Source: Pectobacterium polaris
Lineage (GTDB): Bacteria > Pseudomonadota > Gammaproteobacteria > Enterobacterales > Enterobacteriaceae
Assembly: GCF_002307355.1 (NCBI RefSeq)
Contig: NZ_CP017481.1
Location: 682,001 to 746,000 of the forward strand
Reading direction: 5' to 3'
DNA length: 64,000 bases
Shown here: piece after piece, positions 1-64,000 of the stretch
Position numbering within the stretch: the stretch's first letter is position 1
Layout of the letters: every line of letters starts with the position of its first letter
Notes under the pieces: model-generated
The model's input: the letters and a program-made list of their open reading frames with translations, nothing else
Told to the model about the DNA's origin: nothing
Databases searched by the model: none
Translations under genes and position numbers: made by a program

Positions 1-383
1 GGCACCTGAATAAACCGGACGCCACGCTGATAACTGGCCGCGGCAAAACCGGCTAAATCGCCGATGACACCGCCACCCAAGGCAACAATCGTCGTATCAC
101 GACCATGCGGTTTCGCCAACAGCGCGGTAAAAACCTGATCCAATACGGTCAACGATTTGTGCTGCTCGCCGTCAGGTAAGATAACCTGATCGACATGCAC
201 GCCACTGTTTTCCAACACACCACGAACGCGGTCAAGGTACAGAGGAGCCAACGTCTGGTTCGTCACCAGCATGGCCTGCTCCCCCGCTTTCAACGGCATA
301 AAAGAAGCCGAATCATCAAATAATCCAGCGGCTATCGTAATGGGGTAACTACGTTCCCCTAGTGTTACGGTAATTCTTTCCAT
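1..383 (-). CDS. aroB: 3-dehydroquinate synthase, N-terminal part (cut by window edge)
   Basis: Second step of the shikimate pathway: converts DAHP to 3-dehydroquinate in the cytoplasm, using NAD and a divalent metal. Only the first ~127 codons are in the window. The protein begins [15 protein letters not shown]. The glycine-rich NAD-binding stretch [11 protein letters not shown] lies near the cut end, followed by [13 protein letters not shown], which is characteristic of AroB. The ATG at 381-383 lies 52 bases downstream of the aroK stop, so the two are probably cotranscribed as aroKB, as in E. coli. Identification is firm; the C-terminal domain is not visible. Confidence 0.96.
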
Positions 384-435
384 GCTCGTTAAACAACCCG
401 TTCAGGATCCGCTCAATGCGGATTAAGGTATGCTC

Positions 436-957
436 TTAGTTACTTTCCAGCATATTGATAATCTGGTTAGCAACGACCTTGGCACTTTGCTCGTCAGTCC
501 GAATGGTAACGTCAGCGATTTCTTCATAAAGCGGGTTCCGCTCTTTCGCCAACGCTTCCAATACTTCACGTGGAGGGGTTTCAACCTGAAGTAACGGACG
601 CTTCTTATCACGCTGCGTGCGGGCCAGCTGTTTCTCGATTGTCGTTTCCAAATAAACGACAACGCCGCGCGCGGAAAGACGATTGCGCGTCTCACGTGAT
701 TTGACTGAGCCACCGCCTGTCGCCAGTACGATGCCTTGCTTTTCCGTCAATTCATTAATGACTTTCTCTTCACGATCGCGGAAGCCTTCTTCGCCTTCCA
801 CATCGAATACCCAGCCCACATCAGCCCCAGTGCGTCGCTCAATTTCTTGATCGGAGTCGAAAAACTCCATATTGAGTTGCTGAGCTAACTGACGGCCAAT
901 AGTGCTTTTGCCGGCACCCATAGGCCCAACCAGAAAGATATTGCGTTTCTCTGCCAT
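436..957 (-). CDS. aroK: Shikimate kinase I
   Basis: Phosphorylates shikimate at the 3-hydroxyl with ATP in aromatic amino acid synthesis. The protein has 173 residues, the usual AroK length. The P-loop GPMGAGKST is at residues 11-19, the substrate-binding DSD at 34-36, and a GGGSV motif near residue 80 contacts shikimate. The lid region RPLLQ follows. It is first in the pair aroK-aroB. Its start ATG is followed at once by the typical [11 protein letters not shown]-terminus. A 350-base spacer separates it from hofQ, so it probably has its own promoter. Confidence 0.97.
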
Positions 958-1308
958 GTTTTTTGGTATTACTAAGACAATTCGTTAATGATAACCCGCC
1001 CCGCCAATCAACCCAGCGGCGGGACCTAAACTGAAACCTCATGAGCGATAGTGCGAGAATCAGACAAAAAATTATCTCAAGACTCAGGGTAGTTTGGCAA
1101 CCGAATAAAATGTCACACCGACCACAGGTGGTCAATGTAGTATGTTTTATCGACATTTTCGGTGGAACAACACTTCAGTGCTCAATTCGCTAACCCTTGT
1201 AAGCTAAATCCGCCGCAGCGTCAAACTCATAAGCGCCGAACGTGACAAAATATTGCACCCGATCCGAAAAAAAAATACCGTACGACGTCAGAGCCCGCCT
1301 GGGTTTAC
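958..1308. other. Intergenic spacer hofQ/aroK (351 bp)
   Basis: No credible gene is present. The spacer should hold the aroKB promoter on the minus strand. A perfect palindrome GACCAC-AG-GTGGTC lies at 1120-1133, and a GC-rich imperfect inverted repeat (CCCGCC...GGCGGG) lies near 996-1024, just upstream of aroK. A poly-A stretch follows at about 1267-1274. The role of the palindrome is unknown. Confidence 0.5.
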
Positions 1309-2583
1309 TCACGATGACGCGGGTATCAGCGTCGGCGTAATGAAAATGACCAATTCTCGTCGCGTATGCTGCTGAGTATGGTTTCTGAACAGATGACCAA
1401 ATACGGGAACCTCACCCAATATTGGTACCTGTCTGTCACTATTCTTTTTTTGCTGCTGGAAAATGCCGCCTAAAACGATGGTTTCTCCATCAGCGACCGT
1501 CACTTGGGTTTGGATTTCCTGTTTATCGATCGCTAATGCTTCGCCATTATCGCCCTGCTTAATCGTCTGCCCCGGCATGTTTTGGCTGATTTTCAGGTTC
1601 AGCGTAATCCGTCCGGCTCGCAGAATGTCCGGTGTGACTTCCATCCCTAATACCGCCTCTTTAAACTCGATAGACGTCGATCCGCTTGCTCCGCTGGAGA
1701 CCTGATACGGAATTTCCGTACCTTGTTTAATACTGGCGGTCTGCTGGTGAGCGGTAAACAAACGAGGGCTGGCGATAATTTCGACCTGGCTTTCCTGTTC
1801 CAGCGCCATTAATTCCAGATCCAGCAGGCGGCCATTCAAGCGTGCCAAATGGAATCCGGCATTGATCGTGGGCGTATCCACCGGCAGGCTAACGTTAAAA
1901 TTATTCAGCCTGAGTGCCTTGTTCGCCGCGCCCCCTTCCCCCAGTCCCCAGTTCACGCCCAGCGCCTGCAGGTGCTCGCTGCTGATGGTGACGATATGCG
2001 CCGCCAGCTGTACCTGCGCTAACGGCAGATCAAGTTCTTTCACCCACGGTTCGAGCTGTGCCAGAGCCTCTTCCGTATCGCGAATCAGTAAGGTGTTCGT
2101 CCGTTTATCCACGGTTACGCTGCCGCGCGTAGACAGCAATGTCCCACGCTGAGCCTGAACGCTGGCCGCCACTTCCGTCACATCAGCATACTGCAACGCG
2201 ACAGAAAGGTTGTGCAGCGGCAATTTCTGCGCCTGTTCCGCTGCATGTTCGTCCCGTTCTTTCTGCAAGGACTCAAGGTGCCCAGCAGGGAAAACCATCA
2301 GCACGTTGCCGTTACGCTCGACGCTAAGCTTCCCCATGCGTAGAACAATATCCAGTGCCTGCTGCCAGGGAATATCTGCCAGCCTCAGGCTAAGATTCCC
2401 CGTCACGCCCGGTGCGATCACCACATTGAGCTGTTGGTGATCGGCTAACGCCTGTAGCACCCGAGGTATCGGTGAATCTTCAAACGCCATCGATACCGAA
2501 CTTTCCGCACTGGCCTGAAACGGCGCGGCGAGAAGAAGCAACCCACTCCACGCCACGACCCGACATAACATCCTCATATTCAT
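1309..2583 (-). CDS. hofQ: HofQ, outer-membrane secretin for DNA utilisation
   Basis: Secretin of the Hof/Com system, expected to form the outer-membrane channel for pilus-like fibres or incoming DNA. It has 424 residues. A signal peptide covers about residues 1-27 (ends ASA). An STN/secretin N-terminal domain follows (MAFEDSPIPRVLQALADHQQLNVVIAPGV). The C-terminal secretin core shows the family pattern VPILGEVPVFGHLFRN close to the end. An AAGGA box lies five bases before the chosen ATG; a second in-frame ATG is two codons later. It is last in the hofMNOPQ operon, 100 bases after hofP, and is full length for HofQ. Confidence 0.93.
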   Translation of the reverse strand: MNMRMLCRVVAWSGLLLLAAPFQASAESSVSMAFEDSPIPRVLQALADHQQLNVVIAPGVTGNLSLRLADIPWQQALDIVLRMGKLSVERNGNVLMVFPAGHLESLQKERDEHAAEQAQKLPLHNLSVALQYADVTEVAASVQAQRGTLLSTRGSVTVDKRTNTLLIRDTEEALAQLEPWVKELDLPLAQVQLAAHIVTISSEHLQALGVNWGLGEGGAANKALRLNNFNVSLPVDTPTINAGFHLARLNGRLLDLELMALEQESQVEIIASPRLFTAHQQTASIKQGTEIPYQVSSGASGSTSIEFKEAVLGMEVTPDILRAGRITLNLKISQNMPGQTIKQGDNGEALAIDKQEIQTQVTVADGETIVLGGIFQQQKKNSDRQVPILGEVPVFGHLFRNHTQQHTRRELVIFITPTLIPASS

Positions 2584-2683
2584 AACCTTCCTTGTTATCG
2601 AGATACGCTGTTGCCAACGTTGTTTTCAAAGAACAATTGTCTAACGACTGCGTTCAAAATACCTGTCGTCAGGCAGACTTCAC

Positions 2684-3061
2684 CTATTCCACTGGCTTAG
2701 TGATAAACGGAGAAGCCAGCAGCAGGTTCTCTGGCAGGCCGTCACAGCCTGCCTCATGCGCTGTCGGGACAAGTTTGGCCCCTGATTTATCCAGTTGACT
2801 GACTAGCCAATTCCCTGGGGGAATCGTTTCGCCGCGTGTCAGCCTGATCCAGCCAACCTCCGGCTGCGTGAGCCAACCAGTCCAACGGTCACCAGAGCCA
2901 ATCACGCCTTTTAGCTGCCACGCTGGCAGTGTCGCTGAGGGCAGGCAACGCGCCGCAGCCAGAGGCTGAAAAGGGTCGATACGTTCTGCGAGTTTTTCTG
3001 CCTGCACGCTATGGGGTACGAAGGGCAGCATCAATGCGATACAACGTGTTATGTGGCTCAT
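2684..3061 (-). CDS. hofP: HofP-like pilus assembly protein
   Basis: Small 125-residue exported protein at the hofP position. A hydrophobic N-terminal signal (about residues 5-21) is followed by a short mature part ending in SPFITKPVE. The sequence is weakly conserved and is assigned mainly by place in the operon and by the PFQPLAAARCLP motif, which resembles PilP-type proteins. Its ATG overlaps the hofO stop by four bases, so translation is probably coupled. PilP-like proteins connect the inner-membrane PilN/PilO complex to the secretin. That role is inferred here. Confidence 0.8.
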   Translation of the reverse strand: MSHITRCIALMLPFVPHSVQAEKLAERIDPFQPLAAARCLPSATLPAWQLKGVIGSGDRWTGWLTQPEVGWIRLTRGETIPPGNWLVSQLDKSGAKLVPTAHEAGCDGLPENLLLASPFITKPVE

Positions 3062-3645
3062 GGCACCGCCTCCGGCATGATTAGCGATAGCTCAACCTGC
3101 AACCGTGGTATTTCTGTTGACTGCGCCGTTGGAGCGCCATCTGGCTTTACGGTCAGTTGTGTTATTCGCAGCACATAAGGTAATGCCGTCAGCGCACGAA
3201 GCACCTGCAATACGCCCGTGTAATTCGCGCTAAATGCCAATTGCCAACGTTCCTGATGGGGTGCTCCCGCATGAGGCGGAGCGGGCTGCCAGGACAGCAG
3301 CGAAGCCCCCGCCTGCGACAGAGGCTCAACGATAAGCTGTGCCAGTCGGTCAGGCTGGAAGGGATCGTCTTGCGCAGTTTTCTCCGCTAATTGCGTGCTT
3401 AGCAAAGAGAGCAGCGGCATCGCATCCAGTTTTTGCTGGAGTTCCCCGACATCCAGACGCGCCTGAACGGTTTGCGCTTCTATGCCAATCACAACCTGCC
3501 GTACTTCACCGATGAGGAACCAGCCTGCTAACAGTCCAGCAGCAGCGACAAACGCCAATTGAAGCGCTAGCTGCTGCCAAAGCGGTTTATTCACTAGCCC
3601 AGGTCGATTTAGTACAACGTGAGCCACGATCGCTTGATTAATCAT
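3058..3645 (-). CDS. hofO: HofO-like inner-membrane pilus assembly protein
   Basis: About 195 residues when started at MINQAIVAHVV. This ATG overlaps the hofN stop by eight bases and is preferred to an upstream start that would overlap hofN further. A single transmembrane helix lies at about residues 24-45 (LALQLAFVAAAGLLAGWFLIG), followed by a coiled-coil-prone segment and a periplasmic ferredoxin-like domain typical of PilO/HofO. It probably dimerises with HofN. No catalytic motif is expected. Confidence 0.85.
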   Translation of the reverse strand: MINQAIVAHVVLNRPGLVNKPLWQQLALQLAFVAAAGLLAGWFLIGEVRQVVIGIEAQTVQARLDVGELQQKLDAMPLLSLLSTQLAEKTAQDDPFQPDRLAQLIVEPLSQAGASLLSWQPAPPHAGAPHQERWQLAFSANYTGVLQVLRALTALPYVLRITQLTVKPDGAPTAQSTEIPRLQVELSLIMPEAVP

Positions 3646-4207
3646 GGTCTTCCCCCGGTGAGGAAACACCCGTATCACGCCAGTTGGCCTGAAAGGAAAA
3701 GCGCAACTGGGTATTCACACCGCGCTCTCGGGACGTATGCAGCAGCTGTACACGCTCAACGGAAACATGGCGCAATAACGCGTGCTGTAACGTAATGATA
3801 TCGTGATAGTTTTCACTCACGCCGGACAGCAGCAGATGCGAGCCGCGGTCGGCGATCTCCGTCAGCCACAGACGCGCGGGCATCATGCCAGCAATCTGAT
3901 CTAACAGATGGAGATTACGACGATTGTCATGCTGGACTATCGCCTCGGCGCTTTCCTGTTCCAGATAGCGACGCAGCGCTTCTCGCGCCTGATGCGTTTG
4001 TTGATACCGTGCCGTCAGTTGCTGCTGTTGGGCCAGCACCGCATTGAGTTCATCCTGCGCACGTTGCTGCCTGTGCTGCCAAAACAGATAGCTCGCGGCG
4101 ATAAGGCATAGCATCAACCCCATCTGTAGCCACAGCAGCCCTAACCAACGACGAGCCCGCTGGCGCATCAGGGTTTTGCGCCAGGGTAAAAGATTAATCA
4201 GCAGCAT
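3638..4207 (-). CDS. hofN: HofN, PilN-like inner-membrane protein
   Basis: The protein has 189 residues. It opens with MLLINLLPWRKTLMRQRARR, the cytoplasmic INLLPWR motif by which PilN-type proteins bind the PilM/HofM actin-like partner. One transmembrane helix follows (about residues 22-43), then a Gln-rich coiled coil and a small periplasmic domain. It starts two bases after the hofM stop and overlaps hofO by eight bases. The motif and position make the assignment secure. Confidence 0.92.
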   Translation of the reverse strand: MLLINLLPWRKTLMRQRARRWLGLLWLQMGLMLCLIAASYLFWQHRQQRAQDELNAVLAQQQQLTARYQQTHQAREALRRYLEQESAEAIVQHDNRRNLHLLDQIAGMMPARLWLTEIADRGSHLLLSGVSENYHDIITLQHALLRHVSVERVQLLHTSRERGVNTQLRFSFQANWRDTGVSSPGEDHD

Positions 4208-4209
4208 AG

Positions 4210-5061
4210 TCAGGCATCCTCAGGACGCAATGCCAACCCACCCGCAATCGCAAAAGCCGAGGGGAAACTCGGCAACGGCGGCTGCATATGGTTAAACACC
4301 GTTAACGGCGACCACGGCTGTAATACATCAGTCTGCTGGCGGGGTAAATCGGGCGAGACGCTAGAATAATAGGCTATGCCATCGACATCATGCTGATAGC
4401 GAGTGCTTACAACCGATAAGATATCAGCCTCGTCATTCAGCTCATCAAGATGTATCACTCCCGAGTGAAAAGCGTGGTTCAACGGGGCAACCCACAGCCA
4501 GCCATCCAACAGCCGATGCAAAAGCAGACGGTTAGCTTCAAGCCCAGCCCGCTGCGCCATCGTCCGAAGCGCACAGGTTGAAACCTCAAGCACATCGGGG
4601 TGCAACCCTGCACTATTCAGGCATGCCAGCCATTTATCAATCTCCTGTCGGCGCGCGGCCGTCACCAGCAGCAAGCCCTGCATCTGCGGGTCTTCCCGAT
4701 AGTCTATCGCCAGCGATTCGCTACTGATCGGCAGCTTACGAGCCGCCATAGTTTCGATGTAGAGGCTACGCTCTGGCTCCTGTAAACGCTGGTCAGGCAT
4801 CGGTAAATGCTGCTGTAAAATCAACTGAGCAGGAAACCCCACCCGTAGCGAAATGTGTCCAGGCAGTAAACGTCGCCATGTTCGCAAGGTCTCACAAAGC
4901 GCCTCAGTATGGTGTAGACTACCCGTGCGCAAGGTGTCGTCTGGTAGCGGATATTGCCACCAGTGACGAAGCTGCCAGCCATCGCGGCGGCGCTGAACCG
5001 CCAGCGCGCGCATGAAGCCGTTTTGTATATCTACTCCAACCCGCCAGATGTGATAAGCCAT
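4210..5061 (-). CDS. hofM: HofM, PilM-like cytoplasmic protein
   Basis: The first gene of the hof operon encodes 283 residues from the ATG at 5061 (MAYHIWRVGVDIQNG). The N-terminus resembles the beta-strand and phosphate-loop region of the actin-like PilM fold. PilM-type proteins bind the N-terminal motif of PilN/HofN. A longer reading would run into the mrcA promoter and lacks family-like sequence, so the 5061 start was chosen. It is divergent from mrcA with 115 bases between the starts, exactly as in E. coli. Confidence 0.9.
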   Translation of the reverse strand: MAYHIWRVGVDIQNGFMRALAVQRRRDGWQLRHWWQYPLPDDTLRTGSLHHTEALCETLRTWRRLLPGHISLRVGFPAQLILQQHLPMPDQRLQEPERSLYIETMAARKLPISSESLAIDYREDPQMQGLLLVTAARRQEIDKWLACLNSAGLHPDVLEVSTCALRTMAQRAGLEANRLLLHRLLDGWLWVAPLNHAFHSGVIHLDELNDEADILSVVSTRYQHDVDGIAYYSSVSPDLPRQQTDVLQPWSPLTVFNHMQPPLPSFPSAFAIAGGLALRPEDA

Positions 5062-5176
5062 GTTCAACCCGATTTCCTTATCCCTTAAAAGAACGTATCC
5101 ACAGTGCTGGCTTACCTTTATACTAGCGCCCGATTGTTTATAAACTGTCCAAACGCTACTGAATGGAAAATCCCAG

Positions 5177-7732
5177 GTGAAGTTCGTAAAGTATCTATTC
5201 ATCCTTGCAGTCTCTTGCATTCTGCTGGGAGCTGCCTCGATATACGGTTTGTACCGTTATATCGAACCCCAACTGCCCGATGTCGCCGCGCTGAAAGATG
5301 TTCGGCTGCAAACGCCTATGCAGGTCTACAGCGCCGATGGCGAACTGATCGCTCAGTTTGGTGAAAAACGCCGTATCCCGGTCAAGCTGGACCAGGTTCC
5401 CCCTGAGTTGGTACACGCTTTTATCGCGACCGAAGACAGCCGCTTCTATGATCACCACGGTGTCGATCCCGTCGGGATCATCCGCGCCGCGTCTATCGCG
5501 CTCACCTCTGGTCACGCCTCTCAAGGGGCGAGTACCATTACGCAACAGCTCGCCAGGAACTTCTTCCTGAGCCCGGAACGCACCCTGATTCGTAAGATCA
5601 AGGAAGTGTTTTTGGCTATCCGTATTGAGCAGTTGCTGACCAAGGATGAAATCCTTGAGCTCTATATGAACAAGATTTACCTCGGCTATCGCGCTTATGG
5701 CGTTGGCGCGGCGGCACAGGTTTACTTTGGCCGCCCTGTTGACCAGTTGACGCTGAGCGAAATGGCGATGATCGCCGGTCTGCCGAAGGCACCATCGACG
5801 TTCAACCCGCTCTATTCCTACGACCGTGCCGTTGCCCGTCGCAACGTCGTCCTTGCACGTATGAAGGATGAAAACTACATCACGCAGTCGCAATACGATG
5901 CAGCGCGTAACGAAAAGCTGGTCGCGAATTACCACGCACCGGATATTTCGTTCTCCGCACCGTATGTCGCAGAAATGGCGCGACAGGAGATGTTCAAACG
6001 CTACGGCGAAGATGCTTATAACGACGGTTATAAGGTCTACACGACGGTGACCAAAAAATTGCAAACCGCCGCACAGGATGCGCTGCGTAATAATATCCTC
6101 GCCTATGACATGCGCCACGGTTACCGCGGCCCGAGCAAAGTGCTGTGGAAAGTCGGCGAAGGCGTCTGGGATCAGGCGAAGATGATTGCCGCTCTGAAAG
6201 CGTTGCCGGTCTACGGCCCGCTCTCTCCGGCCATCGTTACCAGCACCACGGCTGACAACGCGATTGCGCTCATGTCTGACGGCAGCAATATTGCTCTACC
6301 AATGGCGGGCATGCGCTGGGCACGTGCATACCGTTCCGATACGCAGCAAGGGCCAACACCGAAGCGCGTCACGGACGTGGTACAGGCAGGCCAGCAGGTC
6401 TGGGTGCGTAAAGTGAACGATGACTGGTGGCTGGCACAGGTGCCGGACGTCAACTCGGCCATCGTCTCGCTTAACCCGAAAAACGGTGCGATAGAAGCGC
6501 TGGTTGGCGGTTTTGACTTTAACCAAAGCAAATTCAACCGTGCGACGCAGGCACTGCGTCAGATTGGTTCCAACATCAAACCGTTCCTGTATACCGCTGC
6601 AATGGACAAAGGTTTAACGCTGGCAACGATTCTGAACGACGTACCGATCACCCGTTGGGATGCTGGTGCAGGATCTGACTGGCGGCCGAAAAACTCACCG
6701 GCAACCTACGATGGTCCAATCCGTTTGCGTCAGGGGCTGGGTCAATCCAAAAACGTGGTGATGGTGCGTGCCATGCGTGCGATGGGCGTGGACTATGCGG
6801 CGGATTACCTGCAACGCTTCGGTTTCCCGGCGCAGAATATCGTCCATACCGAATCGCTGGCGCTGGGTGCCGCCTCGTTTACGCCGCTACAGGTCGTACG
6901 TGGCTATGCCGTCATGGCAAACGGCGGCTATCTGGTCGATCCTTATCTGATTAGCAAGATAGAGAGCGAGGCGGGCGGTACGGTGTTTACCGCAACGCCA
7001 AAAGTGGTCTGCGATACCTGTAATCTCCCGCTGGTCTACGGTGAAACGCCGCGTTCTCCAGTGTTAGCGACCACTAACGTTGAAGATGTTGCCACGTCAA
7101 ACGAAGCACCGCCGGTAGGCCTGCCACAGCCAGAACTGGAACCTGTTACGCCAGAGGCCGCACAGCAAAACGCCGCTCAGCCTTACGCACCGCATGTTAT
7201 CAACACGCCGTTGGCGTTCCTGATTAAAGACGCGCTGAACAGCAACGTCTTCGGTGAGCCGGGCTGGATGGGTACGGGCTGGCGTGCAGGTCGTGACTTG
7301 AAACGTCGTGATATCGGCGGTAAAACCGGTACAACGAACAGTTCCAAAGATGCCTGGTTCTCCGGCTATGGCCCGAATTTGGTGACGTCAGTCTGGATCG
7401 GCTTCGACGATCACCGTCGCGATCTGGGTGCCAGCAGCGCATCTGGCGCTATCAAAGATCAGATCTCTGGTTATGAAGGCGGTGCGAAATCAGCGCAGCC
7501 TGCGTGGGATGATTTCATGAAAGCCGCGCTGGATGGCGTACCGGAACAACCGCTGACGCCGCCAGCAGGCATCGTCAGTGTGGTGATTGACCGCAGCAGC
7601 GGCAAGCTGTCCAACGGTGGTGGTAATAGTCGTTCTGAGTACTTCATTGACGGAACGCAGCCGAAAGAATACGAAGTGCATGAAGTCGGCACTACGCTGA
7701 TGGATAACGGACAAAGCGAAGAATTATTCTAG
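5177..7732 (+). CDS. mrcA: Penicillin-binding protein 1A
   Basis: Bifunctional peptidoglycan synthase of 851 residues, anchored in the inner membrane with its catalytic domains in the periplasm. One transmembrane helix spans about residues 7-27. The glycosyltransferase domain has the catalytic Glu86 in ATEDSRFYDHHG and the GASTITQQLARN motif. The transpeptidase domain has the acylated Ser465 (SNIKPF), a later SKN motif and KTGTT beginning at Lys716. An OB-like insert lies between them. Length and motifs match PBP1a. The gene is monocistronic and ends in a strong terminator. Confidence 0.98.
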   Translation: MKFVKYLFILAVSCILLGAASIYGLYRYIEPQLPDVAALKDVRLQTPMQVYSADGELIAQFGEKRRIPVKLDQVPPELVHAFIATEDSRFYDHHGVDPVGIIRAASIALTSGHASQGASTITQQLARNFFLSPERTLIRKIKEVFLAIRIEQLLTKDEILELYMNKIYLGYRAYGVGAAAQVYFGRPVDQLTLSEMAMIAGLPKAPSTFNPLYSYDRAVARRNVVLARMKDENYITQSQYDAARNEKLVANYHAPDISFSAPYVAEMARQEMFKRYGEDAYNDGYKVYTTVTKKLQTAAQDALRNNILAYDMRHGYRGPSKVLWKVGEGVWDQAKMIAALKALPVYGPLSPAIVTSTTADNAIALMSDGSNIALPMAGMRWARAYRSDTQQGPTPKRVTDVVQAGQQVWVRKVNDDWWLAQVPDVNSAIVSLNPKNGAIEALVGGFDFNQSKFNRATQALRQIGSNIKPFLYTAAMDKGLTLATILNDVPITRWDAGAGSDWRPKNSPATYDGPIRLRQGLGQSKNVVMVRAMRAMGVDYAADYLQRFGFPAQNIVHTESLALGAASFTPLQVVRGYAVMANGGYLVDPYLISKIESEAGGTVFTATPKVVCDTCNLPLVYGETPRSPVLATTNVEDVATSNEAPPVGLPQPELEPVTPEAAQQNAAQPYAPHVINTPLAFLIKDALNSNVFGEPGWMGTGWRAGRDLKRRDIGGKTGTTNSSKDAWFSGYGPNLVTSVWIGFDDHRRDLGASSASGAIKDQISGYEGGAKSAQPAWDDFMKAALDGVPEQPLTPPAGIVSVVIDRSSGKLSNGGGNSRSEYFIDGTQPKEYEVHEVGTTLMDNGQSEELF

Positions 7733-7760
7733 CCAGCGTTCGACAGCATCAGACAAGGCA

Positions 7761-7793
7761 AAGAAGGCGCAGGAAACTGCGCCTTCTTTTTTG
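7761..7793 (+). terminator. Rho-independent terminator of mrcA
   Basis: A perfect 12-bp stem (AAGAAGGCGCAG / CTGCGCCTTCTT) with a GAAA tetraloop runs into six T residues, 28 bases after the mrcA stop. It also lies between mrcA and the convergent nudE, so it may act on both. Confidence 0.93.
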
Positions 7794-7832
7794 CTATGTT
7801 GGCTTATGAAAAACAGGTTGGTTTATTAAAAA

Positions 7833-8390
7833 TTAGCGGGGTGTACGACGCAGCCAGTCGTGGGCCAGAAACAGCGCGCTGACGTTACGCGCTTCGCGGA
7901 AATCAGGCTCTTGCAGCAGCGACATCATGTTATCTATCGGCCAGCGGACTTGCGGCATCGGCTCCGGCTCATCGCCTTCCAAACTCTGCGGATACAGCCC
8001 ACGCGCCACCACGATATTCATCTGGCTGGAAAAATAGGAGGGCGCCATCGTTAACGTCGCCAGCAACTCCAGCTTTTCCGCCCCAAAACCGACTTCTTCC
8101 ATCAGCTCGCGGTTAGCGGCTTCAAAGACCGTTTCACCGGGATCGATCAGCCCTTTGGGAAAGCCCAGCTCGTATTCTTCGATACCGACAGCGTATTCGC
8201 GGATCAACAGCAGTTCATCATCAATGATCGGGACAATCATCACCGCTTGTCGGCCGCTTGGGCGCATCCGTTCATAAACCCGCCGTACCCCGTTGCTAAA
8301 TTCAAGATCGACGGATTCCACATTGAACAGGCGCGAATGCGCTACCGTTTCTACCTTGAGGATTTTAGGTTTTTTCAGGTTATGACTCAT
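7833..8390 (-). CDS. nudE: ADP-compounds hydrolase NudE
   Basis: Nudix hydrolase of 185 residues that cleaves ADP-ribose, NADH, AP3A and similar substrates to AMP plus a phosphorylated product. The Nudix box G-x5-E-x7-RELMEEVGF spans residues 80-102, with the metal-binding REXXEE intact. The N-terminal MSHNLKKPKILKVETVAHSRLF is typical of NudE. It is convergent with mrcA and divergent from igaA, the standard enterobacterial arrangement. Confidence 0.96.
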   Translation of the reverse strand: MSHNLKKPKILKVETVAHSRLFNVESVDLEFSNGVRRVYERMRPSGRQAVMIVPIIDDELLLIREYAVGIEEYELGFPKGLIDPGETVFEAANRELMEEVGFGAEKLELLATLTMAPSYFSSQMNIVVARGLYPQSLEGDEPEPMPQVRWPIDNMMSLLQEPDFREARNVSALFLAHDWLRRTPR

Positions 8391-8827
8391 TGATGCCCCC
8401 CAGAGAGTTACGACCAGAACGGCACCTTAGCCCAACGTGCATGAAAGACGGCGTTTATCGCAACCTGAACATGGCATGCTGTTGAATAAGAAGAGATCGT
8501 AAATATTCTTTTTTGATTCTGTTCACATTGTGCGTTAACAGCCGCCTCCGCTGCAACTATCGTGACGATGAATTTACGTGTGGGCAACATGAAGGATACA
8601 TCCTGTATGAGAAACCACCAGAAAAAGTCAATAACTTAAAAAAAATAGGAATATCCTCATTCAAGCGGCATTTTTTGCTTGTTACTATCATCACCTTATG
8701 CGATTAATTCCATTCACAATTACGTTATTAATCTAAGAAAACAATGCCATACGGGTTATCATCGATTGTATAATTTTGTTAAACTCCGACGAGAACAAGG
8801 AGCATCGAGTTTTGGAATGGAGATGAC
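8391..8827. other. Divergent promoter region nudE/igaA (437 bp)
   Basis: No convincing gene is seen; short open frames here have no family features. A perfect -10 hexamer TATAAT lies at 8769-8774, about 54 bases before igaA, without a clear -35. An AAGGAG at 8799-8804 and GGAG at 8819-8822 precede the igaA ATG, the latter well placed as ribosome-binding site. The 8600-8720 stretch is AT-rich. Confidence 0.45.
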
Positions 8828-10975
8828 ATGAGCACAATATTTACCCTATTGGCGATATTGCTTGCCTGTCTGATCGTTGTCGGAGGTCTTGTTGCCTACC
8901 GTATGCGTCACCGTTTCTTATCCGCTCCGCCGTTACCCGTTTCGCAATCGCTTCCGCGACGGTTGACTGAAGATGAACGGATCGCCATTGAGCGTTATCT
9001 GGCTCAGGAAAACAGTCAACAAACCACGCCGCTTGATACCCCCAATGAGCAGCCCAAACTGCCGCGTTCCCTGGAAAGTAATCGGGTTTACCCCATCACC
9101 CATACGATTACACGCTACGGCCTGAGCACTGATGCTCAGAATAAGTGGCGCTACTATATCGATACGCAAGAAGTTCATTTGCCGCCCAGTTGGGAACCGT
9201 TCATTACCGAAAATAACACCGTCGAACTGATTAAGACGCGCTCGATCCCGCTGGTCATTTCCTTGAATGGACACTCGCTAACCGAGTGTCTCGACGATCG
9301 TCCACTCGCTCCACTGCCGAGCGAAGTCCCTGTTCCGAACGCCTCCATCCGTCAGGAAGGCAGTGAGCATGCCGAGCTCGTCACCATCCGTAAGGAAACA
9401 CGTGAAGAGCACGCCATGCACCACTCTGGAGGCTTGAAGGAAACGGCCGTGCTCTGCGTGTCTTTTCTGCTTTTGTTCATCAGCCTGAATAGCCCTATCG
9501 CCCTGCTCCCCTGGCTGATCGGGACTGCATCATTATTAGCAGGCTGGAGTCTGTGGCAGCTTTTCCGCTCACCATCCGCTCAGGAACTGCGGGATGTACA
9601 CTGCCTTCACGGCACGCCGCAAGGGCTGGGGCTGTTTGGCGAATCCAATCAGGGGCCGCTCGGCAATATCTCGCTCGGTAATATCGATCTGATTTACCCA
9701 CCGCACTGGCAGCCCTATATCACGCAGGATCTCGGGCGAAAAACGGATGTCGATATCTATCTCAACCGACAGGTGATCCGTCAGGGAGAGCACCTATCGC
9801 TGCATGATGAAGTGAAATATTTCCCGCTACAGCGCTGGGGCAGGAATCTACTGCTGGCAGCTGGTTCACTACTCAGCCTGATTTTGCTCGTCACTAACGT
9901 GCCGCTTGAACTACCGCTAAAACTCAGTCTGGCCTGGCTTCAGGGCGCGCAGCGCATTCAGGTCACGCAGGTCAGCGATCTGGAAACCGCTCAGCTCCGT
10001 ATTGGCGATTCGCTGGCTGTCCGTGGCAACGGCATGTGCTACGTGCCCGCAGGCATTCATCCCGTCTCCGCACCGTCGTCGTATGCGTTCAGCCCTTTTG
10101 ACTGTTCCGCCATTTACTGGAATAAAGCCGCGCCGCTGCCATTGCCGGAATCCGAGACAATAGAAAAAGCTTCTGCCCTACTGAAATCCGTCAACAGCCA
10201 ACTTCATCCGCAAGCGGAAAAAGAAGGTCAGGTTAACTCTCAGTTAGCGTCTACGATCCAGAAATCAGGGCTGATTCTGATGAAAAACTTCGCTGAAGTT
10301 GTCCTGAGAACACAAGATTTGTGTCGGCAGGAAAACGATTGCTCCCGCCTGAAAAATGCGCTGGTGAATCTAAGTGACGTCAAGAACTGGAATACGCTGG
10401 TAAAAGACGCCAATTCCGGCACGCTGAAAGGCATGAATGTGGTGCTGCCTGCCGTCAGTGCAGAAACGCTGGAATCCTTGGTCAACAGTTCTACCGATCA
10501 ATTCTTCTATCAGGAAATCAATAACGCGGCAGATTCGTTGAACAGCCCACCGCCCGGTGGATTCCTGATTCGCAGCGACGAAGGCCGACAGTTCGTTAAC
10601 CATCCGCTCCCTCCGAAGCCGCTGAGTGAATATCGTCCATCAGATCAGTGGCAGGAACTCCAACGGCTTTCCGCGATGCTATTGCATACACCGTTTAACG
10701 CCACGGGCGTTATCACACAGCTCAATACGGATGCCAACGGAACCCAGCACATCAGCCTACACAGCGAGCCTGACGTCATTACCGTCTGGCGCTATCTCGG
10801 CAGTTGTCTGCTGCTGCTGCTCTTTTCCGTAACGTTTATCGTTAATGCGGTTTTGACTGGGATTAAGATGCGTAAAAGCCAGAAGCGAGTGACCGATATT
10901 CAGCGCTATTACGCCTCACGGTTCAATATGATGACGAATTTGTTCCCAGACAATCGCCCACAGCTCCCCCGCTAA
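8828..10975 (+). CDS. igaA: IgaA, inner-membrane attenuator of the Rcs stress response
   Basis: Inner-membrane protein of 715 residues that restrains the Rcs phosphorelay. A first transmembrane helix is at about residues 3-24. A cytoplasmic domain follows, then helices near residues 205-245, another near 337-360, a large periplasmic domain rich in conserved Cys (about 360-650), and a last helix near 657-680 with a short cytoplasmic tail. This topology and the position between nudE and yrfG match IgaA (YrfF, MucM). It is essential in several enterobacteria unless Rcs is inactivated. The protein is complete. Confidence 0.95.
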   Translation: MSTIFTLLAILLACLIVVGGLVAYRMRHRFLSAPPLPVSQSLPRRLTEDERIAIERYLAQENSQQTTPLDTPNEQPKLPRSLESNRVYPITHTITRYGLSTDAQNKWRYYIDTQEVHLPPSWEPFITENNTVELIKTRSIPLVISLNGHSLTECLDDRPLAPLPSEVPVPNASIRQEGSEHAELVTIRKETREEHAMHHSGGLKETAVLCVSFLLLFISLNSPIALLPWLIGTASLLAGWSLWQLFRSPSAQELRDVHCLHGTPQGLGLFGESNQGPLGNISLGNIDLIYPPHWQPYITQDLGRKTDVDIYLNRQVIRQGEHLSLHDEVKYFPLQRWGRNLLLAAGSLLSLILLVTNVPLELPLKLSLAWLQGAQRIQVTQVSDLETAQLRIGDSLAVRGNGMCYVPAGIHPVSAPSSYAFSPFDCSAIYWNKAAPLPLPESETIEKASALLKSVNSQLHPQAEKEGQVNSQLASTIQKSGLILMKNFAEVVLRTQDLCRQENDCSRLKNALVNLSDVKNWNTLVKDANSGTLKGMNVVLPAVSAETLESLVNSSTDQFFYQEINNAADSLNSPPPGGFLIRSDEGRQFVNHPLPPKPLSEYRPSDQWQELQRLSAMLLHTPFNATGVITQLNTDANGTQHISLHSEPDVITVWRYLGSCLLLLLFSVTFIVNAVLTGIKMRKSQKRVTDIQRYYASRFNMMTNLFPDNRPQLPR

Positions 10976-11102
10976 CGGCATCGTGCCCGCTCTGCGGTTA
11001 TGCTAACCTAGTGGCATCAGTTTCCCGTCACTACTGTCACAATTGCATTGCGCGCCTTCTGCTGCATCATCCCTATAGCACGGCGCGACATCTGGAGTCG
11101 TT

Positions 11103-11789
11103 ATGAATCCCCACGTTAACTGGCACGACATTGACACCGTGATACTGGATATGGATGGCACGCTGCTCGATCTGGCGTTTGACAGCTATTTCTGGCTTCA
11201 ACTGGTGCCGCAGTCGCTCAGTGAAAAACGTCGCATCAGCCTTGAACAGGCGCAGCAGCTTATCGAACAGGAGTACCAGGCCGTTCAGCACACGCTAAAC
11301 TGGTACTGTTTCGATTACTGGTCAGAACGTCTCGATCTGGATATCTATCAAATGACGACGGATATCGGCACGCAAGCCCGATTGCGCGATGACACAACGC
11401 CGTTTTTAGCGGCGCTGCGCGAATGCGGTAAAGAGACGATTCTGCTGACCAACGCCCATCCACACAGTCTGGCGGTAAAAATCGAACACACCGGGCTGGA
11501 TCAGCACCTTGATTTATTACTTTCCACCCATACTTATGGGTATCCGAAAGAGAATCAGCGCTTGTGGCAGGCCGTACAGCAGCAGATTGGCTTCGACCCC
11601 GCCAGAACGTTATTCGTGGATGACAGCGAACCGATTCTGGATGCCGCGAAAACATTCGGTATCCATTACTGTCTGGGCGTGCGTAATCCCGATTCCAGCC
11701 AGCAGGAAAAGGCATTCCTGCAACATCCGTCAATGAACGACTACCTTGCGCTGCTACCGGCTCTGCGTCACTCCGTTAACGCAGGGTAA
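11103..11789 (+). CDS. yrfG: HAD-family GMP/IMP nucleotidase YrfG
   Basis: Haloacid-dehalogenase-fold phosphatase of 228 residues. The nucleophile motif DMDGT is at residues 16-20, motif II is in the ILLTNAHPHS segment, and the FVDDSEPILDAA acidic motif provides the Mg ligands. E. coli YrfG acts on purine nucleotides such as GMP and IMP, and the same activity is likely here. It lies 12 bases upstream of hslR, and the pair is probably cotranscribed. Confidence 0.93.
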   Translation: MNPHVNWHDIDTVILDMDGTLLDLAFDSYFWLQLVPQSLSEKRRISLEQAQQLIEQEYQAVQHTLNWYCFDYWSERLDLDIYQMTTDIGTQARLRDDTTPFLAALRECGKETILLTNAHPHSLAVKIEHTGLDQHLDLLLSTHTYGYPKENQRLWQAVQQQIGFDPARTLFVDDSEPILDAAKTFGIHYCLGVRNPDSSQQEKAFLQHPSMNDYLALLPALRHSVNAG

Positions 11790-11801
11790 TCAGGGGGATT
11801 T

Positions 11802-12212
11802 ATGGTGAAAGCTACCGAGCAGGCCGACGATGCCGTTCGTCTGGACAAATGGCTTTGGGCCGCCCGTTTCTATAAAACCCGGGCGATGGCTCGCGAGATG
11901 ATCGACGGCGGCAAAGTGCACTATAACGGGCAACGCGGTAAACCGAGCAAACAGGTCGAACTGAATGCCGAGATCAAACTGCGTCAGGGCAATGATGAAC
12001 GCACCGTTATAATTTTGGCCGTCAGCGGCCAGCGCAGAAGCGCAACAGAGGCGCAGGCGCTGTATCAGGAAACGGCCGCAAGCATTGAGAAACGAGAAAA
12101 GCTGTCGCAGGCGCGGAAAATGAATGCGCTAACGATGCCACACCCCGATCGCCGCCCTGACAAAAAAGAGCGACGCGATCTGATTAAATTTAAATACAGC
12201 GATCAGGAATAA
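11802..12212 (+). CDS. hslR: Ribosome-associated heat shock protein Hsp15
   Basis: RNA-binding protein of 136 residues with an S4 domain near the N-terminus (VRLDKWLWAARFYKTRAMAREMIDGGKVHYNG) and a basic C-terminal tail (RRPDKKERRDLIKFKYS). Hsp15 binds free 50S subunits carrying a nascent chain and helps rescue stalled ribosomes after heat shock. It follows yrfG closely and precedes hslO, as in E. coli. Confidence 0.96.
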   Translation: MVKATEQADDAVRLDKWLWAARFYKTRAMAREMIDGGKVHYNGQRGKPSKQVELNAEIKLRQGNDERTVIILAVSGQRRSATEAQALYQETAASIEKREKLSQARKMNALTMPHPDRRPDKKERRDLIKFKYSDQE

Positions 12213-12327
12213 CGCTCCGCCCTTCATTTGTTGGTCATCAAACTGCTGACAATAGAGAGAAGGCTCAGCGATTGCCGCACCACTCATCGCAATACAACTC
12301 ATCTCTGCACAACGACGAGAAAATATT

Positions 12328-13197
12328 ATGGCTCACGACCAACTACATCGTTATCTGTTTGAAAATTATGCCGTTCGTGGCGAGTTGGTGACAGTTAACG
12401 AAACGTATCAACGTATTTTGACCAACCACGACTACCCAGCTGCGGTGCAAACGCTGCTGGGTGAAATGCTGGTTGCCACCAGCCTGTTGACGGCCACGCT
12501 GAAATTCAGCGGCGATATTACCGTTCAGCTTCAGGGCGATGGCCCACTGAAACTGGCGGTGATTAACGGTAACCACCAGCAGCAGATGCGCGGCGTTGCC
12601 CGTCTGCAAGGGGATATCGCACCGGGGAGTTCGCTGAAAGAGATGGTCGGCAATGGCTATCTGGTCATTACCATTACGCCGACTGACGGCGAGCGTTATC
12701 AGGGCGTCGTCGGCTTAGAAGGTGAAACCGTTGCCGAATGTCTGGAGAGCTATTTCCAGCAGTCCGAACAGTTGCCGACGCGGTTGTTTATCCGTACGGG
12801 TCAACACGACGGGAAACAGGCAGCCGCTGGTATGCTGCTCCAGGTATTGCCCGCACAAGACGCCGATCGTAATGATTTTGATCATCTGGCACAGCTCACC
12901 ACGACGGTCAAAGCCGACGAGCTGTTTACCCTGCCTGCCACCGAGGTGCTGTACCGCCTTTACCATCAGGAAGAGGTAACCGTGTATGAGCCGCAGAATG
13001 TCGAATTCCGCTGTCACTGTTCGCGCGATCGTTGCGCAGATGCATTAATGACGCTGTCCGATCAGGAAGTGAATGAGATGATCGAGCAGGACGGTGAAAT
13101 CGATATGCACTGTGATTATTGCGGCACGCACTACCTGTTTAATTCGCTGGACATCCGCGCCATACGGCACGATTCATCAGGAAATCTGTTGCATTAA
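12328..13197 (+). CDS. hslO: Redox-regulated chaperone Hsp33
   Basis: Holdase chaperone of 289 residues activated by oxidative stress. The C-terminal redox switch has all four zinc-binding cysteines: Cys229 and Cys231 (CHC) and Cys262 and Cys265 (CDYC). The N-terminal domain is intact, starting [21 protein letters not shown]. Oxidation releases zinc, unfolds the linker and exposes the substrate-binding surface. It is preceded by 115 bases after hslR, so it may have its own heat-shock promoter; none was defined. Confidence 0.97.
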
Positions 13198-13204
13198 TCT
13201 TTCT

Positions 13205-13234
13205 AACGGGTACGACAGTACCCGTTTTCTTTTG
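13205..13234 (+). terminator. Terminator after hslO
   Basis: A 9-bp stem AACGGGTAC / GTACCCGTT with a GACA loop is followed by TTCTTTT. It starts eight bases after the hslO stop. Confidence 0.88.
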
Positions 13235-13394
13235 CTTATTTTCCCACTTATAAACCGCCGTGATTATTTTTCACACACCCTAAATAAGCAAAGTTATTAA
13301 TGAATTTATTTAATTTTATGATTGCTATCGCGGTTAAAATAAGCTCACTCCCTACAATGTTTAGTAGTACGACTATAACTTGAGGAGTAGCAAC

Positions 13395-15014
13395 ATGCAG
13401 ATCAACGGTATTACCCCGCAAGCCCTGACGGCTTATGGAATCCATGATGTCCGCGATATTGTCTACAATCCCAGCTATGAACTGCTTTTTGAAGAAGAAC
13501 GCTCCCCTACCCTACAAGGCTATGAACGCGGCATCGAAACCCAACTGGGTGCAGTAGCCGTCGATACCGGCATTTTTACTGGCCGTTCCCCGAAAGATAA
13601 ATACATCGTGCGCGATGACGTAACCCGCGACACCGTGTGGTGGTCCGATCAAGGTAAAGGTAAGAACGATAACCAGCCCTTGAGTCAGGAAACCTGGACG
13701 CACCTGAAGCAGCTCGTTACCACGCAGCTGTCCGGCAAGCGGTTGTTCATCATTGATGCCTTCTGCGGTGCTAACCCAGACAGCCGCCTCAGCGTACGTT
13801 TCGTGACGGAAGTGGCCTGGCAGGCGCATTTCGTCAAAAACATGTTTATCCGCCCGAGCGATGAAGAACTGGAAGGCTTTGAGCCAGATTTCATCGTGAT
13901 GAACGGCGCAAAATGCACCAACCCAAACTGGCAGGAACAGGGGCTGAACTCCGAGAACTTTGTCGCGTTCAACCTGACGGAGCGCATCCAACTGATTGGC
14001 GGCACCTGGTACGGCGGCGAAATGAAGAAAGGCATGTTCTCCATCATGAACTACCTGCTGCCGCTGAAAGGCATCGCTTCCATGCACTGCTCGGCAAACG
14101 TCGGTGAAAAAGGCGATGTGGCGGTCTTCTTTGGCCTGTCCGGTACGGGCAAAACCACGTTATCCACCGATCCGAAACGCCAGCTGATTGGCGATGACGA
14201 GCACGGCTGGGACGACGACGGCGTCTTCAACTTTGAAGGCGGCTGCTATGCCAAAACCATCAAGCTGTCTAAGGAAGCAGAACCGGATATCTACGGCGCC
14301 ATCAAACGCGATGCCCTGCTGGAGAACGTCACCGTGCTGGCAGACGGCACCGTGGACTTCAACGACGGCTCCAAAACCGAGAACACCCGCGTCTCTTATC
14401 CGATCTACCACATTCAGAATATCGTTAAGCCAGTCTCTAAAGCGGGCCATGCAACGAAAGTGATCTTCCTGACGGCGGACGCGTTCGGCGTGTTGCCACC
14501 GGTTTCTCGCCTGACGTCCGATCAGACGCAGTATCACTTCCTGTCCGGCTTTACCGCCAAACTGGCGGGAACCGAGCGCGGCGTGACGGAACCGACGCCG
14601 ACCTTCTCCGCCTGCTTCGGCGCAGCGTTCCTAATGCTGCACCCGACACAGTACGCTGAAGTGCTGGTGAAACGCATGAAGGCGGCTGGCGCACAGGCCT
14701 ATCTGGTGAACACCGGCTGGAACGGCAGCGGCAAACGTATTTCCATTAAGGATACGCGCGGGATTATTGACGCCATTCTGAACGGCAGTATTGATGATGC
14801 AGAAATGCAGACGCTGCCTGTCTTCGATTTGGCCATCCCGACCTCGCTACCTGGCGTCAATCCTGACATTCTCGACCCACGTGATACCTATGCGAGCGTC
14901 GAACAATGGCAGGAAAAAGCGGACGATTTGGCACAGCGCTTTATCACCAACTTCGATAAATATACCGATGCTCCGGCAGGCGCAGCACTGGTGAAAGCAG
15001 GGCCGAAGCGGTAA
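13395..15014 (+). CDS. pckA: Phosphoenolpyruvate carboxykinase (ATP)
   Basis: Converts oxaloacetate and ATP to phosphoenolpyruvate, CO2 and ADP, the first committed step of gluconeogenesis. The protein has 539 residues from the ATG at 13395, chosen because GAGGAG lies seven bases upstream; an earlier TTG is in frame but lacks such a site. The kinase P-loop GLSGTGKTT is at residues 247-255, followed by the metal-binding DDEHGWDD segment. RSPKDKYIV near the N-terminus is typical of the family. It is separated from hslO by a terminator and is monocistronic. Confidence 0.98.
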
Positions 15015-15038
15015 ACGCTGAAGAAAAACTATCACGAA

Positions 15039-15066
15039 AAAGGCGCGGAATCGCGCCTTTCTTATT
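15039..15066 (+). terminator. Terminator between pckA and envZ
   Basis: A 9-bp stem AAAGGCGCG / CGCGCCTTT with a four-base loop is followed by CTTATT. It lies between the convergent pckA and envZ stops and may serve both. Confidence 0.88.
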
Positions 15067-15089
15067 CATGCCAGTGCAGCCCAAAATGC

Positions 15090-17167
<2,078 letters not shown>

Positions 17168-17613
17168 TCTCTTTCTCCAAAGGCGTAATAGCGCCGACGA
17201 TGCTATTGTTCAGAAACATACGAATTACTGACAGTCGTTTCTGGTATACATTCTAGGCAAAATTGTTACAAAGCATATTAAAATTCGTGTAATCAATCAT
17301 TTCCTGTGCTCTCAGGCATGAAATGATCGGCGATTAATGGCGATTGCGGTTAGCGAGAATTGTCGTTTACGAAGATTATAGTAACGCCGCCGCCAATAAA
17401 AAGGCGCGCTGGCAGCAAAAGCGGGAGAAAAGCGAGCAGAGAAGACGTTGCCGCCGGCATTTCACGTTCGACATATCGACATTTTCAGAGGGAAGCAGGA
17501 AAGGGCGTAAGAGCAATCTGGTAGGTCATACTTCAAACACGTTCTACCTCCTACTCCTGACGTAACGGTCTCGTGTCGCTCCGGCATAGGTACCGGAGCC
17601 GACGGTGAGTGAC
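17168..17613. other. Spacer between ompR and the siderophore-like operon (446 bp)
   Basis: Holds the ompR promoter (minus strand) in its first ~130 bases and the end of the siderophore operon at the other side. A 73-codon plus-strand frame at 17344-17565 has no family features and is not called. A 7-bp inverted repeat GCTCCGG / CCGGAGC at 17578-17599 lies just after the last gene of the operon. Confidence 0.5.
17578..17599 (-). terminator. Candidate terminator hairpin of the siderophore-like operon
   Basis: Perfect 7-bp arms GCTCCGG and CCGGAGC with an 8-base loop lie 15 bases past the stop of the final gene. No T-run follows on the minus strand, so intrinsic termination is uncertain. Confidence 0.4.
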
Positions 17614-18774
17614 TTACTGCGCAAGACTGACGAAATAACCCGGCTGGTAATCAACCGGCAGGAACTGCTGGTGAAGCTGGCGGAAGGTGTCATCCGCGTT
17701 GAGATCGCGGAATAAGTCCGGGTGGAACCACTCGGCCAGTTGCTGAATGGCGATAAAGTCATACGGGCCGTTGTAAAACTGATGCCAGATGGCATGAAAT
17801 GCACGCTGCTGCTTGGCGATGCTGTTGGTGTAGGCCGGACGCCCCAGAAACCATTCGAGACGCTTGCGCCCTTCCGTCATATCCTGCCCCGGCCCCAGAC
17901 CAATCCAGCGTCCGCCGGGCACGAAGGCCTCAAAGTTGCCGCTGGTGATCACCACAATTTCTGGGTTTTCCACAATCACCTGTTCAGGGTGCATCTGCAT
18001 AAAAGTGCTCGGCGCATTCTTCGCCGCGACATTATCGCCACCGGCCAGTTGCACAAATTTCCCGAAGTTATCCGGGCCGAACGTCAGACAGCATTCATCG
18101 GTATAGCCACCCAATCGTTCAATGAACACACGTGGTGAACGCGTTTTTTTTGCCGCCAGCACATCGGAAACGCGCTTTAGCTGCGCCTCACGGAATGCGA
18201 GAAACGCTTCGGCACGTGCTTCCTGATTAAAAAGCTTGCCGAACAGACGCATCGTCGGCGCAGTGTTTTCCAGCGGGTGATAGCGAAAATCGACATACAC
18301 AATCGGAATGCCGACGCTGTCCAGTATCCGGTCGTAGCCCGCATCGACAATCGACCGCTGCGCCTCAATGTTCATGATGATGACGTCCGGCTTCAGCGAC
18401 ACCGCCTGCTCCACGTCAAACGTGCCCTTTTCCGTGCCGTCAAACGTCGGGATTTTCGTCAGTTGAGGAAAACGATCGCGATACTGGTGCCACGTTGCCG
18501 GATCCGACTGAATCAGATCGCGCTTCCAGGCGACAATCCTTTTCGCCGGATCTTCGCGATCGAGCATCGCAACCAGATACAGCTGACGCCCCTCTCCCAA
18601 CATGACGCGCTGCACTGGCGTGTTGACTCTCACCTCGCGCCCCAACACGTCCTTGATGACAGTGGAGGTTTGCGCGGTTTGCTCAGCCTGCCCCACCAGC
18701 GGCGACAGGCCGACCATCAACAGCGCACTCAGCAATAACCGACGGCAATGTTGCCGCGTCCAACGATTACACAT
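17614..18774 (-). CDS. FecB/FepB-type iron-siderophore binding protein
   Basis: Periplasmic binding protein of about 386 residues, the last gene of the seven-gene island. An N-terminal signal peptide is present (about residues 1-30, basic MCNRWTRQHCRR then LLLSALLMVGLSPLVG, ending near QAEQ). The mature part has the class III binding-protein features DVLGREVRVNTPVQRVMLGEGRQLYL and PDVIIMNIEAQ. The start at 18774 gives an 8-base overlap with the MFS gene; an earlier ATG at 18807 would overlap it by 41 bases. It probably carries a ferri-siderophore across the periplasm. No cognate ABC permease or ATPase lies nearby, so it must use a transporter encoded elsewhere. The ligand is not shown by the sequence. 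Confidence 0.85.
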   Translation of the reverse strand: MCNRWTRQHCRRLLLSALLMVGLSPLVGQAEQTAQTSTVIKDVLGREVRVNTPVQRVMLGEGRQLYLVAMLDREDPAKRIVAWKRDLIQSDPATWHQYRDRFPQLTKIPTFDGTEKGTFDVEQAVSLKPDVIIMNIEAQRSIVDAGYDRILDSVGIPIVYVDFRYHPLENTAPTMRLFGKLFNQEARAEAFLAFREAQLKRVSDVLAAKKTRSPRVFIERLGGYTDECCLTFGPDNFGKFVQLAGGDNVAAKNAPSTFMQMHPEQVIVENPEIVVITSGNFEAFVPGGRWIGLGPGQDMTEGRKRLEWFLGRPAYTNSIAKQQRAFHAIWHQFYNGPYDFIAIQQLAEWFHPDLFRDLNADDTFRQLHQQFLPVDYQPGYFVSLAQ

Positions 18775-20017
18775 TTTCAATATTTCCCTTCGTCGAGAGA
18801 GAGTCATGTTTTTCCGCCTGTATCCGCAGGCGTCGTAGCAGCATCAGCGAGACCAGAAAGGTCACCAGATACGCGGCACCAACGCAGAAGAACAGCGAAC
18901 GTAGTCCAGGGGAGTAGAGAACCCATCCCCCCAAAGAAATGCCCAGAATAGAGGCAAACTGGCTGACGCTTTGCGCCACGCCGAGTATGTAACCCTGCTG
19001 CCCAGCCCCCGCCGCACGGGAAATCAGCGCCATCAGAACGGGCGTTGTCGCCCCCAGCAGCACGCCCCACAGGAAATAAAGCGGAATGAAAATCGCAATA
19101 TTCAGGATTGTGGCGGCCGTCAATGTCACGATGGCGCAGGCCAGCATCACCACACACAGGCGGCTCAGCGTTTGCGACAACGAGAGGTTTTCAAAATAGC
19201 GCGCCCACAGCGACGCAGAGACAATCACGCCGGTCGCCTGCAAGCCATAACACAGCCCGATAACCCACTTATCCACCTGAAAGACGCCGTCCAGATAGAG
19301 GGAAAACGGCGTCTGCGGGATCATGCGGCTGCTCAGCAGCAGGCCAGAAATCAGCAGCAAACCGGGAATCGGCGACAGCGCCCAGAGCCGCCGGCGGGGA
19401 ATTGCTTTCGCCTGCGCGTCCGCAGGCGGAGCAACGGGAACCTCGGGGGCGACATGCGGCAGAAACAGCGCCACGGTAATGCCGCACAGCGCGCAGAGGA
19501 TCGCCGCACTCAGGTTGATCCAGAAGAAGTTCAGGTAATCTAGGATCAGCCCGCCGACAATCGCTCCCAGCAGCGATCCCACATTGGTAGATACCTGAAG
19601 CCAGGCGAACAGCCGTGTGCGCTGTAGCGGACTGACCACCGCGACGCCATACGCCTGCGCGGGCGCAATATAGCCCGCACAGGCACCCTGAATAAAACGC
19701 AGCACGACTATCGTCCAGATGTCGTTTGCCCACGCCAGCCCAAGCTGGGTTAACGCCAGCCCAAACAGCGCGCGGATCATCATGGCTTTGTTGCCCAGCC
19801 GATCGCCCATCCGTCCCCAGAAGGCGCTGGTCAGCATAATACCCAGCATCGGCCCGACGTACACGGCAATCCCCGCGATACTCAGTTCCGCACCAGATGA
19901 CATACTTTCCAGATGCAGCGGCCAAAACGGCCCGCTCATCTCCATCGCGCCCATCGCGACCAGCTGTACGACAAACATAAAGTGGATGATGAACGCGACC
20001 TGTCCGCTCAAGCGCAT
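18767..20017 (-). CDS. MFS transporter, probable siderophore exporter
   Basis: Major facilitator superfamily protein of 416 residues with about 12 predicted membrane helices and a central cytoplasmic loop (about residues 195-220, APPADAQAKAIPRRR). The loop between helices 2 and 3 has the MFS motif GRMGDRLGNKAMM. In NIS siderophore clusters such as sbn, pvs and fsl, the MFS gene usually exports the finished siderophore, and that role is inferred here. An AAGGAG lies seven bases before the ATG. It is 60 bases downstream of the opine-dehydrogenase-like gene and overlaps the binding-protein gene by eight bases. Confidence 0.85.
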   Translation of the reverse strand: MRLSGQVAFIIHFMFVVQLVAMGAMEMSGPFWPLHLESMSSGAELSIAGIAVYVGPMLGIMLTSAFWGRMGDRLGNKAMMIRALFGLALTQLGLAWANDIWTIVVLRFIQGACAGYIAPAQAYGVAVVSPLQRTRLFAWLQVSTNVGSLLGAIVGGLILDYLNFFWINLSAAILCALCGITVALFLPHVAPEVPVAPPADAQAKAIPRRRLWALSPIPGLLLISGLLLSSRMIPQTPFSLYLDGVFQVDKWVIGLCYGLQATGVIVSASLWARYFENLSLSQTLSRLCVVMLACAIVTLTAATILNIAIFIPLYFLWGVLLGATTPVLMALISRAAGAGQQGYILGVAQSVSQFASILGISLGGWVLYSPGLRSLFFCVGAAYLVTFLVSLMLLRRLRIQAEKHDSLSTKGNIENV

Positions 20018-20077
20018 GCGTCAGCTCCTTCTGATTCCACGGCGTCACCCGGCCTCATTCCCGCTACGGTCATCACG

Positions 20078-21247
20078 TCAATTCATCTCATCCGTCAGCC
20101 AGTACGGCGGGAAGTAGTCGGGGCGATCCTGCGTGGAGGTTCCCATGTAATCGCTGCACCACCGGTAGACTTCCTCAATGTACGGCACGCTAACGGCCAG
20201 ATTCTCCGCAATCGTCACCAGCAGGCTCAGGCCGTAGGCAATATCCTCCTGAAACACCCGATGCTGCGTATCAAACACGTACCCGCCAGCGTCATGCTTT
20301 TGCAACGGCAAACCGATGCCGTGATAAGCCTGATTGGTGCGCAGCACGGAGAGCATCGTGTGCGCATCAGCAATCTGATCGCCATAGGCATCGATAATCT
20401 CCTGCTTGAGCGGCAGCACGGAATCCAGCCGCACGCCAAGCCGCGTCTCCAGCGCCGCGCACAGCTGCTGGTTCTCTTCATCCATGCGTTCCAGATAATA
20501 GGCACCGAGTTCCGGACAATCATTCCACCAGCATAGCGGCTGCGAGAGTGGTCGGGCATGCCACTGCCCGTAGGGACCGATCAGGCCATAAATCACCGCA
20601 CTGTGCATAATCGGGTTACCCGGCGTAAGTGTGATTTCCAGATAATCCGGCAATAGCACCACGGGCGCAGAATAGAGCCGTTGCAGCAATGCCATCAGCG
20701 CCTGCTGGCTCGCAGCCGTTTCACGCCGGTGCGTGGCGACATACAGCATGGCCTTTTCGCCGCCCATTTTGATCGACTGGCCCGGTAGCAAATCAAACGC
20801 AATGTGCGCGACGTCCTTCATTCCCCAAATCACCGCGTTTGGGCGAGCGGCTAATTCACGTTCAGCCAACCAGTCAAAACCGCAAAAACCGGGAATTGCA
20901 CCGACATAAACCGGTTTATCGGCAGGCAGATGGGGAACGATCCGCGCCAGAAGGTCGGCGCGGAAGTTGGCGGGAACGGTGATGATAACGACATCCGCAT
21001 CGCGGCAGGCTTCCGCCGGATCACAGGTCACGCAGTCCGGCGTGGCCGTCAGCGTCTCGCCATCCGGCAGCAATGCGTGTAGCCGTTTACCGTGCTGCTG
21101 ATAGGTTTCCGGCAGACGAGGATGGCTGCCCAGCAGCGTCACCTTGACGTCCGGCCGTTGTTTAAACAGCACCGTGGTGAGATGGCCGGTCTTACCGGCC
21201 CCGCAAATCACCACGTTAAGCGGCTGCCCGCTTAGCGTTTCGATCAT
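20078..21247 (-). CDS. Octopine/nopaline dehydrogenase-family oxidoreductase
   Basis: NAD(P)-dependent enzyme of 389 residues. The Rossmann motif GAGKTG is at residues 16-21. The C-terminal half is the alpha-helical octopine-dehydrogenase domain and contains the GNPIMHSAV segment, where opine dehydrogenases keep an Asn and the catalytic His. Family members condense an amino acid with a 2-keto acid or run the reverse reaction. The gene starts 10 bases after an SbnA-like gene. SbnA makes N-(1-amino-1-carboxy-2-ethyl)-glutamate, which SbnB oxidises to 2,3-diaminopropionate and 2-oxoglutarate. No SbnB (ornithine-cyclodeaminase fold) is present here, so I infer that this enzyme does that step. It could instead make an opine-type metallophore. 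Confidence 0.85.
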   Translation of the reverse strand: MIETLSGQPLNVVICGAGKTGHLTTVLFKQRPDVKVTLLGSHPRLPETYQQHGKRLHALLPDGETLTATPDCVTCDPAEACRDADVVIITVPANFRADLLARIVPHLPADKPVYVGAIPGFCGFDWLAERELAARPNAVIWGMKDVAHIAFDLLPGQSIKMGGEKAMLYVATHRRETAASQQALMALLQRLYSAPVVLLPDYLEITLTPGNPIMHSAVIYGLIGPYGQWHARPLSQPLCWWNDCPELGAYYLERMDEENQQLCAALETRLGVRLDSVLPLKQEIIDAYGDQIADAHTMLSVLRTNQAYHGIGLPLQKHDAGGYVFDTQHRVFQEDIAYGLSLLVTIAENLAVSVPYIEEVYRWCSDYMGTSTQDRPDYFPPYWLTDEMN

Positions 21248-21257
21248 CCTTGACTCC

Positions 21258-22274
21258 TTAGCTTGCCTGCTCCAGAGAGATCGCGTTACCCAGCCAGCGA
21301 TCCAGATCGTGCCACACGCCGCTATCTATCAGGTTACGCGCCGCCAGCCACTCTTCGTTAAACACCGTGTGCAGGTATTTCTCCCCGCCGTCGGCAATCG
21401 CCAGCACAACGTTGCCGCCGATACGATCCTGATAGATCAGCTCCAGTGCCTTATAGATCACCCCGCCCGTCGAGCCGCCGACCAGCAGACCGTAGTGCCG
21501 TGCGATATAGCGTGCCGTTTCAAATGCCTGCGTATCCGAAACCTGCTCGCCACAGTCGATGCAGCTGTAATCCAGCACCAGCCCTACGGTATCCCCCGCT
21601 GGTGTCCCCGTGCCGGACTGATAGTAAGGCTTGCCGGGGTGGCCAAAGACGATAGAGCCCACCGGTTCAACGGCAATGGTCGTGATATCTGGGTTATGGA
21701 CTTTCAGACCGTGCGAAATACCGGTCATCGATCCGCCGGTGCCCACGCAGCCAACAAACGCGTCGATCTTGCCAATCTGGCTGAACAGCTCGCGGACAAA
21801 ATCGGCATAGCCGCCCGCATTCGCCGCGTTGTCCGACTGGTTCATAAACACCGCGCCGGGTATTTCCTGCGCCAGCTGTGCCGCCATACGCTGGCGTTCC
21901 ACCACCGCCACCTCATCTTCGCCGTAGTCGCCGGAGACATAGCGAATTTCCGCGCCGAGCGCGCGCATGATGGCAATTTTGTCCTGTGCCGCGTGGTGAT
22001 CGACCACGGCGATAAAGCGCAGGCCGTATTCAATCGACGCTAGCGCCAGCCCGATACCGGTATTCCCCGATGACGACTCGACAATGGTGCCGCCGGGGCG
22101 GATTTTGCCTGACTTCAGCCCGGCGACAATCATATTTCGCGCCATGCGATCCTTCATGCTGCCGCCGGGGTTGTTCTTCTCCACTTTTAAAAATAAACGC
22201 GTATCCCCATAGGGAACCGGGATTTGTATAACGGGCGTATTACCAATCAAATCAGTTACTTTATTCAGGATCAT
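21258..22274 (-). CDS. SbnA-like PLP enzyme (diaminopropionate precursor synthase)
   Basis: Fold-II PLP enzyme of 338 residues related to cysteine synthase. The lysine for PLP is Lys41 in NPGGSMKDR, which matches SbnA rather than the NPxxSVKDR of CysK. The SSGNTG phosphate loop, a GSIVFG segment and the LVGGSTGGVI loop also match SbnA. SbnA joins O-phosphoserine and glutamate to give the opine-like precursor of 2,3-diaminopropionate for staphyloferrin B. The ATG at 22274 has GGAG eight bases upstream and lies 13 bases after the decarboxylase stop. An ordinary cysteine synthase is the alternative, but the motifs and operon argue against it. Confidence 0.85.
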   Translation of the reverse strand: MILNKVTDLIGNTPVIQIPVPYGDTRLFLKVEKNNPGGSMKDRMARNMIVAGLKSGKIRPGGTIVESSSGNTGIGLALASIEYGLRFIAVVDHHAAQDKIAIMRALGAEIRYVSGDYGEDEVAVVERQRMAAQLAQEIPGAVFMNQSDNAANAGGYADFVRELFSQIGKIDAFVGCVGTGGSMTGISHGLKVHNPDITTIAVEPVGSIVFGHPGKPYYQSGTGTPAGDTVGLVLDYSCIDCGEQVSDTQAFETARYIARHYGLLVGGSTGGVIYKALELIYQDRIGGNVVLAIADGGEKYLHTVFNEEWLAARNLIDSGVWHDLDRWLGNAISLEQAS

Positions 22275-22287
22275 GGTTCTGCTCCAT

Positions 22288-23691
22288 TCAGTTATCACTG
22301 GAAAAAATCAGCTCACCTTTCTTACCTTTAAACGCACACAGGCGCGCAGGCAGCGGATGCCGATGAAACGCGTTTTCCAGCAGGTCCATCTGGTATCCCG
22401 CCGTATTCGCGTAAATCAGTAAGTCGCCAGGCTGCGGCACGGTTCGAAAATGAATCAATCGGTTCGTAATGACATCGTCGTCCAGACAGCTGTGTCCGGC
22501 GATCCAGGCTTTGCCCGGCACCAGAGGCGTGTCTTTTTTGACGGAAAAAACATGCAGAGGATCAATCAAAAACTCAGAGTTAAACCAGGTTTCGCACGCA
22601 CTGAAGCTGCTGCCTTCCACAAACACGACGTGGTTGCCATCCGGCTGGCGGCGCGTACGCGTGACGCGAAACACGGTAATCGCACTTTGGTCAGCGAGGC
22701 TGCGTCCCGGCTCAATCGCCAGAATCAGGCCGTACTGCTTGAGCACGTCCGCTACGCGATCCTGTCCAATTGAGGCGGACAGGAATGCCTCAAGATAGTC
22801 AGCTGCCGAGCGCTCACCGCCATACGGGTAAAACGAGGTCGGTACCTGACCGTGGCGGTAATCCGCCCCATTCTGCTGCGCTAAATAATCCTGATAGCGT
22901 GAAGCCGGAAGATATTGAATCGGCAATCCCCCGCCGATATCCATAATCGCGGGCTCTAATCCCTTTGACCTTGCCCGCTCCAGCAACGGCAGCACCTCAG
23001 CGAATGCCGCCACGCGGGTATCGGGCTCATAGCCGCCTAGATGGAAATGGAAACCTTCCAGATGAAGTGCATCCTGTCTGGTACTCAACGTTTCCAGACA
23101 GCGTGCGACCTCATCAGCAAGCATGCCAAACCGGCTGGCCTGAGCGAACGACGGGCGATAGCGCAGCAGAACCCGCACGGGCTCCGTTACGCGCAGCAAA
23201 TCCGCCAGCGCGAGCACCTCATCGAACTCTTCCGGCGAATCCAGCACGATAAGGGCGCGATGATGAACCAGCGCCGTCAGGAACTCGCGCGTTTTGGCCG
23301 GGCCTGTGGCGCACAGCCGCGCGCCGTCACAGCCTGCCCGCAGCGCATCTTTCAGCTCCTGTAAGCTGGAAACATCCACGCCGACGCCCGCGTTAACCGC
23401 CGCCTGAACTAAACCCGGCGACTTGTTCACCTTCGCGCCGTAGTACAGGCGGCAGTCCACGTCGTGACGCTGCAACACTGTCCGCAATGCCGCAATATTG
23501 TTGGCCACGGTGTGCGGCCAGACAATATTCAGCGGTGACCCATACTGCTCAACCAACCATGACAACCTTTGCGGCGAGTTGAAAACAAACTGCTCAATCT
23601 CACTATCCAGATAAGGCGTCAGTCTCTCAGGCCAGTGGGCCTGCGCGACAGGGAGGGAAGACACTGCGGCAAAGCTAAACAGGTTGCTCAT
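22288..23691 (-). CDS. Fold-III PLP decarboxylase (DapDC/ornithine decarboxylase type)
   Basis: PLP-dependent decarboxylase of 467 residues with an alanine-racemase-like barrel. The Schiff-base lysine is Lys87 in YYGAKVNKS. HLGG, the phosphate-binding GGGLP and EPGRSL motifs follow, then the subunit-crossing Cys motif SCLDDD. In NIS siderophore operons, homologues (SbnH, FslC, PvsE) decarboxylate a diamino acid or its citryl conjugate. It is therefore unlikely to be the housekeeping LysA. An AAGGAG precedes the ATG by six bases. The substrate cannot be read from sequence: citryl-diaminopropionate or free diaminopropionate is the inferred choice. Confidence 0.88.
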   Translation of the reverse strand: MSNLFSFAAVSSLPVAQAHWPERLTPYLDSEIEQFVFNSPQRLSWLVEQYGSPLNIVWPHTVANNIAALRTVLQRHDVDCRLYYGAKVNKSPGLVQAAVNAGVGVDVSSLQELKDALRAGCDGARLCATGPAKTREFLTALVHHRALIVLDSPEEFDEVLALADLLRVTEPVRVLLRYRPSFAQASRFGMLADEVARCLETLSTRQDALHLEGFHFHLGGYEPDTRVAAFAEVLPLLERARSKGLEPAIMDIGGGLPIQYLPASRYQDYLAQQNGADYRHGQVPTSFYPYGGERSAADYLEAFLSASIGQDRVADVLKQYGLILAIEPGRSLADQSAITVFRVTRTRRQPDGNHVVFVEGSSFSACETWFNSEFLIDPLHVFSVKKDTPLVPGKAWIAGHSCLDDDVITNRLIHFRTVPQPGDLLIYANTAGYQMDLLENAFHRHPLPARLCAFKGKKGELIFSSDN

Positions 23692-23732
23692 CGCTATCTC
23701 CTTAACGTTCGGTTCCTGAAAAACACATATCC

Positions 23733-25928
23733 TTAGAAATCAACCGCGACGGACAGCATCAGCGTCCGCGGCGTTCCTTGCGATACCGTGCTGAACGATG
23801 TCACGCCAGACCAGTAATTGCGGTCAAAGGCGTTGAGTACATCGGCACGGAACGTGGTGGGCGCGTTATAGATTCGTGTCTTGTAACGCGCGCCGAAATC
23901 AACGGTGGTCCAGGAAGGAATTGACTGGGTATTGATGGTGTTGACGTTCTGCTTCCCGTTATGAGTAACGTTGGCGTTCAGCGTCAGATCGCGCAGGAAC
24001 GGCAGATCATATTCCACTCCGGCATTCGCCTGAAAACGCGACGTGCCCGGCGCGCGCTTGCCCTGCGCCCCCGGCGTCACGCTTTTGGTCAGCTCGGCAT
24101 CCAGCAGCATCACGCCGCCGGTCAGGCGCAGATCCTCCAGCGGTGAACCGACCACATCCAGCTCGATACCCCGATTGCGCTGCTCGTTAGCGGTAACGAA
24201 CTCACTACCCGTACCGTTAACCAGTGCGCCGCTCGGCTTGGTAATTTGGAAAATGCTCAGCGTGGAGATCGTCCCCAGCGCGTCCACTTTCACCCCAGCT
24301 TCGTACTGCTTGCTCTTATACGGCGCAAGCACCTGACCCGGATTACTCGCATTCGCAGGCGCAATATCGCCTTTGCTCAGCCCCTCAATGTAGTTGGCAT
24401 AGAGTGAGACGTGCTGCCAGGGCTTAACTACGACACCCACCATCGGCGTTATCGCATTTTTGTCGTAGGACGATGATGGCGCACTATTGCCGGGAACAAA
24501 GTTATCCGACTTGATCTGTTGATAACGTAGCCCGCCCGTGACTTGCAGCGCATCGTTCCAGAAGCCGAGCGTATCCGCCAATGCGATACCTGACAGCGCA
24601 GTGGAAGAGCGTTTATACACGCTTGGCGGTGCAGCGACATTCTGGGCAGGTGAAGAAACCGGATTGTAAATATTTGAGTTAATTGCTGTTCCGTTGCCGA
24701 TACCGGTCGCCTGACGATCGCGATAGTAGCTGGTCTGTGCCGACAGCTTGTGCGTCACCGAACCCGTTTCCACATCCGCGCGAACACCGGTCGCCAGCGT
24801 GTAGCGGCTGGTAGTAAAGCGATAATTCCCCACGGCGGAACTCACATCGCCATTGTTATTCGTGACCTGCGGCACCTGCTCCGACAGTCGGCTTACGTGT
24901 GCGCTGGAACCGCCCAAATCGGTAAACCAGGTGACGTTATCCGCCAGATCGTATTCGGTATGCAGCAGCACCGACTGGTCTTTGGAATGCCAGAATCCCC
25001 ACGGCTGGGAAATATTGTTATTGCCATCCGGTGCGTCAGGCACAGTCACACCAGGCGCAAACGAATAGGGCCGCGATGGCGCACGCGTTTTCAGGTGCTG
25101 AGTGATGAGATCCAGCGTGGCACGGAAGCGTTCTGACGAGAAATCCAGCCCGAGCGCACCGACCTGTGTACGTTTGTCGCTGCCATCCCACACCGTGTCG
25201 CCGTAGCCGTAATTGCCGTTAAAACGCACGCCGAGCAGATTGTTATTGTCCAGTGCATAGACGCGGGAAATATCCGCATGCTGTGTGAGTTGAGAATCAG
25301 ACTGCCAGCTGGTCGTGAGGCGGGTCAGATTGCCGACGGTGGTCGGGCGTTTGGTGACGGCGTTAATCACGCCCCCCACGCTGCTGTTAGGCGACAGCCC
25401 ATACAGCAGAGCCGACGGCCCTTTCAGCACTTCCACCCGCTCGATGTAGTCAGTCATCAGCTGGTAGTTGGGCGCAACACCGTAGACGCCGTTCATGGCG
25501 ATGTCGCTCAGGTTTCCTTCATTGAGTGGAAAACCGCGAATGTAGTAGGAATCCAGCAGACCGCCCTGAGAACTGCTCACCCGCACCGATGCGTCATGCG
25601 CAACCACCTGCCCCAGCGTCTGGGCCTGTTTATTTTCAATAAACGATGAGGTCATGTTGCTGACGTTAAACGGCGTATCCATCACGTCTTTTTTGCCCAG
25701 CAGCCCGGTGCTGGACGACCGCGCCGACATGCCGCCCGCGACCAGCCCCTGCACGGCTTCCGCGTCTTTAGCTTCCACCACGATCGTGGAATCATCGCGC
25801 TCGCCCGTTGCCGCCTGCGCGGGTATCGCGATGCCGCTTAGCACAGCCGTGACGGCGACGGCCAACACGGAGGGAATAGGAAAACGAGTCTTCCCGGTAG
25901 GTGGAGTGAAGTTCTTCCTGGCGTTCAT
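23733..25928 (-). CDS. TonB-dependent siderophore receptor
   Basis: Outer-membrane receptor of about 731 residues. The start at 25928 places a signal peptide at the N-terminus (MNARKNFTPPTGKTRF, hydrophobic core, cleavage after AQA). An in-frame ATG at 26006 would bury this signal, so it was not chosen; neither start has a strong SD. A candidate TonB box STIVVEA follows. The plug domain includes SYYIRGFPL and RVEVLKGPSALLYG. The 22-strand barrel ends in the aromatic-terminated strand MLSVAVDF. It belongs to the ferrichrome/ferric-carboxylate type of receptors. It lies 81 bases after the NIS synthetase and is expected to import the locally made ferri-siderophore. Confidence 0.93.
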   Translation of the reverse strand: MNARKNFTPPTGKTRFPIPSVLAVAVTAVLSGIAIPAQAATGERDDSTIVVEAKDAEAVQGLVAGGMSARSSSTGLLGKKDVMDTPFNVSNMTSSFIENKQAQTLGQVVAHDASVRVSSSQGGLLDSYYIRGFPLNEGNLSDIAMNGVYGVAPNYQLMTDYIERVEVLKGPSALLYGLSPNSSVGGVINAVTKRPTTVGNLTRLTTSWQSDSQLTQHADISRVYALDNNNLLGVRFNGNYGYGDTVWDGSDKRTQVGALGLDFSSERFRATLDLITQHLKTRAPSRPYSFAPGVTVPDAPDGNNNISQPWGFWHSKDQSVLLHTEYDLADNVTWFTDLGGSSAHVSRLSEQVPQVTNNNGDVSSAVGNYRFTTSRYTLATGVRADVETGSVTHKLSAQTSYYRDRQATGIGNGTAINSNIYNPVSSPAQNVAAPPSVYKRSSTALSGIALADTLGFWNDALQVTGGLRYQQIKSDNFVPGNSAPSSSYDKNAITPMVGVVVKPWQHVSLYANYIEGLSKGDIAPANASNPGQVLAPYKSKQYEAGVKVDALGTISTLSIFQITKPSGALVNGTGSEFVTANEQRNRGIELDVVGSPLEDLRLTGGVMLLDAELTKSVTPGAQGKRAPGTSRFQANAGVEYDLPFLRDLTLNANVTHNGKQNVNTINTQSIPSWTTVDFGARYKTRIYNAPTTFRADVLNAFDRNYWSGVTSFSTVSQGTPRTLMLSVAVDF

Positions 25929-26009
25929 CAACAAAGTTATCCATCTCAAAATGAGGAGTGAAAAAGATGCTCCCGTTTTCAGCCTGTGAGGCGGGAGCAT
26001 CGCCATACA

Positions 26010-27911
26010 TCACGATCCGATGCGGGTTTCTCCCCCTTCCGTGAGGAAGGGATTGCTCAGACCGTGCTGAATCCGGTAGTCGCGATATTCCTGGATGTGC
26101 ATGCGCAGCAGCGAACGCGTATACCAGGGCTGGGTCAAAAACATGTCGCGTTCGGTCTGCCACAGCTCGCCATCAACGCGCGGCTTCACCGCGTCAAACG
26201 CCGCGGCAGTTTCTTCTTTCATCACCTGCCACAGCCGGGCATCGGCAAAGCCGTATTCCGCGCTGAGCGCCAGCGCCAGTTCGTGCAGGTGGCTGACAAA
26301 GCAGGCATCGACGACAAACATCCGCACCGGCTCGATGTCGTCTTCAAATACCGTGGGCAGAATGCCGGGCCAGACGTAGGGTTGCAGATGATGACCACGC
26401 TGACGCAGCAGCGGTGCATAGGTGCGCCCGTCGCCGAAATCACGGATTAATAATCCCTGCGCGACACCTTCCAGTGAAAAGAGGATCTGGCTGTTCTGCT
26501 GATGCGCTTCCAGCCCGATGCCATACAGCAGATAGATAGCGATAACAGGTCGGGTTACAGCGCGGACGTATTGACGGAACCACGCTTCGGGGCCAAGCCC
26601 GGACAGCGTCACCAGCTCGGAGAACAGCGGCTGGTTGCGGTGAGGCAGCGCCGTAAACAGCGTCGCGACGGTCACGGGCAGCGCGCCGTCGGTGCGTTCA
26701 TAAATTCGAGCATCGCGGAACACGACGGAGAGGTGTTTTCCCGGCGCGTCATCCTGATGAATCGCGTGCTTGTAGTGGAACGCCGTCTCTTCGCGGAAAA
26801 ACTCCAGCCGCTGCTCAAACCCACCTTCCTGCGCCAGAATCGCTGCGATAATGGTGCTGATACGTGGCCCCATGTGGATGGATTTCGCCTGTAGGCTGCG
26901 CATTTCGCTGGTCATCCAGATGGCGACGGGCAGTTTGATGAAAGGGGAAGAAGGTGGTTCAACGGGCAAAACGGTACGGAACGACATACCCGGCAGCGTG
27001 ATGAGATCGGGGCCATCGGTAAGCAGAATCCCTTCGGCAATTTCATCCGCGTAGTGGGATTTCACCCAGTTTTCCAGATGCCAGCTGTGAATGGGCAGCG
27101 GGAGCCACTGCTTCTCATCCAGCCCTTGTTGATTCAGGCGCTGCTTCCAGTCCTGCCAGAGCGCGGGGAATGCCTGAGCAAACCACGCATGAAAATCATC
27201 GACGTGCGGCATGGATTCTACATACGCCATGTCGCGGCGCAGTGCGGTAATACGCAGCGGCACGCGGGCGTTAAATTCGGGTGACAGCTGCTGGACGTCT
27301 TGGTCACTCAGGCCGGGGCGGGATTTCCAGGTCGGATAATAAGGGTGGCCTTCCAGCGATCCCCACTGGTCGAGAAACATGGCGGCATCGCGAATGCTTA
27401 GCTGCCGACGCAGCCACGGCGTGAAAGCGTCCTGCCCATCTTGCTGCATGGCATCAGCCACTTCAGCACGCCACTGGCACCGATAGCGCCGGGCGTTGGT
27501 ATCATTACGAATGCTGTTACCGACGTCTTTTTTCAGGCCACTGATGCCGCTCTCGTCAGGCTGAAAATCGAAATTGTCGCGAAGTAAATCAATCAATCGC
27601 TCGTGGCTGGTGACGGGAAAAGACGTCCCATCTGAATGAATGAGATAAATATTTCCATTATTAATATAGGTGTTTGCTGGTGCGGGGGAAATATCATCAA
27701 ATTTCAATATACCTTTGCCACCCTGCAAAATTAGCGTTGCTTCTCTGGAATTACCCTTAATAAACCTCAGGTCATTTTTATTCAAAATCCCTTCAGCGAA
27801 AAAGCAGCGAACCAATCGCCTTAGCGCATTTTTATTTGAATAATCAGAGAGAAAATCATCTACATCCTGATGTATATCCCTGTGTTTAACATCGTCAGCC
27901 TTGATATTCAT
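26010..27911 (-). CDS. NIS siderophore synthetase (IucA/IucC family)
   Basis: NRPS-independent siderophore synthetase of about 633 residues, the first gene of the island. It adenylates a carboxylate, usually citrate, and condenses it with an amine or alcohol. Family features are LPIHSWHLENWV (the substrate/ATP-binding segment) and the KLPVAIWMTSEMRSLQAKSIHMGPRIST block, followed by the FhuF-like C-terminal domain ending in SLLRMHIQEYRDYR. The ATG at 27911 has GGAG five bases upstream; the GTG at 27917 is less likely. Only one synthetase is present, as in the rhizoferrin (fslA) and legiobactin systems, so the product is probably a simple mono- or bis-citryl compound. A Fur-like box lies 160 bases upstream. 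Confidence 0.92.
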   Translation of the reverse strand: MNIKADDVKHRDIHQDVDDFLSDYSNKNALRRLVRCFFAEGILNKNDLRFIKGNSREATLILQGGKGILKFDDISPAPANTYINNGNIYLIHSDGTSFPVTSHERLIDLLRDNFDFQPDESGISGLKKDVGNSIRNDTNARRYRCQWRAEVADAMQQDGQDAFTPWLRRQLSIRDAAMFLDQWGSLEGHPYYPTWKSRPGLSDQDVQQLSPEFNARVPLRITALRRDMAYVESMPHVDDFHAWFAQAFPALWQDWKQRLNQQGLDEKQWLPLPIHSWHLENWVKSHYADEIAEGILLTDGPDLITLPGMSFRTVLPVEPPSSPFIKLPVAIWMTSEMRSLQAKSIHMGPRISTIIAAILAQEGGFEQRLEFFREETAFHYKHAIHQDDAPGKHLSVVFRDARIYERTDGALPVTVATLFTALPHRNQPLFSELVTLSGLGPEAWFRQYVRAVTRPVIAIYLLYGIGLEAHQQNSQILFSLEGVAQGLLIRDFGDGRTYAPLLRQRGHHLQPYVWPGILPTVFEDDIEPVRMFVVDACFVSHLHELALALSAEYGFADARLWQVMKEETAAAFDAVKPRVDGELWQTERDMFLTQPWYTRSLLRMHIQEYRDYRIQHGLSNPFLTEGGETRIGS

Positions 27912-27978
27912 AACCACTCCTCATACCGATAAAACAAGTAAAAACCGATTGCAGTAACGTATAAAAGGGCGTCATTAG

Positions 27979-28003
27979 GTCTCGGGTTAACACGTCCCGA
28001 GAC
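27979..28003 (-). promoter_or_regulatory. Hairpin in the leader of the NIS synthetase gene
   Basis: Perfect 8-bp arms GTCTCGGG and CCCGAGAC with a 9-base loop lie 68 bases before the synthetase ATG, between the Fur-like box and the gene. On the minus strand no T-run follows, so it could be an RNA stability or translation element rather than a terminator. Function is unknown. Confidence 0.5.
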
Positions 28004-28070
28004 TTAATAAAAATGTCGTGATAGATGGATTTAAAAATAATGAACGGAAAACTAGCATATCAACCATAGA

Positions 28071-28089
28071 AATGTAAATAGATATCATT
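28071..28089 (-). promoter_or_regulatory. Candidate Fur box of the siderophore-like operon
   Basis: Read on the minus strand the site is AATGATATCTATTTACATT. It matches 14 of 19 positions of the overlapping-hexamer Fur form AATGATAATCATTATCATT. It lies 160 bases upstream of the first gene and 73 bases from the CitE-like remnant on the other side. The site supports iron repression of the operon. Confidence 0.6.
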
Positions 28090-28161
28090 CCTATTCGCAA
28101 CCAATTAGTTACATTTTAATAAAATCTCAATTAATCAATTAACTAACAGAAACAAAGCAGC

Positions 28162-28720
28162 ATGGGACACGCTAAAACCTATCTCTTTATGCCTGGTAAT
28201 GCGCCCCACCGCTTTCAACAAGCCGTCTGCTGGGGTTCCGATGCCGTGATAGTTGATTGAGAAGATGCTGTTCATCCTGATGAAAAAACCAGGCCAGAGA
28301 GAATATTATCCAGTGGAATAAAAATGACACGCCCGTCTCTGAAATAAATTGCAAAAGATATATACATTTAAACAAACTTGGTTAAATGGAATTCAGTGAA
28401 GATATTGAGTTTCTGAATAGACTCAATAATAAAGATAAATTAAGAAATAGCGAAAAATACAAACATAAAATAGTCACATGGGGAATTGTATTACCTAAAA
28501 TAGAATCCAAAGAAATGCTGAATGACACGCGGGAGATGATAAATCGTAATAGATTAGAAAACGTGAACATTATTGCGATTATTGAAACCGCGCGGGGTTG
28601 CATCATGCGGAAGAGATTTGTGCAGCAGGCATTCGCGACGGACCTTAGCAAAATAGAAATGACTAAGCCCGTTGCGCCGATAGCTCGCAAAAGAGGGATA
28701 TTATTCCTCAATAAAAGTGC
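28162..28720 (+). pseudogene. Decayed CitE-like (HpcH/HpaI aldolase family) gene
   Basis: The remnant opens MGHAKTYLFMPGNAPHRF and continues GSDAVIVD-stop-EDAVHPDEK, the start of a citrate lyase beta subunit-like protein in which a Leu codon has become TGA (28258-28260). After further frame changes, a second stretch at 28386-28597 reads GIVLPKIESKEM and NIIAIIETARG, family motifs. A one-base shift at about 28597 then restores LHHAEEICAAGIR before another stop. At least two stops and two shifts rule out function. The rest of the gene is missing. HpcH/HpaI-fold enzymes recur in NIS siderophore clusters (SbnG, AcsB), so it may be a lost part of the neighbouring system. Confidence 0.8.
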
Positions 28721-28724
28721 GCCT

Positions 28725-28774
28725 GCCCGGTATGTCGCACACATGCAAATTTCATCTACATGTCACTACCGGGC
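28725..28774. terminator. Candidate hairpin between CitE remnant and greB
   Basis: Arms GCCCGGTA (28725-28732) and TACCGGGC (28767-28774) enclose a 34-base loop; a T-run (CGCTTTTT) follows on the plus strand. The long loop makes it weaker than the other terminators in the window. Confidence 0.4.
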
Positions 28775-28780
28775 CGCTTT

Positions 28781-29257
28781 TTACTTAACGTACTCAATCG
28801 AATTGACGAACCACTCACGCGGGCCGTCTGGCGTATTCACGGTGAATTCCTCATCAACCGCTTTTTTCAGCATGGCGCGCGCCATCGGGGAATCGATCGA
28901 AATATAGTCTTTATTGTCGCCGTAGATCTCGTCCGGGCCGACAATCCGCAAACGCTTCGTCTCCCCTTGTTCATTCTCGATCTCAACCCAGGCGCCAAAA
29001 AATACGCTGCCATCCTGCTGCGGCGAGTAATCAACGATTTTCAATTCCGTCAGGCATTTTCTCAGGTAGCGCACACGACGATCGATCTGGCGCAATAAAC
29101 GCTTGTTATAGGTGTAGTCCGCATTTTCTGAGCGATCCCCCAGACTAGCTGCCCAGGAGACAATTTTCGTAATTTCAGGGCGCTTTACATTCCAGAGATG
29201 CTCATGCTCTGCACGCAGTTTGTCATACCCCTCGCGGGTAATCAGATTGGTTTTCAA
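28781..29257 (-). CDS. greB: Transcript cleavage factor GreB
   Basis: Elongation factor of 158 residues that enters the RNA polymerase secondary channel and stimulates cleavage of backtracked RNA. The N-terminal coiled coil begins MKTNLITREGYDKLRAEHEHL. Acidic residues at its tip (SLGDRSENADYTY) are the Asp and Glu that bring Mg to the active site. The C-terminal FKBP-like domain ends in FVNSIEYVK. In E. coli it directly follows ompR divergently and precedes tex; here accessory blocks lie on both sides. Confidence 0.97.
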   Translation of the reverse strand: MKTNLITREGYDKLRAEHEHLWNVKRPEITKIVSWAASLGDRSENADYTYNKRLLRQIDRRVRYLRKCLTELKIVDYSPQQDGSVFFGAWVEIENEQGETKRLRIVGPDEIYGDNKDYISIDSPMARAMLKKAVDEEFTVNTPDGPREWFVNSIEYVK

Positions 29258-29430
29258 GTCAGTAACCCCGTTAGGCTCTTAGTGCATACAACATGCTTCG
29301 ATATTCCCACACGAAAAAATCGCGCGTTCATTACACAGATTTACAGTTTTGGCTAATAATCTATCAACAGACATAAATATGTCATTTCTATCCCGTACTT
29401 TTAGCCACGGAGAGCTACGGAGAACGATTT

Positions 29431-31146
29431 ATGTTTAGCTTAGACGCCATTCTGCAAGATCTTGTCCCGCATCGCCATACGCCACCCTGGCAGAAAACGG
29501 TTTTGCGTTCTCTGCTATTTGAAAATGAAATGCAGCAATTTGCGCGGCGTTACCCGCATTTGAAGGGATTGGATCTGGTCGAACAGATTCTTGACTACTT
29601 CAACTTTAATTGTGAAATGGTCGAAGGGGATTTAGAAAATATCCCCAGTCAGGGACCGGTGGTGTTGGTTGCCAACCACCCCATTGGTTCACTGGACGGT
29701 CTGGCGCTATTGCGCACCGTCGCCAGCGTCAGGCCCGACGTCCGCATCGTCGCCAGCCAGCTACTCTCTTATGTCGCCCCGCTCAAAAATCTGTTTTTTT
29801 CCGTCGATAACTTCAATAACCGCACCAAACGCCAGCAAATCAGCGCCATCCAGCAGCATCTGGAAGGCGACGGCGCGATCATCGTCTTCCCCGCGGGTGA
29901 AGTTTCACGCGCCAGCCTGCAAGGTATTCGCGACGGTCACTGGCACAACGGTTTTATCCGCATGGCGAGCAAAGCCCGCGCGCCCGTGGTTCCGATTCAT
30001 ATCGGCGGACGCAACAGTGCGCTGTTCTATCTCTCTTCCATGGTTTATCGCCCACTCTCCACCCTCCTACTGGTGAGAGAAATGTTTGGTCAGCGCGACC
30101 AAACCCTCAAGCTGCGTATCGGTGCCAGAATTCCCTATGCGTCCTGGAGTCAGGGCGAATGGAACGCCAACGATCTGGCGGCTCGTTTCCGGCGTCACGT
30201 TTATCGACTAGGGCAAGGAAAGCCCGGCTGTTTTACCGGTGAAAAACCCATTGCGCTGGCCGAAGATCGCGTGCTGCTGAAGCGCGCGCTGTCAGAGTGT
30301 GAAACGCTGGGTACCACGCCGGATGGCAAGATTGTCTATCTGTATCGTCGCGGTGAAGAAGATTACGTGCCGCTGTTGCGCGAACTCGGACGCCTGCGCG
30401 AAATCGCCTTCCGGGCCGTGGGCGAAGGCTCCGGCCAACGCCGCGATCTGGACAGCTATGACGATGACTATCTGCACCTGATCCTGTGGGATGACCGAGA
30501 ACTGGAGATTGTCGGTGCCTATCGCTTTGTCTCGACGGCCAGTTTGATCGCAGAAAAAGGAAAAAGCGGCCTCTACAGCCACAGTCTGTTCCAGTACGGC
30601 GACGAAATGGATCCGATACTGGCATCCGGCATTGAGCTGGGACGCAGTTTTATTCAGCCTAAATACTGGGGTAAACGCGGACTGGATTATCTCTGGCTGG
30701 GCATTGGTGCCTATCTGGCGCGCTATCCAGAACACCGCTACCTGTTCGGTCCGGTGTCGCTTTCCGGCACCTTGCCGCCGCATGCTCGTGATTTGCTGGT
30801 TGCGTTTTATCGCCTGCACTTCACGCCCGATCAGCCGCTGGCTACGTCGCGTCGCCCTTATCCGGCCTCGCTGCCTGACGTGCTGAAACAGTTTGAAGGA
30901 ACGGACTACCAGCAAGATCTCACGCGGTTGAAAAGCATGCTCAGCAACATGGGTTGTGCGATCCCCACGCTCTACAAGCAGTATTCGGAGTTGTGTGAGC
31001 CGGGAGGCGTGCGGTTTATCGACTTCGGTATCGATCCCGATTTCAATAACTGCATCGACGGTCTGGTGCTGGTCGACCTGAAACAGCTGAAAGAATCACG
31101 CTATCAGCGCTATATCGCCCCTTTTGTCAGCGATAAAGCATCCTGA
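29431..31146 (+). CDS. olsF: Bifunctional ornithine-lipid acyltransferase (OlsF-like)
   Basis: A two-domain protein of 571 residues. The N-terminal PlsC-type acyltransferase has ANHPIGSLDG near residues 81-90 and FPAGEVSR further on. The C-terminal half is a GNAT/hemolysin-like N-acyltransferase (LGRSFIQPKYWGKRGLDYLWLGIG). This fusion matches OlsF of Serratia proteamaculans, which acylates ornithine twice to make ornithine lipid. The fused order O-acyl then N-acyl is the same. GGAG lies eight bases before the ATG. It is flanked by greB and a chemoreceptor and ends in a strong hairpin. Substrate specificity is inferred from architecture. Confidence 0.8.
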   Translation: MFSLDAILQDLVPHRHTPPWQKTVLRSLLFENEMQQFARRYPHLKGLDLVEQILDYFNFNCEMVEGDLENIPSQGPVVLVANHPIGSLDGLALLRTVASVRPDVRIVASQLLSYVAPLKNLFFSVDNFNNRTKRQQISAIQQHLEGDGAIIVFPAGEVSRASLQGIRDGHWHNGFIRMASKARAPVVPIHIGGRNSALFYLSSMVYRPLSTLLLVREMFGQRDQTLKLRIGARIPYASWSQGEWNANDLAARFRRHVYRLGQGKPGCFTGEKPIALAEDRVLLKRALSECETLGTTPDGKIVYLYRRGEEDYVPLLRELGRLREIAFRAVGEGSGQRRDLDSYDDDYLHLILWDDRELEIVGAYRFVSTASLIAEKGKSGLYSHSLFQYGDEMDPILASGIELGRSFIQPKYWGKRGLDYLWLGIGAYLARYPEHRYLFGPVSLSGTLPPHARDLLVAFYRLHFTPDQPLATSRRPYPASLPDVLKQFEGTDYQQDLTRLKSMLSNMGCAIPTLYKQYSELCEPGGVRFIDFGIDPDFNNCIDGLVLVDLKQLKESRYQRYIAPFVSDKAS

Positions 31147-31152
31147 TTGATC

Positions 31153-31184
31153 GGTGCGTTAACTTCTAAAGGGGTTAACGCACC
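31153..31184 (+). terminator. Hairpin after olsF
   Basis: Perfect 11-bp arms GGTGCGTTAAC and GTTAACGCACC with a 10-base loop begin six bases after the olsF stop. A T-run (GTTTTT) comes only some 11 bases later, so termination may be imperfect. Confidence 0.65.
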
Positions 31185-31295
31185 ACTCTCCCACGTTTTT
31201 CTCATTATTCCCATTAGCCAACGCCATACCCGCACGCATTTTGTCTCTCAGATCACACATTTCATACGAAATCCCATTCGCCGTAATTTACGTGA

Positions 31296-31322
31296 TCAAC
31301 TGAACGCTTTTCTTGCCGATAT
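31296..31322 (+). promoter_or_regulatory. FliA (sigma-28) type promoter of the chemoreceptor gene
   Basis: TCAA, 15 bases, GCCGATAT. The consensus is TAAA-N15-GCCGATAA, so 10 of 12 positions match with exact spacing. It lies 160 bases upstream of the chemoreceptor ATG, which would leave a leader of about 150 bases. Chemoreceptor genes are typical FliA targets. Confidence 0.7.
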
Positions 31323-31481
31323 TACAGATATTCTTATCAATATGTTTTTGAACGCGGGAGTTACCGGTGTATCCCGAAAATGCGAAACATAGCTATAATG
31401 CCTCGTCATTACTTGCATCGATTACGATAGCAAGCCCCCTCCGCTGTGCCTTCATAGCATGTCAAAAAATTAAGGATGTTT

Positions 31482-33149
31482 ATGAATATGCTGAACAGAA
31501 TCAAACTCGGCAAGATGCTGGGTATGGGATTTTCTCTGGTTATTATCATCAGCCTGATGGTGGCATTCTTCGGACGACTCCAACTGGTTGGGCTGGGTAA
31601 CGACATCAACCGGCTTTCCGGCACCACGTTGGCGAATATGTTATTGATTCAGGAAGTTAAAGCCGGCTTTGACGCCAATGCTCGCCTGATCCGTAACATG
31701 GCACTCAGCACCGACCCTGCACAAATCAAGCAGGAAAAGCAGTTCGTCGACGAGCAAATTGCCCGCAATACCGCCAACCTGAAAAAGCTGGGGCAACAGC
31801 TCGATACCGAAGGCACCAGCGCGCTGCTGAAACAGTTTCAGGACACCCGTCCGCCCTACCTTGCCGCCTTTTTGAAAGCGATGGAGCTGGTGCAATCCAC
31901 CGATCCACAGCAGCGTCTGCAGGGTAACGCCATTATTCTCAATGAGATGCAGACGGCACAAAACGCACTGTTCAAAGTGCTGGACGCGATGATGGCCTCG
32001 CAGCAGCAGGATACCAACGAGATTGTCAGCGGTGCACAGCAGGATGCACAGTCCGGCAGCGTTATCATGCTGATTCTCGCGCTTGCCGCCGCCGTCATGG
32101 CCGCTGCCGTGGCCTGGCTGATTACCCGCACGCTGAAAAACCAGCTGGGAGGAGAACCACTCTACGCCACCCACGTTGCCCGGCAGGTGGCCGATGGCGA
32201 TCTGGCCGTCGATATCGATATCAAGCCGAACGACCACAGCAGCCTGTTAGCCACCATGCGTCATATGAGCCATAACCTGGGCGATATCGTCGAGCAGGTG
32301 CGGCAGAGCAGCGAAGCCATCGCTTCCGGCTCCAGCCAAATCGCCGCAGGCAGCGAAAACCTGAGCCAGCGTACGGAAGAGCAGGCCGCCAGCCTGCAAC
32401 AAACGGCTGCGTCAATGGAGCAGATGAGCCAGGCGATTCGTCAGAATGCGCATACCGTGCGTAGCGCCACTCAACTTGCCAGCCAGGCCAGCGAAACGGC
32501 GACCAAGGGCGGTGATGCCATCAGCGATATGGTCATTACGATGAAAGAGATCTCCACCAGTTCACACAAAATCCGCGACATCATCAGCGTTATTGATGGC
32601 ATCGCCTTCCAGACCAATATTCTGGCGCTGAATGCGGCGGTCGAAGCCGCACGCGCGGGCGAGCAAGGCCGCGGTTTCGCCGTGGTGGCAGGGGAAGTAC
32701 GCTCGCTGGCACAGCGCTCCGCCTCCGCCGCGAAAGAAATCGCAGTATTGATCAACACCAGCGTCGAAAAAGTGGAAGCGGGGAATCGTCTGGTTGAAGA
32801 CACGGGCAGCACCATTGATGAGCTGGTGCGTCAGGCGCGCAGCGTGGCAGATTTAATCAGTGAAATCGGGACAACAACGCAGGAGCAGGAATCCGGTATT
32901 TCGCAAATTCATGATGCCGTGAACCAGCTCGATCAGGTCACCCAGCAGAACGCGACGCTGGTGGAAGAATCTGCCAATGCGGCAACCAGCTTGCGCGAAC
33001 AGTCCTCTCATCTGGTTACGCTCATGAACCATTTCCACCTGCGCGGTACGCCAACCGTCCGCCCAGCGCCGATGGCGAAAAAAGCCCAACCAACTCGTTT
33101 GGCGCTTGCGCCGGTCGGCAACGCACAGGATAACTGGGAAAAATTCTAG
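31482..33149 (+). CDS. Methyl-accepting chemotaxis protein
   Basis: Chemoreceptor of 555 residues. The ATG at 31482 was chosen because AAGGA lies five bases upstream. A first membrane helix is at about residues 12-32, a periplasmic four-helix ligand domain follows, and a second helix is near residues 190-213. A HAMP domain precedes the methylation helices and the conserved signalling hairpin ([26 protein letters not shown]). The last five residues NWEKF match the C-terminal CheR/CheB docking pentapeptide of Tar and Tsr (NWETF). The ligand cannot be told from sequence. It is transcribed alone. Confidence 0.96.
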
Positions 33150-33166
33150 GCTTGTCCTGCCCACGA

Positions 33167-33206
33167 TCACCATGATGCCTATGCCGAGACATAGGCATCA
33201 TGGTGA
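33167..33206. terminator. Bidirectional terminator between chemoreceptor and citrate synthase genes
   Basis: Perfect 17-bp arms (33167-33183 and 33190-33206, TCACCATGATGCCTATG and its complement) with a six-base loop. It lies 17 bases after the chemoreceptor stop and 8 bases after the end of the convergent citrate synthase gene. Confidence 0.85.
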
Positions 33207-33214
33207 CAATCGCC

Positions 33215-34501
33215 TCAGTCTTTCAGCGCGGAAACATAGTCCCGACGCGGCTGTCCGGTATAAACCTGGCGCGGACGGTAGATGCTGATTTCATCCTGCT
33301 TATGCATCTCATCCCAATGCGCAATCCAGCCGATCGTTCTGCCGACGGTGGAAATAACCGTAAACATTGACGGCGGCAGCCCCATCGCTTTGAGAATGAC
33401 CGATGTATAGAAATCGACGCTTGGGTAGAGTTTATTCTCCAGAAAATAGGCGTCAGTCATGGCGATGTGTTCCAGCTCCATCGCCACCTGCAATAGACTA
33501 TCTTCCGTGCCGAGTTCATTGAGCACTTCATAACAGGTTTTACGAAGAATCGCCGCGCGTGGGTCGAAATGCTGGTAGACCGAGTTACCGAATCCCATCA
33601 GGCGGAATGAATCGCAGCGGTCTTTCGCGCGTCGTACAAATTCAGGGACGCGATCGACCGTTTTAATCTCTTCCAGCATGCGCATACAGGCTTCGTTCGC
33701 CCCACCGTGCAGCGGCCCCCACATCGATGCCAGCCCAGCAGCAATGCAGGCAAACGGGTTCGCGCCGGAGGAACCTGATGCTCTGACCGCCATCGTAGAC
33801 GGGCACTGACCATGATCGGCATGCAGAATCAGGATGCGGTTCATCGCTCGTTCCAGCACCGGATTCACTTCATATTTCTCCGCCGGAATCGAAAACAGCA
33901 TGTGCAGGAAGTTACCGGTATAGGAGAGCGAATTACGGGGATACACGGACGGCTGTTCGATGGAATATTTGTAGCACATCGCCGCCAGCGTCGGCATTTT
34001 CGACAACAGCCGCACGGCCGCCAGCTCGCGGTGCTCCGCGTTATGAATATCCAATACATCGTGATAGAACGCGGCTAGCGCACCGACCACCGCGCACATC
34101 AGCGCCATCGGGTGGGAATCGCGACGAAAACCACTGAACATGCGGGAAATTTGCTCATGAACCAGCGTATGGCGGGTGATGTTGTCGGCAAATTTCGCAT
34201 ACGCTTCCGCCGAAGGCGCTTCGCCATGCAGCAGGATGTAACAGACCTCAGTAAAGTCACACTGTTCGGCGAGCTGTTCGACAGGGAAGCCCCGATGCAG
34301 CAACACGCTATTCACCGCATCAATATAGGTAATCGCCGACTCGCACCCTGCCGTATTGGCAAAACCGGGGTCATAGCTGCACAGCCCGTGCTCAGCGAGT
34401 GGGCGAATATCCACCGCCGTTTTCCCCAGTACGCCGGAACGCATATCCAGCGTGATATCCGCCTGCCCTTCTGCCGTCAACGTGGACGTTCTGACTGTCA
34501 T
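33215..34501 (-). CDS. Citrate synthase paralogue with substituted active-site His
   Basis: Type II (hexameric GltA-like) citrate synthase of 428 residues. It keeps the HADH motif, the catalytic His in [10 protein letters not shown], Asp in SVDFYT, and the oxaloacetate Arg residues ([19 protein letters not shown]). At residue 306, however, the usual GFGHRVY reads GFGNSVY: the catalytic His (His305 or 306 in E. coli GltA, depending on counting of Met) is Asn, coded by AAC at 33584-33586. This His polarises the oxaloacetate carbonyl. The enzyme may be weak, changed in substrate, or non-catalytic. The gene stands alone, not beside sdh, so it is probably not the main gltA. It is divergent from tex. 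Confidence 0.85.
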
Positions 34502-34844
34502 GAACCTTTCTCCTGCCCGAATAATGATGTTGTTCTCGTCCGCTCTTACGGGCTTCTGGATAGGACATCCCGTGCGGCACTCAATTTACAGCGCTCAATT
34601 TAAAGCAACACAAAGCCAACGTATGTCATACGCTAAATTCGTGAGTGGGTTGCAAGAATCTGAAGGAATATTGATGTAGGTAAATTTTGTTGCACTGAAC
34701 GACGCGAGATCATCCGCGTTTTCCAGACGGCAGCGGCTGGCATTTTGCACGCTCAATCCGTATAACTGTCCTCACTGGTTTCACTCACTACTTAATTCCA
34801 CTACCTTTTATTCCACTAATTTGACGACGACTGATATCAGACCT
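34502..34844. other. Divergent spacer citrate synthase/tex (343 bp)
   Basis: No gene or strong repeat is seen. It must contain the promoters of both flanking genes. No Fur-like, FliA-like or other recognised operator was found by eye. Confidence 0.4.
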
Positions 34845-37178
34845 ATGAATGATTCATTAAGCCAACTTATCGCCAGCGAATTGCAGGCGCGTACGGAGCA
34901 GGTAGACGCCGCAGTCCGCCTGCTGGACGAAGGAAACACCGTCCCTTTTATCGCCCGTTACCGTAAAGAAGTGACCGGCGGGCTGGATGACACCCAACTG
35001 CGCCAGCTCGAAACGCGCCTCGGTTACCTGCGTGAACTGGAAGACCGACGCCAGACTATTCTGAAATCCATCGACGATCAGGGGAAATTAACCCCACAGC
35101 TCGCCACCGCCATAAAAGGCACGCTGAGCAAAACCGAGCTGGAAGATCTCTACCTGCCGTACAAACCTAAGCGCCGCACGCGCGGGCAGATCGCGATTGA
35201 AGCGGGTCTGGAACCGCTGGCCGATGGCCTGTGGCAAGACCCAAGCCAGGAGCCGGAGCTGACGGCACAGGCTTATGTCGATGCCGAGAAAGGCGTAGCG
35301 GACGTGAAAGCCGCATTGGACGGCGCACGTTACATCCTGATGGAGCGCTTTGCCGAAGACGCCACGCTGCTGGCAAAAGTGCGTAACTACCTGTGGAAAA
35401 ACGCCCATCTGGTTTCCCGCGTCGTAGAAGGGAAAGAGGAAGAAGGCGCGAAGTTCCGCGATTATTTCGATCATCACGAACCGATTGCTCAGGTGCCTTC
35501 ACACCGCGCACTGGCGATGTTCCGTGGCCGTAACGAAGGCGTACTGCAACTGGCACTGAACGCCGATCCACAGCACGAAGAAGCGCCGCGTGAAAGCTAC
35601 TGCGAACAGATTATTATCGACCACCTGAACCTGCGTTTGGGGAATGCTGCGGCAGACAGCTGGCGGCGCGCCGTCATTAGCTGGACGTGGCGCATTAAAG
35701 TGCTGCTGCACCTTGAAACCGAGCTGATGGGCAGCGTGCGTGAGAAAGCGGAAGACGAAGCGATCAACGTCTTCGCCCGCAACATGCACGACCTGCTGAT
35801 GGCCGCGCCTGCGGGCATGCGTGCCACAATGGGTCTCGATCCCGGCTTGCGTACTGGCGTAAAAGTCGCGGTGGTGGATGCCACCGGCAAGCTGGTCGCG
35901 ACCGATACGATTTATCCGCATACCGGTCAGGCAGCGAAAGCCGCTCCAATTGTTGCCGCACTATGCCTCAAATATCAGGTTGAGCTGGTAGCGATTGGCA
36001 ACGGTACTGCCTCACGTGAGACCGAACGTTTCTTCCTCGACACGCAGAAACAGTTCCCGGCGATCAACGCGCAGAAAGTGATCGTCAGCGAAGCAGGCGC
36101 GTCGGTGTATTCCGCCTCCGAGCTGGCAGCGCTGGAATTCCCCGATCTGGATGTCTCGCTGCGCGGCGCAGTCTCTATCGCCCGTCGTTTGCAGGATCCG
36201 CTGGCGGAGCTGGTGAAGATCGACCCGAAATCCATCGGCGTGGGTCAATATCAGCATGACGTAAGCCAAAGTCTGCTGGCGAAGAAACTGGATGCGGTGG
36301 TCGAAGACTGCGTAAACGCCGTCGGCGTTGACCTGAATACCGCGTCCGTGGCGCTGTTAACCCGTGTCGCCGGGCTGACGCGCATGATGGCGCAAAATAT
36401 TGTGACCTGGCGTGATGAGAATGGCCGCTTCCATAACCGCGAACAGCTGCTGAAAGTCAGTCGTTTGGGGCCAAAAGCCTTTGAGCAGTGTGCGGGTTTC
36501 CTGCGCATCAACCACGGCAACAACCCGCTGGATGCTTCTACCGTTCACCCAGAAGCCTATCCGATCGTAGAGCGCATTCTGGCCGCGACCGAACAGGCGT
36601 TGCAGGAGCTAATGGGGAACCCCAACGCGCTGCGTAACCTGAAGCCCTCAGATTTCACCGATGAGCGTTTCGGCGTGCCGACAGTAACCGACATCATCAA
36701 AGAACTGGAAAAACCGGGTCGCGATCCACGTCCTGAGTTCAAAACCGCCAGCTTCGCCGACGGCGTGGAAACCTTAAACGATCTCCTGCCGGGCATGATT
36801 CTGGAAGGCGCGGTCACCAACGTCACCAACTTTGGTGCGTTTGTGGATATCGGCGTCCATCAGGACGGTTTAGTACACATCTCATCACTGGCCGACCATT
36901 TCGTCGACGATCCGCACAAGGTCGTGAAAGCGGGCGATATCGTCAAAGTGAAAGTGATGGAAGTGGATCTGCAACGTAAGCGTATTGCGCTGACCATGCG
37001 CCTTGATGAACAGCCGGGCGAGACGGCATCACGCCGTGGCGGTGGCAATGCGCGTAGCGATAGCAATACTTCCTCGCGTCAGCCAGCCGGTAAATCACGT
37101 CCTCGTCCCGCTAGCGCCCCTGTCGCCGGCAACAGCGCGATGGGCGATGCCCTAGCCGCTGCCTTTAAAAAGCGCTAA
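34845..37178 (+). CDS. tex: Tex, RNA-binding transcription accessory protein
   Basis: Cytoplasmic nucleic-acid-binding protein of about 777 residues (YhgF). The start is the ATG at 34845 ([17 protein letters not shown]); a TTG eight codons earlier is less likely. An N-terminal helical Tex region is followed by an RNase-H-like YqgF domain ([22 protein letters not shown]), helix-hairpin-helix repeats ([19 protein letters not shown]) and a C-terminal S1 domain ([26 protein letters not shown]). The tail after the S1 domain is basic, Ser/Arg rich and disordered. It is monocistronic with a hairpin at its end. In E. coli feoABC follows tex; here it does not. Confidence 0.97.
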
Positions 37179-37200
37179 CCGGCGTTCTGTCATTTAAATC

Positions 37201-37236
37201 ATGCCTGACCTCGTTTTCATAAGGTCAGGCATCTTT
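37201..37236 (+). terminator. Terminator of tex
   Basis: Perfect 11-bp arms ATGCCTGACCT and AGGTCAGGCAT with a 10-base loop, followed by CTTTCC. It begins 22 bases after the tex stop. Confidence 0.8.
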
Positions 37237-37362
37237 CCTGCCAAAATACCGCCATTTTGTTTCCCTAATAAAACTACGTTTCATTTATATTGAAATATTC
37301 AACCACTTCACGATTATTTTGTGATCTGCATCTAGGTAAATAAATTACCGTTGCGTTATTAT

Positions 37363-37400
37363 TGTTCTATATAGGAAACCATAGTTTTATATATAGAACA
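37363..37400 (+). promoter_or_regulatory. Inverted-repeat operator upstream of the IclR-type regulator gene
   Basis: Perfect 11-bp arms TGTTCTATATA (37363-37373) and TATATAGAACA (37390-37400) are separated by 16 bases. The repeat ends three bases before the regulator ATG and includes TATATA elements that could be a -10. The position suggests autoregulation. It replaces a normal Shine-Dalgarno sequence, so the transcript may be leaderless or poorly translated. Confidence 0.65.
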
Positions 37401-37403
37401 GTC

Positions 37404-38192
37404 ATGAATATATTCCAACAGCTCGAACACAGTAAAGCGCCAGCAGCCGTCCGTTTAGTGATGATTATTGACTACATCGCCAAACATGACGAAGCCAGCT
37501 TCACTGAGATTTGCACTGATTTGTCTATACCCAAAAGCAGCGTACATCATCTACTGGAAGTGCTGGTGGTTACGCAATTGTTACGTCAGCGCGCTGACGG
37601 TCGTTACGTTTTGGGGTTGAGACTGTTTGAGCTTGGCGGTCTGGTAATAAAGAATATTGATCTGCGTAAAGACACGATTAACTTTATGCATGAATTAGTC
37701 AAAGAGACAGAGCTGACCTGCCATCTTGGTATTATGGACGGCGATAATGGTTTCTTCCTGAGTAAAGTTGAATCGCCCAAGGCCATCGTAAAAACATCCT
37801 GGGAAGGTAAGAAAATTGTATTTAACCGTATGTCTCTGGGAAAAGTGCTCGTCGCCTGGCTGCCGCAGGAAAGAATTGAATCACTGATTGCCGATTGCAC
37901 CTTTGAGTATTTGACCCCTCGGACAATTACCAACAAAGAAGATTTTCTACAGCACCTGAAAACCGTCAAGGAACAGGGCTGGGCAATAGACGACGGCGAA
38001 GATATAGAAGAGATTTGCTGCATGGCCGCGCCGATCTTTAACCAAAATGGTGAAGTCATCGCCGCTATTGGCGTTAACGGTATGCAGTCGCAATATGCTA
38101 ATGGAAAAAAAGAAAAGCATCTGGCAAGCCTGATTAAAACCAGCAAAGCGATTACCGCGCATATTAACAGCCGGAATATTGATATTAGATAA
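37404..38192 (+). CDS. IclR-family transcriptional regulator of the kdgT-kduI locus
   Basis: Regulator of 262 residues from the ATG at 37404 (MNIFQQLEHSKAPAAVRL). An N-terminal winged helix covers about residues 10-70, with recognition helix PKSSVHHLLEVLVV. The C-terminal effector domain of the IclR type spans about 80-255 (FNRMSLGKVLVAWLP, CMAAPIFNQNGEVIAAIGVNG). It is not KdgR, the global pectinolysis repressor, whose sequence differs clearly, though both belong to the same family. It is upstream of and codirectional with kdgT, with a 351-base spacer. It probably responds to a sugar acid such as KDG; this is inferred from context. Its reading upstream to 37362 would cross the operator. Confidence 0.88.
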   Translation: MNIFQQLEHSKAPAAVRLVMIIDYIAKHDEASFTEICTDLSIPKSSVHHLLEVLVVTQLLRQRADGRYVLGLRLFELGGLVIKNIDLRKDTINFMHELVKETELTCHLGIMDGDNGFFLSKVESPKAIVKTSWEGKKIVFNRMSLGKVLVAWLPQERIESLIADCTFEYLTPRTITNKEDFLQHLKTVKEQGWAIDDGEDIEEICCMAAPIFNQNGEVIAAIGVNGMQSQYANGKKEKHLASLIKTSKAITAHINSRNIDIR

Positions 38193-38543
38193 TATATTTA
38201 GTGAAAATAATCCTAGTGGATTTCACTTTGTGATTTATTGAAATTCATCATAGTCGCGTAAATAGCGTGACGGATATGTCACGACATAATGACCTGTAAA
38301 CGCTAATTAAGCATTACGGGAAGGCCAACTATAACTAAAAAAACATTAAAGAAGTCATCATTAAGATGACGAAAATTATTAATTATCAATTTTATAATGG
38401 GGACAACCATCTTCAATAGTTAATGAAATCGGGTAATAACCCCTTGGGTTTTATTCCCCCCTATTTATTACTTTATACCAATACTCCATCTGCTTTCACT
38501 GAAAGCGGGCTGAACATGCTTTTATCTTTTAATGAGGTCTTTT
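38193..38543 (+). other. Regulatory spacer between the IclR gene and kdgT (351 bp)
   Basis: AT-rich with several palindromes: CGTGAC-6-GTCACG at 38266-38283, GTCATC-5-GATGAC at 38354-38370, and AACCC-CTT-GGGTT near 38448-38460 followed by TTTATT. No copy of the 11-bp repeat seen upstream of the regulator gene was found. The first palindrome resembles a CRP site but with an 8-base spacer, not 6. GAGG at 38534-38537 is the kdgT ribosome-binding site. Confidence 0.5.
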
Positions 38544-39500
38544 ATGAAAATCAAACAAGCTATTGATAAAATCCCTGGGGGATTAATGCTGGTGCCGCTC
38601 TTTTTGGGCGCGTTATGTAATACCTTTACGCCAGGAGCCGGGAAATTCTTAGGTTCTTTCAGTAACGGTCTGATTACTGGCACAATCCCTATTCTGGCAG
38701 TCTGGTTTTTCTGCATGGGCGCGTCCATTGAATTTAAAGCAACAGGAACGATGCTGAGAAAATCAGGCGTTCTGGTGGTTACCAAAATCGCCACCGCCTG
38801 GATTGTGGCGCTGATCGCGGGCACATTCTTACCGGGTGACGGCATCCAAAACGGGATGCTGGCTGGGATCTCCGTGCTGGCGCTGGTCGCGGCAATGGAC
38901 ATGACTAACGGCGGTTTGTACGCTGCCCTGATGAACCAATACGGTTCGAAAGAAGAAGCGGGCGCGTTCGTACTGATGTCTCTGGAATCCGGCCCGTTGA
39001 TGACCATGGTCATTCTGGGTGCCAGCGGTATCGCGACCTTTGAACCTCAGTTATTTGTCGGTGCCGTCCTGCCTTTCCTGATTGGTTTTGCATTGGGCAA
39101 CCTGGACCCGGACTTGAGAAAGCTGTTCGGTAATTCAGTACAAACGCTGATTCCTTTCTTTGCCTTTGCGTTAGGTAACACCATTAATTTATCCGTGATC
39201 CTCCAGACGGGCTTCGCAGGTATCTTCCTCGGCCTGTTGGTGATTGTTGTTACAGGTATCCCGTTGATTCTGGCGGATAAATTTATCGGCGGTGGTAATG
39301 GAACCGCAGGCGTGGCCGCATCCAGCAGCGCGGGTGCCGCCGTCGCCACTCCTCTGTTGATCGCGAATATGGCTCCGGAATTCGCTCCGGTCGCTCAACA
39401 GGCAACAGCGTTAGTCGCCACCAGTGTGATCGTGACATCAGTACTGGTACCCATCCTTACGGCAGTATGGGCAAAACGCTTTTCACCTAAAACCGCATAA
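38544..39500 (+). CDS. kdgT: 2-keto-3-deoxygluconate permease
   Basis: Inner-membrane proton symporter of about 318 residues for 2-keto-3-deoxygluconate, a product of pectin breakdown. The start is the ATG at 38544 with GAGG six bases upstream. About ten hydrophobic helices are present. The sequence begins [31 protein letters not shown] and contains [15 protein letters not shown] and [19 protein letters not shown], typical of KdgT. It lies 12 bases upstream of kduI, so the two form an operon for uptake and processing of unsaturated uronate products. Confidence 0.96.
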
Positions 39501-39512
39501 GAAGGTAGCAAA

Positions 39513-40349
39513 ATGGACGTACGACAAAGTGTACACAGTGAACATGCGAAAACGCTTGATACCACTGAGCTGAGAAAGAAATTTCTTATTGAGCAGATAT
39601 TTACGCCAAACCAATACACCATGACCTACAGCCACATCGACCGTATCGTGGTGGGCGGGATCATGCCGGTGGATGGCGAGATAACGTTTGATGACGGCAT
39701 CGGCAAACAATTTGGCGTGAACTATTTTCTTGAGCGTCGCGAGTTGGGGCTGATTAATATCGGCGGCCCGGCAAAAATCGTTATCGACGGCACAAGTTAC
39801 GAAGTTGGTAATGAGGAAGCGCTCTATGTCGGAAAGGGCACGAAAGCCTTAGCGTTCAGCAGCTTGGATAGCACCAAGCCAGCGAAACTGTATTATAACA
39901 GCGCACCTGCACATGCCGTTTTCCCGACACGCATTATTACGCAGGATCAGGCGGTCAAGGCACCACTAGGTGATGTCAAAACCTGTAACAAGCGGACGAT
40001 TTGCAAATATCTGGTGCCGGAAGTGGTGGAAACTTGCCAGCTGAGCATGGGATTAACGCGTCTGGCGGAAGGCAGCAACTGGAATTCAATGCCGACGCAT
40101 ACCCATGAGCGCAGAATGGAAGTGTACTTCTATTTTGACATGGCGGAAGACACCATTGTTTTCCATATGATGGGTGAACCGCATGAAACGCGCCATCTGG
40201 TGATGCATAACGAACAGGCGGTGATCTCCCCAAGCTGGTCGATTCACACCGGCGTCGGCACCAAAAACTACGCCTTTATTTGGGGCATGATCGGCGAAAA
40301 CCTGACGTTTGACGATATGGACCATATCGCGATGTTGGATTTACGCTAA
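39513..40349 (+). CDS. kduI: 5-keto-4-deoxyuronate isomerase
   Basis: Isomerises 5-keto-4-deoxyuronate to 2,5-diketo-3-deoxygluconate in pectin catabolism. It has 278 residues, the usual KduI length. The cupin metal site includes the two His of [16 protein letters not shown] with the nearby Glu. A good AAGAAGG lies ahead of the ATG. KduI is normally linked to kduD; here it is paired with kdgT, so a second copy near kduD elsewhere in the genome is possible. Terminated by a strong hairpin. Confidence 0.96.
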
Positions 40350-40384
40350 TCCCCTCAGGCGTTACGCCAAGAGAGTAAAATGCA

Positions 40385-40415
40385 GCAGGGTGAACCACGT
40401 TCACCCTGCTTTTTT
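40385..40415 (+). terminator. Terminator of kdgT-kduI
   Basis: Perfect 11-bp arms GCAGGGTGAAC and GTTCACCCTGC with a CAC loop, followed by six T. It begins 36 bases after the kduI stop. Confidence 0.93.
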
Positions 40416-40523
40416 ATGTCACGACGGTAAGACAGCGAAGGACAGCACCAAGCACAGAAACCACGCGCCCGATGCTAATACAGCCTAGCTCAGCGGCTTA
40501 CTCACCACACTCATTCACCACAC

Positions 40524-41933
40524 TTAGTCGCCGCGTAGCGCCGTGGCGGGAGATTGGCGATAAGACAACATCGCGGGGATGGTGAGTACTACGGCGGCGA
40601 CCAGCAACAGGAGCAAGACGAAGTGGATGTCTTCCCATTCCAGCGTCACCGGCAGGACAAAGCCGCTTTTCTCACTCATGACCACCGCAATCGCACGTGC
40701 GGCAAGGTAGCCCAGACCGACACCCAGCAGTACGCCGACGCTCACCAGCGACATCAGCCCGCTCCAAATCAGCGTGAAAATACCGTAGCGCGGTGCGCCA
40801 AAGGCACGCAGTGCGCCGATCTGTTTCTGCCGCTGCCGCAGGTGGATAACCGCTACCATCGCCACCGCGACGCCGACTAATCCCTGCGTGCCCAGCGAGA
40901 TATAGGTCAACAGCTCACGAATATCGCCCAGCATCGAGTAGAGCTTCACCAGCACTTCGCCGGGGAACACTGCCAGTGTCGTGTTGCTGCGGTACAGCGA
41001 ACGCAGTTGATAAGCACCCGCGATCGTTTTCGGTTTAACGACAATAGCGGGCAAACCAGCCTGATGTGCGTGTCCGTGTGCTTCGGCTTCGCCGTGTTCA
41101 TCAGCGTGTGACGCCGTTACTGGCTGAGCGGCATCCGCATGATGGTCACCGCTTTCCGCGCCTTCCGCTGGATGCGCGTCATTGTGATGCTCATCGGCAT
41201 GCGGCTCACCTTCCGCCTGCGTGGTTTCATCATGCGAATGGCCGTCATGTTCACCTTCGTGCTCATGTTCATCATGGTCGTGATCATCGTGGTGCGCATC
41301 GTCCGCAGCATGCGGTGGATGGATGCCATGTACTCGCCACACCGCGTTCACCGGAACCAGAATCGCTTTATCCCACGCGCTGCCGTCAGCAGGCAAAACA
41401 CCGACAACGGTATAGATGACGTCATCGTGCGCGTGCGCCCCTTCCGTCCCCACCTGACCGTGAATCGGGCTAAATGTACTCCCCACCGTCAGCCCCGTTT
41501 GCGCCCCTACCACGGCTTCAAAGCCGTCGTTGAACACGCGCCCGGCGGTGAGTTGTCGCTTGCCGTTATCCGTGACCAGCGGCGGTGTGGTGCCGATAAT
41601 CGGCATCCCCTGATAGAAATCACCAAACGCAACCGGTGCCGCCCAGGCAACCAGCGGGTTCTTCTCCAGATCGGTCAGCACCTGCGCAGGAATCAGCGTC
41701 AGTGCCGACGGTTGCAGGAAAACGGACGACAGCACCAGTTGGGTTTCGCTCCCCGGCGCGCCGATCACCAGATCGAAACGGTCAGCCGCTTTGGCACTGC
41801 CCATGCGCAGCGCTCTTTCCTGCAAACTCACCGAAATACTTAACGCTGTCGCCACGGCGATCAGCAACACCACGACCAGCACACCCGGCCAGAGCCGACG
41901 CCAGTCGACCCAGATAAGACGCCAAGGAATCAT
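40524..41933 (-). CDS. MacB/FtsX-type ABC permease with His-rich periplasmic insert
   Basis: Inner-membrane permease of 469 residues. One helix lies at about residues 16-37, then a large periplasmic MacB-core domain, then three helices (about 350-375, 395-420, 435-460) with the FtsX domain signature. Inside the periplasmic domain, residues 202-291 are extremely rich in His, Asp and Glu, with about 23 His in 90 residues (for example HHDDHDHDEHEHEGEHDGHSHD). This insert is probably a metal-binding arm, most likely for zinc. The gene overlaps the ATPase gene by four bases. It resembles the permease of Pseudomonas PA4063-4066 and Vibrio Zrg zinc systems. Direction of transport is not shown by sequence. 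Confidence 0.88.
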   Translation of the reverse strand: MIPWRLIWVDWRRLWPGVLVVVLLIAVATALSISVSLQERALRMGSAKAADRFDLVIGAPGSETQLVLSSVFLQPSALTLIPAQVLTDLEKNPLVAWAAPVAFGDFYQGMPIIGTTPPLVTDNGKRQLTAGRVFNDGFEAVVGAQTGLTVGSTFSPIHGQVGTEGAHAHDDVIYTVVGVLPADGSAWDKAILVPVNAVWRVHGIHPPHAADDAHHDDHDHDEHEHEGEHDGHSHDETTQAEGEPHADEHHNDAHPAEGAESGDHHADAAQPVTASHADEHGEAEAHGHAHQAGLPAIVVKPKTIAGAYQLRSLYRSNTTLAVFPGEVLVKLYSMLGDIRELLTYISLGTQGLVGVAVAMVAVIHLRQRQKQIGALRAFGAPRYGIFTLIWSGLMSLVSVGVLLGVGLGYLAARAIAVVMSEKSGFVLPVTLEWEDIHFVLLLLLVAAVVLTIPAMLSYRQSPATALRGD

Positions 41934-42622
41934 GCGCGATCCTCCTGATACAGCGTGTCCGCCACAAGGCGTCCTTTTTCCAGTTGAATACAGCGCGACA
42001 TCTGTGAAGCCAGACGCGCATCGTGCGTAATCGCGATAAGCGTCGCGCGACTATCGCGCGCCAGCGTCACCAGCAGGTCGGCGATCTGCTCGCCGCTCTG
42101 CGCATCCAAACTGGCCGTTGGCTCATCGGCGATGATGATGTCAGGCTTGCTGAGCAACGCTCTTGCGACCGCCACCCGCTGCTTCTCGCCGCGTGATAGC
42201 ACTTCAATCGGACGTTTCGCGGTATTCAGCCCTACCTGTGCCAGCAAATCCGCCGCCCGCTCTCTGAGCGACGCGGGGATCCGCCAGTGGTGAAACTGCG
42301 CAGGCAGTAAGACGTTCTCTATCGCACTCAGGCCGGGGAACAGGTGGAAATCCTGCATCACCAACCCGATATGCTGCGCCCGCCAGCGGTCACGTTCCGC
42401 TTCGTTCATCTGCCAGATGTCCTGCTTTTCCCACTGCACACAGCCCGTTCCGCTGTGATCCATGCCGGTGATGGCATTCACCAGCGTGGTCTTACCGGAG
42501 CCGGAAGGCCCCATCACCGCGACCCGTTCGCCAGAACAAATAGACAGCGCAGGAATAGCCAGCACGGCCTCGGACGTATCGGGGAAAGTCACACTCAGGT
42601 GTTGAATCAATAACTCAGCCAT
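41930..42622 (-). CDS. ABC transporter ATP-binding protein (LolD/MacB type)
   Basis: ATPase subunit of 230 residues for the neighbouring permease. Walker A GPSGSGKTT is at residues 38-46, the Q loop is in VMQDFHLFPG, the signature reads LSRGEKQRVAVARALL, Walker B is IIIADEP and the H loop is AITHD. It is a typical LolD/MacB-class ATPase, usually paired with FtsX-fold permeases that drive mechanical work in the periplasm rather than membrane transport. Eight bases separate it from the upstream DUF3299 gene, and it overlaps the permease by four bases. Confidence 0.94.
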   Translation of the reverse strand: MAELLIQHLSVTFPDTSEAVLAIPALSICSGERVAVMGPSGSGKTTLVNAITGMDHSGTGCVQWEKQDIWQMNEAERDRWRAQHIGLVMQDFHLFPGLSAIENVLLPAQFHHWRIPASLRERAADLLAQVGLNTAKRPIEVLSRGEKQRVAVARALLSKPDIIIADEPTASLDAQSGEQIADLLVTLARDSRATLIAITHDARLASQMSRCIQLEKGRLVADTLYQEDRA

Positions 42623-42630
42623 CAGCGCTC

Positions 42631-43110
42631 CTAAAGGGTATCGAACGTGGCTTCACGCAGTCGCAGCAGGCTGACAAAACCCGTTTCAGGGTCGGTCCAC
42701 GATCCGTGTTCCAGCACGCCTTCCACCTCAATCATGGTGTTGTTCTGTACGAAGGTCTGACGTTTGGCGAGGTAAACGACGAGGATATCTTCAGGCCAGT
42801 CCGCATCAGACGAACAGAAAGGGCACAGCGCCATTGGCATTTTGGTTAAGACAAAGAATTGTGACTCCGCCTTGAGTGGCGGTGCCATGAAGCCGCGCAT
42901 CTTGACCCGTTTACCGGAGAGCGTTTTGACTTCATTGGAGAATTCCAGACCCAGCACGCCGTAAGAGGCGTACAGCTTGTCGAAGGAGAGTTCAGACTGC
43001 GCGGCTTTCACCGGGGCGATACTTCCGAGGAGGAAGATCACCAGCACCGCGCGCAGCCAAGAGAATAAAAGCGGGGTCGCCCCCGCTTTGCTGCATTTCG
43101 CATTATTCAT
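42631..43110 (-). CDS. DUF3299-family periplasmic protein
   Basis: A 159-residue exported protein with an N-terminal hydrophobic signal (about residues 12-36, ending VKAAQ). The domain contains GKRVKMRGFMAPPLKAESQFFVLTKMPMALCPFCSSDADWPEDILVVYL, typical of DUF3299. The CPFC pair could bind a metal or be redox active. In zinc-regulated loci of Pseudomonas and Vibrio, DUF3299 genes sit beside MacB-like permease and ATPase genes, as here. It begins 12 bases after the alkaline phosphatase stop. Biochemical role is unknown. Confidence 0.85.
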   Translation of the reverse strand: MNNAKCSKAGATPLLFSWLRAVLVIFLLGSIAPVKAAQSELSFDKLYASYGVLGLEFSNEVKTLSGKRVKMRGFMAPPLKAESQFFVLTKMPMALCPFCSSDADWPEDILVVYLAKRQTFVQNNTMIEVEGVLEHGSWTDPETGFVSLLRLREATFDTL

Positions 43111-43122
43111 AGCGTCGTAGGA

Positions 43123-44868
43123 TTACTTTTTGTCCTGCGGTTTCACCGCCAGTGCATCAACAATCACCCGGAACAGATCGGTGTTTTCCATGTAACCACG
43201 GATACGCTCTGCACCTGGGCCGCTCGCCTGAATCACCATGTCGTCAACGGCATGAACACCCGTATCGGAAGAGCGTGGCAGGATCCCTTCACGGAATACC
43301 GCACCCGGCACTTTCTCGTAGGCTTTGTTGGCAACGTATTCATCTTTTTCGTTCTTGATAGCAGGAACGAACTGGCCATCCAGCTTCGGACGGAACGTTT
43401 CGTAATAGTCTGGGTAGTTGTTGAAGAACACGGCCAAACGTTTGGAGACGTTCAGGTCATCCGGGTAGCCGTCTTTGTTGGCATCCTTATAGTTCGGATA
43501 GCCCGCATCTTCATACACGCCGACTTTCTCACGCATCTCGGTACCCGGTTTGCTGTCATCAATGGTACCGATGATAGACAGGCCATGTGTATGGTCGCCC
43601 GTCACGATGATCATCGTGTCTGGGTTTTTCTCGGCAAATTTCTTGGCGATAGCGACAGACTGATCCAGCATGATGGTGTTAGTGAAGGCGCGTTCCCAAT
43701 CCAGCGGGTGAGACGCTTTGTCGATCAGCGCGGATTCCACCATCAGGAAGAAGCCGTCCTGGTTTTTGGACAGCACATCCAGCGCCGCCTGCGTCATGTC
43801 GGTCAGGTCAGGCTGGTTCGGGAATTTCTTGGCAACGTCATTTTTCAGGAAGCGACGATCCATCACGCCATCCATGTTACCAGTGTGGAACAGCCCCAGC
43901 AGTTTGGTAGCCTGCGCAGCATTTTTCTTCAGTGAATCTGCATCGGTGACCAGTGAATAGCCCGCCTGCTGGAATTTCTCAACGTAGTTGGTTTCGTCTT
44001 TACGCTTAGAACCCGGCGTGCTTTTCGGCAGGAAGTAGGCAGAACCGCCGCCCAGCATGACCGTAGGCTGCACGTTGTAGAACATCTCAACGATTTCAGC
44101 TTTATCCGCACGACGACGCGTGTGAGAGACGACTGCCGCTGGCGTCGCGTCCTGAAGTTCAGCATCGCTGACGACGCCGACAGACATCTTGGTAGAACGG
44201 GTTAACAGCTCACCCAGCGTTTCCTGCTTCGGGTGATCCAGTGAACTTTTGCTACGGCTGACGTACACACCCAGCGCGTTCACACCGGATTTGTGACCGG
44301 TCATGTAGGCGCTCATGGTGTTGGCGCTGTCGGCTGCGATAGAGTCGGTACTGGACGTACCGGCAAACGCCATGTATTGCAGGTCATCAATCGCCAGACG
44401 ACCGTCGGCTTTCCCTTCCGTCACCCCTTTAGACAGGATGCGCGCGCCAGTACGGTGCGCAACGGACAGGCCATCGCCGATGAACAGAATCACGTTTTTG
44501 GCTTTACGCGTGCCAGCCGCTGAATAAACTTCCCAGTTCACCAGCGTCTTCTTGCCTTTGGCTTCCGCTTCTACCACATACTTGCCGGCTTCCGGCAAGT
44601 TCACGTCTCGCAGCCAGATCGTGGACGCGTTACCGCCGTCTTCACGCTCAACAAACGAGGCGGTTTTGCCCAGCACCTGCTGGTAATCCTTGCCATTGAT
44701 CAGAATGCGAATATCTTCCGGCTTAAGTACTTCATCAAACTCGACTTTAAAATCGAATTTTCCGCCTGCCAGCATGGTGGCGCGGTCAATGGGATAAATG
44801 GCCTGAGCCTGCACCATTCCCGGCAGAGCAGCAGAAATCAGTAAAGGCAGTAACCAGCGAGCTTTCAT
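43123..44868 (-). CDS. Alkaline phosphatase
   Basis: Periplasmic phosphomonoesterase of 581 residues with a signal peptide at about 1-22 (ends VQAQ). The nucleophile Ser lies in TDSIAADSANTMSAY. Metal ligands are visible: IGDGLS for the first Asp, MVESALIDKASHPLDW with the Glu, Asp and His, TGDHTHG with Asp-His, and GVHAVDDM with the last His. It is longer than E. coli PhoA (about 471) because of inserts. Such enzymes use two Zn and one Mg. It leads an operon with DUF3299 and ABC genes at spacings of 12, 8 and -4 bases. A 94-base gap separates it from acrD. Confidence 0.93.
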   Translation of the reverse strand: MKARWLLPLLISAALPGMVQAQAIYPIDRATMLAGGKFDFKVEFDEVLKPEDIRILINGKDYQQVLGKTASFVEREDGGNASTIWLRDVNLPEAGKYVVEAEAKGKKTLVNWEVYSAAGTRKAKNVILFIGDGLSVAHRTGARILSKGVTEGKADGRLAIDDLQYMAFAGTSSTDSIAADSANTMSAYMTGHKSGVNALGVYVSRSKSSLDHPKQETLGELLTRSTKMSVGVVSDAELQDATPAAVVSHTRRRADKAEIVEMFYNVQPTVMLGGGSAYFLPKSTPGSKRKDETNYVEKFQQAGYSLVTDADSLKKNAAQATKLLGLFHTGNMDGVMDRRFLKNDVAKKFPNQPDLTDMTQAALDVLSKNQDGFFLMVESALIDKASHPLDWERAFTNTIMLDQSVAIAKKFAEKNPDTMIIVTGDHTHGLSIIGTIDDSKPGTEMREKVGVYEDAGYPNYKDANKDGYPDDLNVSKRLAVFFNNYPDYYETFRPKLDGQFVPAIKNEKDEYVANKAYEKVPGAVFREGILPRSSDTGVHAVDDMVIQASGPGAERIRGYMENTDLFRVIVDALAVKPQDKK

Positions 44869-44869
44869 T

Positions 44870-44906
44870 GTTATGTCCTTGGTTGCGTCATTGAGCTGGA
44901 CATAAC
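44870..44906 (-). promoter_or_regulatory. Inverted repeat upstream of the alkaline phosphatase gene
   Basis: Perfect 9-bp arms GTTATGTCC (44870-44878) and GGACATAAC (44898-44906) with a 19-base loop lie just before the ATG and would form a hairpin over the translation start. It contains half-sites GTTATG but does not match a Zur box. Role unknown. Confidence 0.5.
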
Positions 44907-44962
44907 GTAGTTACCTTTTTTTACAGTTTGATGAATTTCCCCATAAATTATTGCATCTGTAT

Positions 44963-47900
44963 CTAATCCTGTTGCGGTGCCTTCTCCTTCAGCGGGAAAC
45001 GGCGGCGCACGACGACAAAGAACAGCGGTACGAAGAAGATGGCGAGGAAGGTGGCGGCCAACATGCCGCCGATCACGCCTGTTCCCACCGCATGCTGACT
45101 GGCTGAGCCCGCACCGCTGCTGGTCGCCATCGGTAAGACGCCGAAAATAAACGCCAGCGACGTCATCAAGATCGGCCGTAGTCGCTGACGGGAAGCTTCC
45201 AGCGTGGCCTCAACCAAGTCCTTCCCTTTCTGGTTCATTTCGTTGGCGAATTCCACTATCAGAATGGCGTTCTTCGCCGATAGCCCGACCACCGTCAGTA
45301 GCCCAACCTGAAAATAGACATCGTTTTCCAGACCGCGCGCCCAGGTTGCCACCAGCGCCCCCAGCACGCCCATCGGCACCACCAGCATGACGGAGAACGG
45401 CACCGTCCAACTTTCATACAGCGCGGCCAGACACAGGAACACCACCAGCAGCGAAATGGCATACAGCGCGGGTGCCTGCGCCCCGCTCAATCGCTCCTGC
45501 AACGACATGCCCGTCCACTGCACCCCAAAGCCTTCCGGCAGTTGCGCCACCAGCGATTCCATAATATTCATCGCCGTACCCGTACTGACGCCTGGCGTCG
45601 CTTCACCGACAATCTCCAGCGAGGAATAACCGTTGTAACGCTCAAGGCGCGGCGATCCGGTTTCCCAGACGGTTTGCGCAAACGCGCTGAACGGCACCAT
45701 GCCGCCGCGGTTGTTGCGCACATACCATTTGCTGACATCGTCCGGCAGCATGCGGAACTTCGCCGCCGCCTGAACGTAGACTTTCTTCACCCTGCCACGG
45801 TCAAGGAAGTCATTCACATAGGTCGAGCCCCAGCCCGTTTTCAGCGTGCTGTTAATATCGTCCACCGATACGCCCAGCGCCTGCGCTTTGCGCTGATCGA
45901 TATGAATCCGCAGCTGCGAGCTGTCATCCAGACCGTTGTGGCGCACGCGCGTCAGTTCGGGATTGCTGTCGGCCATGTTTAACAGCCGATCCCGCGCCGC
46001 CATCAGCGCATCGTGACCCAGTCCACCGCGATCCTGTAGCTGCATACCGAAACCCGCAGCACTCCCCAGCCCGTTAATCGATGGCGGGCTGCTGGCGAAC
46101 ACGCGCGCTTCCTGAATCTTGCGAAACGCTTTGGTCGCGCGTTCAATAACGGCAAATGAACTGCTCTCCGGCGTAGTGCGTTCATCCCAGTCTTTTAGGC
46201 GCACGAACAGCCGCGCTACGTTCTGCCCGTTTCCGCCCGGCCCCGAGCCAATGGTGGAAAACACGGACGTCACGGTGTCTTTTTCCTGCGTGAGATAGTA
46301 CTGCTCAATCTTATTGACCACCTGCAAGGTCTGCTGCTGCGTCGAGCCTGGCGGGAGCTGCACTTGTGTCGTGAATACACCGCGATCTTCCTGCGGCAGA
46401 AACGAGGTCGGCAGCCGGAAAAACAGGAAGGCCATAATCCCGATGATGCCCATATACAGCAGCAGCCAGCGCCCGCTGCTGATTAGTATCTTGCCGACGC
46501 CGCGCTCATACTTCAGCGACGTGCGGGTAAAATTCCGGTTAAACCAGCCGAAGAACCCTTTGCGGCCGTGATGTTGACCCTTGGCGAGCGGCTTGAGCAG
46601 CGTCGCACACAGCGCGGGCGTCAGCGTCATCGCCACCAGCACCGACAAGATCATTGAGGTCACAATCGTGATGGAGAACTGACGGTAGATCGCGCCCGTG
46701 GTGCCACCAAAGAAGGCCATTGGTACAAACACGGCGGACAGCACCAGCGCGATCCCGACCAGCGCCCCTTGCACCTGACCCATCGATTTCCGTGTCGCCT
46801 CGCGTGGCGAGAGCCCTTCCTCGCTCATCACCCGTTCTACGTTTTCCACCACCACAATGGCATCGTCGACCAGCAGGCCAATCGCCAGCACCATCGCGAA
46901 CATCGTCAACGTATTCAGGCTAAAACCGAAGGCATACAGCACGGCAAACGTACCGAGTAACACCACCGGCACCGCAATCGTGGGAATCAGCGTGGCGCGG
47001 AAATTTTGCAAGAACAGGTACATAACTAAAAAGACCAGCAGCACCGCTTCAAACAGAGTTTTCACCACATCGGTGATCGAGGCTTTAACAAAGGGGGAAG
47101 TTTCGAAGGCGATTTTGGCTTCTAGCCCGTGCGGGAAGTATTGCGACAGCTCTTCGATACGTTCTCTGACGCGCTTATCCGTTTCCAGCTCATTCGCACC
47201 GGACGCCAGCGTCACCCCCAGACCGGAGGCGGACTGGCCGTTGAAACGACTGAGAAAATCGTAGCGTTCGGCACCAAGCTCGACTTCTGCGACATTGCCG
47301 AGCGTCACGGCAGAGCCGTCTTGATTGACGCGCAGCGTGATATCGCGAAACTGCTGCGGCGTCTCTAACAACGATTGTGCGTTGATCGTCGCGTTCAGCG
47401 CCTGATTATCCACCGACGGTACACCGCCGACCTGTCCTACCGAGACCTGACTGTTCTGCGATTCGATGGCCCGTACCACGTCGCTGGTGGTCAGCGCATA
47501 ATCCATCAGTTTGGCCGGATCCAGCCAAATGCGCATCGCATACTGCGACCCATAGGCAGAAACCTCGCCCACGCCACTGATGCGGCTGATCGGTTCCTGA
47601 ATATTCGTCGCGACATAATCAGCGATATCCTGCTTGTCCATGCTGCCATCGGTAGAGACAAACGCGACCATCAGGATATTGGTATCGCCCGTTTTACTCA
47701 CGGTGACGCCCTGCTGCTGGACATCCTGTGGCAGCTTGCGGATAGCGGATTGCAGCTGGTTTTGCACCTGCTGACGGGCTTCATCGGGGTCAGTGCCTGC
47801 CTCGAAGGTCAGCATGACTCTGGCTTGCCCGGTATTGCTGCTGTCCGAGGACATGTACATCAGGTTATCCAGCCCGGTCATGCTCTGCTCGATAACCTGT

Positions 47901-48085
47901 GTAACGGTATTTTCCAGCGTCTGCGCCGACGCGCCGGGGTAGCTCGCGGTGATTCGCACGCTGGGCGGTGCCAGATCGGGATACTGTTCCAGCGGCAATG
48001 ACTTGATAGCCAACATACCGCACAGGCTGAGAAGGATAGCCAGCACCCACGCAAAAATGGGACGGTCGACAAAAAAGTTCGCCAT
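44963..48085 (-). CDS. acrD: RND aminoglycoside/multidrug efflux pump AcrD
   Basis: Inner-membrane RND pump of 1040 residues. It is close to E. coli AcrD along its whole length, from [19 protein letters not shown] to [14 protein letters not shown]. Twelve membrane helices and two large periplasmic loops are present. The proton-relay Asp pair lies in [19 protein letters not shown]. AcrD exports aminoglycosides, bile salts and other amphiphiles. No membrane-fusion partner gene is adjacent; AcrD uses AcrA and TolC made elsewhere. The gene is upstream of, and codirectional with, the alkaline phosphatase operon. Confidence 0.95.
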
Positions 48086-48268
48086 CTCTCCAACACTCCT
48101 CAGCCATATTTTGACGTGGCTGCTTCACGAGCAGCCTACTTATATTCGATCGAAATCGGATTCATTTAACCCAGAGAAAAACCCTGCGCACAGAGTGCCG
48201 AATTACCTTAACTGTCGACGTCGGCTAAATCGTGGAGAAATTGAGGAGAAAATGTAAATTATCGTCGG

Positions 48269-49036
48269 CTAGGCCTGAGCGAACGCGATCACCTGCTCGG
48301 TAAAAGCATCAGGGTGCGAGATAAATGGTGCATGCGCAGCCTTTGGAATCACCACCGAGGTTGAGTTCGGCCACGGGTCATCCAGCAATCCGGCAACCTT
48401 GCGCGGTACCAGCCCGTCCAACGCACCATAAAGCCGCAGGAATGGCACGGCCAAGTCGGCTAACGGTTGGCGTAAATCCGCTTCACGCAAAATCGCCAGC
48501 CCGCCGTTTAATACCTCGACTGATGGCATCGGCTGTTCCAGCACCACGCTTTTTAACAGCCGGGCATCCTGCCGTGCGCTCTCCGTTCCCAGTGTTTGCA
48601 GCGCCAGAAAGCGCTCGACCGTACGCTGAAAATCCTCACTAAGCTGCTGTTGAAACCCCAGTAAGATATCTGGCTTAATTCCCGGCCAGCCGTCCTGTGC
48701 GCTGAAACAGGGAGATGACGCCACGGTAATCAGCTTTTCCACCCGCGCAGGGGCGCTCAACGCAATCTGGCTGGCAACCAGTCCACCCAGCGACCACCCT
48801 AGCCAGACGGCGCGTTCCGGTGCCTGCGCCAGCACGTAGTCCGCCATGTCACTCAACGACATCGGCCCGAATCCCTGACTTCTGCCATAGCCCGGCAGAT
48901 CGACTAAATGCAGACGAAAATGCGGGGTGAGTCGCGCAATAATGCTTTGCCATACCTGCGCATTCAATCCCCACCCGTGCAGCAACACAAGATCCGTGTT
49001 TCCTGCGCCTTCGGTCTGCCAATACAACGCTGCCAT
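48269..49036 (-). CDS. bioH: Pimeloyl-ACP methyl ester esterase BioH
   Basis: Alpha/beta hydrolase of 255 residues that frees pimeloyl-ACP in biotin synthesis. The nucleophile is Ser82 in LGWSLGGL, the same number as in E. coli. [11 protein letters not shown] forms the oxyanion-hole segment, and the catalytic Asp and His lie in GALDGLVP and [11 protein letters not shown]. It is divergent from gntX with 100 bases between starts, the conserved enterobacterial order. Confidence 0.97.
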
Positions 49037-49136
49037 CAGTTATCTTCCTTCCTCAGGAAACCCCTTCACGCTTGCATGGGGTCAATATATTTCAGGGAAA
49101 ACCCGTATTTAGGGAAAACGATCGTTAAGGAAAACA

Positions 49137-49838
49137 ATGTTAACCATCTCCGCACGCTGCTGGCTATGCTTATTGCCACTTCATCACAGCCAGCAGGGAA
49201 TTTGCTCGTACTGCCAGCGCCATTTGCCGCGTTTACCCCTCTGCTGCCCACGTTGTGGCTTGCCCTCCGGCGACACCACGCATCCGTGCGGACGCTGCCT
49301 GCAAAACCCGCCGCCCTGGCAATCGATGACCTTCATCAGCGACTACGCGCCGCCGTTCAACACGCTGCTGAAGCATTTTAAGTTCCACGATAAAACCGAG
49401 CTGGCAGCGGTGCTCGCCCGACAGCTGTTACTGCGCTGGCAGATGGCCTACCGCGAGCGAAAGCTCACTGGGCGGGTTCCCCTGTTCCGTCCTGACCGTC
49501 TGTTCACCGTTCCCCTGCACCGGAACCGCCAGTGGCGACGTGGCTTCAACCAGACCGAGCTGCTCGCTCGGCCTCTCGCCCGCTGGCTGAACTGTGCTTA
49601 CGAGCCACGAGAATTGCAGCGCTCCCGACGCACGCCGCTACAGCAAACGCTCAGCGCCAGCGCGCGACGGCGAAATCTGCGGGGTGCATTTTCCTGTGAT
49701 GTCTCGCTGTCTGGGCAGCAGGTGGTTTTACTGGATGATGTGGTCACGACGGGCAGTACCGCCGCTGAAATCAGCAGGCTGCTGCTGGCTCAAGGTGCAG
49801 CGGGCGTTCAGGTCTGGTGTTTGTGCCGAACCTTGTAG
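49137..49838 (+). CDS. gntX: ComF-like phosphoribosyltransferase GntX
   Basis: ComF-family protein of 233 residues needed for use of DNA as a nutrient in E. coli. The N-terminus has four Cys pairs suited to bind zinc (CWLC, CSYC, CCPRC, CGRC). The C-terminal type I phosphoribosyltransferase fold has the PRPP loop VVLLDDVVTTGSTAAE. Together with the hof genes at 1309-5061 it belongs to the DNA-utilisation set. It lies 59 bases upstream of nfuA. Confidence 0.94.
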   Translation: MLTISARCWLCLLPLHHSQQGICSYCQRHLPRLPLCCPRCGLPSGDTTHPCGRCLQNPPPWQSMTFISDYAPPFNTLLKHFKFHDKTELAAVLARQLLLRWQMAYRERKLTGRVPLFRPDRLFTVPLHRNRQWRRGFNQTELLARPLARWLNCAYEPRELQRSRRTPLQQTLSASARRRNLRGAFSCDVSLSGQQVVLLDDVVTTGSTAAEISRLLLAQGAAGVQVWCLCRTL

Positions 49839-49897
49839 TCGGGGGAGGATGGGCGTATTATAACCGATAAGTGCAGTCAACTATCGAGCTTACTCTT

Positions 49898-50473
49898 ATG
49901 ATTCGTATTACCGATGCTGCTCAGGAGCATTTCCTGAAACTGTTGGCAAAACAGGAAGAAGGCACAGAGATTCGCGTATTTGTTATCAATCCAGGTACGC
50001 CAAACGCCGAGTGCGGCGTCTCGTATTGCCCGCCGGATGCCGTAGAAGCCAGCGATACCGTACTGAAGTTTGAAAAGATTTCCGCTTACGTGGACGAACT
50101 CAGCGCCCCTTATCTGGAAGACGCTGAAATCGACTTCGTGACCGACCAGTTAGGTTCTCAGCTGACGCTGAAAGCACCGAACGCCAAAATGCGTAAAGTG
50201 GACGACAACGCCCCGCTGATGGAACGCGTCGAGTATGTACTGCAATCGCAGATCAACCCACAGCTGGCGGGCCACGGCGGCCGCGTGACGCTGATGGAAA
50301 TTACCGATGACGGTCTGGCGATTCTGCAATTTGGCGGCGGCTGTAACGGTTGTTCTATGGTTGACGTCACGCTGAAAGAAGGGATCGAGAAAGAGCTGCT
50401 GCAAACATTCCCTGAGCTGAAAGGCGTGAGAGATCTCACCGAACACCAGCGCGGCGAGCACTCCTACTATTAA
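49898..50473 (+). CDS. nfuA: Fe-S biogenesis protein NfuA
   Basis: Carrier of [4Fe-4S] clusters, 191 residues from the ATG at 49898 ([12 protein letters not shown]); a GTG nine codons upstream is in frame but has no SD. An N-terminal degenerate A-type domain is followed by the Nfu domain with the cluster cysteines Cys149 and Cys152 in GGGCNGCSM, identical in number to E. coli. Important for Fe-S enzymes under oxidative or iron stress. Confidence 0.97.
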
Positions 50474-50544
50474 TCCTCTCCCTTGCTGATTTTTCTTTGC
50501 TTTTCCTCCCCCGATTCAGGGGAGGAAGAGTATTCGTTCTGCTG

Positions 50545-52629
50545 TTAGGCTTTCTGCGCTTTCGTCGGCGCGCCCCGACGTAAATCCATATCCCGAACCA
50601 GTCGTTCAAGGCAGCGATCAGCGAAGATCGACTCCAGCGGACGTGTGAGCTTGCGCCGCCAGTTGGGGTATTCGCGGTTGGTGCCCGGCACATTGACCGG
50701 TGTCGCCATGTCTAGCCAGTCTTCCAGTTGGAATCCCACCAGTGCGCTTGCGCTATCGGCGACATAGCGGTGAACGCCACGGCTTAGCGGTGCGCCCATC
50801 GTCGTCAGCGCCGAGTTGCGGCCAACCCGCTGCGGCAAGAGTCCGAATTCATGCAACGCGTTGAGCAACCCCTGTTTCGCTTTCTCACGCTGTTGCATTT
50901 GTTCTTGCAGTAGCGCCTCCGTCGGGTACAGCCCCAATTCCCGCCCCAGCGATAAATCCACGGTTTGCCAGTAGCCGCGCAGCGTTGGCAGATCGTGCGT
51001 CGTGATAGTTGTCATGGCCTGACGCGGATAGTCTTCCGGTGCGCGGAAGTGGTTTTCTTCGTCCTTTTCAAAGAACAGCACCTTGTAAGAATAGATACCG
51101 TAATCATGCAGCTTGCTGACAATTTCCGGCGGCACCGTGCCTAAATCCTCACCGATAATCAGGCAGCGATGGCGCTGGCTTTCCAGCGCCAGCACCGCCA
51201 GCAGATCGTCGACCGGATAATGCACGTAAGCCCCGTTGCCCGCCGACTCCGCCTTAGGTATCCACCACAGGCGCAAAAGCGCCATCACGTGATCGATACG
51301 CAGCGCGCCACAGTGCGCCATGTTGCTGCGCAGGACGTCGATAAACGGTTGATAGCCACGAAGCTGAAGCATGGTAGGGTTCATCGGTGCAAGCTGCCAG
51401 TCTTGTCCCTGCGGCCCGAGCGGATCCGGCGGTGCACCGATAGAGGCATCAAGGCAATAGAGCTGCCGTTCATCCCAGGTTTCCGCGCCGCCCTGTGCAA
51501 CGCCAACGGCTAAATCACGATACAGACCGAGCGGCAGACCAAGCTGTTTACTGTGCGCGTAGCACTCCGCTAATTGCTCGTGCGCCACCCATTGCAGCCA
51601 GCTGTAGAATGTAATCTCATCGCTGTTTTCACGGCGGAATGACTTCACGGTTTCGCTGTGTACATCATGGTAGCTGGCAGGCCATTGGTGCCAGTCCGCG
51701 TAATTCTCACCCTGTTTTTTCAGGTAAGCCTGCAATGCATCAAACGTCGCCTGAAGTTGCAGACTCTGCCCACCGCTCACGACAAACTGGCGAAAGGCGC
51801 TAATACGCGGGTCCAGCGCACTGCGCGTCGTAAAGTAGCGAAAAGCCAGCCGCAAGGCCGTCAGTTTAAGCGCCGTCACCGGTTCATAATCGACCCAGCG
51901 GCCTGCACGCAGCGAAGTAACCGCACTTTGCGTATCCTCACGGTGCCACCATTCCTGCGCTTCACCGCTCTGCTGGAAATCATCGATCCGATTCACATCG
52001 ATATAAATAATGTTCAGCCAGTGTCGGGAGGAAGGGCTGTAAGGACTGGCGGCCTCTGGTAGCGCGGGATACAGCGAATGCAGCGGGTTCAGCCCCACAA
52101 AGGCACCGCCGCGTCGGGCGATTTGCTCAATCAGCTGGCGAAGATCGCCAAAATCCCCGACGCCCCAGTTGTTCTGCGAGCGCAAGGTGTAAAGCTGGAC
52201 GGTCACACCCCACCAGCGTTTTCCCTGTAGTAAGGATTCGGGTTCATAGCAGCGGTGCGGCGCGACAATAATCCGGCAGCTCCAGCGCTGATCGGCCTGC
52301 GTCAGCGTCAGGTAGTGATAACCCAGCGGTAGCACGCCCGGCAGAGCCAGCGTTGAGCCGCCCGTTATCTGACCTTGAATTTGACCGCCATTTTCATACA
52401 TCAGCGTCCAGAGGTATTCACCGTGACCAGCAAGCTCGATGACCGCATCCCGGCCTTGCAAAAAGACCCGAACAGGTGGCAAGGGTGCATTATCGCTATC
52501 AGAAACGTCCATCATTGCCTGAATCTGGTTTCTGATTGCGGCCGCAACAATGTGCTCTTTGCCATACGCATCGGTATAGCTTTCCGCGATGCCTGTCTGC
52601 TGGCTTGCCAGTTTATCCACCTTGAACAC
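50545..52629 (-). CDS. malQ: 4-alpha-glucanotransferase (amylomaltase)
   Basis: GH77 disproportionating enzyme of 694 residues for maltodextrin use. The catalytic core is visible: RIDHVMALLRLWWIP, the nucleophile Asp in ALRIDHV, the acid/base Glu in IGEDLGTVP, and the Asp in THDLPTLRGYW. Start: GTG at 52629 with AAGGAG close upstream; the precise first codon is unsure. It follows malP with a 12-base gap, giving operon malPQ. Confidence 0.95.
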   Translation of the reverse strand: MFKVDKLASQQTGIAESYTDAYGKEHIVAAAIRNQIQAMMDVSDSDNAPLPPVRVFLQGRDAVIELAGHGEYLWTLMYENGGQIQGQITGGSTLALPGVLPLGYHYLTLTQADQRWSCRIIVAPHRCYEPESLLQGKRWWGVTVQLYTLRSQNNWGVGDFGDLRQLIEQIARRGGAFVGLNPLHSLYPALPEAASPYSPSSRHWLNIIYIDVNRIDDFQQSGEAQEWWHREDTQSAVTSLRAGRWVDYEPVTALKLTALRLAFRYFTTRSALDPRISAFRQFVVSGGQSLQLQATFDALQAYLKKQGENYADWHQWPASYHDVHSETVKSFRRENSDEITFYSWLQWVAHEQLAECYAHSKQLGLPLGLYRDLAVGVAQGGAETWDERQLYCLDASIGAPPDPLGPQGQDWQLAPMNPTMLQLRGYQPFIDVLRSNMAHCGALRIDHVMALLRLWWIPKAESAGNGAYVHYPVDDLLAVLALESQRHRCLIIGEDLGTVPPEIVSKLHDYGIYSYKVLFFEKDEENHFRAPEDYPRQAMTTITTHDLPTLRGYWQTVDLSLGRELGLYPTEALLQEQMQQREKAKQGLLNALHEFGLLPQRVGRNSALTTMGAPLSRGVHRYVADSASALVGFQLEDWLDMATPVNVPGTNREYPNWRRKLTRPLESIFADRCLERLVRDMDLRRGAPTKAQKA

Positions 52630-52641
52630 CCTCTCCTTTTC

Positions 52642-55170
52642 CTAACGATGCGCCTGCCAAATGCGCGTCTGGTAATCATGAATCGCCCGGTCTGAACTGA
52701 ACATCCCCATTCTGGCGGTATTCAGCACACAGCGGCGCGTCCATTCATCCGGCTCACGGTAAAGCGCATCAACACGCTGCTGCACCTCACAATACGGTGC
52801 AAAATCGGCCATTAACATATAGGGATCGCCCAGCTTCAGCAGGCTATCCAACAGCGGGGCAAACGCATTTTTATCCCCCTGACTGAACGCACCGCTCGCT
52901 AGCTCGTTCAGCACTTCACGCAGCAGCGGTGTCACAGCAAGATAGTCAGACGGCTCATAGCCTTGCGCCTGTAGCGCTTTTACCTGTTCGACGGTGTGAC
53001 CGAAAATGAACAGATTGTCTTCACCGACCTGCTGCGCCATTTCGACATTCGCCCCGTCCAGCGTGCCGACGGTCAGCGCGCCGTTCAGCGCCAGCTTCAT
53101 ATTGCCCGTGCCGGATGCTTCTTTACCTGCCGTCGAAATCTGTTCAGACACATCTGCGGCAGGAATCATCCGTTCAGCCAGCGAGACGCGATAATCCGGC
53201 GGGAAGACAACCTTCAGGCGATCGTTAACGCGGCGATCCTGATTAATAACCGCAGCGACCCGGTTAATGGCATAAATGATGTTTTTCGCTAATACATAGC
53301 CCGGCGCCGCTTTGGCACCGAACAAAAAGACGTGCGGCACTATATCCAGATGCGGATTGTCACGCAATTGACGATATAGCGCGAGGATATGAAGCAAATT
53401 TAAGTGTTGACGTTTGTATTCATGCAATCGCTTGATTTGCACATCAAACAGCGCGTGCGGATCGATCACGATGTCGTACTGCTGGCGGAGATAGGTCGCC
53501 AACTGCGTTTTATTATCAGCCTTGATTTGTCGATAACGCTCACGAAAACCAGCATCGTCAGCATAAGGCTCCAGCCCTTGCAGCGCGGGCAAATCATTCA
53601 CCCACGGCGTGTGCAGCGTGTCGTCGATCAGCGCGGACAACGCCGGGTTACACTGCTTTAGCCAGCGGCGTGGCGTAATGCCGTTGGTGACATTATGGAA
53701 TTTGGTCGGCCACAGCTGGTGATATTCCGGGAACAGATCTTTCACCACCAGTTCCGAATGCAGCGCCGCCACGCCGTTGACCGCAAAGCAGCTCACGACG
53801 CACAGGTTTGCCATGCGAATCTGGCGCTGGTGGCGAATCGCGAGCTTCGCCCATACCTGCCGATCGCCGGGCCATTGCTGTTCGACCTGCACCTTAAACT
53901 GCGCATCAATTTGCCGGATGATAGACAGGTGGCGCGGAAGCAGGCGGCCCAACAGCCGTTCGTCCCAGCGCTCAAGCGCTTCCGGCATCAGCGTGTGGTT
54001 GGTATAGGCAAAAGTGCGTCCGGTTATCGACCAGGCTTCATCCCACGGTATCTGATGCTCATCCATCAGCAGGTGCATCAGTTCGGGGATCGCCAGCGTC
54101 GGGTGAGTATCATTAAGCTGGATGACTTCGTAATCTGGCAATGTGGACAACGCGCGCCCCGCCTTAAGATGGCGACGCAGAATGTCGGCTACCGAACAGG
54201 CGCAGTGGAAATACTGCTGCATCAGGCGCAAGCGTTTGCCTGCCGCGTGATTGTCATTCGGATACAGCACGCTAGTCAGGCTGGCGGCGGAAATCCCCGC
54301 CTGTGCCGCACGCAGATAGTGCCCTTCGTTGAATAGCGTCAGATCAAACGGATCGCGATGCGTCGCACGCCACAAACGCAGCGGCTGCGCCGCACCGTTG
54401 TGATAGCCAATCACCGGCAGGTCACAGGCTTCACCTCTGAAAACGGTATCCGGCAACCAGCGCAAGGTTCCGTCAGTTTGGGGTTGTAGACGCCCGCCAA
54501 ACCCGACCTCCACCGCCAGCTCCGCGCGCGGTAAAAACCACGGATAGGTATCGCGCTGCCAGTCATCGGCCGTTTCCTGCTGCTTTTCCTGCGCAAAATG
54601 CTGACGGAAAAGACCGTATTGGTAGTTGAGGCCGTAACCCGTTGCAGGCTGCCCCACCGTTGCCATCGAATCCAGAAAGCAGGACGCCAGCCGACCTAAT
54701 CCGCCATTTCCTAACCCCGGATCGGTTTCCTGCTCCAGAATATCGCTCAGGTTCAGGCCTTGCTCGGCCAGCACGGCGGCTACCGCATCATACCAGCCCA
54801 GATTCAGCAGGTTGTTGCCCGTCAGACGACCGGGCAGAAACTCCATCGACAGGTAGTTCACATGGCGCTGAGGCGTATTGGTATGGGCAACAGGAGACAT
54901 TGGCGAAGCGGAGTGCATCAGCAGTTGTTCAGACAGCGCAAGGCTGACGGCACGCCAGCACTGCACTGGCGTCATCGCTTTCAGGGACGCGACGCCACAG
55001 AGCCGCTGTTGGCGGCACAGCGCGGCGGTAAATTCTGATGCATCAAAGGCGATGGAGGGATGAGCGGAGGAAACGGGCTGCGTTAAAGCTTCTGGCTTTT
55101 TTGCAGCCGCTGAACGTTTTGACGATCCTGATACTTTTGCAGAATCCGACTTTCTTGAAGAATCTGACAT
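52642..55170 (-). CDS. malP: Maltodextrin phosphorylase
   Basis: GT35 phosphorylase of about 842 residues that releases glucose-1-phosphate from maltodextrins. The PLP Lys lies in [23 protein letters not shown] (last Lys region). The ATG at 55170 was chosen because GGAGGAGG lies four bases upstream; an earlier ATG at 55194 lacks an SD. The N-terminus carries a low-complexity Ser/Lys/Ala extension of about 45 residues not found in E. coli MalP. It lies only 42 bases after glpR, and malT is absent from its usual place. Confidence 0.95.
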
Positions 55171-55212
55171 CGTGCCTCCTCCTTTGTCCATCATGGAAAA
55201 GGCACATCGGGT

Positions 55213-55971
55213 TCAACACAACTCCAACTGTACCTTATGTTGTTCAATGATTTTCAGTACGCTGGGTGGTGGTGACTGATCGGTAAAAAGATAGTCGATC
55301 AAATCCATGTTGCCCAAATTCACCATTGCATTGCGGCCAAACTTGGAATGGTCCGTCACCAGCATGACGCAGCGAGAATTTTCAATAATCGCCCGTTTTG
55401 TGCGCACTTCATGGTAATCAAACTCCAGTAATGACCCATCCATGTCAATACCACTGATGCCCAAAATGCCGAAATCCAGACGGAACTGAGAGATAAAATC
55501 CAGCGTCGCCTCACCCATGATACCGCCGTCGCGGGTACGCACTTCGCCACCGGCCAAGATCAGGCGAAAATCCTCTTTTGCCGTCAGCAGCGTTGCCACA
55601 TTCAGGTTATTGGTGACCACGCGCAGATCCTTATGCTGCATCAGCGCATAGGCCACCGCTTCAGGCGTGGTGCCGATATCGATAAACAACGTGGCGCCAT
55701 CTGGAATCTGGCTCGCCACCCGACGGGCAATGCGCGCTTTTTCATCCGACCACATCATTTTACGGTCATGATAGGCCGTGTTAACCGAGCTGGACGGCAG
55801 TGCCGCGCCGCCGTGGTGGCGATGGATTTTATTCTGCTCGGCCAACTCGTTCAGATCGCGACGAATGGTCTGCGGGCTCACCGCAAAATGCTCCACTAGC
55901 TCTTCAGTACTGACATAGCCCTGCTGGCGCACCAGCTCAATAATGGCGTCATGCCGTTGTGTCTGCTTCAC
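55213..55971 (-). CDS. glpR: Glycerol-3-phosphate regulon repressor
   Basis: DeoR-family repressor of 252 residues controlling glp genes; glycerol-3-phosphate is the inducer. The N-terminal helix-turn-helix contains VSTEELVEHFAVSPQTIRRDLNELAEQN. The C-terminal sugar-phosphate sensor begins DIGTTPEAVAYAL and includes GGEVRTRDGGIMG. It follows glpG by 24 bases. A matching operator lies upstream of glpD at 59003-59022. Confidence 0.97.
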   Translation of the reverse strand: MKQTQRHDAIIELVRQQGYVSTEELVEHFAVSPQTIRRDLNELAEQNKIHRHHGGAALPSSSVNTAYHDRKMMWSDEKARIARRVASQIPDGATLFIDIGTTPEAVAYALMQHKDLRVVTNNLNVATLLTAKEDFRLILAGGEVRTRDGGIMGEATLDFISQFRLDFGILGISGIDMDGSLLEFDYHEVRTKRAIIENSRCVMLVTDHSKFGRNAMVNLGNMDLIDYLFTDQSPPPSVLKIIEQHKVQLELC

Positions 55972-55995
55972 ATTTATCCCCTAAGACGCCCCGAT

Positions 55996-56829
55996 TTACC
56001 GAGGGTTTGTTTTATTATACGTGTCCCAAAAGGCCATCAATAGCCCGACAACCAGACCAGCCACATGCGCCGCATTCGCGATCGACATGCCTAAAATATC
56101 GAAATATCCGGCGACCAGCCACAGTAAAGCAAAGGCCATCAAACTGCGCGGCATAGATAAATAACCGTCAGGCTCTCGTTCCCCTCGCAGCCAGACATAG
56201 CCCATCAGGGCATAAACCACGCCAGACAGGCCACCAAAGTGGGTGCCGCTAAACCAGGACTGCGCCCAGCCACTCACCAGCGCGGAAACCAGCGTGATGA
56301 CCAGCAATTTTCCGGTTCCCAGCACTTTCTCAACCGGGCCGCCCAGATACCACCACCACATGAGATTGAACAAAATGTGCAGCAGGGAAAAGTGCAACAA
56401 AACATGACTGAACCAGCGCCACACCTCTATCTGTTGCCCCTCAGCCGGGAACGCCAGCCACACCATCACGCTCTCATAACCCGAAATTTGCATCAGGATG
56501 AACACCGCGATCGTCACGACCATCAGGGATAGCGTCAGCGGGCCTGCCTTTTGCTTCAGCGTTTGCAGGTAAGAGTAGCGTTGGTATTGAATGCCGGTAT
56601 CCATCGATCCCGTTTGCCAACTGGCCGCCAGATAGCGCGGGTTTGTCGGGTCGCGCAGAAAAACCTCGAGCTCTCCCTGAACCTTGCTCAGTTGGGTTTC
56701 ATCCTCCAGCCACAGTTCAGCTTCATGCCCCTGAGGCCGCATTTCCAGATGGACCTGCTGTGTACGCATGTAATCAACAAATGCCTGAGCCAGACGCGGG
56801 TTGGAGAGAGCAATAACACGAATCATCAT
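55996..56829 (-). CDS. glpG: Rhomboid intramembrane protease GlpG
   Basis: Intramembrane serine protease of 277 residues. An N-terminal cytoplasmic domain is followed by six membrane helices. The catalytic Ser202 lies in [12 protein letters not shown] and His255 in [10 protein letters not shown]. If the second ATG (56826) is the true start, these become Ser201 and His254, exactly the E. coli numbers. Cotranscribed with glpR. In E. coli glpE is upstream in the same operon; here the agp gene, on the other strand, separates them. Confidence 0.96.
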
Positions 56830-56881
56830 AGCGGGAAGCGCCGGTGAGTAAGTTGAGTTAGGAGCATGATAATAAAGATTC

Positions 56882-56915
56882 TACTGAATAGGCAGGACTA
56901 TTGAATAGGCAGTGC
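56882..56915 (+). repeat. Tandem 17-bp repeat upstream of agp
   Basis: Two adjacent 17-bp units, TACTGAATAGGCAGGAC (56882-56898) and TATTGAATAGGCAGTGC (56899-56915), agree at 14 positions. They lie 22 bases before the Pho-box-like site. They could be a duplicated regulator site or a replication slip. Confidence 0.7.
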
Positions 56916-56936
56916 TATCTCGGTGGAGTCAGTCAA

Positions 56937-56954
56937 TCGTCACATTTCCGTCAC
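56937..56954 (+). promoter_or_regulatory. Candidate PhoB box of agp
   Basis: TCGTCAC-ATTT-CCGTCAC: two 7-bp repeats at 11-bp spacing with an A/T spacer, matching 11 of 14 repeat positions of the Pho box CTGTCAT-AAAT-CTGTCAC. It lies about 96 bases before the agp start. Confidence 0.65.
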
Positions 56955-57050
56955 AAAACATTTTTCGGTTCACAAAAAAGAAGCATGATGTGAAATCTTG
57001 TACTTCTACGCATTCGCTATACGTGCCACTCACTGACCAGGAGCATGACC

Positions 57051-58304
57051 ATGTCTTTACAACGAAAAGCGCTGTTTTGCCTCCCTTTACTCTTGCCAGC
57101 CACCCTCTCTTTCCAGGCCGTTGCCAAAGAGGGCTATACGCTCGAACAAGTTGTGGTGTTTAGCCGCCACGGGTTGCGCGCGCCCTTAGCCAGCCCAAGC
57201 AGCGCACTCGGCAAGGTCACACCCGATACCTGGCCGCAGTGGGATACTCCCAGCAGCTACCTGACCACACGCGGCGGCGTGTTGGAGGCCTACTTCGGTC
57301 ACTATTTTAGCGAATGGTTGGTGGATAACCACCTGCTGGCTGCCGATACCTGCCCCACAGAGAAAGACGTCTCGTTCTATGCCAACAGCCTGCAACGCAC
57401 TATCGCTACCGCACAATATTTCTCAGCGGGCGCGTTTCCCGGATGCCTGGTGCCGGTATTACACAAAGAGAAGCTGGGCACAATGGATGCCACCTTTAAC
57501 CCTATCATCCGTGACAACAGCGTGACGTTTAAGCAGCAGGCCATCGATTCGATCAACCAAAAAGCAGGCGATGGCGGGGTAAAAGGGCTCAATGAGCGAT
57601 TGAAACCCGTGTATCAGCAGATGGCTGAGATTATCCGCTATACGGATTCAGCTAACTGCAAACAGGATAAACAGTGCGACCTGATGGCACAGGAAACAAA
57701 CGTACAGATTGAGGCAGGAAAAGAGCCGAGCGTGGTTGGCCCACTGAGAACGGGTACCGCCATTGCTGATGCCTTTATTTTGCAGTACTACGAGGGTACA
57801 CCGATTAACAAGATCGGCTGGGGGCGCATTAAAAATGAGAAGCAGCTTGCCGATTTGGTGTCGATCAAAGAGTACTACAACAGCGTCGTGTTTAGCGCGC
57901 CGGTTGTGGCCAAAGCTGTCTCTGCCAATCTGGTCGGCGCACTAGCGGGATCGTTTGGCACACAGCAACCCAAATTCACTTTTTTGGTCGGCCATGACTC
58001 AAACGTCGCATCGCTGTTCTCTGCGTTGGGCGTGAAGCCATACCATCTGCCACATCAATTGGAAACCACACCGATAGGCGGCAAAGTGGTGTTCCAGCGC
58101 TGGCGCGACAGCCTTCATAACAAGGAGCTGCTGAAAGTAGAGTATGTGTACCAGTCTACCGAGCAGCTCGCTTCGCTGGCACCGCTTAACCGCACCAATC
58201 CGCCGCAACGCGTCACGCTGGCGCTCAATGCTTGTCCTGCTGACGAGGAAGGATTCTGCTCATTTGAGGACTTTGAAAAGATAACGAAGGCGTTGATGCC
58301 ATAG
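57051..58304 (+). CDS. agp: Periplasmic glucose-1-phosphatase
   Basis: Histidine acid phosphatase of 417 residues. A signal peptide covers about residues 1-25. The catalytic motif is SRHGLRAPL with the nucleophile His40; the proton-donor motif is VGHDSNVASL. Close matches to E. coli Agp run through the protein (ANSLQRTIATAQYF, TPIGGKVVFQRW, RVTLALNACP). The ATG at 57051 has AGGAG seven bases upstream; the ATG at 57045 lies too close to it. Six Cys could form disulphides. It sits between glpG and glpE on the opposite strand and splits the glpEGR operon. Confidence 0.94.
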   Translation: MSLQRKALFCLPLLLPATLSFQAVAKEGYTLEQVVVFSRHGLRAPLASPSSALGKVTPDTWPQWDTPSSYLTTRGGVLEAYFGHYFSEWLVDNHLLAADTCPTEKDVSFYANSLQRTIATAQYFSAGAFPGCLVPVLHKEKLGTMDATFNPIIRDNSVTFKQQAIDSINQKAGDGGVKGLNERLKPVYQQMAEIIRYTDSANCKQDKQCDLMAQETNVQIEAGKEPSVVGPLRTGTAIADAFILQYYEGTPINKIGWGRIKNEKQLADLVSIKEYYNSVVFSAPVVAKAVSANLVGALAGSFGTQQPKFTFLVGHDSNVASLFSALGVKPYHLPHQLETTPIGGKVVFQRWRDSLHNKELLKVEYVYQSTEQLASLAPLNRTNPPQRVTLALNACPADEEGFCSFEDFEKITKALMP

Positions 58305-58355
58305 CCATAAACAGAGAATCTTTGCGATCTTTCTGATAGCGCTTAAGTTATTGCT

Positions 58356-58385
58356 GTGAGGGTTTCGTGTTTACGAAGCCCTCAC
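58356..58385. terminator. Hairpin between agp and glpE
   Basis: Twelve-base arms GTGAGGGTTTCG and CGAAGCCCTCAC with one G-T pair and a 6-base loop, lying between the convergent stops of agp and glpE. No strong T-run; may act in both directions. Confidence 0.65.
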
Positions 58386-58388
58386 CTC

Positions 58389-58763
<375 letters not shown>

Positions 58764-58909
58764 TCATGGCAACCCGAGGCGTCATTGTAACCCGCCTTCA
58801 ACGGCATAAAACCCATATGATTATAAGGTTATTTATAAAAACAGTGCTTCACTAATGTGGAGAGTGACGATAAAACAGCACAATTCCAGCCCAATATCCC
58901 TGTTTTTAA

Positions 58910-58925
58910 TGTGACAATTATCATC
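58910..58925 (+). promoter_or_regulatory. Candidate CRP site of glpD
   Basis: TGTGA-CAATTA-TCATC matches the CRP core TGTGA-N6-TCACA at 8 of 10 positions, 126 bases before the glpD start. CRP activation of glpD is established in E. coli. Confidence 0.5.
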
Positions 58926-58988
58926 ATATTGTTAGGTTCGTCACGCATAAATGTTTTTATTTGGTTAACCGTTGGCTGATTTGTTTGT

Positions 58989-59022
58989 TTTCGATTATCA
59001 TAATGCTCGAAAACGAACATTT
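58989..59022 (+). promoter_or_regulatory. GlpR operators upstream of glpD
   Basis: AATGCTCGAAAACGAACATT at 59003-59022 is an almost ideal GlpR operator (TGTTCG...CGAACA type dyad). A weaker copy, TTTTCGATTATCATAA at 58989-59004, agrees with it in about 10 of 16 positions. In E. coli glpD also has tandem operators. Confidence 0.8.
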
Positions 59023-59050
59023 TGATTTATTCGAGGGTGGAGGAAGAAAC

Positions 59051-60550
59051 GTGGAAACCAAAGATCTAATCGTTATCGGCGGCGGAATTAACGGTGCAGG
59101 CATCGCCGCAGATGCGGCTGGGCGAGGGTTATCAGTCCTGTTGTTGGAAGCGCAGGATCTTGCCTGTGCCACGTCCTCCGCCAGTTCCAAGCTGATTCAC
59201 GGTGGCCTGCGTTACCTTGAGCACTATGAGTTTCGTTTGGTCAGCGAAGCGCTGTCTGAGCGCGAAACGCTGCTAAAAATGGCCCCGCACATTATTTTCC
59301 CCATGCGCTTTCGTTTGCCCCATCAGCCGCACCTGCGTCCGGCCTGGATGATTCGTATCGGCCTGTTCATGTACGACAATATCGGCAAACGCGTCAGCCT
59401 GCCAGCCAGTAAGGGATTGAAATTCGGCGCAGATTCTGTGCTTAAGCCTGAATTGAAGCAGGGCTTTGAATATTCTGACTGCTGGGTGGACGATGCGCGT
59501 CTGGTGGTGTTAAACGCGCAGGAAGTGACAAAACGCGGCGGAGAAGTCCGTACCCGCACCAAAGTGACCCGCGCCCGCCGTGAGCAAGGCGTGTGGATTG
59601 TGGATGCCGTTGATTCACTGACCGGAGAAACCTTCACCTGGCGCGCCAAAGGTCTGGTGAACGCCACTGGCCCGTGGGTGAAAGAATTCTTTGATGACGG
59701 CCTGCAACTCAAATCGCCTTACGGCATCCGTTTGATCAAAGGCAGCCACATTGTGGTGCCAAAAGTCCATAACCAGCCACAGGCGTATATTCTGCAAAAC
59801 AAAGATCACCGTATTGTGTTCGTGATCCCGTGGCAGGATGACTACTCAATCATCGGCACGACCGACGTGGAGTACAAAGGCAATCCGCACGATGTGAAGA
59901 TTGATGACAACGAAGTCGCCTACCTGCTGGACGTGTATAACGACCATTTCAAACAGCAGCTTACGCGTGACGATATCGTCTGGACTTACTCTGGTGTGCG
60001 TCCGCTGTGTGATGACGAGTCCGATTCTCCTCAGGCGATTACCCGTGACTACACGCTGTCAGTCGATGATGATAACGGTCAGGCCCCGCTGCTTTCTGTG
60101 TTTGGTGGCAAGCTGACGACATACCGTAAGCTGGCAGAGCACGCGCTGGACAAGCTGCACAAATACTACCCGCAAGCGGGTAAAGCCTGGACGAAAGGTG
60201 CAGTACTGCCGGGTGGTGATATCGCGGGCACACGTGATGACTACGCCGCCGCGCTGCGTCGCCGCTTCAATCTGCCTGAATCACTGACGCGCCGTTACAG
60301 CCGCACCTACGGTTCAAACAGCGAACTGATTCTGGCAAACGTGAAAGGCCTTAGCGACCTGGGTGAAGATTTCGGTCATGACCTGTATGAAGCGGAACTG
60401 CGCTATCTGGTCGAAAAAGAATGGGCCGTTATGCTTGATGATGTCATCTGGCGCCGCACCAAACTGGGCATGCGCTTCGATGACGCACAGAAACAACGCA
60501 TCAGCGACTGGCTGGCAAACCATTACCAGCAGATAGCAAAAGCGGGCTAA
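59051..60550 (+). CDS. glpD: Aerobic glycerol-3-phosphate dehydrogenase
   Basis: FAD-dependent membrane-associated enzyme of 499 residues that oxidises glycerol-3-phosphate to dihydroxyacetone phosphate and feeds electrons to quinone. The start is the GTG at 59051 (METKDLIVIGGG), because GGAGGAAG lies six bases upstream and the E. coli protein begins with the same residues. The FAD motif GGGINGAG is at residues 10-17. Conserved segments SSKLIHGGLRYLEHYEFRLV and GIRLIKGSHIVVP are present. Ends in a strong hairpin. Confidence 0.97.
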   Translation: METKDLIVIGGGINGAGIAADAAGRGLSVLLLEAQDLACATSSASSKLIHGGLRYLEHYEFRLVSEALSERETLLKMAPHIIFPMRFRLPHQPHLRPAWMIRIGLFMYDNIGKRVSLPASKGLKFGADSVLKPELKQGFEYSDCWVDDARLVVLNAQEVTKRGGEVRTRTKVTRARREQGVWIVDAVDSLTGETFTWRAKGLVNATGPWVKEFFDDGLQLKSPYGIRLIKGSHIVVPKVHNQPQAYILQNKDHRIVFVIPWQDDYSIIGTTDVEYKGNPHDVKIDDNEVAYLLDVYNDHFKQQLTRDDIVWTYSGVRPLCDDESDSPQAITRDYTLSVDDDNGQAPLLSVFGGKLTTYRKLAEHALDKLHKYYPQAGKAWTKGAVLPGGDIAGTRDDYAAALRRRFNLPESLTRRYSRTYGSNSELILANVKGLSDLGEDFGHDLYEAELRYLVEKEWAVMLDDVIWRRTKLGMRFDDAQKQRISDWLANHYQQIAKAG

Positions 60551-61143
60551 TTGCTCCAGCCTCTACTTCTCGATCAGGCCTCCTGATCGAGAAGCCTTCC
60601 TACTATAAATAGCAGACGTCTAACATCCGCAACATACTCTTATCGTACTCGGTTCTCCGATGATGATTGAGCTTTTTTGATTCGCCCTCTAATTTATTCT
60701 CAGTGATATTATTTCAATATTAATCAATGGGCTTGCTTAGTTTTAGTCCTTTTTTTGTGCTATTGACTCTGAAAAAATCTTGTTATCCTTTACGCGTACT
60801 TTCTTAAAAGGAATAGCGTCAAAGATGCCACATGGAACGTTTTCATTACTCTTCACACCGTTTCAACCCTGCGACCTTCTTGTCTCCCACGACGTGAACA
60901 CACAGCATCTCTGCTCAACGTAAACTTTCTGCGCTTTTCACCCATGCTGCGTTTTCAACCAATATAGCGTTTTTATAACGTCTTATTTTCTCAACGTGAT
61001 GCTTTATCAACATGAACTGTGGCGTGAGCAGACTCAGACCACAGCTCAGGTTTTTATTTTAATCAGGATAGCGACGTGCCGCTCCGGGGGAACCCGAGGC
61101 GTGCGGTAGCCATGGCAACGGCGAAGGAAGAAGGAGAGGACGG
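60551..61143 (+). other. glpD/vgrG intergenic region (593 bp)
   Basis: A hairpin after glpD is listed separately. The rest is AT-rich up to about 60800 with no credible gene. A possible promoter is TTGACT (60763-60768) with TATCCT (60784-60789), but the 15-base spacer is short. The vgrG site AAGGAG is at 61131-61136. The change in base composition marks the join of backbone and type VI module. Confidence 0.5.
60566..60594 (+). terminator. Hairpin after glpD
   Basis: Perfect 13-bp arms CTTCTCGATCAGG and CCTGATCGAGAAG with a CCT loop begin 15 bases after the glpD stop. The T-run is weak (CCTTCC). Confidence 0.75.
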
Positions 61144-63114
61144 GTGGCAAACGGTACAGGATTACAGTTCACCGTAAAGGTCGGTGCCTTGGAGGCAGGC
61201 ACTTTCGCGGTGGTGGATTTCAGGCTGGATGAAGGGCTGAACCGGCCTTTTAGCCTGTCGCTGAGTCTGGCGAGCGCGTTGCCGGATGTTGACTTCGGCG
61301 CGGTGCTGGACCAGCCGTGCGAGCTGATGATTTGGTATGAAGGCGAACTGAAACGTCGGGTCAGCGGGATTGTCAGTGGCTTCACGCAGGGCGACACCGG
61401 ATTCCGCCGCACGCGCTATCAGGTGGAAGTCCGTCCAGCCCTGTGGCGACTGGGATTACGCACCAACGCCCGTATCTTTCAGGCGCAGAAGCCGGAAGCG
61501 ATTATCGGTGCACTGCTGGAAGAAGCCGGTATCACCGACTACGCCTTTGCGCTGCGCCACGAGCACGCAGTGCGCGAATATTGCGTGCAGTACAGGGAAA
61601 GCGATTTAGCCTTTATCACCCGGCTGGCCGCTGAGGAGGGAATGTATTTCTTCCACGAATACGAAGAGGGCAAACACCGGGTGGTATTTGCCGACGATGC
61701 CGGTGCGCTGACCAAAGGCCCTGAGCTGTTCTTCAATCTGGCGACGCAGGGGCTGAGTGAGGGCGAATATGTCCGACGCTTCCACTACGCGGAGCGGGTG
61801 AGTACGGCCGAAGTCGAGTTGAAGGACTACAGCTTCAAAACGCCGGCTTACGGGCTGTTGCACAAGAAAATGAGCGGCGAGCTGGAGCACCAGCGCGAAA
61901 GCTATCAGCATTACGACTATCCGGGTCGCTATAAACAAGACCCGAGCGGCAAGGCGTTCAGCGGCTACCGGCTGGATGCGCTGCGCTCAGGGGCGGTGAC
62001 GAGCGAAGGGGAATCCAACTGCGCGGGGCTGATGCCGGGCAACACCTTCACCTTGACGGAGCACCCGAATACGACGCTGAATGCAGTGTGGCAGACGGTG
62101 AGCGTGACGCACGTCGGGCAACAGCCGCAAGCGCTGGAAGAGGAAAGTGGCGGCGACCCGACGACCATGAGCAACAGCTTTGCCGTGGTGAAAGGCACGA
62201 CGACATGGCGTGCTGCCATGCCATACAAACCGATGGTGGACGGCCCGCAAATCGCTACCGTCGTCGGCCCGACGGGGGAAGAAATTTACTGCGACCAGTA
62301 TGGTCGGGTAAAACTGCAATTCCCGTGGGATCGCTACGGTGCGAGCAATGACCAGAGTTCCTGCTGGGTGCGTGTCAGTCAGGGCTGGGCAGGCGGCCAG
62401 TACGGCATGATCGCCATCCCGCGTATCGGCCATGAAGTGATCGTCAGTTTTCTCGAAGGCGATCCGGATCAGCCGATTGTGACCGGGCGAACCTTCCACG
62501 TCACTAATCCATCGCCCTACCCGCTGCCTGTCAACAAAACGCGTACCACGCTTCGTTCCAAAACCCATAAAGGCAAAGGATTTAACGAACTCAGTTTTGA
62601 GGATGCGACCGATAACGAAGAGATCTTCCTCCATGCCCAGAAAAATATGGCAGTGCGGGTGCTCAATTCTAAAGATGAGCGCGTGGACTATAACCGCACA
62701 ACGAGCATCGGGAATGATGAAGAACTGGTGGTCGCCAACGATCGTAAAGTCACGGTGGAAGGTAATCAGGATCACAAAACCACAGGCAATCATTTGTCGT
62801 TGACCGAAGGCGATCGGGGCATACAGGTTAAGGGCGATCTGACGCAGAAAATCAGCGGCGTATTCAGCGTGGACAGCAACGGCGATCTGACATTGCAAAG
62901 CGGCAGCAAATTAACACTCAGGGTCGGAAGCAGCTTTGTCGTTATCCACGCCGGTGGGGTGGACATCAAAGGGCCGGCTATCAATCTGAATTCAGGCGGC
63001 AGCCCGGGTGATGTGGCACTCCCCGCCGATCCGGCGATATTGAAAGCGGCCGCCGCCGCAGGGACGATGTTTGTGGCGCACTGTCCAGCAAAGGAGAAAG
63101 AAAACAGTGAGTGA
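61144..63114 (+). CDS. vgrG: Type VI secretion spike protein VgrG
   Basis: Tip protein of the type VI secretion needle, 656 residues. The N-terminal gp27-like part (about 1-340) includes [22 protein letters not shown]. The gp5-like OB fold is near residues 380-460 ([49 protein letters not shown]). A beta-helix with repeating polar strands follows. The C-terminus ends in a short Ala-rich helix and [13 protein letters not shown], with no extra effector domain. GTG start with AAGGAG seven bases upstream. It is followed by an overlapping adaptor gene, so it probably carries a non-covalent effector. Confidence 0.96.
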
Positions 63115-63973
63115 GATAACACGCTGGGCAATAGTGGATGCAGCGGTAGAACCCGAATTATTTTCGATGCTGGAACAATTAGACCCACCCCATGCCAGTT
63201 TATACGCGGAGCCGGTACCGGAAGATATTGGGCGATTGGCACCGCACCTGGTGCAGGTAGATGACAGGGTCTTTCACTGGCTGAATCAAAGGAAAACACC
63301 TTGGGGTATCTTGTTGGAAACAACGTCTGAAATGAAAGTATTGCGGCAACACTTGCGTAAATATCTACATGTACAGATCCCCAATGAAGCAAAACCTGTA
63401 TTTTTCCGTTTTTATGATCCGCGAAATATTTGGTCTTTTTGCGATGTGATGACAGAGTGGGAACTGTTCTGCTTCATGGGGCCAATGGAAAAAATCATGA
63501 CCATTTATGATGGAGCAGTACGAGAAGAGACTTTTAATTCAGTTCGTGCTCAGTATCCTCTCACGGCCAAGAGCAGGATGAAACTTCTAAAATTCAATCA
63601 ATCACAACTTGACATTCTAAACAACCATTCAGAAGCTAGATATATTGATGATATTTTTTCTAAAACACTTGTTAAATATAAAGAAAAAATACATCACATT
63701 TCTCACAATAGTAACCAAATTGATCCTGAACAGGACTTTTATTTCTACAAAGACTCTCAGGAAAACTCGACAACTTTCTCAGTAAAACATATTGTCAGTG
63801 AGTGTTATTATTTTTGTAAAGAGCATAACATCAATGATGACCACTCAATTCGTGAGTTAATTCATTTATTAATAGAAAAAGATTACTATTCATTAGAACA
63901 AGCCCTGAGTTTTGGAGAAATTCTTTGCTCCGTGAAGAACTACCGGGTTACTATCGCGTTAGTGATTTATTAA
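63107..63973 (+). CDS. DUF4123 type VI adaptor protein
   Basis: About 288 residues from a GTG at 63107, which overlaps the vgrG end by eight bases; AAGGAG lies 10 bases upstream. The N-terminal DUF4123 part ([30 protein letters not shown]) is a chaperone/adaptor that loads effectors onto VgrG. The 3' half becomes AT-rich and its protein is rich in Asn, Ser, Tyr and Ile, unlike the first part. The last ~15 codons overlap a different frame that reads as sensible protein, so either the next gene begins inside it or a frameshift exists. Confidence 0.85.
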
Positions 63974-64000
63974 AAGATGTTCTAGGTGAATATTCTGCCT
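63925..64000 (+). CDS. Start of a downstream type VI cargo gene (partial, uncertain)
   Basis: A reading frame one base off the adaptor begins at a TTG (63925-63927) with GGAG seven bases upstream. It gives [25 protein letters not shown] to the window end. It overlaps the adaptor by 49 bases. It could be the N-terminus of the effector gene, or the true C-terminus of the adaptor after a frameshift. No family can be assigned from 25 residues. Confidence 0.35.
   Translation, partial: MLREELPGYYRVSDLLKDVLGEYSA

What the first reader, a model, noticed from the sequence alone, without database searches (positions are those of the whole stretch)
17614..27911. Siderophore-like operon pairing an SbnA homologue with an opine dehydrogenase
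Seven codirectional genes: NIS synthetase, TonB receptor, fold-III decarboxylase, SbnA-like PLP enzyme, octopine-dehydrogenase-family enzyme, MFS exporter, binding protein. In staphyloferrin B, SbnA makes an opine-like adduct of serine and glutamate, and SbnB (a different fold) oxidises it to 2,3-diaminopropionate. Here no SbnB is present and an opine dehydrogenase is in its place. An opine dehydrogenase running in reverse would be the natural tool for that step. With only one NIS synthetase and one decarboxylase, the product may be a small citrate-diamine siderophore. I know of no such described pathway, though I could not search.
Basis: partly seen in the sequence, partly recalled or inferred. 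Interest (0 to 1): 0.88.

Follow-up and report, generated by a model that had tools for sequence, protein, structure and literature searches.

The report
Rhizobactin-type iron-scavenger operon
This seven-gene cluster in a Pectobacterium-type bacterium belongs to a widespread operon family that is also present in known makers of rhizobactin, an iron-scavenging molecule, so it is predicted to make rhizobactin, with the opine dehydrogenase likely adding a pyruvate-derived arm rather than standing in for SbnB.

Summary
In detail: seven intact codirectional genes (NIS synthetase, TonB receptor, LysA-type decarboxylase, SbnA-like enzyme, octopine-dehydrogenase-family enzyme, MFS, binding protein) and no SbnB in the locus. 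The interpretation (dehydrogenase in reverse, free diaminopropionate, citrate-diamine product, undescribed pathway) is mostly not supported. All four biosynthetic genes recur together in 79 of 80 related loci, and the set matches the proteobactin (pbt) operon of Proteus, whose Pectobacterium homologues are already noted in print. It occurs in Pseudomonas sp. FEN, whose rhizobactin and rhizobactin B were identified by MS/NMR and whose only NIS synthetase lies in this operon; in Caballeronia mineralivorans PML1(12), published as a rhizobactin producer, again with one NIS; and in S. meliloti, the original producer's species. Rhizobactin (malate, lysine, ethylenediamine, alanine) fits one bond per enzyme, with the dehydrogenase running forward on pyruvate (inferred). 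New here: the operon's 'hypothetical protein' is predicted to fold like the free serine kinases SerK/SbnI; a RipC/CitE-like neighbour tracks citramalate-bearing rhizobactin B; in the window both are broken or lost while the core is intact, predicting malyl rhizobactin. No product was measured.

The parts
26010..27917 (-). NIS synthetase (IucA/IucC family), predicted to form the malyl amide on lysine N6
   Evidence: PF04183 188.2 bits and PF06276 116.9 bits; best NCBIfam FslA 274.6 bits, cut-off 1000; only IucA_IucC gene of the genome
23733..26006 (-). TonB-dependent siderophore receptor
   Evidence: TIGR01783 333.2 bits, above its cut-off of 223.5; PF00593 and PF07715
22288..23691 (-). PLP decarboxylase, LysA-like (called Y4yA family in annotated relatives), predicted to remove the serine-derived carboxylate
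   Evidence: PF02784 81.1 bits; lysA 112 bits, below cut-off; relatives annotated 'Y4yA family PLP-dependent enzyme'
21258..22298 (-). SbnA-like PLP beta-replacement enzyme, predicted to join O-phosphoserine to the alpha amine of lysine
   Evidence: PF00291 221.7 bits; best NCBIfam SbnA 237.5 bits, cut-off 349.95; SbnA chain 5d87 E 9.2e-40, behind cystathionine beta-synthase at E 1.6e-48
20078..21247 (-). Octopine-dehydrogenase-family enzyme, predicted to condense the aminoethyl amine with pyruvate
   Evidence: PF02317 106.4 bits; octopine dehydrogenase 3c7a E 1.8e-21; H215, R330, D335 align with H212, R324, D329 of 3c7a and are invariant in 75 of 75 sequences
18767..20017 (-). MFS exporter
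   Evidence: PF07690 155.1 bits; best NCBIfam rhizoferrin exporter FslB 173.8 bits, cut-off 600
17614..18807 (-). Periplasmic iron-siderophore binding protein
   Evidence: PF01497 46.4 bits; ferrichrome/ferrioxamine B binding protein model 219.1 bits, cut-off 374
28162..28673 (+). Remnant of the divergent RipC/CitE-like gene: pieces matching about residues 1-158 of the P. carotovorum homologue in more than one frame with stops, and a weak piece (E 0.008) of residues 227-257; the rest is missing
   Evidence: tblastn of intact homologues, best piece 78% over 105 residues, E 1.3e-63; same place found in the whole-genome search with stops inside
17457..17540 (-). Short remnant of the start of the SerK/SbnI-like gene; the gene is otherwise gone
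   Evidence: Judged by eye: the frame 17376-17516 (-) reads FLLPSENVDMSNVKC (DNA) against FLLPSENVDMSNVEC in P. carotovorum L003. No tblastn hit here and none in the genome

Best explanation
The seven genes form an NIS siderophore operon of the rhizobactin/proteobactin family, which is predicted to build rhizobactin, with the opine dehydrogenase likely running forward to attach pyruvate and not in reverse to free diaminopropionate. Inferred steps, order not known: (1) the SbnA-like enzyme replaces the phosphate of O-phosphoserine with the alpha amine of L-lysine; (2) the LysA-type decarboxylase removes the serine-derived carboxylate, leaving N2-(2-aminoethyl)-lysine; (3) the opine dehydrogenase condenses the new primary amine with pyruvate and reduces it with NAD(P)H, giving the N-(1-carboxyethyl) arm; (4) the NIS synthetase joins malate to the N6 amine. 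The adduct is kept rather than split, so SbnB has no job. The MFS would export the product; receptor and binding protein would bring the iron complex back. In relatives a SerK/SbnI-like kinase would supply O-phosphoserine and a RipC/CitE-like enzyme would supply citramalate for rhizobactin B. Here both are broken or lost (shown), so O-phosphoserine and malate would have to come from central metabolism and the expected product is malyl rhizobactin.
Against: No enzyme or product was assayed here. The link to rhizobactin rests on other species at 46-76% identity outside the enterobacteria. The PML1(12) paper was not readable here, and the locus held for that strain starts inside the dehydrogenase, so its decarboxylase and SbnA-like gene were not seen. 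The FEN authors pointed to rhbAB homologues, not to this operon. FEN, PML1(12) and S. americanum have OCD-family genes elsewhere (3, 4 and 6 matches). The NIS scores best against a citrate-using model, FslA. The SbnA-like enzyme scores below the SbnA cut-off. Two accessory genes are broken or lost in this genome. No clear Fur box was found.
Confidence: 0.82

Rival explanations
1. One reading: the SbnA-like enzyme makes the Ser-Glu adduct, the opine dehydrogenase oxidises it in reverse to diaminopropionate and 2-oxoglutarate, and one NIS plus the decarboxylase make a citrate-diamine siderophore.
For: SbnA is the best NCBIfam model for the PLP enzyme; no SbnB in the locus; a serine-kinase-like gene like SbnI occurs in relatives; the NIS is nearest the citrate-using FslA model.
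Against: The same four enzymes are present in FEN, whose characterised siderophores contain lysine, an ethylenediamine unit, alanine and malate or citramalate, not citrate. The dehydrogenase would be left without a role in making the alanine arm.
Confidence: 0.06
2. Same logic, different parts: the operon makes a rhizobactin relative in which the NIS uses citrate or another acid, or in which another diamino acid replaces lysine.
For: NIS identity to FEN is only about 60%; best model is FslA; FEN itself makes two products differing in the acid.
Against: The gene set and the single NIS are conserved across distant producers, and all three taxa with known products make rhizobactin-type compounds.
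Confidence: 0.1
3. The operon is decaying in this lineage and makes little or nothing; not exclusive of the rhizobactin reading.
For: The RipC/CitE-like gene is broken and the SerK-like gene lost in G000, G012 and G019 of 25 genus genomes. Elsewhere in the genus the dehydrogenase is split (G018) or a scrap (G027), and it has no match in 7 of 25.
Against: All seven core frames are intact here. The dehydrogenase is intact in G000, G012 and G019 alike, and P. brasiliense L011 keeps all seven core genes full length with the same accessory losses. The SerK-like gene is not found in 8 of 80 loci, Budvicia among them, and the RipC/CitE-like gene has no match in 42 of 80, so neither is essential to the family.
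Confidence: 0.15

Closest known systems
Rhizobactin operon of Pseudomonas sp. FEN and of Caballeronia mineralivorans PML1(12) (Blanco Nouche et al. 2023, title seen only)
   Same: Same NIS, MFS, binding protein and dehydrogenase families; FEN also has decarboxylase, SbnA-like enzyme and receptor; one NIS per genome
   Different: Gene order differs (NIS after the dehydrogenase); both have an intact SerK-like gene and FEN an intact RipC/CitE-like gene, broken or lost here
Proteobactin operon pbtA-I of Proteus mirabilis (Himpsl et al. 2010, seen through a 2024 review)
   Same: Same seven core genes in the same order
   Different: Proteus keeps pbtI (citrate-lyase-beta-like, i.e. the RipC/CitE-like gene), the 'hypothetical protein' position is filled by the SerK-like gene, and ABC genes lie alongside
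y4y/y4x cluster of S. fredii NGR234 pNGR234a and the S. meliloti AK83 plasmid operon
   Same: ParB-like (SerK-like), Y4yA decarboxylase, cysteine-synthase-family enzyme, opine dehydrogenase, IucA/IucC, MFS
   Different: No RipC/CitE-like gene in the stretches shown; different order; on plasmids
Staphyloferrin B (sbn)
   Same: SbnA-like enzyme, PLP decarboxylase, NIS chemistry; SbnI-like kinase in relatives
   Different: No SbnB, one NIS instead of three, no SbnG; the adduct is thought to be kept, not split
Rhizoferrin (fsl)
   Same: NIS, MFS exporter and decarboxylase families are the nearest named ones for two of the three proteins
   Different: All scores far below the curated cut-offs; no SbnA-like enzyme or dehydrogenase in that pathway (recalled)
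Opine metallophores (staphylopine, pseudopaline)
   Same: An opine dehydrogenase reductively joins an amine to a 2-oxo acid in a metallophore (recalled)
   Different: Those need a nicotianamine-synthase-like enzyme and no NIS synthetase (recalled); none of the seven proteins has such a Pfam match

Membership tests
Rhizobactin-type NIS operon | One IucA/IucC NIS synthetase | tested here: met
   PF04183 188.2 bits; only one in the genome
Rhizobactin-type NIS operon | SbnA-like PLP enzyme and LysA/Y4yA-type decarboxylase beside it | tested here: met
   homologues together with NIS and dehydrogenase in 79 of 80 loci
Rhizobactin-type NIS operon | Octopine-dehydrogenase-family enzyme with catalytic His/Arg/Asp | tested here: met
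   (75 of 75)
Rhizobactin-type NIS operon | Export and uptake genes (MFS, TonB receptor, binding protein) | tested here: met
Rhizobactin-type NIS operon | Product is rhizobactin or rhizobactin B | not testable with these tools
   needs MS of cultures
Rhizobactin-type NIS operon | Accessory SerK/SbnI-like kinase (found in 72 of 80 loci, so not strictly defining) | tested here: not met
   no match in the genome; short remnant only
Rhizobactin B variant (citramalate) | Intact RipC/CitE-like gene beside the operon (proposed here, not an established criterion) | tested here: not met
   broken remnant; a 29%-identical generic homologue elsewhere
Proteobactin operon | NIS, receptor, decarboxylase, PLP enzyme, opine dehydrogenase, MFS, binding protein, in that order | tested here: met
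   description
Staphyloferrin B (sbn) | SbnB (OCD/mu-crystallin family) in the locus | tested here: not met
   one family member, elsewhere on the chromosome
Staphyloferrin B (sbn) | Three NIS synthetases | tested here: not met
   one in the genome
Staphyloferrin B (sbn) | SbnA equivalog | tested here: not met
   237.5 bits, cut-off 349.95
Rhizoferrin (fsl) | FslA and FslC equivalogs | tested here: not met
   274.6 of 1000 and 25.8 of 500 bits
Opine metallophores | Nicotianamine-synthase-like enzyme in the operon | tested here: not met
   none among the Pfam matches of the seven proteins at E 0.001

The most novel reading that the evidence does not exclude
The RipC/CitE-like gene beside this operon family (PbtI in Proteus) is a dedicated citramalate maker (acetyl-CoA + pyruvate) that sets which siderophore is made: carriers make rhizobactin B, operons without it make rhizobactin. 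Proteobactin is then rhizobactin B, and the lineage of this window has switched chemotype by losing the citramalate enzyme together with the dedicated serine kinase.
Probability: 0.4. Interest if true: 0.55.

Novelty: new member of a known kind. Interest (0 to 1): 0.38.

Why it matters
It replaces a tempting but unlikely pathway with one tied to identified molecules, gives each enzyme one bond to make, and turns three open points into direct tests: what proteobactin is, where the citramalate of rhizobactin B comes from, and why the operon carries an SbnI-like 'hypothetical protein'. If right, it also shows an SbnA-type adduct that is kept and built upon instead of being split.

Tried and rejected
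Rejected: dehydrogenase as SbnB substitute (see rivals). Rejected: rhizoferrin or staphyloferrin B membership (scores below cut-offs; one NIS only). Rejected: the rhizobactin 1021 (rhb) genes as the source of rhizobactin B in FEN; the FEN paper pointed to rhbAB homologues, but FEN's only IucA/IucC gene lies in this operon.

Led nowhere: the Fur-box scan was inconclusive. The best site upstream of the window's synthetase has 12 of 19 matches and lies in the RipC/CitE-like remnant, while 46 sites in the 64 kb reach 12 or more. A Fur-like stretch is shared by the 6 aligned intergenic regions, but so is most of that region. Better sites (14-15 of 19) stand upstream of the synthetase in Proteus, Budvicia and Providencia. 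Paper searches for 'opine dehydrogenase'+SbnA+siderophore, rhizobactin+'opine dehydrogenase' and rhizobactin+Pseudomonas+octopine gave 0 papers; rhizobactin+SbnA gave 2 papers, not read; Pectobacterium+rhizobactin gave 7, not read. This does not show that the enzyme steps are unpublished: the key 2023 paper is not held.

Not followed: the role of the aminotransferase class V gene found in 27 of 80 loci. RipC/CitE-like genes outside the held flanks (up to 10 kb a side) were looked for in three genomes without one in the locus: PML1(12), S. americanum and Ensifer LCM 4579 (29-33% identity only). The NIS substrate (malate or citrate) was not tested by residue comparison or tree.
Full report
OBSERVATION. 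The genome has one NIS synthetase and one octopine-dehydrogenase-family gene, both here. One SbnB-superfamily gene exists elsewhere on the chromosome. I take the genome as Pectobacterium because the nearest dehydrogenases are from that genus (93-97% identity in eight loci).

HOW COMMON. A scan of one genome per species with the dehydrogenase gave 86 relatives, of which the best 80 were kept: Pectobacterium, Samsonia, Proteus, Providencia, Budvicia, Arsenophonus, 23 Pseudomonas, and beta- and alpha-proteobacteria including Rhizobium and Sinorhizobium. The query was the dehydrogenase, so its presence is by choice; the presence of the other genes is not. By tblastn all four biosynthetic genes lie together in 79 of 80; the exception, L067, starts inside the dehydrogenase at a contig end. 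All four are full length in single frames in 74 of 80; the six others are two contig ends (L037, L067), two with shortened genes (L007, L032) and two whose decarboxylase aligns over less than 85% (L069, L070).

WHAT IT MAKES. L030 is the genome of Pseudomonas sp. FEN. The FEN paper (PMC7676072; abstract, outline, passages and section 25 seen) identifies rhizobactin and, in larger amount, a new rhizobactin B by MS and NMR, gives the parts of rhizobactin as ethylenediamine, alanine, lysine and malic acid (citramalic acid in B), and leaves the biosynthesis open while pointing to rhbAB homologues. FEN has all seven homologues and only one IucA/IucC gene and one Octopine_DH gene, both in this locus. 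L067 is Caballeronia mineralivorans PML1(12). A 2023 paper, seen only as a title in reference lists (not held), names rhizobactin as its NIS siderophore; that genome also has one IucA/IucC gene, in this locus. I recall, but did not see, that its abstract reports targeted mutants. S. meliloti AK83 carries the complete operon on a plasmid, and S. meliloti DM4 is the first known producer. Seven further genomes, seven of seven, have one IucA/IucC gene each, at coordinates inside the locus.

MECHANISM. The parts list of rhizobactin maps one to one on the four enzymes: NIS for the malyl amide, SbnA-like enzyme for the bond between lysine's alpha amine and the serine carbon, decarboxylase to turn that serine unit into an aminoethyl group, opine dehydrogenase for the N-(1-carboxyethyl) group from pyruvate. 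These assignments and their order are inferred. The dehydrogenase keeps the His, Arg and Asp that align with H212, R324 and D329 of octopine dehydrogenase 3c7a (their roles are recalled), invariant in 75 of 75 sequences; this fits a working opine dehydrogenase but does not by itself fix the direction. If the adduct is kept, no SbnB is needed: Budvicia has the core genes and no OCD-family match, and P. mirabilis has only a marginal partial one (24.6 bits). FEN, PML1(12) and S. americanum do have OCD-family genes elsewhere (3, 4 and 6 matches), so for them the point is open.

THIS LINEAGE. In the window the RipC/CitE-like gene is a remnant (28162-28673), and the SerK-like gene is gone but for a short remnant seen by eye (about 17457-17540; no search hit). 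Among 25 genus genomes, the window's own included, the dehydrogenase is intact in 16, split in one, a scrap in one, and without a match in seven. The RipC/CitE-like gene is full length in 14 and the SerK-like gene in 13. G000, G012 and G019 share an intact dehydrogenase with a broken first and a missing second accessory gene; P. brasiliense L011 shows the same pattern with all seven core genes full length. The core seems to be kept; the expected product is malyl rhizobactin.

KNOWN OR NEW. A 2024 review (PMC11026637; passages seen) describes the P. mirabilis proteobactin operon after Himpsl et al. 2010 (not held) with this gene set, including the opine dehydrogenase, a citrate-lyase-beta-like gene on the other strand and a hypothetical protein, and says its closest synthetase homologues are in Pectobacterium. 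So the operon family is known, and rhizobactin is its likely product. antiSMASH 7 lists aminopolycarboxylic acid metallophores as a cluster type (passages). Within the searches, of which I opened only some hits, I did not come upon the link between proteobactin and rhizobactin, the kinase assignment, or the citramalate assignment; the library is partial, so they may be in print elsewhere.

Noticed in passing
window 33215-34501 (-): A citrate synthase (TIGR01798 645 bits, above cut-off) that reads GNSVY where I recall GHRVY in E. coli GltA (active-site His, recalled). Whether it is a second copy and whether it bears on iron was not checked.
   Followed up: partly
L030:13855-15519 and 26 other loci, mainly Pseudomonas: An aminotransferase class V gene (SufS/EgtE-like, below cut-offs) follows the MFS gene in many of these operons, in 27 of 80 loci; also in the Serratia plasmid. 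Role unknown.
   Followed up: partly
L007 (Pectobacterium sp. PL152); G018, G027 and G030: Signs of separate decay of the operon within the genus: shortened synthetase and receptor in L007, split dehydrogenase in G018 and a scrap of it in G027, split kinase-like gene in G030.
   Followed up: partly
L089, Serratia marcescens plasmid pE28_003: The operon with RipC/CitE-like, aminotransferase V and ParB-like genes sits on a plasmid record, with an IS903B-type element between receptor and decarboxylase.
   Followed up: no
L088, S. fredii NGR234 pNGR234a: The operon lies between nodulation-effector genes nopX and nopL on the symbiosis plasmid; NGR234 has a second dehydrogenase homologue on its megaplasmid (H24).
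   Followed up: no
L059, Bosea sp. Tri-44: The operon is split into two divergent blocks: dehydrogenase and NIS on one strand, the other five genes on the other.
   Followed up: no
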